A stretch of DNA of 26,215 nucleotides from a virus. A program made the translations under genes and the position numbers. The stretch covers positions 1 to 26,215 of IMG/VR virus record IMGVR_UViG_3300019764_000020. One strand, given 5' to 3'. The notes under the pieces were generated by a model. It was given only the letters and a program-made list of their open reading frames with translations. It searched no databases and was not told the DNA's origin. Of this stretch, positions 1 to 26,215 are shown piece by piece (the first letter of the stretch is position 1; each line of letters opens with the position of its first letter).

Positions 1-1
1 A

Positions 2-358
2 GCAAATATTCAAATAAACCATTCTAGTAATTGCAAGCTTGAAATAAATAAAGAGGGGACTTTATTAGTTGACCAATTTAAAAAAGACTTACCAGCTACT
101 CAAATAGATGACTATTATCATTCTGTAAATAAAATTGTTAGAATTAGAATACAACAAGCTTTTATTTTACAAAGCTTTAAGTTTAGAAATGATTACAAGC
201 CTAATTCTCAATATGATTTATTTATGAAAGCTTTAGTTAAGTTCAATAAAAATTCAGAGCATGAAGACGAAGCCGATGTAACCGCATCTATGAGTAATTA
301 TATTAGAGATAGATTCTTGTTTAATAAAAATTCATTAAATAAGTCAATGTTTAGATAA
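2..358 (+). CDS. Terminase large subunit, C-terminal part (5' end outside window)
   Basis: This is an open frame that enters from the left edge and ends at the TAA at 356-358; about 118 residues are visible. The terminase large subunit is the ATP-driven motor that packages DNA into the prohead and its C-terminal nuclease cuts the concatemer. The visible tail carries HEDEADVTASM followed by a basic segment (NYIRDRF), which resembles the acidic end of the RNase-H-like nuclease domain of large terminases (a late D/E pair feeding a helix). Position supports this, because portal and head genes follow at 2098. The ATPase Walker motifs would lie upstream and cannot be checked, so the call rests on the C-terminal motif plus gene order. 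Confidence 0.68.
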   Translation, partial: ANIQINHSSNCKLEINKEGTLLVDQFKKDLPATQIDDYYHSVNKIVRIRIQQAFILQSFKFRNDYKPNSQYDLFMKALVKFNKNSEHEDEADVTASMSNYIRDRFLFNKNSLNKSMFR

Positions 359-379
359 TATGCTGTAAAACATGTTTTA

Positions 380-411
380 TTTGTAAAATTAAGCTAAAAC
401 AATTAACTTTG
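380..411 (+). promoter_or_regulatory. Bacteroidetes-type promoter for the 434 gene
   Basis: TTTG at 380-383 and TAACTTTG at 404-411 are 20 bases apart, matching the Bacteroidetes -33/-7 pattern. A perfect 12-bp palindrome AAAACATGTTTT (367-378) abuts the -33 box and could be an operator. The start codon is 23 bases past the -7 box. Confidence 0.75.
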
Positions 412-433
412 TGAAATTAACACAACTATAATT

Positions 434-1927
434 ATGATTCAACTAATAGAGCATAGTAATTATCTTGAAATTGTAGGCTTGCCAAATAGGACTATTAGCG
501 TATCAGTTCCTTACAACAAAGCTCAATTTAATACAGAAGAAAATGAAACCTTTTCGATAGTTTCAACAGAAACCGAACACGGTTATTATTACAATATCGG
601 TAAATATGATAATGTAATTGGTTATACTTCTTTTGTTCAATTGTATAATTATTTAGATGGTTTGTTTAAAGGTGCGGGGACTGTTAATTTATCTGACAGT
701 TCGGGAACTCCAATAAGTCCAGAGAATCCACTACATGTAACAAACGGCTCTAATGAGCTTAGTTCTGATGCGTGGGGAAGACCAAAAAGTATAACAGATA
801 AAACATTATTTAGTGGAATGTTTACGGCTAATGTTCCTGTTTCAATTTGGAAAGAACATTTTAACGATGTTGAGCGAGTACCAACAAATGCAACAAGCTT
901 AAACGGGAAATTAAGCATTTTAGCTGGTAATAACTTTCAAGATGTAACAAAATTAAGTACATTTAGACATTTAAGGTATCAATCAAATAGAGGACATTTG
1001 TATAGTACTGCTGGATATATTGTAAACCCAACTTCGTCTATGATTAGAGATTTTGGTTCATTTACAGATGAGTCAGGCGTGTTTTTTAGAGTGAAGTCGG
1101 ATGGTTTATATGCTGTTGTTGCTACTACCGTAAATGATGTTTATCAAGAAGACGAAAGAGTAATTTATACTACAGCTCAATTATTAACCGAAGGTATAGA
1201 TTTGAGCAAAGGACATACTTACGATATTCAATTTGAATGGCGTGGTGTTGGTGATTATTTCTTTTACCTTGACTTAAAAAAGGTAAAATCATTTAATTAT
1301 ATCGGAACAAGAACTGAGCTTACAATGTTCAACCCTTCAAATCCTGTATCTTTCAGGTCTATTAATTTCGGTGGTAATGACCCTATGCAGTTTGGATGCG
1401 TGGATATTACTTCTGAGGGTGGCGAAGACCCTAAAGGACAATACGGTTCTGTTAGCTTAACGAATGAGTCTGGACAAGTAACAATTTCAGGTTATAATCA
1501 ACCAATTATAGCAATAAGGTCAAAATTATTATTTGAAGGTAAAACAAATACTAGAGACACATTAGCATTATTAGCTAGTGCTTATTCAGACACTAAGTCA
1601 ATGTTGAGAGTGTGGTCTACTAGAGATTTTTCAGCCATAACACCAAACGACCAAACGTGGTCAAATTTTGGGGATGGGCATCTGGAATATATAGTTTACG
1701 ACCAACCAGATGTAACAATACCAATGACTTTTGACACTACAAAGGCTCAACCAGTTGTATTTGGTAGTCGAGTAGGACAGGATGCTACATATGCAACAAG
1801 CGCATTATTTGAAGGTAGAACTAACGTACATCTAACCTCTGGAGATATGTTTATATTTACAGTCCATAGAGAAAATGGCGGCACTGCAAACGTTGGTGTA
1901 ACTTTTGAATTTGCTGAAGAAATTTAA
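434..1927 (+). CDS. Probable virion structural protein (decoration or fibre type)
   Basis: A 497-residue protein with no signal peptide, membrane segment or coiled coil; composition is Gly/Ser/Thr/Asn-rich with short beta-strand-like stretches throughout. The central part has the pattern FRHLRYQSNRGHLYSTAGYI, then DFGSFTDESGVFFRVKSDG (roughly residues 177-230). To my reading this resembles a beta-rich structural protein recurring in phages of Bacteroidetes and in some large phages, often annotated only as structural; this is recognition from memory, not a search. The gene has its own promoter and sits between terminase and portal, an unusual slot for a virion protein. A receptor-binding or head-decoration role is inferred from composition and location only. 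Confidence 0.55.
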   Translation: MIQLIEHSNYLEIVGLPNRTISVSVPYNKAQFNTEENETFSIVSTETEHGYYYNIGKYDNVIGYTSFVQLYNYLDGLFKGAGTVNLSDSSGTPISPENPLHVTNGSNELSSDAWGRPKSITDKTLFSGMFTANVPVSIWKEHFNDVERVPTNATSLNGKLSILAGNNFQDVTKLSTFRHLRYQSNRGHLYSTAGYIVNPTSSMIRDFGSFTDESGVFFRVKSDGLYAVVATTVNDVYQEDERVIYTTAQLLTEGIDLSKGHTYDIQFEWRGVGDYFFYLDLKKVKSFNYIGTRTELTMFNPSNPVSFRSINFGGNDPMQFGCVDITSEGGEDPKGQYGSVSLTNESGQVTISGYNQPIIAIRSKLLFEGKTNTRDTLALLASAYSDTKSMLRVWSTRDFSAITPNDQTWSNFGDGHLEYIVYDQPDVTIPMTFDTTKAQPVVFGSRVGQDATYATSALFEGRTNVHLTSGDMFIFTVHRENGGTANVGVTFEFAEEI

Positions 1928-1930
1928 GAT

Positions 1931-2089
1931 ATGAGAAAATTAAGAAAATTAATATACAATAATAGAGATAAAGGGAATAGCTTTATATTTTGGCTTATAG
2001 CTTCTTATTTGCTATTTTTAGAACATAACAACGGCTTATTTTTAATAGATTTATTCTTTTTACTTTCAATGTTCTTTAGAAAAAAATAA
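1931..2089 (+). CDS. Small two-helix membrane peptide, unknown function
   Basis: A 52-codon frame begins 3 bases after the stop of the preceding gene and ends 8 bases before the portal start. The protein has a basic N-terminus (MRKLRKLIYNNRDK), a hydrophobic stretch SFIFWLIASYLLFLEH (about residues 17-32), a short polar turn (NN), a second hydrophobic stretch GLFLIDLFFLLSMFF (35-49), and a basic end (RKK). That is the shape of a small two-pass membrane protein, as in holins or superinfection proteins, but no family is recognised. Tight spacing argues it is translated with its neighbours. No lysin gene is visible nearby, so a holin role is not supported by context. Confidence 0.55.
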   Translation: MRKLRKLIYNNRDKGNSFIFWLIASYLLFLEHNNGLFLIDLFFLLSMFFRKK

Positions 2090-2097
2090 CTAAAAAA

Positions 2098-3444
2098 ATG
2101 AATATAGATAAATTATTTGAAGCTGAATTATCAATAATTGATATAATTAACGCAATAAAAGATGTTAATGAATATCAAGTGAATGAAAATACTACAAATT
2201 GGATAGCTCAATATGATGGTGTTCATAAAATATTAAAAAAACAAGGTAAGTCAACAATTAACGGAGAAGTAGAGCTACAGAAGACTGTAATTAACTACCA
2301 AAAATTAATAACAGACTTATCCGTCGCTTTCTTATTTGGCAATCCTATTGATTTAATTTTAAAAAATCCTAATGAATCAAATTCAATCTTGTTTTCTGAA
2401 TTTAAGCAAATTTGGGAAAGGTCAAAAACAGATGCAACACTTTACAATTTTGCAAAAGATGTATTAATTCAAAGTAGAGCTTCAATAGAGGTTTTAAAAG
2501 ATGCCGACAAAGTTAATCATACCGTTATTAATGCCTTAAATAGTATTGATTTCTTTATAAATTTTAACGATGAGGGTAAAACAGATGCTTTCGAGCGTAC
2601 ATTTAAAGTAACTGATTACGATATTGCAGCAAAGAAAGTAAAAGAGCGGGTTTATAATGATTTGTTAACTAATGATTTGCGAATTGTAACAGATATTACA
2701 GACGACAAAAACCCATTTGAAATAAAAAGAGAAGAAATAAACGGCAAAATGCCAATTATTTACGCTCAAATAAAAGAAGCTGAATTTCAAAGTGTTCAAA
2801 ATTTAATCGATAGACTAGAAAAGGTAATTTCAAAGAATGCAGATAGTAATGATTACTTTGCAGACCCTCGATTAGTTGTTAATGGTGAGGTTGTTACAAA
2901 TGAATTGAAGAAAGACACGACAGGTGATATTTTAGAAATTAAAGGAACTTCGGGCGGTGGAAATGCAGAAATAAGTTATCTAGTATGGGATAGGGCTAGT
3001 GAAAGTTATAAATTAGAAGTTGAGTTTCTGATTGATAATATCTTTGCAATTTCTTCTACTCCAAAGATTGACTTTAATAATCTTAAAAGCATTGGTAATA
3101 TTTCAGGCGTTGCGCTTGAATTGATGTTTTTAGCAACTACAATAAAAACCAAAGCGCACATACAAACTACATTTAATGAAGTTGTAACTCGTTTAATTTC
3201 AGTAATGAAAAATCAGCTTTCAAATATGCCAACAATAGGTAAAAATTTTAATGAGTTGGAAATTGATTTTACTTTTAATGATGGTATTCCCGTTAATTTA
3301 AAAGAAACTATTGAAACTTTAGTATTTGGAGTTAATGGAGGTGTAATGTCAAAAGAAACTGCTTTGGAAAACAACCCATTAGTTGACAATTCAACAAAAG
3401 AAGCTGAACAGATACAGACTGAAAATTCTATACAATTTCAATAA
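2098..3444 (+). CDS. Phage portal protein (SPP1 gp6-like)
   Basis: A 448-residue protein, the usual size for the SPP1 gp6-like portal family. Portals form the dodecameric ring at one capsid vertex through which DNA is pumped and to which the tail attaches. Seen in the sequence: an N-terminal helical region, the segment NYQKLITDLSVAFLFGNPIDLIL (about 64-86) typical of the clip/wing entry of this family, a mid-region with mixed alpha/beta strands, and a helical C-terminal part (ISGVALELMFLATTIKTKAHIQ, near 340-360) matching the crown/stem helices that end with a Gln/Glu-rich tail. The 3' end overlaps the next gene by one base (TAATG), so the two are translationally coupled. Gene order (terminase, portal, minor head) supports the call. 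Confidence 0.85.
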   Translation: MNIDKLFEAELSIIDIINAIKDVNEYQVNENTTNWIAQYDGVHKILKKQGKSTINGEVELQKTVINYQKLITDLSVAFLFGNPIDLILKNPNESNSILFSEFKQIWERSKTDATLYNFAKDVLIQSRASIEVLKDADKVNHTVINALNSIDFFINFNDEGKTDAFERTFKVTDYDIAAKKVKERVYNDLLTNDLRIVTDITDDKNPFEIKREEINGKMPIIYAQIKEAEFQSVQNLIDRLEKVISKNADSNDYFADPRLVVNGEVVTNELKKDTTGDILEIKGTSGGGNAEISYLVWDRASESYKLEVEFLIDNIFAISSTPKIDFNNLKSIGNISGVALELMFLATTIKTKAHIQTTFNEVVTRLISVMKNQLSNMPTIGKNFNELEIDFTFNDGIPVNLKETIETLVFGVNGGVMSKETALENNPLVDNSTKEAEQIQTENSIQFQ

Positions 3445-3737
3445 TGAGTGATATTGAGAAAAAGTACAGAGAAGTAAACTTCAAACAACAGGAGTCGATG
3501 GAAAGAAAAATAACTCTATTGATGAATGCAAACGTAAGAAGTTTAGCTAAAGTTATTGCAAACACCAGCAATAAAAACACAAACTACAATAAATCATTAA
3601 GCAAGCAATTTACATCTAAAAAAAGAGAGTTGAGAAACGATTTAACCGATTTAATTAAAGAAAATGTTTTTTCAGCTCAAGATTTAGCAGATAAAAAGAA
3701 TACTCAATTTGTAAAAGAAGTAAAAGAAAGTTTGTAA
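3444..3737 (+). CDS. Minor head protein, N-terminal part (split gene)
   Basis: A 97-residue, highly charged, almost wholly helical protein that starts on the portal stop codon (TAATG). There is no membrane segment or catalytic motif. Head morphogenesis proteins of the SPP1 gp7 / Mu gpF type normally carry 100 or more helical residues ahead of their conserved core; this product has the right position and character to be that part. The conserved core begins separately at 3886. Between the two lies a hairpin terminator and then a promoter, so they are not one reading frame and not one simple transcript. An independent small head protein is the alternative. Confidence 0.5.
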   Translation: MSDIEKKYREVNFKQQESMERKITLLMNANVRSLAKVIANTSNKNTNYNKSLSKQFTSKKRELRNDLTDLIKENVFSAQDLADKKNTQFVKEVKESL

Positions 3738-3756
3738 ATAATGTTTAGTTAAAATT

Positions 3757-3791
3757 AAAGAAGCTGACTATGTGATATAATCGGCTTTTTT
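3757..3791 (+). terminator. Intrinsic terminator after the first minor head part
   Basis: The left arm 3757-3767 (AAAGAAGCTGA) pairs with 3781-3791 (TCGGCTTTTTT), with two G.T wobbles, around a 13-base loop; the right arm ends in a run of six T. It lies 20 bases after the 3737 stop. Confidence 0.65.
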
Positions 3792-3841
3792 GTTTTATAG
3801 CTATTTATTTATATATAAAAATATATCTAAACATTTAACAT

Positions 3842-3872
3842 TTTGAAACAAAACACAATTTACTTAACTTTG
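3842..3872 (+). promoter_or_regulatory. Bacteroidetes-type promoter for the 3886 gene
   Basis: TTTG at 3842-3845 and TAACTTTG at 3865-3872 are 19 bases apart. The ATG follows 13 bases after the -7 box, giving a very short leader. The sequence taaacatttaacat lies just upstream of the -33 box. Confidence 0.75.
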
Positions 3873-3885
3873 TAAAAAAAAAGAT

Positions 3886-4584
3886 ATGCCAGACAACACA
3901 AGTATAGAAATCCAACTACGCAGAATAAGCGAAAAAGTTTGGAACATAACCGACACAGTTTATCAAGATATTGAAATAATGATGAATGCAGGCTTATTTA
4001 ATGGTATGAGTGCAGAAGAAATAGCACAAACTTTAACTCAATATCTAAAAGACCCGCAAATATTAAGTTTAGAGCAGATTGATAAGTTAGTGCAAGATAG
4101 TCAAATAACTAACTTGCAAGCTCAAAAATTACAGGAAAGCTTTTATAGAAAATTACCACAGGGCGTTTATAGAAGTTCAATAGCTAATGCTTTTAGACTT
4201 GCAAGAAATGAAATCAATATTGGTTATCATAAAAGGGATTTTGATAATAGACAGAAGCTACCTTTTGTAATTGGTATAGAGGTGTTTTTGAGCGGTCAAC
4301 ACTCTATTAGAATGCCATCTGGGGATATGTGCGACCACTTAAAAGGAAAGTATCCAAAGGATTTTGTTTTTACAGGTTGGCATGTACAATGCTTATGCGG
4401 TTCTACTTCGATACTTGCAAATAAAACCCAGTTGAGAGCTTTTTTTAGAGACGAGAAAACCAACTTTAATTATGTTGACAACATACCAAAAAACGCTCAA
4501 AATTGGATAGACACCAATGCCGAGCGTATAAATAAAGCTAAAAGTAAGCCTTATTTTATTCAAGATAATAAGATTAAGACTTAA
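3886..4584 (+). CDS. Phage head morphogenesis protein, gpF-like core (C-terminal part)
   Basis: A 232-residue protein matching the conserved core of the SPP1 gp7 / Mu gpF head morphogenesis family, which is carried into the prohead in few copies with the portal. Visible hallmarks: SEKVWNITDTVYQDIEIMMNAGLFNGMSAEEIAQTL (15-50), ARNEINIGYHKRDFDNRQ (106-123), then H139, C149, KGKYPKDFVFTGWH (153-166) and C169/C171. The His and Cys residues look like the metal-binding motif seen at the end of this domain. The usual N-terminal helical extension is missing here and may be supplied by the 97-residue product at 3444. The gene has its own promoter and a leader of only a few bases. Confidence 0.8.
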   Translation: MPDNTSIEIQLRRISEKVWNITDTVYQDIEIMMNAGLFNGMSAEEIAQTLTQYLKDPQILSLEQIDKLVQDSQITNLQAQKLQESFYRKLPQGVYRSSIANAFRLARNEINIGYHKRDFDNRQKLPFVIGIEVFLSGQHSIRMPSGDMCDHLKGKYPKDFVFTGWHVQCLCGSTSILANKTQLRAFFRDEKTNFNYVDNIPKNAQNWIDTNAERINKAKSKPYFIQDNKIKT

Positions 4585-4676
4585 TTACCGTAGTAAGTAT
4601 AAACAAAAATATCGGCATTTCTGTAAGCAAATATCAATACTTTTGCAGTATCGGTTACATATATTAAATCATTCAT
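4581..4676 (-). CDS. Possible 31-residue antisense peptide
   Basis: A short minus-strand frame (MNDLIYVTDTAKVLIFAYRNADIFVYTYYGN) lies in the only gap above 300 bases and its stop overlaps the stop of the head gene. A -7-like box TATCTTTG on the same strand lies at 4777-4784, but no matching -33 box is in place. It is reported because the gap is otherwise empty; the frame could be chance. Confidence 0.18.
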   Translation of the reverse strand: MNDLIYVTDTAKVLIFAYRNADIFVYTYYGN

Positions 4677-4697
4677 TTTAATTTATTTTATCAAAAC

Positions 4698-4762
4698 ACA
4701 CTCAACATCACAGCCGACCTTCAAGGCTAACGGTTTACAATTTTCGGATGTTGAGCGTTTTT
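4698..4762. terminator. Large hairpin, terminator or structured element
   Basis: A 12-bp stem with one mismatch joins 4698-4709 (ACACTCAACATC) to 4747-4758 (GATGTTGAGCGT). The 37-base loop contains a smaller foldable part (AGCC...GGCT near 4712-4728). A T-run follows on the plus strand (GTTTTT) and a TTTT on the minus strand, so it could terminate either way. The long structured loop is unusual for a simple terminator. Confidence 0.5.
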
Positions 4763-4807
4763 AAAATTAATTTACACAAAGATAATCATTTTATCAATAC
4801 GCTTTTT

Positions 4808-4853
4808 ATGTTTAAAAACATACTAAAAACACAAAAACATGCTCAAAAACATG
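4808..4853. repeat. AAAACAT-type short repeats upstream of a promoter
   Basis: The segment contains ATGTTTAAAAACAT, then two further AAAAACATG copies spaced 10-14 bases apart, ending 17 bases before the -33 box at 4870. Similar AAACAT motifs sit beside most other promoters in the window, so this may be a cluster of operator sites. Confidence 0.4.
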
Positions 4854-4869
4854 AAAATATATTTGTTTA

Positions 4870-4901
4870 TTTGTAAAATTCATTTTTTAACTTTAAATTT
4901 G
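4870..4901 (+). promoter_or_regulatory. Bacteroidetes-type promoter for the 4933 gene
   Basis: TTTG at 4870-4873 and TAAATTTG at 4894-4901 are exactly 20 bases apart. A second TTTG at 4862-4865 is less well spaced. The ATG is 31 bases past the -7 box. Confidence 0.72.
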
Positions 4902-4932
4902 TAGAAAATAATTAACTAAATATAGTATTAAT

Positions 4933-5607
4933 ATGAAAAATCAGATTTTAAACTTTTTGAAAACTAAGTTAACGGGGGTTCAAAATAGTTATCTTGATGG
5001 GGTTGCAGAAACTTTTGCCAAAACCATTACGGAAGAAAGTCGAATTGAAACGGTATTAAATGAAAGTGTTTTGAATACTTTGAAATTTTCTGCAAACTTT
5101 TCGCAAACAGAAGCCGATAGACGTGTTTCCGATGCGCAAAAAGCATTTGAAGAAAAGTATGCTCAAAATCCAAATCCAGCGGGGGATAATAATCCAACGC
5201 CAAAACCAATTGACACAACAAGCGCACAAAATCCTGAAATGAAAGCTATCTTAGAGCAAATGCAACTAATGCAAAAGCAAAATGAAGCTTTACAAAATGG
5301 ATTTAACCAACTAAGCGGGGTTAATAAAGTTAAATCATTAGAAGAAAAAAGAGCTGAAATGTTCAATACTTATGAAGTACCTGAACATTTACAAAGCGTT
5401 TTTTCTGTTAATGAGAGTACCGACTTAACAACGTTGGAAAATCAAATAAAGCAAGTAGCCGAAAGCAACAAAGCTTTTATTCAAAGTCAATTGCAAAACT
5501 CAAAACAAACATCTTTCAGTAATCCAAAACCAGTTAATCCAACGGATACTGCAAAATATTCTGACATGATTAATACTATTGATAGTATTTTACCAAAAAC
5601 TAAATAA
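4933..5607 (+). CDS. Probable capsid scaffold protein
   Basis: A 224-residue, charged, low-complexity protein without cysteine or tryptophan. Layout: an N-terminal helical region (1-75), a Pro/Asn-rich linker (about 77-100), a Gln/Met-rich coiled-coil-like helix (EMKAILEQMQLMQKQNEALQNGFNQL, about 100-125), a second charged helical region, and a Lys-rich C-terminus (LPKTK). Scaffold proteins of tailed phages look like this and are encoded just upstream of the major capsid gene; they fill the prohead and leave or are degraded during maturation. Here the capsid gene follows at 6206 with one decoration-like gene between. No protease domain is seen. The call is from position and composition, not from a conserved motif. 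Confidence 0.65.
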   Translation: MKNQILNFLKTKLTGVQNSYLDGVAETFAKTITEESRIETVLNESVLNTLKFSANFSQTEADRRVSDAQKAFEEKYAQNPNPAGDNNPTPKPIDTTSAQNPEMKAILEQMQLMQKQNEALQNGFNQLSGVNKVKSLEEKRAEMFNTYEVPEHLQSVFSVNESTDLTTLENQIKQVAESNKAFIQSQLQNSKQTSFSNPKPVNPTDTAKYSDMINTIDSILPKTK

Positions 5608-5615
5608 CTAACAAA

Positions 5616-6173
5616 ATGGCAAAAGATACAATTTGGCAAAAAAAAGAGCCTGTGTTGAAAATGTTAGCAGTTTTTAATGGTTCAGGTTCAATAACAATTG
5701 AAAACAACCCCGAAACTTTTAACACTCTTCCTCACGGTTCACCTGTGCAAGCCACCTCGACCCCTAATGTTTTTACATTAATTAAAGGGTTTGAAGCTTA
5801 TGAAGCTGCAACAACGGCAACTGATATTAAAGTTAAAAAGAACAACTTCTTAGGAGTTGGTGATGCTTTCGCAATTGCAGCAACTGAAATAGTTACAGCG
5901 ATTGACAGAAGTAATGCCGATTATGATTTGGTGACTTTTGATACAGCTTTAACAGTTGTTGTTGATACTGTTTATTCACAAGTTCCAACGGCTGGCAAAG
6001 CTAGTTTGACTTTCGGACAAGCACCAATAAACAACGACGTTGCAACTAAGCAAGCGTTTTGCGCTGTTCTTTCGGAGGGCTTAATTGACACAGATAAATT
6101 AATAATTCCAGCTATTTTAGATAATACAGGACTATTAAAAGGTATAACTAACAATGCGATAGTATTTGCATAG
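5616..6173 (+). CDS. Probable head decoration or head fibre protein
   Basis: A 185-residue protein rich in Ala, Thr, Val and Asp, predicted mostly beta. It lies between scaffold and capsid genes, the standard place for a decoration (stabilising) protein added to the mature shell. The segment DRSNADYDLVTFDTALTVVVDTVYSQV (about 96-122) is like the repeat seen in phage head-fibre/decoration proteins, as I recall them; there is no enzymatic motif. The start is the ATG at 5616, 8 bases after the scaffold stop. A minor capsid role is the main alternative. Confidence 0.6.
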   Translation: MAKDTIWQKKEPVLKMLAVFNGSGSITIENNPETFNTLPHGSPVQATSTPNVFTLIKGFEAYEAATTATDIKVKKNNFLGVGDAFAIAATEIVTAIDRSNADYDLVTFDTALTVVVDTVYSQVPTAGKASLTFGQAPINNDVATKQAFCAVLSEGLIDTDKLIIPAILDNTGLLKGITNNAIVFA

Positions 6174-6205
6174 TTGGTAAGTTTTAACCAAAAAATCATA
6201 TAAAA

Positions 6206-7297
6206 ATGTTAAAATCAGTATATGAAAGCGTATTTAAAGACCAGATAGGTTTTGAAATAGCTATTAAAAGATTCGGAGAGCAACCCGAATTGATGGGCGA
6301 AGCTTATCGACAGTTTTTCCCAGATAAAAGAATTTTAAGTACAGACTTTTCTGCTGTTGTAGGTGGTAAAAACAAAGTTGTAGCCGCTTCAATTATCGGA
6401 TGGAATGGTTCTTCTCCATTAACAGGTGACGAAACATTAGATAAAGTTCACATTGATAATCTTGTAATTGCAAGAGGTAAAAGAAGAACAGAGAAGGAGT
6501 TGATGGATATTAACTTAGCCAGAACAACAGGTGACAATCAAATCTTAGCACAGGAATTTTATGACGACGTTGCTTTTGCTCGTGGTTCTGTAAATCTTGC
6601 TAAATATGCAATGACAGCTCAATTATTAAGTGATGGTAAGGTAACTTATACTAACACTAATAACGAGGGTGGTGCTGATGGTGTTGTTCTTGATTATGGT
6701 TTGAAAGCATCACAAAGAGTTGACGCTGGTGTTAGTTGGGCTACTTCTGCAACTGCTAAGCCAATTGATGATATTGAGGCAATCATGGACACAGGAAATG
6801 AAAATGGCGATATATACAAATATATGGTAATGTCACGCCAAACTTTCGTTCAAATGTCAAAGACTGCTCAAATGCAAGCTTCTGTTTTAAATGTTCCTTT
6901 AACAAAAGGGAAAAGCGGTGAGTTTGCTACTCAAAGAATGGGATTAGAAGACGTTAATGCTTATCTATTAGGCAAAGGACTTCCAATGGTTGTTATTGTT
7001 GAGGACAAAGTTAGAATGTCAAAAGCTGACGGCACAAACCAATTAGTCGAGGTTTGGAAAGAAGGTATTGTACACTTTACAGAAGAAGTTGTACAAGGTA
7101 CGTTTAATTACAACACTCCATTAGAAGAAAGCAATCCTGAATTTTCAAGAAATGCTTATATTTCTAATGTTGATAATGTTACAATCATTCAGTCTTACAA
7201 TTCAGACCCTATCGTGCAGAAAACAATAGGTAAAAGTATTGGTGCGCCTGCATGGTCAAACTCCGGAAGCGTAATTTTATTAGATGCAACTCCATAA
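6206..7297 (+). CDS. Major capsid protein
   Basis: A 363-residue protein, within the usual size range for HK97-fold shell proteins, placed after scaffold and decoration genes and before connector genes. It contains a long helix-rich central segment (RGKRRTEKELMDINLARTTGDNQILAQEFYDDVAFARGSVNLAKYAMTAQLL, about 91-142) that fits the spine helix region, then a beta-rich axial-like part and the ending SDPIVQKTIGKSIGAPAWSNSGSVILL (about 332-358). That ending recalls the lambda gpE class, in which a D-P motif precedes a capsid-surface segment. The codons are relatively GC-enriched compared with flanking genes, as expected for a highly expressed product. A hairpin terminator follows directly, which may set capsid mRNA apart from downstream genes. 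Confidence 0.82.
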   Translation: MLKSVYESVFKDQIGFEIAIKRFGEQPELMGEAYRQFFPDKRILSTDFSAVVGGKNKVVAASIIGWNGSSPLTGDETLDKVHIDNLVIARGKRRTEKELMDINLARTTGDNQILAQEFYDDVAFARGSVNLAKYAMTAQLLSDGKVTYTNTNNEGGADGVVLDYGLKASQRVDAGVSWATSATAKPIDDIEAIMDTGNENGDIYKYMVMSRQTFVQMSKTAQMQASVLNVPLTKGKSGEFATQRMGLEDVNAYLLGKGLPMVVIVEDKVRMSKADGTNQLVEVWKEGIVHFTEEVVQGTFNYNTPLEESNPEFSRNAYISNVDNVTIIQSYNSDPIVQKTIGKSIGAPAWSNSGSVILLDATP

Positions 7298-7305
7298 TAT
7301 TAATT

Positions 7306-7335
7306 AAAAGCTCTCTATCAATTTAGGGAGCTTTT
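7306..7335 (+). terminator. Hairpin terminator after the capsid gene
   Basis: 7306-7315 (AAAAGCTCTC) pairs with 7326-7335 (GGGAGCTTTT), ten pairs including one G.T, loop of 10 bases, ending in TTTT. It lies between the capsid stop (7297) and the next ATG (7349), so it probably reduces rather than ends downstream transcription. Confidence 0.7.
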
Positions 7336-7348
7336 GAACTGTTTTTCA

Positions 7349-7657
7349 ATGACAAATTTAGAAGCTATACTAGGATATTTCAATAAATTGCAAGGTGCTG
7401 AATTAATGTTAATTAATCAGGGTTTAGTTGCTAGTGATGTTTATTCTTTATCAAACCAGCAAGCCGTTGAAATTGCAAGCGCTTATTTAAGATTGTCTGC
7501 AATTGGCACAGCCGATTTAAAGGAAGGCGAAGCTTCAAAATCTTGGGGAGACGATGACCAATTGAGAGAGTCTGCAAATGCTATTTTTAAAAAATACGGT
7601 TTACTTGATGAAATAGTCGAGCCAATTCAAGTTAATTTTATACAAGACCGTTGGTAA
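7349..7657 (+). CDS. Head-tail connector protein (adaptor position)
   Basis: A 102-residue, mainly helical protein. I start it at the ATG 7349, because the in-frame TTG at 7334 lies inside the terminator hairpin. First of four small genes between capsid and tail tube, the slot of the adaptor ring that binds the portal after packaging (HK97 gp6 / SPP1 gp15 type). It contains AVEIASAYLRLSAIGTADLKEGEASKSWGDDDQLRESANAIFKKYGL, alternating short helices, typical of such small adaptors. No motif settles the family. The stop overlaps the next ATG by one base (TAATG), indicating coupled translation. Confidence 0.55.
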   Translation: MTNLEAILGYFNKLQGAELMLINQGLVASDVYSLSNQQAVEIASAYLRLSAIGTADLKEGEASKSWGDDDQLRESANAIFKKYGLLDEIVEPIQVNFIQDRW

Positions 7658-7971
7658 TGGATGAAATTAGAACATATACAGCGAAATTAATTTGGAATAG
7701 TGCTAATACATTAGATTCAAACGGTAATACTATTGAAGGAGTTTTAAATGAAACTGCTTTATTTAAGTGTTCACGAAAGAATAGTACTGCAAATTCTAAA
7801 CTAACAAGCTCAAATCTTGAAAATAATTCTAGGTTTATGGTTATGTCTGATATTATTTCGACTTTAGATTTAACTTTAGACTATAAAATTGAGTTTGAAA
7901 GTGAAGTATTTGAAGTAATTAAGATTAAAAATAGAACTTTCATTAATGATATGATAATTTATGTAAGATAA
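7657..7971 (+). CDS. Head closure-like connector protein
   Basis: A 104-residue protein predicted mostly beta, beginning at ATG 7657 on the previous stop; an in-frame TTG two codons earlier is less likely. It is the second gene of the connector cluster, where the head closure (stopper) protein is usually encoded (SPP1 gp16 type). The line DLTLDYKIEFESEVFEVIKIKNRTFINDMIIYVR at the end resembles the C-terminal strands of such small beta-barrel proteins (a short strand, 'Y-x-I', a 'V-F-x-V-I' strand). The stop overlaps the next ATG. Confidence 0.55.
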   Translation: MDEIRTYTAKLIWNSANTLDSNGNTIEGVLNETALFKCSRKNSTANSKLTSSNLENNSRFMVMSDIISTLDLTLDYKIEFESEVFEVIKIKNRTFINDMIIYVR

Positions 7972-8405
7972 TGAGTCAAATGTCATTAAATTGGAATAAA
8001 GCAAACGAGAAAGCAATAAACAAAGCTTTACAAGAAATGGTTAAAGTTAATGAAGAAAAAGCATTCTTTGCGCTTGGTTTAATTGGTGAAAAGGTTTCAA
8101 ATTTAGCAAGAAAGGACAAGACTTATCAAGACCAGACAGCTAATTTAAGAAACTCAACAGGCTATATTATTGTAACTGATAAAAGTATTCAGGATAAAGA
8201 ATTTGGAGAAGGTGAAGGTGCTAAAATTGGATTAAAAACAGCAATTGACAATATCACAACCAATAAAGAGGAAATCCAATTAATAGTATTAGCAGGTATG
8301 AATTATGCAGAAGAGCTAGAAACCAAAGGATATAAAGTATTAAGTTTTGCAGTTTTAAGTATACCTGAAATGGCTAAAGAAATACAAAATTATTACAATA
8401 AATAA
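7971..8405 (+). CDS. HK97 gp10-like neck protein
   Basis: A 144-residue protein with an N-terminal helix (NKAINKALQEMVKVNEEKAFFALGLIGEKVSNLARK), a middle segment DQTANLRNSTGYIIV (about 49-63) and a late segment AGMNYAEELETKGYKVLSFAV (about 105-125). The order 'long helix; TGxLRxS-like; Y-A-x-x-x-E-x-x-G-Y-x-V-L' is the signature of the HK97 gp10 family, which takes part in joining head and tail or in tail completion. It starts on the stop of the previous gene and its own stop overlaps the next ATG (TAATG), so it sits within a tightly coupled block of four genes. Confidence 0.72.
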   Translation: MSQMSLNWNKANEKAINKALQEMVKVNEEKAFFALGLIGEKVSNLARKDKTYQDQTANLRNSTGYIIVTDKSIQDKEFGEGEGAKIGLKTAIDNITTNKEEIQLIVLAGMNYAEELETKGYKVLSFAVLSIPEMAKEIQNYYNK

Positions 8406-8833
8406 TGATAATATCAGAATTAACAATAAAAACAGAGCTTTACAGAATTTTAAACAAAGACAGTTTGAAAGCACTTTTGAACGGTGGTTTAATTTACAAA
8501 GAAGCACGTCCGACTAATTCAGATAAAAATGATATTGTAATAAACACTAATTTCTTAAAAAACAATAGACAAACAGGTGTTTATAGTGGTGTTGCAAATG
8601 TAAATATATACTCAAAAGCTTTAAATAATGGTGCTTGTGACTCTGTTTTTTTAGAATTAGTTTTCAATGAAGTTGTAAATATATTTGAAAATTTAGTTAA
8701 AACAGGCGATGGAGCTTATACTTATAATAATCTCAATTTTGATTTAGGAGAAACAGGAACTATTAATGAGTTGGGTAAAAATGAATGGTTTTATTTAAAT
8801 ATACCATTAAACATAAATGATAACAACCAATAA
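8405..8833 (+). CDS. Tail terminator / completion-like protein
   Basis: A 142-residue mixed alpha/beta protein. The N-terminal helix (ISELTIKTELYRILNKDSLKALLNGG) is followed by strands with IYKEARPTNSDKNDIVIN, a VYSGVANVNIYSKALNNGA segment and a late helix FLELVFNEVVNIFENLV. This topology (helix, strand, 'RP' loop, 'N-V-N-I-Y' strand) fits the tail terminator proteins that cap the tail tube and bind the head. It is the last gene before the tail tube protein, as expected for that role. Translation is coupled to the previous gene by an overlapping TAATG. No family-defining residues are known to me here. Confidence 0.55.
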   Translation: MIISELTIKTELYRILNKDSLKALLNGGLIYKEARPTNSDKNDIVINTNFLKNNRQTGVYSGVANVNIYSKALNNGACDSVFLELVFNEVVNIFENLVKTGDGAYTYNNLNFDLGETGTINELGKNEWFYLNIPLNINDNNQ

Positions 8834-8844
8834 ATTTTAAATAA

Positions 8845-9633
8845 ATGTCAAAAAAGAAAAGATTAATAGGCATCCAGCATATTTTTGTTGGTGAAGTTCT
8901 TGAGACTGGTTTAATGCCAGATTTAAGTGCAATGACTGAAATTGGAACAATTCTACCTGATTCAGCAAGTATTGCAAAAGAAGACGATACGGTTACCGAC
9001 CTGAAAGCTCAAGAAACAGGAGAAGTAGATATTTCTATTTTATCTGAATTAGGGGCGCAAAGTGCTGTATTTAATACTAGAGATTTTAATCAAACTAATC
9101 TAGTTTTAGCTTTTGGTGGTTCAATGGTTAACGGTAAATGGAATGAACCAGTTGACGCTTTTAGAGGTCGTGAAAAATCAGTTAAAATTATAGGTCGTTC
9201 AGTTGATGGGTTGCATTTTGTTGTCGATATGCCAAAAACTAAAATGACTGCAAAAATGATTGGGGAGTTGCCCGAATCAGAATCGGCAAGCATTCAATTT
9301 ACAATGAAGAAATTAACACCTATAAATGAAACTACAAGTGTTAAGCAATCTCCATTGCAAAAATACTCGCAACCACAAGCACCATCTTTTGGAATTGTAG
9401 ACGATACTGCAAAAAGCTTTTTGTTTGACTATGTACCATCTTTTGAGGTAGCAACAGAATACGAATACAGTACAGATGGTGGTAGTATTTGGGCAGACGT
9501 AACAGTAAATCCAATTACAGGACTAACAGCAACCGCAATAGGTGATTTGCTTGTGAGAGTGAAGGAAGTAATTACAGGTACTGACCAATTTACTAGTGGT
9601 TTCGCACTTGCAAATACAGAAGCTATTACATAA
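8845..9633 (+). CDS. Major tail tube protein with C-terminal Ig-like domain
   Basis: A 262-residue protein. Residues 1-150 have the features of a tail tube subunit: early strands (LIGIQHIFVGEVLETGL), charged loop, beta hairpins, and AKMIGELPESESASIQFTMKKLTP near the end. After a Pro/Gln linker (KYSQPQAPSFGIVDD, about 172-186) comes a separate 75-residue domain (FLFDYVPSFEVATEYEYSTDGGSIWADVTVNPITGLTATAIGDLLVRVKE) with the strand pattern of an Ig/fibronectin-like fold, common as a surface decoration on siphovirus tail tubes. The gene is located just before the chaperone and tape measure genes, as usual. A terminator hairpin follows immediately. Confidence 0.77.
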   Translation: MSKKKRLIGIQHIFVGEVLETGLMPDLSAMTEIGTILPDSASIAKEDDTVTDLKAQETGEVDISILSELGAQSAVFNTRDFNQTNLVLAFGGSMVNGKWNEPVDAFRGREKSVKIIGRSVDGLHFVVDMPKTKMTAKMIGELPESESASIQFTMKKLTPINETTSVKQSPLQKYSQPQAPSFGIVDDTAKSFLFDYVPSFEVATEYEYSTDGGSIWADVTVNPITGLTATAIGDLLVRVKEVITGTDQFTSGFALANTEAIT

Positions 9634-9657
9634 TTCTAAATTATACTAAACATAAAT

Positions 9658-9691
9658 AAAAGCCAGCTATTTACTTTAATGGTTGGCTTTT
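9658..9691 (+). terminator. Hairpin terminator after the tail tube gene
   Basis: 9658-9667 (AAAAGCCAGC) pairs with 9682-9691 (GTTGGCTTTT), ten pairs with one G.T, loop of 14 bases, closing in TTTT. It lies between the tail tube stop and the next ATG (9706). Confidence 0.72.
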
Positions 9692-9705
9692 CTTAAATAA
9701 ATAAG

Positions 9706-10284
9706 ATGAGTAAAGAGAAAAAAGCGCAATTTTTCAATCAAAATGCAAAGGTATCAAACAAACCTATTTCAAAAGATAATCCGATAATTGAAAAAAAAGA
9801 GCCGCTATATAAAAAAGAACTAGACGATAAAGAAATAGAAAAACAAATCTTAGAATCACTAAACACGAAAGCTACAGAGTTTACTTTTGAAATCCTAAAG
9901 CCTAACTTGTGGCAAAAGCTAAGAAAGCAAACTACTAAAACTTTTCATGTTAAAAAGGTTGTATTTTCACAAGTTGCAAAGATGACTAAAATAATGCTCG
10001 ATATTCCCGAATTGAATTTGGAAAATATGAAAGCTGATGAACAGTTTTTGGAATCTATGAAAATGGCCAGTGAAGAAAATATACTAAAAGTTATGAAAGT
10101 AATTTCTATTTTCTTAACGGGCGATATTGACAATAAGACAGTTAATTTTCTTTTTAATAATTTAAGCACAAATGAAAGTATTGAAATTATGTTTAACATT
10201 CTAGCACAAAGCAATTATCAAGCTTTTACAGTTACTACTTTGCTCACGAAAGCCAGAACGAGCCTACAGACCTCAGCGAAGTAG
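9706..10284 (+). CDS. Tail assembly chaperone (gpG-like)
   Basis: A 192-residue, strongly helical, Lys-rich protein between tail tube and tape measure genes, where tail assembly chaperones are encoded. Such proteins coat the tape measure while the tube grows and are absent from the virion. The N-terminal 50 residues are polar and disordered (KKAQFFNQNAKVSNKPISKDN); the rest forms about six helices, e.g. EFTFEILKPNLWQKLRKQTTKTFHVKKVVFSQVAKMTKIML. In many phages this gene is extended by a -1 ribosomal frameshift; here a -1 frame is open from 10197 to 10469 and overlaps the 3' end. No classic X-XXY-YYZ slippery heptamer was found in the overlap. Confidence 0.65.
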   Translation: MSKEKKAQFFNQNAKVSNKPISKDNPIIEKKEPLYKKELDDKEIEKQILESLNTKATEFTFEILKPNLWQKLRKQTTKTFHVKKVVFSQVAKMTKIMLDIPELNLENMKADEQFLESMKMASEENILKVMKVISIFLTGDIDNKTVNFLFNNLSTNESIEIMFNILAQSNYQAFTVTTLLTKARTSLQTSAK

Positions 10285-10295
10285 TAGAAACTAAA

Positions 10296-10469
10296 ATGTT
10301 GAACGTGTATAAGATTATTAACGATGCAACAACAGCATTAAATTACACGGAAAATGAGGTTTTAAATGAAGTCCCCTTTAATTTGTTAATGTTGAGACTA
10401 TTTACTTATTACGAGGGTTTTAAACCAAAAAAGAAAGAAAGCGAAGGTGTTAACTTAGCTGACTTATAA
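10296..10469 (+). CDS. Second tail chaperone part (gpT-like), -1 frame
   Basis: A 57-residue frame (from ATG 10296) ends 13 bases before the tape measure gene. The frame is -1 relative to the chaperone gene and stays open upstream to 10197, so it could be reached either by a -1 frameshift from 9706 or by its own start. The protein is helical and ends in a basic then acidic tail (EGFKPKKKESEGVNLADL). The segment EVVETKMLNVYKIINDATTALNYTENEVLNEVPFNLLMLRLFTYYE is the kind of sequence seen in tail chaperone T-domains of this phage type. Both position and frame relation match the G/GT arrangement. Confidence 0.6.
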   Translation: MLNVYKIINDATTALNYTENEVLNEVPFNLLMLRLFTYYEGFKPKKKESEGVNLADL

Positions 10470-10482
10470 CAAAGATAAAATT

Positions 10483-12894
10483 ATGGCATTTACAGTAAAA
10501 GGCGGGTCAATAGTTTGGGATAGTAGAATAAACAACGACAAACTTAAAAAAGATGGTAAAGACACAGGAGGCATCTTAAATAAATTAGGGAAAAGCATTT
10601 CAAGTGCTGATATTTTTGCGGGTTTGGGTGTTTCTGCTGCATTAGCTTTTAAGCACGTTGTAGATGTTAATAAAGAATTTGAAAAGAGTCTTTCTTCTTT
10701 GCAGTCAATATTAGGACTTACCAAAGATGAAATGACTTTCTTTAAAGATGCATCTGTAGAAATGGGTGCAAATTCTACAAAGACAAGCCAACAAGTTGTT
10801 GAGGCTTTCAAATTGATAGGTAGCCAAAAGCCTGAACTTCTACAAAGTAAGGAAGCTTTAAAAGAAGTTACTCAGCAAGCTATTATATTAAGTGAAGCCG
10901 CTGAAATTGATGTTCCACAAGCCGCAGCCGCTTTAACTGGTGCTTTAAATCAAATGGGATTAGCGGGAAGTGAGTCAGGACGTGTTATTAATAGTTTAGC
11001 TGCAGGTGCTAAATTTGGTGCTTCTGCAATTCCTTTAACCTCCGAAGCTCTTAAAAACTTTGGTTCAGTTGCCAACTCATCAAACGTAACATTAGAGGAG
11101 TCAGTTGGTTTAGTTCAAACATTAGCAGAAAAACAAATTTTCGGAGCAGAGGCAGGAACAAATCTAAGAAACATAATTCTTAAACTTAAAAATGCAGGAT
11201 TGGGGTTTGTTGATGGTCAATTTGACATTAATGCAGCTTTAGAGGAAACTAGAAATAAGTTTGACGCAATACAAGACCCTGTTAAGAGGTCGCAAGAACA
11301 AACTAAGTTATTTGGTTTAGAAAGTGCCACGGCTGCAAATATATTACTAGAGAATACAGCGGCTTTTGAAGACTATACAAAAAAAGTAACAGGAACTACC
11401 ACGGCACTTGAACAACAGCGAATTAATACAGATAATTTGGCTGGTGATATTTCAAGTTTTAACAGTGCAGTTGAAAAGCTTGTTCTTTCTTTCAATGGTT
11501 CAGGCGGCTTGAATGAAGCTATAAGAGAGGTTGTTCAATTCGGGACTCAATTAATTAATAGGATTTCAGAAATAGGAGAAAATTTTGATAATACAAGCGG
11601 TCAAAGTTCAGCTTTTGCAAGCATATTAACGGATGTTTGGGGAGCTATAAAATTAAGCGTAGAGTTTGCCGTTGCTTTAATTGATAAATTTGCAGAGCTA
11701 GGAACGGGTACTGGTTTTGTTTCTGACATTTTTAATGGTTTAGCTACTGTTGTAGGTGGTGTTTTGGGTGTCTTTAAAGACATGACTATAGCCGTTGCCG
11801 ATTTGTTAGGATTAGATTTAACAGGAAATGTAGTTAATAATGTAGATAAGCTAGGAAGCTCTTTTGGTGGTTTAGGTTTAGAATTTGCCAAAACAGATGA
11901 CATTGCAAGCCGTTTGCAAAATAATTTATCTAAAATAGCAAAAACAAAACCAGTTGAAAGTCTGGTTAAGGACAAAAAAGAAAGTTCAACAACTGACAAA
12001 AAGAAGTCTATTTTTGAAGTTGATATTTCAGAGGAAGAAATTCAAGCGGAATACGACAAAATAAATGAATTAGAATTACAACAGCAAGAAACACAAAAAG
12101 AAAATACTAGTAAATTCTATCAAACTCAATTTGAAGCTCAACAGGAATTTGACTTAAACAAATTTATGTTACTTGAAAATGACGCTGAAAAAATAAAAGA
12201 ATTTGAAGAACAACAGGAAATCGACAGGCTACAAAGAAAGCTAAATTTAGAAACAGGACTAACAGATATACAGAGAAGTGCAATAGAAAGTCGAATTGAT
12301 TTATTACAAAAAGAAGAAACCGAGCGTAATAAATTTGGTAGTGTTGGTATTGCAGCGGCTCAAAACTTTGCTAATGTAATAGGATCAATAAGTAGGGATT
12401 CTAACAAAAGCGCAGAAGAAAACGCAGAAGATAGAAAAGCAGTATTATTAAATGGCTTAACTTCTACTTTAAACGTTGCTTTATCAGAAAGTTTGGCTTT
12501 ATTATTTGCAGATGCAGTTAAAAAGGGAGGTATATTTGGTTTAGTTGGAGTCCCTTTAATTTTAGGAGGTGCAAAAGCTTTATTCAACACTCTTATACCT
12601 AAATTTGCAGAAGGTGGAGTAATACCAGAAGGTCACCCTACAGATAGTTATCACGCTCTTTTGAAGTCTAATGAGGTTGTTAGCAATGGTAGGCAACAAG
12701 CTAATTTATTACATAGACTTTCAAATACTCATTTTAGCATGAATGACAGCGTACAATTATCTCAATTAATGAAAAATAGCAATAAGACAAACGAACTGTT
12801 AAGAAATCAAAAGAACTCGGTAGTGTATGGCAATAAGTTACTTATAACTAATAGAAATGGTATGCCGACCGACGAGGTTGTATCTTTAAGTTAA
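10483..12894 (+). CDS. Phage tail tape measure protein (TP901 family)
   Basis: An 803-residue protein, the longest gene in the window. Tape measure proteins fix tail length and are ejected ahead of the DNA. Residues about 45-300 show the TP901-type core: NKEFEKSLSSLQSILGLTKDEM, ASVEMGANSTKTSQQVVEAFKLIGS, LSEAAEIDVPQAAAALTGALNQMG and LRNIILKLKNAG. A second helical region with a charged coiled coil lies near 510-620, and a Gly/Val/Leu hydrophobic segment near 680-705 (GIFGLVGVPLILGGAKALFNTLIPKFAEGG) looks membrane-interacting. Using the usual scale of about 0.15 nm per residue, the tail would be about 120 nm. There is no peptidase or lysozyme domain. Confidence 0.88.
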   Translation: MAFTVKGGSIVWDSRINNDKLKKDGKDTGGILNKLGKSISSADIFAGLGVSAALAFKHVVDVNKEFEKSLSSLQSILGLTKDEMTFFKDASVEMGANSTKTSQQVVEAFKLIGSQKPELLQSKEALKEVTQQAIILSEAAEIDVPQAAAALTGALNQMGLAGSESGRVINSLAAGAKFGASAIPLTSEALKNFGSVANSSNVTLEESVGLVQTLAEKQIFGAEAGTNLRNIILKLKNAGLGFVDGQFDINAALEETRNKFDAIQDPVKRSQEQTKLFGLESATAANILLENTAAFEDYTKKVTGTTTALEQQRINTDNLAGDISSFNSAVEKLVLSFNGSGGLNEAIREVVQFGTQLINRISEIGENFDNTSGQSSAFASILTDVWGAIKLSVEFAVALIDKFAELGTGTGFVSDIFNGLATVVGGVLGVFKDMTIAVADLLGLDLTGNVVNNVDKLGSSFGGLGLEFAKTDDIASRLQNNLSKIAKTKPVESLVKDKKESSTTDKKKSIFEVDISEEEIQAEYDKINELELQQQETQKENTSKFYQTQFEAQQEFDLNKFMLLENDAEKIKEFEEQQEIDRLQRKLNLETGLTDIQRSAIESRIDLLQKEETERNKFGSVGIAAAQNFANVIGSISRDSNKSAEENAEDRKAVLLNGLTSTLNVALSESLALLFADAVKKGGIFGLVGVPLILGGAKALFNTLIPKFAEGGVIPEGHPTDSYHALLKSNEVVSNGRQQANLLHRLSNTHFSMNDSVQLSQLMKNSNKTNELLRNQKNSVVYGNKLLITNRNGMPTDEVVSLS

Positions 12895-12908
12895 TTTTCT
12901 TAACTTTG
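12878..12908 (+). promoter_or_regulatory. Promoter inside the end of the tape measure gene
   Basis: TTG at 12878-12880 and TAACTTTG at 12901-12908 are 20 bases apart. The -33 box lies within the tape measure coding region. Downstream, TGTTGTTAAACATA at 12909-12922 would be in the leader, and the same 14 bases occur at 22806-22819 near the Bet gene. Confidence 0.65.
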
Positions 12909-12937
12909 TGTTGTTAAACATACTTTAAAAGTTGCAA

Positions 12938-15172
12938 ATGTATAGTTTTAGATATTTAGATAGTACATATATTGAGTTTTTTCCTATTATCGAAGATTTT
13001 AAGATAATAAGAGAAAGGGATATTGATAACCCTTTCATTATTAGAACCTCGGCACAGGGTAAACTTAGTGTTAAAGATAGTGCTTTTACTTATTTTGAGA
13101 GTTTTAAGGGGACTTCAAATGAGATTGATGGCTATTTTTCTGAAACTATATCAGGAGAAGGTACAGCGCAATATTTATGTAAATATACAGTTTCAAATGA
13201 AATTAATTATTCTACAAAAATTTTATCTATATCGGTAACAATTACAGATAATTACTTTAATCTTTTAGATAATCCAGAAAAGAACATAAATACTGAATTT
13301 GATATAAGAGCTTTAAATGTTCCTATTCAGAAAATTACAAAAACAGGATTTACTTTTTGGGGTGCTAAACTAAAAGATATTATAACAAAAATAGTCGGAG
13401 AGTTAGACGTTTCAGTTATAATAGATTCGACTACTTTCAATTTCTTTGACAATAATAATTATCTATATCCTTTCATTTGTCAAGTAAAAGATAATAATAA
13501 AAGTACATTTTCTAGTTTATCAGATTTATTTCAAATAAAATTATCTACAGTTTTAGAGTTTTTGAGTGTAAACTCAGGGATGCAAACGTATTTTTATTTG
13601 GATAGCTCTAATAATTTAAGGTTCGGAAACATTAATGATTTGGCTTTTTCTGCTTATTCATTAGATTTAACTAATTTTAATGGGAAAAACTGGGCAGAAC
13701 AAACACCAGATTTAGTTCAATTTGAAGAAAAACTTTCTTTTATTCAGTATGTTAATAATAATCTAAAATCATATTTTAAAAATGTAAGTTGCGTTTTTAG
13801 CAAAAATAAGAAAAACGAAATTATAAATACTTATGATTTTATAACTGATTTAGACCAATCCGAAAATGAAACAAGCGGATTATCAATTATTAATACAAAC
13901 AAAACAACTGACAATAGAAATATAAATGATTTCTTAAATGTTAGTTTAGACACGTTTACAAGCAGTGGGGCGGGGACTTCGCTAGTCGGGACTAATTCAG
14001 GTGGAGGTATTCAGTATGCAGAGCAAAACATTTTAGACCAATTTGCATTGGTGCAAGATTCAGCTTTAGAACTTTCTTGGACTTCAAACACGCCAAGTCC
14101 AAACGGATTAGTTGAAATTGCTGACAGCTCGACAGGTACTATATATGCAAGCTTCCCAGTTGATAACGAAAGCGGTGTGTTTATTCCAAGTTCAAACTTA
14201 ACTGTAAGATGCAGGATTACTCAATCAAATGTAGGCTCTTTTGACATTGATAATCTAATACTTGACAGAGTTAGTTATTTAATTAGAAGTTCTACTATAG
14301 ATACCATTCTAGTTTGGAATAATGAGTTTGCACCGCAACATATAATTTCTAATTTCGGGGGCAATTATCCAAATTCAGAGGGTATTATTAATGATATTTC
14401 AGAAACGGGATTAAGCACGAAGCCCTCAGAAGTAGAAGAAATAGAGTTTGCTTTTACAGGACTTTTGAATACTTTCGTTTTTTCAGATTACATCAAAACA
14501 AACATAAGTGAAAAAATGATACCTTATAGAATCGAAAGAAATGTATTAGGTTTAGATGGCAAGGGATTTGATAATTTAATTTTAAAGAAATACGATAATG
14601 CAGTAGTACCCTTTGATTACTTCACGTTTACAGGTAGTAATTTTGAAGAGGTTACGGATACTAATATCTTGAACCCAATGAGCGGGATTACAAATGGCGT
14701 TATTGAGTTTGAATATAGGACTACAAGTACCACAAAACAGGGTGTTTTTAGCATTACAAACACCCTTGGCGGAGGGATTAATAACTTTGCAGACATAAAT
14801 ATAAATGAAGGCGTCGGTGAGCCTATTAGATTTGCAGCGGCTTTCGATAATGACTTATTATTTAATGTAAATTCACTTGCAGATAACTACTTTCAAGATG
14901 GCGAATGGCATACGGTCAAATGTATAATAGATGGTAATAATAATAGATTTATTATTGATGGAAACACTTATCAAGACACACAATTAACGTTTACGACAGG
15001 CGACAAAACAACATCCAAGTTTTTCCCCTTAAATAACAATTTCCTTAATTTAGGTAGGCGCAAAGTGTGGGGAGTTGCTCAAGTTTTAGAACAAGCATAC
15101 TGCACAGGAGATATGCGAAACTTCAAAATAACAAACGTTGCCGAAACCGTAACTTATTACGAATTTTATTAA
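12938..15172 (+). CDS. Tail tip/adhesin protein with C-terminal LamG-like domain
   Basis: About 744 residues from the ATG at 12938 (an in-frame TTG at 12932 is possible). The first gene after the tape measure, where distal tail and tail tip proteins are encoded. N-terminal part: beta-rich, with YIEFFPIIEDFKIIRERDIDNPFIIRTSAQGKLSV. The C-terminal ~180 residues (from about 560) read as a LamG/concanavalin-like sandwich: YFTFTGSNFEEVTDTNILNPMSGITNGVIEFEYRT, then DGEWHTVKCIIDGNNNRFIIDG, then LNLGRRKVWGV. Such domains commonly bind glycans, so receptor binding is the likely role. The gene has its own promoter. Its exact place in the tail tip is inferred from order. Confidence 0.62.
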   Translation: MYSFRYLDSTYIEFFPIIEDFKIIRERDIDNPFIIRTSAQGKLSVKDSAFTYFESFKGTSNEIDGYFSETISGEGTAQYLCKYTVSNEINYSTKILSISVTITDNYFNLLDNPEKNINTEFDIRALNVPIQKITKTGFTFWGAKLKDIITKIVGELDVSVIIDSTTFNFFDNNNYLYPFICQVKDNNKSTFSSLSDLFQIKLSTVLEFLSVNSGMQTYFYLDSSNNLRFGNINDLAFSAYSLDLTNFNGKNWAEQTPDLVQFEEKLSFIQYVNNNLKSYFKNVSCVFSKNKKNEIINTYDFITDLDQSENETSGLSIINTNKTTDNRNINDFLNVSLDTFTSSGAGTSLVGTNSGGGIQYAEQNILDQFALVQDSALELSWTSNTPSPNGLVEIADSSTGTIYASFPVDNESGVFIPSSNLTVRCRITQSNVGSFDIDNLILDRVSYLIRSSTIDTILVWNNEFAPQHIISNFGGNYPNSEGIINDISETGLSTKPSEVEEIEFAFTGLLNTFVFSDYIKTNISEKMIPYRIERNVLGLDGKGFDNLILKKYDNAVVPFDYFTFTGSNFEEVTDTNILNPMSGITNGVIEFEYRTTSTTKQGVFSITNTLGGGINNFADININEGVGEPIRFAAAFDNDLLFNVNSLADNYFQDGEWHTVKCIIDGNNNRFIIDGNTYQDTQLTFTTGDKTTSKFFPLNNNFLNLGRRKVWGVAQVLEQAYCTGDMRNFKITNVAETVTYYEFY

Positions 15173-15186
15173 AAAAGATATAATAT

Positions 15187-16596
15187 ATGTATAGTATAGA
15201 TTTTATAAATGCTAATGAAGAAATGGAATTTGTTAAATTAGAGTATCTTATAGCAAACTATAAAGCTGGAGACCTGATAATGACAGCAACTCAAATACCT
15301 TACTTTGCTTTTGATTTTACATTATTGCCTAATTCTACGGTTTGGCTTCAATCTTTAACTTTTAATGAAAGTACAAATGAGTATTCTTTTTCGGATTATA
15401 GAGAGCTGACAAATGCAAAATTGAAATCTAATTACTTTGAAGGTTACGAAACTTCTAATATTCAAAAAGGATTTTACAGAATAGCTTTTAAAGACTCTAG
15501 TAGTGCGGTTTATAAAATAAGTTACTGTTTATTAAATTATTCTAAATACGCTTTCATTAGTCAAGACTTGCAAGTTTTATTTTCAAATGGCAATCCCATT
15601 GATTTTTCAACAAATCCCGCAACTGTGCCAGATTCTGAAAGTTTGCAAAACGCAACAATATCAAAAGCTTATTCTTTAAAAGTCCCAGCTACTGAATATT
15701 TAGAAGTGTTTAATGGTGATAATTTACCAACAAATTATTCAATTTTAGTGAATTTAAATTTCACTTATGGTGGTGAATTGACTTTATTTGGACAGCAAGC
15801 AAATACTAACGGTTTCTTTACCTCTGTTAATTCTTTACCTCTTTACTGGTCTGGATATATATTAAATGTTGTAGTTGATTTTCAAAATTTATATAGTGGG
15901 CAAACTATTTTAATTGCTCTTACTAAAAATGCAAACACTTACAAATGTTTAGTAAACGGAACGGAATATGGGTCTAACGATTCAACTAAGAGCATATTTC
16001 TAGGAATGCAATACTATTATAACAGAAGTAGTCAAGCTGAATCTTTAAACAGACATTTGATTATTGATTATGCATTAACACCTGCTGAATTAGCAACTTT
16101 AGGCGGTTCTATCCAGGCTCTAGATAACTTTGCTTACGCAAATAAGGCTAATGTTGTTAATTTCATTGCCTGTTCAGAAGGTCATGGTTTGAAAACTTAT
16201 GATAAAAAGAGCGGAACGGAGTACACTTTGACTAGTGGGTGTGAATATGTATTACGAGATTTAGACTCTTTACATAATTTACAAAGAGGTTTTAGTTTAT
16301 TTCATGACACTGTAACTCCTTCAAATCTATTAAGAATCCCGTTAGATATGAATGGTAACAGCTTAAATAAAAACCCTTCTGGATATACTCTTGACGAAAA
16401 TTTAACTCAAAATGGATATGATTTTCTTAATTGTGAATCTATTTTAAATAATACAAACATAGGCAATCCACCTGATTTGAATAATTTTTACGCAACTGAA
16501 AAAAGTTTTTCAGATATTGTTTTAGAATCAGAAAATTACATTGAAAAAACAATAACAGGAAATAAAATTAACGATTTAAAAATAATAGAATTATGA
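15187..16596 (+). CDS. Tail protein with central jelly-roll (LamG-like) domain
   Basis: A 469-residue protein starting 15 bases after the previous stop. N-terminal 130 residues are beta-rich (FVKLEYLIANYKAGDLIMTATQIPYFAFDF...). About residues 160-305 look like a second LamG-type sandwich: TEYLEVFNGDNLPTNYSILVNLNF, then TYKCLVNGTEYGSNDSTKSIFLGMQYYYN and HLIIDYALTPAEL, the last being the familiar closing motif of such domains. The C-terminal 140 residues are polar and irregular. It overlaps the next gene by ATGA. Together with the previous gene it makes two adjacent adhesin-type proteins; a joint role in host recognition is an inference. Confidence 0.55.
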   Translation: MYSIDFINANEEMEFVKLEYLIANYKAGDLIMTATQIPYFAFDFTLLPNSTVWLQSLTFNESTNEYSFSDYRELTNAKLKSNYFEGYETSNIQKGFYRIAFKDSSSAVYKISYCLLNYSKYAFISQDLQVLFSNGNPIDFSTNPATVPDSESLQNATISKAYSLKVPATEYLEVFNGDNLPTNYSILVNLNFTYGGELTLFGQQANTNGFFTSVNSLPLYWSGYILNVVVDFQNLYSGQTILIALTKNANTYKCLVNGTEYGSNDSTKSIFLGMQYYYNRSSQAESLNRHLIIDYALTPAELATLGGSIQALDNFAYANKANVVNFIACSEGHGLKTYDKKSGTEYTLTSGCEYVLRDLDSLHNLQRGFSLFHDTVTPSNLLRIPLDMNGNSLNKNPSGYTLDENLTQNGYDFLNCESILNNTNIGNPPDLNNFYATEKSFSDIVLESENYIEKTITGNKINDLKIIEL

Positions 16597-16892
16597 TAAA
16601 GTCAATAGTAGATGGAGTTGAACATTTTCAACTAACTGAAGAGGAAGAAATAAATATAAATAAAAACTCTATTGATGCAATTGCAGATTTAGAGTTGAAA
16701 ATTGAAGAGTATAAAGGTTTAGTTGAGCAATATAAGGGAGTTTCCTCTAATTATATAGTTCAATTTACAAATATTCAAAATGAACATGCAGAAATGACAA
16801 CTAAATTTAATGAATTGATGGCAAGAAATGAGGAGTTGCTAAATACAATAAAAGATAACTCACATATAAGTGCTAGTGTAACAATTGAGTAA
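16593..16892 (+). CDS. Small coiled-coil protein of tail region
   Basis: A 99-residue acidic protein beginning on the ATGA overlap with the previous stop. After a short start (MIKSIVDGVEHFQLTEEEEI) it is almost wholly helical with heptad-like spacing (IADLELKIEEYKGLVEQYKGVSSNYIVQFTNIQNEHAEMTTKFNELMARNEELLNTI). Long tail tip genes are often followed by such coiled-coil products, which may be virion fibre parts or chaperones, but no family is recognised. The next gene starts one base before this one ends. Confidence 0.5.
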   Translation: MIKSIVDGVEHFQLTEEEEININKNSIDAIADLELKIEEYKGLVEQYKGVSSNYIVQFTNIQNEHAEMTTKFNELMARNEELLNTIKDNSHISASVTIE

Positions 16893-17185
16893 TGGCAAAA
16901 CTAAAGAAGAAAATAAATTCAAAAGATTATGAATTGATTCTTAATAAAAATGAGATTAAACAAATCGGACTATCTTTAATTCCTGAAATTTCAGAGTTGA
17001 AAAATAGAATTAAAAATCTTGAAAATTTAGTTAAGGATAAAGATATTAATAATGATTTTTTAGAATTTAAAAAGCTTAAATCTGAATTTGATTTACTTTC
17101 AGAGGAAGTGAAAAGGATAAATGAAAATTCAATTAATTTTGAAGAGGGTTTTAACTTAAATTTAATATTAGATGATAAAGATTAG
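16892..17185 (+). CDS. Small coiled-coil protein, similar in form to its neighbour
   Basis: A 97-residue protein that is strongly helical (LIPEISELKNRIKNLENLVKDKDINNDFLEFKKLKSEFDLLSEEVKRINENS), with Leu/Ile heptads and Lys/Glu pairs. It starts on the stop of 16593-16892 (TAATG) and its last 14 bases overlap the following gene. It resembles its neighbour in length and coiled-coil form but not clearly in sequence; whether the two are paralogues needs alignment. A fibre or chaperone role would fit but is unproven. Confidence 0.48.
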   Translation: MAKLKKKINSKDYELILNKNEIKQIGLSLIPEISELKNRIKNLENLVKDKDINNDFLEFKKLKSEFDLLSEEVKRINENSINFEEGFNLNLILDDKD

Positions 17186-17945
17186 CTTCTCAGGATTGGA
17201 CTTTTTCCCAGTTTCAACTTTTACAGATGAAACTAATATTGACTATAGGATGATTCCTATAAACGACTTAATTGTTTCAAATTCAGTACAATGGAATGGA
17301 GAGACTTTAAATGTTCAAAATGTTTTTTATGATGCCTTTAAGCTTACTTTTTTAGTTCGTGAAAATAAAAAGAATGGATTTTCAAAAATTGCATATGCTC
17401 CAAATATTACAGTTTACAATTCTGAAAATGATAAAACAATAAATGCTAAATTTATAAATGTTGAGTTTTCAAAAATAAATGAAAAACAGGAGTTTTATTT
17501 ATGTACTTTTGAATTTGCTGACTTATCGACAAAGAATATTCAGAATAATTATAATAATAATACTGCATTAGAATTGTACACAATAAAGTTTAATCCTACG
17601 AAAATAGGCACGCAAAGTGAGCATACTTCTAATTTTATCCCGTATCTAGAAATAAACCCGACAAAATCAGTAAAAAATGATTTTAAAGATGAGATTTTGG
17701 AGTACAGAAAAAATAAAGTAGGTTGGAACTATTTATTATTCTTAAAAGATTCTGAAATTACAGACTTTTTTAGTAATTTTAATGAAGTCGGGGGGAATAT
17801 TCAAATGAAAATATTTGATACTTCTGGTGATATAGTTGCATATGTTGATGAAGTAGATATTGAAATTAAAAGATTTGGTCAGGGTTTAAATGAATTGAGA
17901 TTGAAATTAATTTCTAGCAATGATATATATTTTTCTCAAAATTAG
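17172..17945 (+). CDS. Beta-rich tail-region protein, unknown function
   Basis: A 257-residue protein predicted mainly beta with short loops rich in Asn and Lys. It starts at ATG 17172, overlapping the previous gene by 14 bases, which suggests reinitiation and expression as part of the tail operon. It has no signal peptide, membrane segment or catalytic motif; repeated strands such as NVFYDAFKLTFLVRENKKNGFSKIAYAPNITVYN and IKISFSGLDFFPVSTFTDET suggest a structural or baseplate/tail-tip component. I do not recognise a family. The promoter of the next gene begins right after its stop. Confidence 0.5.
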   Translation: MIKISFSGLDFFPVSTFTDETNIDYRMIPINDLIVSNSVQWNGETLNVQNVFYDAFKLTFLVRENKKNGFSKIAYAPNITVYNSENDKTINAKFINVEFSKINEKQEFYLCTFEFADLSTKNIQNNYNNNTALELYTIKFNPTKIGTQSEHTSNFIPYLEINPTKSVKNDFKDEILEYRKNKVGWNYLLFLKDSEITDFFSNFNEVGGNIQMKIFDTSGDIVAYVDEVDIEIKRFGQGLNELRLKLISSNDIYFSQN

Positions 17946-17951
17946 CAAACA

Positions 17952-17983
17952 TTTGCAAAACTAAAATATTTACTTTAAATTTG
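17952..17983 (+). promoter_or_regulatory. Bacteroidetes-type promoter for the 17989 gene
   Basis: TTTG at 17952-17955 and TAAATTTG at 17976-17983 are exactly 20 bases apart. The first ATG is only 5 bases past the -7 box, so the transcript could be leaderless or translation may begin at a later ATG. GCAAACATTTGC, an almost perfect palindrome, covers the -33 box. Confidence 0.75.
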
Positions 17984-17988
17984 TATTA

Positions 17989-18810
17989 ATGACTATTCTT
18001 AGATTTCCAAATTTCAACATGATAATTAAAGAAATATTAGACTTAATGGAGTTTTTATATTTTCCTTTATTACTATTATTATTGTTTTTATTTATCTCTT
18101 TTGCTATTTCGTTTTTCAAATACAAAAAAGCTGAAAAGAAAGATAAAGAGGACTTTAGAAATGAGGTTGCAAACAATTTTCTTGAGCTAAATAAAAATAT
18201 GAGTATTTTATTAAAATCTAATCAAACAACGCAAAGAAAAGTAACTGATTTAGATTTTAAAATAGAAACAGAGGTTATAAATAACACTTCTTTAAAGGAA
18301 AAATTAACAAAAGTAGTTAATAGCATTTATTTAAATGATAACAAGTATCTAAATGCTATATTCTTCGAAAAGGTAATGATAATTGTTAAAGAAGTTGGCA
18401 GTTCTTACAAGATTTACAAAGAAAATAAGGATAAAATTGAAACTATAGATATACGAGGGCGTGAGCTTATTATTGAAAAACTAGAAACGATTTTATTAAC
18501 AGAATCATTATTTGATAAAAGCAGGAAATCAATACTAAATTTAGCAGAAGAAATATTAATTGATTTCAATAGTTTGAGAGCGCAAAGCAAAAAAGATACT
18601 AAAATATTGATTGCAAATAGTTTTAAAAACTTTATCGAGCGTGCTTATAATTTATTTTACAATAATAATTCAATTTCAGAAGCAAAAGAAATCGCAAAAA
18701 CAATAAATAATAATATCAAGAAAGATAACAAGATAGGAATTAATGGTAATAAAAACAGCGCAATAAGTGATTTAAGTGCTGATAATATCACGATTAATTT
18801 AAGCAAATAA
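17989..18810 (+). CDS. Membrane-anchored cytoplasmic protein of unknown function
   Basis: 273 residues from ATG 17989. Met codons at residues 11 and 20 (18019, 18046) are alternative starts, because the promoter lies so close that the first ATG may be the very start of the mRNA. One strongly hydrophobic segment (YFPLLLLLLFLFISFAISFF, about 23-43) is followed by a basic stretch (KYKKAEKK), giving an N-out or anchored topology with a helical cytosolic domain of about 200 residues. The C-terminus (NNNIKKDNKIGINGNKNSAISDLSADNITINLSK) is Asn-rich with a beta pattern. It has its own promoter and is last in the late region, as for an accessory (moron) gene. A lysis or exclusion role is possible, but there is no motif to support either. 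Confidence 0.55.
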   Translation: MTILRFPNFNMIIKEILDLMEFLYFPLLLLLLFLFISFAISFFKYKKAEKKDKEDFRNEVANNFLELNKNMSILLKSNQTTQRKVTDLDFKIETEVINNTSLKEKLTKVVNSIYLNDNKYLNAIFFEKVMIIVKEVGSSYKIYKENKDKIETIDIRGRELIIEKLETILLTESLFDKSRKSILNLAEEILIDFNSLRAQSKKDTKILIANSFKNFIERAYNLFYNNNSISEAKEIAKTINNNIKKDNKIGINGNKNSAISDLSADNITINLSK

Positions 18811-18835
18811 ACATATCTCTATTTTATTTATATAT

Positions 18836-18865
18836 AAAAAGCCGCTTCGATATTTCGGGCGGCTT
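18836..18865 (-). terminator. Minus-strand terminator at the convergent junction
   Basis: AAGCCGC (18839-18845) pairs with GCGGCTT (18859-18865), a 7-bp GC-rich stem. On the minus strand it ends in TTTTT (18836-18840). It stops the early operon before it enters the convergent late region; on the plus strand there is no T-run, so it suits minus-strand transcripts. Confidence 0.75.
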
Positions 18866-18868
18866 ATG

Positions 18869-18924
18869 CTTCATAACGCAATATTTAAGTGCATTAAAAC
18901 GCACTAAATATTTACGTTATGAAG
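18869..18924. repeat. Long near-perfect hairpin, attC-like ends
   Basis: CTTCATAACG (18869-18878) pairs with CGTTATGAAG (18915-18924), then AATATTT...AGTGC pairs with GCACT...AAATATT with one or two bulged bases. The whole arm is about 22 bp. It lies 8 bases beyond the last minus-strand stop. The ends (CATAACG/CGTTATG) match those of the hairpins at 19970 and 26031. Confidence 0.6.
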
Positions 18925-18932
18925 TAATAAAA

Positions 18933-19259
18933 TTATTCTGTCAGTTGTTTAATAAACCTTTCATTTCTTGCTGAAAGTATCTCTATATTGAATTTAATAA
19001 TATCAATAGGCAGTTCAGAAGAAAGTAATTTATCTATTTCATTCCTGTTTTTATTTATTTGTTCACGCAATTGCATGTTGTCCATAATTTGACTACTCAT
19101 AACATCAGGCTTAACAACATATTCTTTAACTGAGTTCAATACAGATTCAAGTTCATTTTGCATAGGTTGCCGTTCACCACTACCTGTTTCTATATCCTTT
19201 AATCCACCGTCAAAGTATTCTAACACTTCTATTATATTTTTAATTAACTGTTGTCTCAT
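18933..19259 (-). CDS. Small helical protein, unknown function
   Basis: A 108-residue helical, mixed-charge protein, last gene of the early operon. It contains NELESVLNSVKEYVVKPDVMSSQIMDNMQLREQINKNRNEIDKLLSSELP, a probable coiled coil. No family or motif is recognised. Its stop is followed 12 bases on by the attC-like hairpin 18869-18924, and it starts 50 bases after the R''-like box behind methyltransferase 1. The start codon overlaps one of three ATTCGTT repeats on the plus strand. Confidence 0.5.
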   Translation of the reverse strand: MRQQLIKNIIEVLEYFDGGLKDIETGSGERQPMQNELESVLNSVKEYVVKPDVMSSQIMDNMQLREQINKNRNEIDKLLSSELPIDIIKFNIEILSARNERFIKQLTE

Positions 19260-19308
19260 TCGTTTTAGTTTTTAATTCGTTAAAAAATCCGATTGTAAGC
19301 CTGTATTC

Positions 19309-19317
19309 GTTAGCAAC
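19309..19317 (-). repeat. R''-like box after methyltransferase 1
   Basis: On the minus strand this reads GTTGCTAAC, starting 2 bases after the methyltransferase stop. It is the exact inverted repeat of the copy at 19970-19978 that lies upstream of the same gene. No complete hairpin follows it. Confidence 0.6.
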
Positions 19318-19319
19318 AA

Positions 19320-19940
19320 CTAAAATAGTCGCTGTTGCATAGTTTCGTTTTTAAATCGTTTGACAGCATCGTTAAAATAGTCGCTATCAATATCAATTCC
19401 TACATATTCAACAAAGCCGAAATAATAAGCAGAAATTGCAGAGCTGGCAGAACCAAAGTTTGTATCAATAATTTTCCATTCTTTTTGAGCTTTCGCAAAA
19501 TCAAAACAGAAGTCATATAATTTAACAGGTTTTTGTGTAGGGTGTATTTTATTCTTTTCAGCTGTTACAACGTGCTTTGAATAAATCTTTGCAGGCTTTT
19601 GAAACGAAGTCCACGCCATTTCGCACATTGCAGATGTAAAATTATAAGGCTGTTTTTTATCCCAAATTATAAACCCCTGTGTCGGTTGTAAATCAAAATA
19701 ATTACCACCCCAAATAATCTGATTTTTTGAAATACGGAATATTTCAGCAAAAAATAATTCGTTTGGTATTTTTTCGTCCCAATCTTTTTTAGCTTGCTTT
19801 TGCCTAAATGAATTTGAAGCAATTCCAATCCCATATTCAGGGTCTAAACAAGCCAAATCAAAGTAATTATCTGGATATTGTGCCATAATTTTCATATTAT
19901 CGGCACAAATTAACTTTATATTTTTTTTTGTAAATTCCAT
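19320..19940 (-). CDS. Beta-class DNA methyltransferase with altered DPPY motif
   Basis: A 206-residue protein with the beta-class motif order of N6-adenine or N4-cytosine methyltransferases: catalytic motif IV near the N-terminus (LDPEYGIGI, residues 32-40), HPTQKP at 133-138, and SAM-binding motif I near the C-terminus (IIDTNFGSAS, about 157-166). Methylation of phage DNA typically protects against host restriction. Motif IV is DPEY rather than DPPY and motif I is FGSAS rather than FGSGS, so activity may be altered or lost. No target recognition region of normal size is visible and no endonuclease gene lies beside it. It is related to 25341-26003 in motifs, length and the LF C-terminus. It is bounded by 9-bp inverted repeats. 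Confidence 0.8.
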   Translation of the reverse strand: MEFTKKNIKLICADNMKIMAQYPDNYFDLACLDPEYGIGIASNSFRQKQAKKDWDEKIPNELFFAEIFRISKNQIIWGGNYFDLQPTQGFIIWDKKQPYNFTSAMCEMAWTSFQKPAKIYSKHVVTAEKNKIHPTQKPVKLYDFCFDFAKAQKEWKIIDTNFGSASSAISAYYFGFVEYVGIDIDSDYFNDAVKRFKNETMQQRLF

Positions 19941-19969
19941 ATTTTTAGATTGATAAATAAAAAAAAAGA

Positions 19970-20050
19970 GTTGCTAACATTGTACTGGTCGTAATTCAAT
20001 TTTTTTTCTTTTAAAAAAATTAAACTACGCCAGTACATTGCCGTTATGGG
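19970..20050 (-). repeat. attC-like hairpin upstream of methyltransferase 1
   Basis: The minus strand has CCCATAAC (R''-like), spacer, then TGTACTGG (20037-20030), an inner part, CCAGTACA (19988-19981), and GTTAGCAAC (19978-19970, R'-like). The inner arms continue as CGTA/TACG past one unpaired base (T19989), as in the extrahelical bases of attC hairpins, and A/T-rich arms close the loop. The R'' region includes the stop codon of the upstream gene (TAA at 20044-20046). Confidence 0.5.
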
Positions 20051-20376
20051 TAATAGTAAAACAACGAAATTAAAACTATACTCACAGTTGTGAAAATATG
20101 ATAGATATTAAAAAATGGACGTTCCAAATTTCTACAATCCTCTGTAAACATCGCAAAGAAAATACCCATTAAAGGAATGATAAATGCAATATCAAATAAT
20201 TTAACTCGAAATTTATGTATTTTAAAATATTCAGTGAGCCCATTTTCTTTATGGTATTTGTTATATTTTATTTTTATAGAGCCAAAAAAATGACTTATTT
20301 GTAAGTGCCAATAAATTACTCTAAAATTCAATATTTCTTGTAGTTTTTCTTCCATTTTTTTATTTATTTTTTTCAA
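20044..20376 (-). CDS. Small two-pass membrane protein, unknown function
   Basis: A 110-residue protein with a basic helical N-terminus (KKINKKMEEKLQEILNFRVIYWHLQISHFFG) and two hydrophobic segments near the C-terminus (LFDIAFIIPLMGIFFAMF, about 58-75, and IFTTVSIVLISLFYYY, about 93-108), separated by a short loop containing CRNLERPFF. The stop codon is part of the attC-like hairpin that follows. There is a 6-base gap to the upstream gene at 20383, so it is in the early operon. No family is recognised. Confidence 0.5.
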   Translation of the reverse strand: MKKINKKMEEKLQEILNFRVIYWHLQISHFFGSIKIKYNKYHKENGLTEYFKIHKFRVKLFDIAFIIPLMGIFFAMFTEDCRNLERPFFNIYHIFTTVSIVLISLFYYYP

Positions 20377-20382
20377 GTGCAG

Positions 20383-20598
20383 TTAAATAACAACAGCGTC
20401 ACTCTCATTTATTAAACCATATTCGCATCGAAAAATATAGTCGACTGTTCTATAATGAGGTTTCAAAATTGCTTTAACAACCTCGAAAATCTCGCCTTTT
20501 TTATACCAAAAATCAGATGAAGTTATTTCAATATTATGAATTTCATCATCATAATCTATTATATTACTAACAAAAGGCTGTCTAATTTTCTTTGCCAT
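20383..20598 (-). CDS. Small protein, unknown function
   Basis: A 71-residue protein (MAKKIRQPFVSNIIDYDDEIHN...) with acidic and aromatic residues and a probable mixed alpha/beta fold; a helix-like segment KGEIFEVVKAILKP is followed by a strand-like YRTVDYIFRCEYG. A -7-like TAATTTTG lies 4 bases before the ATG on the minus strand, without a -33 box in place. It follows the nuclease-like gene by 17 bases. No family is recognised. Confidence 0.45.
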   Translation of the reverse strand: MAKKIRQPFVSNIIDYDDEIHNIEITSSDFWYKKGEIFEVVKAILKPHYRTVDYIFRCEYGLINESDAVVI

Positions 20599-20615
20599 GA
20601 TTCAAAATTACAATT

Positions 20616-20957
20616 TTAAACCTCAATTATTTTAATAAGATAAAGGGCTTCTATTATTTTCTTTTTACGCTTATAGGTTGCTGTTTTGAACCCTTTAACG
20701 TCTATTATTTCAATTCTGTTATGATAAACCACTTTAAAATCAGCCTTATAAAATCCTTTTTTTGAGAATGTTCGACCATTCGCAGAGTATTCAATTTTAT
20801 AATCAAATCTAGGCTGCAATTCGATTTCCAGAACTCTATCATTTAAATTTGCAGCTTTTTTTTGAGCCTTCAACTGCATATAATAAAGAGCCTCTTTTTT
20901 TGAGTCGAACTTAATCCCATCTATTATTATTTTCTTTGCGTTGAATTTATTGCTCAT
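20616..20957 (-). CDS. DUF1064 family protein, PD-(D/E)XK nuclease-like
   Basis: A 113-residue protein matching the phage DUF1064 family, thought to be a PD-(D/E)XK nuclease of replication or recombination modules. Visible residues: GIKFDSKKEALYYMQL (14-29, with Glu22), IELQPRFDY (45-53), YKADFKVVY (70-78, with Asp73), and EIIDVKG (83-89, with Asp86-x-Lys88), then KRKKKIIEALY. Asp73, Asp86 and Lys88 form the D...DxK core. It starts 57 bases after the SSB stop, behind a small hairpin (20973-20992). By analogy it may resolve branched DNA or trim ends in phage recombination; the exact substrate is unknown. Confidence 0.72.
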   Translation of the reverse strand: MSNKFNAKKIIIDGIKFDSKKEALYYMQLKAQKKAANLNDRVLEIELQPRFDYKIEYSANGRTFSKKGFYKADFKVVYHNRIEIIDVKGFKTATYKRKKKIIEALYLIKIIEV

Positions 20958-20972
20958 TATTTGATTTTAAAT

Positions 20973-20992
20973 AGAGCCATATAAACGGCTCT
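20973..20992 (-). terminator. Small hairpin after SSB gene
   Basis: AGAGCC (20973-20978) pairs with GGCTCT (20987-20992), a perfect 6-bp stem with an 8-base loop. On the minus strand it is followed by ATTTAAAAT, a weak T-run. It lies between the SSB and DUF1064 genes, so it is at most a partial terminator or a mRNA processing or stability element. Confidence 0.4.
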
Positions 20993-21014
20993 ATGTTGTT
21001 AATAATCAGTTAGT

Positions 21015-21425
21015 TTAAAACGGTAAATCTGATTCGCCTTCGGGAATGTTTTCTTGTTGTTTCGTTTCTGTTTTGGGTTGTTGGCTTGTATTTTCTTCTT
21101 TTTTCCCGCCTAACATTTGCATATCTCTTACAACTATTTCAGTAAAATAACGCTTTTGTCCATCTTTTTCAGACATAGTTGTCTTTATACTTCCTTCAAT
21201 GTAAATTAGACTTCCTTTCTTAATCCACTTCTCAACAACTTCAGCAAGCCCACGCCAAAAAACAAGATTATGCCATTCTGTTTTCTCTACTTTATTACCA
21301 TCTTTACCCTTATAGCTTTCACTTGTGGCTAGTGGTAATTTCGCAACTGCTATGCCGTTATCTAAATACCTTACCTCTGGGTCTTTGCCTACATTTCCTA
21401 CTAGGATTACTTTATTTACGCTCAT
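21015..21425 (-). CDS. ssb: Single-stranded DNA-binding protein
   Basis: A 136-residue protein. Residues 1-108 have the OB-fold of bacterial/phage [39 protein letters not shown], then [59 protein letters not shown]. The C-terminus is a polar linker rich in Gln and Glu, ending in ESDLPF, the acidic tip that binds partner proteins. SSB protects ssDNA in replication and cooperates with annealing proteins; it lies just downstream of the Bet-type gene in the same operon. Confidence 0.95.
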
Positions 21426-21429
21426 TTTT

Positions 21430-21942
21430 TTATAAATTTAAAGGGTTACTTTCTTCTTTTTCTTCTTTGATTTTTGGCTTTTTAAAATTTACTGTAAAGC
21501 TTAAAGTACTACTTTGTTCAGCTTTATTTATGACTTCTCCAGTTTCTGGATTTACAGTACCATCTTCTGGAATTGCTTGCAAGAATTTTTCTCTTTGCTT
21601 AATTTGATTTTTCAATCCTTCCATTTTTTCAACTAAAGAATTATATTGGCTATCTTCGCAATTATCGTAAGTATATTTATTTACATACTTTTGTGTAATT
21701 GTATAACCGTCGTAAATCTCTTTTTTATCACTCATTTCGTGAAATAAAGTATCCTTAAATCGTGGGCTTTTAACTATTTCACTCAATAATTTTGTAGTTA
21801 TATTTATTGTTCTTAAAACTTCATGAGCATTTAAATTTCCATTTTCATATAATTCATTTTCAATTTCATTTTTGAAAATTTCCGAATTATGTAATCCTGA
21901 AGGGAGTAAATTAAATACTCCCAATACGCTAATATTTTCCAT
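21430..21942 (-). CDS. Unknown protein in the recombination operon
   Basis: A 170-residue, mostly helical protein between the Bet-type and SSB genes (spacing 3 and 4 bases). It contains [42 protein letters not shown] (about 98-140), a pattern that I have seen in phage proteins next to RecT-like annealing proteins but which has no assigned role. The C-terminus is Lys/Glu-rich. Context suggests participation in recombination or replication; the protein itself carries no nuclease or ATPase motif. Confidence 0.6.
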
Positions 21943-21945
21943 ATC

Positions 21946-22740
21946 TTAATTATTTAGTTCGTTTTGAGCTTCTTTGTAAGCTTCCTCTTCTGCTTGTTCT
22001 TTTTGAATTTCTGCAACTTCTGCGAATATTTCTTTTTCTAATTCAGGACTAATAATGTACTTTCCTTTTGGAGCTTCAATTTCTCTTTTTGTAAGTGCAT
22101 AGTTCACTACATTATCCCAATTTTCAGAACCCTTAATTAACTCAATTTTCAAATTTTCTGTAATTGCTTTTTTATTCTGTGGTTTTTGCTGAACAGAATC
22201 AATATTAATAACTTCGTTTGGCATTTCATCTGTAGTGTAAGGTAAGCCACCTAAAACTTCATTAAAACACATCCTAAAGCCTTGAGAAATAGCAACTTTT
22301 TTAGTCATTGTTACGGGTTTTTCAGCCCAAAACTTATTAGGTCTACCTTCTTTTGTACGCTGTACATATTCAGCATAATAAACCTCATGCGTAAATGGGT
22401 GCGTAAAATCTTTTCTATAAATAGTAATAACAGCTTTCAACGAACTGTTTGTTACCTTTCCAGTAGTTTCAACTTTCCATCCATCTAAACGTCCTGACAT
22501 TTCAGCACGTTTAATATAAACCTCGTACCCAACTAATATAGAAAATTTCCTATACTTACCTTGCCCATACGCAGTAATGTAAGCTTCTCTTTTAAATGGG
22601 TTCAATTCATTCATTATACAAATTTGAATGAATTGTTTCTTTTCATTCTCTTCAATTCCAGAGAATCCGTACATATCTAAAAAAGACATAATATCTTTTT
22701 CTTTTACGGCTAAATTATTATTTGCTTTTTGTATTTCCAT
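21946..22740 (-). CDS. bet: Phage recombination protein, Bet/RecT-type annealase
   Basis: A 264-residue protein of the Bet (lambda Redbeta) type that anneals complementary ssDNA, normally with an exonuclease. It has FIQICIMNELNPFKREAYITAYGQGKYRKFSILVGYEVYIKRAEMSGRLDGW (about 37-88), the signature region of this family (N-P-F-x-x-E-A-Y and V-G-Y-E-V-Y-I-K-R-A-E-x-S-G-x-L-D-G-W), then KKVAISQGFRMCFNEVLGGLPYTTDEM. The C-terminus is acidic. No partner exonuclease gene is present nearby, though DUF1064 and SSB are. A promoter-like box lies about 24 bases upstream. Confidence 0.88.
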   Translation of the reverse strand: MEIQKANNNLAVKEKDIMSFLDMYGFSGIEENEKKQFIQICIMNELNPFKREAYITAYGQGKYRKFSILVGYEVYIKRAEMSGRLDGWKVETTGKVTNSSLKAVITIYRKDFTHPFTHEVYYAEYVQRTKEGRPNKFWAEKPVTMTKKVAISQGFRMCFNEVLGGLPYTTDEMPNEVINIDSVQQKPQNKKAITENLKIELIKGSENWDNVVNYALTKREIEAPKGKYIISPELEKEIFAEVAEIQKEQAEEEAYKEAQNELNN

Positions 22741-22763
22741 ATCTCTATTATTTTAAATTCACA

Positions 22764-22803
22764 CAAAACTACTCAAAATTAATCTAAATAACGAGTAGTT
22801 TCG
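22764..22803 (-). promoter_or_regulatory. Promoter-like region of the Bet operon with inverted repeat
   Basis: On the minus strand TAGTTTTG (22771-22764) fits the -7 box, but no -33 box is in position. The box is part of an 11-bp inverted repeat: CGAAACTACTC (22803-22793) and GAGTAGTTTTG (22774-22764), one G.T pair, with an 18-base spacer. An operator overlapping the -7 box would allow repression. Confidence 0.5.
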
Positions 22804-22935
22804 TATGTTGTTAAACATATTAATTTAAACAAATTTGCTTTAAATCAATCTTAAAAAATCGAACCCTTTTAAGAATAATCAAGTTGTTTAGTTTGTCTAA
22901 ATTTAGACTTGTTTTATTTGAAATGCTTGTGTATA

Positions 22936-23307
22936 TCATAGCGTAATTATTTCTGTTTGTAGTTCAAACATATCAATTGAGGTGTGAAAATCAGATGTAT
23001 ATTCATGGAGTAAATTTAAAAACTCAACTGCACTCAAACCAAAATCAGAAGCATTGATTTCGTGAACATTATTTAAATCCAAAGGCATTTTATAGAATTT
23101 CAAAATATCTATTTTTTCACCTTTAAACTTTTGAACTAAAATAGAGCCATAGTCCTTAGCTCTTAATTTTTTTACTAAATCGAATGTTGGATAGCAACTT
23201 GAGCAAATTTCTACATCTTGAAAGAAATCACTTTCATTTTTATAGCAGTAACATTCCGAACACTCCACTAAGCCTTCATTTTCTGGTGTACTTCTATCTT
23301 TCTTCAT
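22936..23307 (-). CDS. Zinc-ribbon-like protein
   Basis: A 123-residue protein. Residues 16-38 hold two CxxC pairs (C16-x-x-C19 and C35-x-x-C38; an extra Cys at 21) in VECSECYCYKNESDFFQDVEICSSCYP, a zinc-ribbon-like knuckle that usually binds nucleic acid or proteins. The remainder is mixed alpha/beta with EFLNLLHEYTSDFHTSIDMFEL. The start overlaps the previous gene by 14 bases. It is in the early region ahead of the Bet operon. Its role is not known. Confidence 0.6.
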   Translation of the reverse strand: MKKDRSTPENEGLVECSECYCYKNESDFFQDVEICSSCYPTFDLVKKLRAKDYGSILVQKFKGEKIDILKFYKMPLDLNNVHEINASDFGLSAVEFLNLLHEYTSDFHTSIDMFELQTEIITL

Positions 23308-23644
23308 TTTCTTTGATTTTAGAGTTTCTTATAACTGTTCTAACCTCATTCAAAAAAGCCTTTTCAATTCTTTCCAACAAAAACAACTCTTTAAAATTGA
23401 ACTCGACTTTATATTTGCTGCTTCTTTTTTGAGTGAATAAAGACCTTTTAACCTCGCAACCAAAAGCGGAAAGCATTTTAATCACATGATGATTCTTTAA
23501 CTCAAAATAATCATAGAAAGCTAAATCAGATGTTTTAATTAACTTTATTTTACTTTCAAGATAAGTACTAGTCTTATCTTTTAAAGCTTCACCAAAAGCC
23601 TCTGATAAGGCTTGAGGTGAAAATTTTATTTGCGGGCTAATCAT
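23294..23644 (-). CDS. Helical early protein, unknown function
   Basis: A 116-residue protein, Lys/Glu-rich and mainly helical (ALSEAFGEALKDKTSTYLESKIKLIKTSDLAFYDYFEL). A central part (NHHVIKMLSAFGCEVKRSLFTQKRSSKYKVEFNFKELF) could be a small alpha/beta unit. It overlaps the following gene by 14 bases and follows a 42-residue gene by 6 bases, so it is in one operon with them. No family is recognised. Confidence 0.5.
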   Translation of the reverse strand: MISPQIKFSPQALSEAFGEALKDKTSTYLESKIKLIKTSDLAFYDYFELKNHHVIKMLSAFGCEVKRSLFTQKRSSKYKVEFNFKELFLLERIEKAFLNEVRTVIRNSKIKENEER

Positions 23645-23650
23645 TAGTTT

Positions 23651-23779
23651 TTAAATTAATATCATTTGACCACATGAAAAAGTAACTACATTTCCTTTAA
23701 TAGTGAAATCAAATATTTGCTTTCCATTTCTGTAAAAACTAATTTTATTTGTATGTTTGTCTTTTCTTGAAGTAATCAT
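23651..23779 (-). CDS. Small 42-residue protein of the early operon
   Basis: A short frame starting at ATG 23777-23779, 44 bases after a strong promoter. Protein: MITSRKDKHTNKISFYRNGKQ followed by IFDFTIKGNVVTFSCGQMILI, a basic start and a beta-rich end. It is the first gene after the promoter and ends 6 bases before the next gene's ATG, which argues it is translated. No family is recognised. Confidence 0.55.
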   Translation of the reverse strand: MITSRKDKHTNKISFYRNGKQIFDFTIKGNVVTFSCGQMILI

Positions 23780-23822
23780 ATCTCTTATTTTTAAATTAAA
23801 TTAATATCTCATTTTGTTAATA

Positions 23823-23854
23823 CAAATATAAGAAAGTTTAATTTATTAAACAAA
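23823..23854 (-). promoter_or_regulatory. Bacteroidetes-type promoter for the 23779 operon
   Basis: On the minus strand TTTG (23854-23851), then 20 bases, then TATATTTG (23830-23823). Immediately upstream of the -33 box are two ATGTTTT copies spaced by ATAGC. A terminator (23879-23909) lies behind it, so this starts a fresh transcription unit. Confidence 0.75.
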
Positions 23855-23878
23855 TATAAAAACATGCTATAAAACATA

Positions 23879-23909
23879 AAAAGCGCAATGTTTTGAATAT
23901 TACGCTTTT
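23879..23909 (-). terminator. Terminator after the 23965 gene
   Basis: AAAAGCGCAAT (23879-23889) pairs with ATTACGCTTTT (23899-23909), eleven pairs with one G.T and a 9-base loop. On the minus strand the 3' arm ends in TTTTT. It is placed 56 bases after the stop of the minus-strand gene at 23965. Confidence 0.7.
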
Positions 23910-23964
23910 GAGAGGGGTTTTTGTTTAAGTGTTTAGAATAAAAAAATAATATTATTATTTTCAC

Positions 23965-24462
23965 TTACTTTTTTTCGATAGCTAAATCTTTTTCTATCCA
24001 TCCAAAAATATCAAAATGCCATTCAAATAACTTTTGAAACATTTGAATCTGACTTGGAATTGCTACGTTAACACCTTTTTTTGTTTTGACAAATCGAAAC
24101 ATTCTAGGCGTATACCCAAAAGTAAAATCAATACGCCATAACTTGAAATAAACAATATAACTATTATACTCTGACCTAATATCATGACTTTGAAAATCGG
24201 TTAAGTATCTTTCATCAAAAGTCATTTTCATTAACTCAACAATCGGCACAATCTTTTCCCCGTTGTGAGTTATTTCTTCTGTTAATTGAGATAGGGGTCG
24301 TACACTAGGATAGAAATTAGACAAAGGATAGTTATCTCTCGATTCTGTAAAACTCACTCTTAAATCATTATCTATAATTTCACATCCGCATAAATGTAAT
24401 TTACCTTTTGCAAATTCAAGTTCAGTCCCTAAAAAATTTCTAATTTCTTCTATTTTTATCAT
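23965..24462 (-). CDS. Conserved phage protein, unknown function
   Basis: A 165-residue protein. The parts PLSQLTEEITHNGEKIVPIVEL (about 56-77) and LFEWHFDIFGWIEKDLAIEKK (about 145-165) match, as I recall, a protein found in many phages and mobile elements of Bacteroidetes, in which the endings 'L-x-E-W-H-F-D-x-F-G-x-I-x-x-x-L-A-I' recur. No function is assigned to that family. The start overlaps the upstream gene by 23 bases, which fits coupled translation. A terminator follows the gene. Confidence 0.6.
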   Translation of the reverse strand: MIKIEEIRNFLGTELEFAKGKLHLCGCEIIDNDLRVSFTESRDNYPLSNFYPSVRPLSQLTEEITHNGEKIVPIVELMKMTFDERYLTDFQSHDIRSEYNSYIVYFKLWRIDFTFGYTPRMFRFVKTKKGVNVAIPSQIQMFQKLFEWHFDIFGWIEKDLAIEKK

Positions 24463-24745
24463 AATTATCTATTTTATTTATTAGTTTATTAATTTGACTC
24501 AACAACATAGGCATTCTATTAAAATAAACACAAAAATAAATCGCCCTAAGCAAATAAATTCTATCATTGAACGGAATGTATGACTTATTTTCCAACCTAC
24601 TTAAAATTCGCTCTATATCGCTTTTAACAACGTTAAAAACAGTCATAGAGTTATCAATGTGATTTAAAGCATCAGAATAGCATACAAAACGTTTACCATC
24701 TGCTGTTAACCATTCTTGTTTATATTTTATTGGCTTTAGTTTCAT
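24440..24745 (-). CDS. Small early protein, unknown function
   Basis: A 101-residue protein (MKLKPIKYKQEWLTADGKRFVCYSDALNHID...). It has a basic start, a possible helix bundle (VFNVVKSDIERILSRLENKS, then DRIYLLRAIYFCVYFNRMPMLLSQINKLINKI), and a highly charged end (NYDKNRRN). It overlaps the next gene (23965-24462) by 23 bases. No motif or family is recognised. Confidence 0.48.
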   Translation of the reverse strand: MKLKPIKYKQEWLTADGKRFVCYSDALNHIDNSMTVFNVVKSDIERILSRLENKSYIPFNDRIYLLRAIYFCVYFNRMPMLLSQINKLINKIDNYDKNRRN

Positions 24746-24795
24746 TATTTATTAAATACATCTTCTTTAAATTTTAAATACTTTTTTTTTACATC

Positions 24796-25008
24796 TTATT
24801 TCTTAAAAACCTCGATGTTGGTTTTTGTTTTTACTACAATTTCTATACTATCACTAACATTAGTTAGTAACTCTATCGTTTCGTTAACATCTGAGGTGAA
24901 CACTTTTAAACAGTTATCAAACTCGAACATTGCTAGAAATACAGAATAACCACTCAACAATCTTTCTGCCTCTATTGCTTTTTTTAAATTCAAATAATAT
25001 TTTTCCAT
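24796..25008 (-). CDS. Small early protein, unknown function
   Basis: A 70-residue protein with a helical N-terminus (MEKYYLNLKKAIEAERLLSGYSVFLAMFEFD) and a beta-like C-terminal half (SDSIEIVVKTKTNIEVFKK). A promoter lies 14 bases upstream, which supports it as the first gene of a unit running through 24440 and 23965. No family is recognised. Confidence 0.48.
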   Translation of the reverse strand: MEKYYLNLKKAIEAERLLSGYSVFLAMFEFDNCLKVFTSDVNETIELLTNVSDSIEIVVKTKTNIEVFKK

Positions 25009-25021
25009 CTCTTTTTTTTTA

Positions 25022-25053
25022 CAAAACTATAAAAAGCAATTCTAAAAATACAA
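25022..25053 (-). promoter_or_regulatory. Promoter upstream of the 25008 gene
   Basis: On the minus strand TTG (25053-25051), 21 bases, then TAGTTTTG (25029-25022), 13 bases before the ATG. The motif TTAACATATG lies just upstream of the -33 box. Confidence 0.6.
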
Positions 25054-25065
25054 TTTAAGCATATG

Positions 25066-25284
25066 TTAAAGAACACGTTTTAACCGATGTTTTAATTTCT
25101 TTAAAGAGTGAAATTTTCCATTTAAATAATACCCTTTATTCCCATTTTTGAAAGTTTGCTTAATTTCACGCTCAGAAATATATTTAAATTTACACAATTT
25201 ATCTTTAGTTATGAATGATTTTCGATACATAACCTTATTTTTTACTATGTAGTTTTCAAAACCAATTAATTTAAAGATAATCAT
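25066..25284 (-). CDS. Small basic protein, unknown function
   Basis: A 72-residue, very Lys-rich protein (about 20 Lys) with the line YYLNGKFHSLKKLKHRLKRVL at the C-terminus. Similar short basic proteins with a 'G-Y-Y-x-N-x-K-F-x-S-L-K-x-L' ending are known to me from Bacteroidetes phages and may bind nucleic acid; that is memory, not a search. It starts 46 bases past the R''-like box behind methyltransferase 2. No promoter of good quality is seen. Confidence 0.48.
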   Translation of the reverse strand: MIIFKLIGFENYIVKNKVMYRKSFITKDKLCKFKYISEREIKQTFKNGNKGYYLNGKFHSLKKLKHRLKRVL

Positions 25285-25329
25285 GATATTGTAGCGTTTT
25301 TAGTACAAAGACTATAAATAAAGTACACC

Positions 25330-25338
25330 GTTAGGCTC
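25330..25338 (-). repeat. R''-like box after methyltransferase 2
   Basis: On the minus strand this reads GAGCCTAAC, 2 bases after the methyltransferase stop, and GCCTAAC fits the integron R'' consensus RYYYAAC. It is the exact inverted repeat of 26031-26039 upstream of the same gene. Confidence 0.6.
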
Positions 25339-25340
25339 AA

Positions 25341-26003
25341 CTAAAACAGCGACAAAACAGCCGTTTCACGTTTGAGCCAGTTAATTGCATTTTGATAATA
25401 TTCTTTGTCAATTTCGCAAGCTGTCAAAGATAAATTCATTTTATCATACTTATTCATTTTATCAATTGCCAATCCGTGTGAACCACTTCCGAAATGTGTA
25501 TCTAATATTTTATAATTTTCTTTTGCGTAATTTTTTAATAGCCATTGATATAAATCAATAGGTTTTTGCGTCGGGTGTTGTGTGCCGTCTTTTTTTAATA
25601 TAGCTCTGTTCTTTGTCCATATTCGTGTTGGACAATCAAAAGAACTATAAGCAAGCTCACAATCTGACATAGTTAAACCGTGCTGAGCTTTATCCCAAAT
25701 AATCCACCCTTTATGCCCTTCTTTTAAATGTTCTACAAAGTAATTTGCACCCCAAATAATTTGATTTTTTGAAACTCTGAAAAGTTCTGTAAAATATTCA
25801 GGCGGTGGTATTTCTTTATCCCATCCTTTTTTTTTATGATTTTTTCTGTCTGATTTTTTACCTTTGATATTCTCTTTTTGTCCGTCAATTCCAATACCAT
25901 AAGGTGGGTCAACTATTGCTAAATCGAAATGATTATCTGAATATCTTTTCATCAAATCAATATTGCTTTCATTTGTAATTTCTATATTCTCGTTTATTTT
26001 CAT
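25341..26003 (-). CDS. Beta-class DNA methyltransferase
   Basis: A 220-residue enzyme of the N6-adenine/N4-cytosine beta class. Motif IV is VDPPYGIGIDG (residues 31-41), HPTQKP is at 143-148, and the SAM motif I is ILDTHFGSGS at about 166-175. All key residues are intact, so this copy should be active. Phage methyltransferases of this size usually methylate a short site and protect DNA against restriction; no cognate nuclease is beside it. It has a Lys/Gly-rich insert after motif IV (QKENIKGKKSDRKNHKKKGWDKE) compared with methyltransferase 1. It is bounded by 9-bp inverted repeats, with an attC-like hairpin before it. Confidence 0.85.
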   Translation of the reverse strand: MKINENIEITNESNIDLMKRYSDNHFDLAIVDPPYGIGIDGQKENIKGKKSDRKNHKKKGWDKEIPPPEYFTELFRVSKNQIIWGANYFVEHLKEGHKGWIIWDKAQHGLTMSDCELAYSSFDCPTRIWTKNRAILKKDGTQHPTQKPIDLYQWLLKNYAKENYKILDTHFGSGSHGLAIDKMNKYDKMNLSLTACEIDKEYYQNAINWLKRETAVLSLF

Positions 26004-26030
26004 TTGATAAGTTTGATTAGTAAAAAAAGA

Positions 26031-26102
26031 GAGCCTAACATGTGCTTGTAGTCAATTTTGCCTGAAAAAGGCAAAACAGCCACAAGCACCACCGTTATGC
26101 AC
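26031..26102 (-). repeat. attC-like hairpin upstream of methyltransferase 2
   Basis: On the minus strand: GCATAAC (26100-26094, R''-like), GG spacer region, GTGCTTGT (26089-26082), an inner hairpin TTTTGCC/GGCAAAA (26076-26070 with 26062-26056), ACAAGCAC (26049-26042), then GTTAGGC (26039-26033, exact R' consensus GTTRRRY). Length about 70 bases, within the attC range. It follows the stop of the partial gene at 26112 by 11 bases, as attC sites follow cassette genes. Confidence 0.58.
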
Positions 26103-26111
26103 AATGATTAA

Positions 26112-26215
26112 TTAAACTGGTCGATTATTGGACAATAATTGTTCTTTATTTAGATACTTACACGTTTCGCATTTAGGATATTCTATTTTATTAGCATTTT
26201 TGATGATAAATTCAA
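26112..26215 (-). CDS. C-terminal end of an unknown protein (5' part outside window)
   Basis: The last 33 codons of a minus-strand frame, stop TAA at 26112-26114. The visible protein ends EFIIKNANKIEYPKCETCKYLNKEQLLSNNRPV. One CxxC pair (CETC) hints at a metal-binding knuckle. It is followed 11 bases on by the attC-like hairpin, so it would be the preceding gene in a cassette-like array. Nothing else can be said from the part seen. Confidence 0.5.
   Translation of the reverse strand, partial: EFIIKNANKIEYPKCETCKYLNKEQLLSNNRPV

Follow-up and report, generated by a model that had tools for sequence, protein, structure and literature searches.

What encloses a DNA methyltransferase gene of a phage between two short sequences that are exact inverse copies of each other? 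In the 26,215-nt stretch of viral DNA analysed here (the window), the gene for methyltransferase 2 (MTase 2) lies between GAGCCTAAC (26031-26039) and GTTAGGCTC (25330-25338), the latter an exact inverted copy of the former. Both are present just as reported by the initial annotation, which took the gene for an integron-type cassette. The window probably represents a tailed phage of a Bacteroidota host, judging from the relatives of its MTase and of the contig; it encodes RecT and a single-stranded DNA-binding protein (SSB), and its capsid protein is only 26% identical to that of a Porphyromonas phage.

The MTase 2 gene (25341-26003, minus strand) encodes a protein of 220 aa that belongs to the N6/N4 DNA methyltransferases by both its Pfam profile (N6_N4_Mtase, PF01555, E-value 1.5e-12) and its DPPYG catalytic motif, and that has DpnA, RsrI and CcrM as relatives in the PDB. 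An attC-like hairpin (26033-26100, minus strand), identified by a structural scan and by its likeness to the attCs of contig L002 (see below), precedes the gene and reads GCATAAC-GGTG-GTGCTTGT...ACAAGCAC-AT-GTTAGGC on the gene strand. Behind the gene, 4 nt past its stop codon, the lone box GCCTAAC (25330-25336, minus strand; GTTAGGC on the plus strand) is the exact complement of the inner box of the hairpin, and the match with its extension comprises 9 bp (25330-25338). The hairpin was said to lie just after the stop of another gene, and indeed 11 nt separate it from the stop codon at 26112-26114, which belongs to a phage ORF lying upstream, the 3' end of which (26112-26215, minus strand, with a CxxC motif) runs off the contig. 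Folding as single-stranded DNA, proposed as a check, gave strong structures on both strands and the stronger one on the gene strand (-18.6 kcal/mol, z -5.2, with none of 200 shuffles as good, versus -14.8, z -3.5). With the cut positions taken from the Flavobacterium phage indels described below, the MTase 2 cassette in canonical attC orientation would extend from G^TT to G^TT over 764 bp of the plus strand (25331-26094), with the gene antisense, the ends TTAGGC... and ...CACCG, and TTATGC as the next bases.

A second unit of this type, missed by the initial annotation, surrounds MTase 1 (19309-20049). Its attC-like hairpin (19972-20049, minus strand) was found by the structural scan and has a fold z of -5.85 on the gene strand and -4.1 on the other; the stop codon of the neighbouring gene 20044-20376 falls within its outer box CCATAAC. 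The lone box TGCTAAC (19309-19315, minus strand) begins 4 nt beyond the stop codon of MTase 1, and GTTAGCAAC (19970-19978) and GTTGCTAAC form a perfect 9-bp complement. Both MTases of the window share one layout: the start codon follows the hairpin after about 30-38 nt, and the lone box stands 4 nt behind the stop codon of the gene. Both hairpins show the R and L arms of an attC. By the same cut positions, the putative MTase 1 cassette in canonical orientation comprises 734 bp of the plus strand (19310-20043), again with the gene antisense. The 206-aa MTase 1 (19320-19940, minus strand) was recognised by a PHROG profile only (DNA methyltransferase, phrog_67, E-value 5.7e-26), and by our own reading of the motif order it may be assigned, together with MTase 2, to a beta-class-like type of N6/N4 DNA methyltransferases. 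Its variant motif DPEYG in place of DPPYG is common to only 4 of 152 homologue matches. A third, nearly perfect hairpin of 52 nt with the ends TCATAAC/GTTATGA (18871-18922) follows the gene 18933-19259, which it adjoins at a convergent gene border. Its loop GTTTTAAT recurs among the short attC hairpins that P12002L, JQ and L090 carry; no partner box was found near it, and it might represent either an empty attC or a terminator.

An initial loose hairpin scan of both strands gave scores that alone were no better than those of shuffled sequences, and a partner-box test was therefore added. The resulting unit rule requires YAACG, an 8-base arm and GTTR, and in addition an 8-mer that is exactly complementary to the inner box and lies 150-2500 nt downstream of it. 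It was fixed after these sequences had been seen and is hence shaped on them, and unrelated sequence served as the control: neither a Streptococcus phage genome with an MTase homologue nor 107 kb of mostly Clostridia loci contained a hairpin with a partner. The window contains two units under this rule, while one unit was found in 3 of 300 dinucleotide shuffles and two in none. A wider scan of eleven phage genomes or contigs (Bacteroidota phages) and about 70 MTase-selected viral loci yielded 89 hairpin candidates. The complementarity of start and end boxes, on which the cassette proposal had been built, extends from both window MTases to this set, where an exact 8-mer partner on the gene strand lies downstream of 62 candidates (3.8 in shuffles, at most 7). 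An upstream partner accompanies 38 of the 89 (6.65 expected from shuffles), and these are mostly the partners of neighbouring units within arrays. In total, 69 candidates are supported by a partner upstream, downstream or both. The view that integron cassettes are very unusual in tailed phages was not supported.

The boxes themselves are divergent. The inner box of MTase 2 fits the integron consensus GTTRRRY/RYYYAAC, as had been pointed out, and that of MTase 1 does not; across the 69 hairpins the strict consensus on the gene strand is found in only 6 (GTTRRRY) and 1 (RYYYAAC), with the AAC/GTT core kept, so that the conformity of MTase 2 stands while most of the family deviates from it. In 53 of the 69 hairpins the fold of the gene strand is the better one, and in 10 it is the worse one (Wilcoxon p 9e-10; the hairpins are related and thus not independent), and the tally of G.T pairs is 174 versus 71. 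The same bias is seen in partnerless hairpins (13 better, 4 worse). Extra-helical bases, compared by eye, occupy contradictory positions in different hairpin subfamilies and give no consistent polarity. Hairpin lengths are bimodal, with one group of about 54-81 nt and a sharp one of about 130-136 nt. An Rfam search of the window produced no match.

The MTase 2 gene was found in a second context. The 21.5-kb IMG/VR contig L002 carries a copy with 95% protein identity, and the DNA of the two is 93% identical from the last bases of the attC 3' end to just past GCCTAAC, while the flanking genes differ. L002 also contains a large-terminase-like gene and about seven attC hairpins in one orientation, mostly with single genes between them. 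Its hairpins are the closest sequences to those of the window (none of 1000 base shuffles was as similar to the L002 attCs as the MTase 2 hairpin). The two MTase 2 hairpins diverge much more than the gene. A CALIN consists of two or more clustered attCs and lacks intI. The two attCs of the window, about 6 kb apart, do not form a cluster, whereas those of L002 and of the Flavobacterium lillamyviruses form true clusters. A short attC pattern searched across viral contigs matched L002; two further matches were rejected as chance occurrences inside genes. A second pattern, based on the conserved arms, matched two contigs. In three short viral contigs (L071, L090 and L103), two or three distinct MTase genes follow one another, and an attC-like hairpin of its own precedes every one of them. 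The initial annotation had also proposed a link to chromosomal cassette arrays of Flavobacteriaceae; it was not supported, as the one genome scan returned only Clostridia-type relatives lacking hairpins.

Excision of the window units would leave TAAAGTACACCG joined to TTATGCACAATG and CCTGTATTCG joined to TTATGGGTAATAG. A search for such empty sites, using RecT relatives and the exact empty-site pattern, yielded one distant relative and no match, and the neighbour genes of the units had weak relatives or none in phages. The clean junctions anticipated earlier were not found for the window phage, which had no relative close enough, but they are plain in Flavobacterium phages. Six closely related lillamyviruses were compared, some pairs repeatedly, so that the comparisons amount to a handful of events. 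Array gains and losses between near-identical phages break at YAACG. Insertions of 476, 439 and 794 bp share TAACGTT, ATAACG and ACATAACG, respectively, at their ends (6-8 bp containing TAACG), and a fourth of 1181 bp is located at TTAACG. All four add a hairpin and the gene behind it, and the old hairpin stays with its old downstream gene. The lillamyviruses and the muminvirus snusmum6-2 have the backbone sequence TACAATATTACATG in common, to which three different last cassettes are fused, always exactly after AAC; this joint looks like a platform end and may be comparable in position to attI. Within the first 10 kb of the lillamyviruses L041, L053 and L127-L132, about 9-11 hairpin + gene units per phage form one array, which encodes MTases, one HTH protein and numerous small uncharacterised proteins.

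Owing to the symmetry of the boxes, a single site cannot tell whether the hairpin belongs to the preceding or to the following gene. We assign it to the following gene because the isolated units, the partner counts, the lillamyvirus insertions and the fold bias agree; the last is given less weight, since the hairpins are related and partnerless candidates lean the same way. The insertions and junctions at YAACG/AAC in the Flavobacterium phages therefore indicate that the moving unit would be the hairpin with the gene behind it. This polarity, a further addition to the initial annotation, is the reverse of that in class 1 control arrays, where the hairpin follows the gene and the same box test found start/end pairs for 6 of 7 genes; the genes of the phage units accordingly lie on the attC bottom strand. 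The classical layout, with the gene on the attC top strand and attC downstream, is thus absent here, as the hairpin precedes the gene. A top-strand gene with a downstream attC is the usual, not absolute, arrangement in integrons.

Four other explanations were weighed against two single-gene cassettes of reversed polarity. The units might be ordinary gene-forward cassettes, the hairpin belonging to the upstream gene and the gene's own 3' attC having been lost just after its first box. Both layouts look alike locally because of the box symmetry, and a degenerate long attC does follow MTase 2 in L002. We nevertheless regard this as quite improbable: an identical truncation would be required for each of the two window MTases and again in L066, L087 and L090, where the isolated units likewise have a full hairpin ahead of the gene and only a box behind it, the insertions in Flavobacterium phages place the hairpin upstream of the new gene, and downstream partners are much commoner than upstream ones. 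Even less credible, and in our opinion nearly negligible, is the explanation that the hairpins are plain terminators or regulatory stems with box complementarity by chance. The hairpins are intergenic and other hairpins exist in the window (18871-18922), but the shuffles, the unrelated-sequence controls and the indel junctions all contradict it.

The other two explanations concern the agent of movement. The integron integrase profile TIGR02249 had no match in the window, L002 or nine phages, and control sequences matched it only below the cut-off; this agrees with the earlier statement that no integron integrase is visible, and with no intI match the locus does not qualify as a complete integron. 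Profiles for Phage_integrase, Y1 transposases and resolvases had no match in the window, L002 and the phages tested, while the Pfam controls matched as expected. IntegronFinder 2.0 is reported to find almost no complete integrons in Bacteroidetes (PMC9024848). Since recombinase matches are missing in the phages and integrons are scarce in Bacteroidetes, the recombinase, if one exists, presumably acts in trans. The lack of a match would also suit homologous or microhomology recombination at short repeats (TAACG) without any site-specific recombinase, as would the 6-8 bp shared by the insertion ends and the RecT and SSB of the window phage. This mechanism leaves unexplained both the complementary unit ends and the maintenance of hairpins despite sequence divergence, and the last cassettes join exactly after AAC despite little other homology; we therefore consider it improbable. 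Somewhat more room, though still on the unlikely side, is left for a non-integron enzyme, such as another host tyrosine recombinase (Xer) or a single-strand transposase. The divergent boxes, the reversed polarity and the near absence of integrons in Bacteroidetes (PMC9024848) speak for it. Against it stand the missing matches to Y1 transposases, resolvases and Phage_integrase in the phages tested, and two findings that point to integron chemistry, namely the box complementarity of a closed circle and the recombination by IntI1 of an attC from Polaribacter phage P12002L (Qi et al. 2023, PMC9892861). In our wider scan this phage carries hairpin-gene-box units of the window type.

An integron-type (attC) cassette without an integrase is thus supported as the best reading of the MTase 2 unit, and we hold it probable that each of the two MTases forms a single-gene, attC-type mobile cassette of its own, inserted independently of the other and with the gene on the attC bottom strand. 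Points against this view are the lack of recombinase matches in the phages and the rarity of integrons in Bacteroidetes, the R boxes that mostly break the classical consensus, the inconsistent extra-helical bases, the missing empty site, the strong divergence between the two MTase 2 hairpins and the fold bias of partnerless hairpins. In the proposed mechanism, the single-stranded gene strand would fold its attC, and an integron-type tyrosine recombinase, supplied in trans by the host or a co-resident element, would cut the outer box at AA^C (G^TT on the other strand). In the circle so released the boxes would be perfectly complementary, and its new target could be a G^TT site or a different attC; phages with the inserted gene co-directional with the operon would be kept. 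The MTases would probably protect the phage DNA against host restriction. A broader possibility, which we put forward only tentatively, is that Bacteroidota phages share a pool of bottom-strand-gene cassettes inserted at platform sites by a recombinase other than a classical integron integrase; DNA-modification genes, among others, would then be exchanged through a network that has no integrase.

Phage attC cassettes, some with MTases, are already known: Qi et al. 2023 (PMC9892861) report 17 CALINs in 10,705 phage genomes, which resemble the window in their attC-like sites, the lack of an integrase and the MTase cargo. They also note divergent attC directions in P12002L, a phage with two MTases. 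Units with the hairpin ahead of the gene, lone boxes complementary to it and cassette swapping in nature are not described in their main text, and some of the phages covered there may overlap with ours. Nor was a report of any of these three features found in the open-access literature searched, which included that main text. Class 1 integron cassettes share the complementary start and end boxes and the hairpin attC with the window units but have the hairpin after the gene, attI before the first gene, boxes near GTTRRRY and an integrase beside the array. Another likeness is to cassettes that insert at attG sites, which are not attCs (Loot et al. 2024, Nat Microbiol, as cited in PMC11023631): a single cassette that entered a G^TT away from any integron would be flanked by one attC and a lone box. 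As described in that citation, attG insertion concerns bacterial genomes with an active integrase, whereas here it would be deduced from phage sequence. The Flavobacterium phages whose arrays were compared here are those that Nilsson et al. 2020 (PMC7077304) described from the Baltic Sea; that paper does not mention integrons, cassettes or hairpins, and it links poor plating on strain LMO6 to the absence of a specific MTase in some of these phages.

Among the proteins carried by the units, 20 of 53 have the Pfam domain N6_N4_Mtase, a proportion biased upward because many loci were chosen by MTase homology. If our reading is true, virulent phages of an abundant group of marine and freshwater bacteria carry modular cassette arrays that close relatives gain, lose and swap although they encode no integrase themselves, and phages could trade protection against host restriction enzymes in the form of cassettes. 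The reported tracking of second-host plating by MTase presence (PMC7077304) would tie cassette exchange to host range in testable isolates, and the reversed polarity would offer a natural way to examine which factors determine the choice of strand and the direction of genes when integrons recombine.
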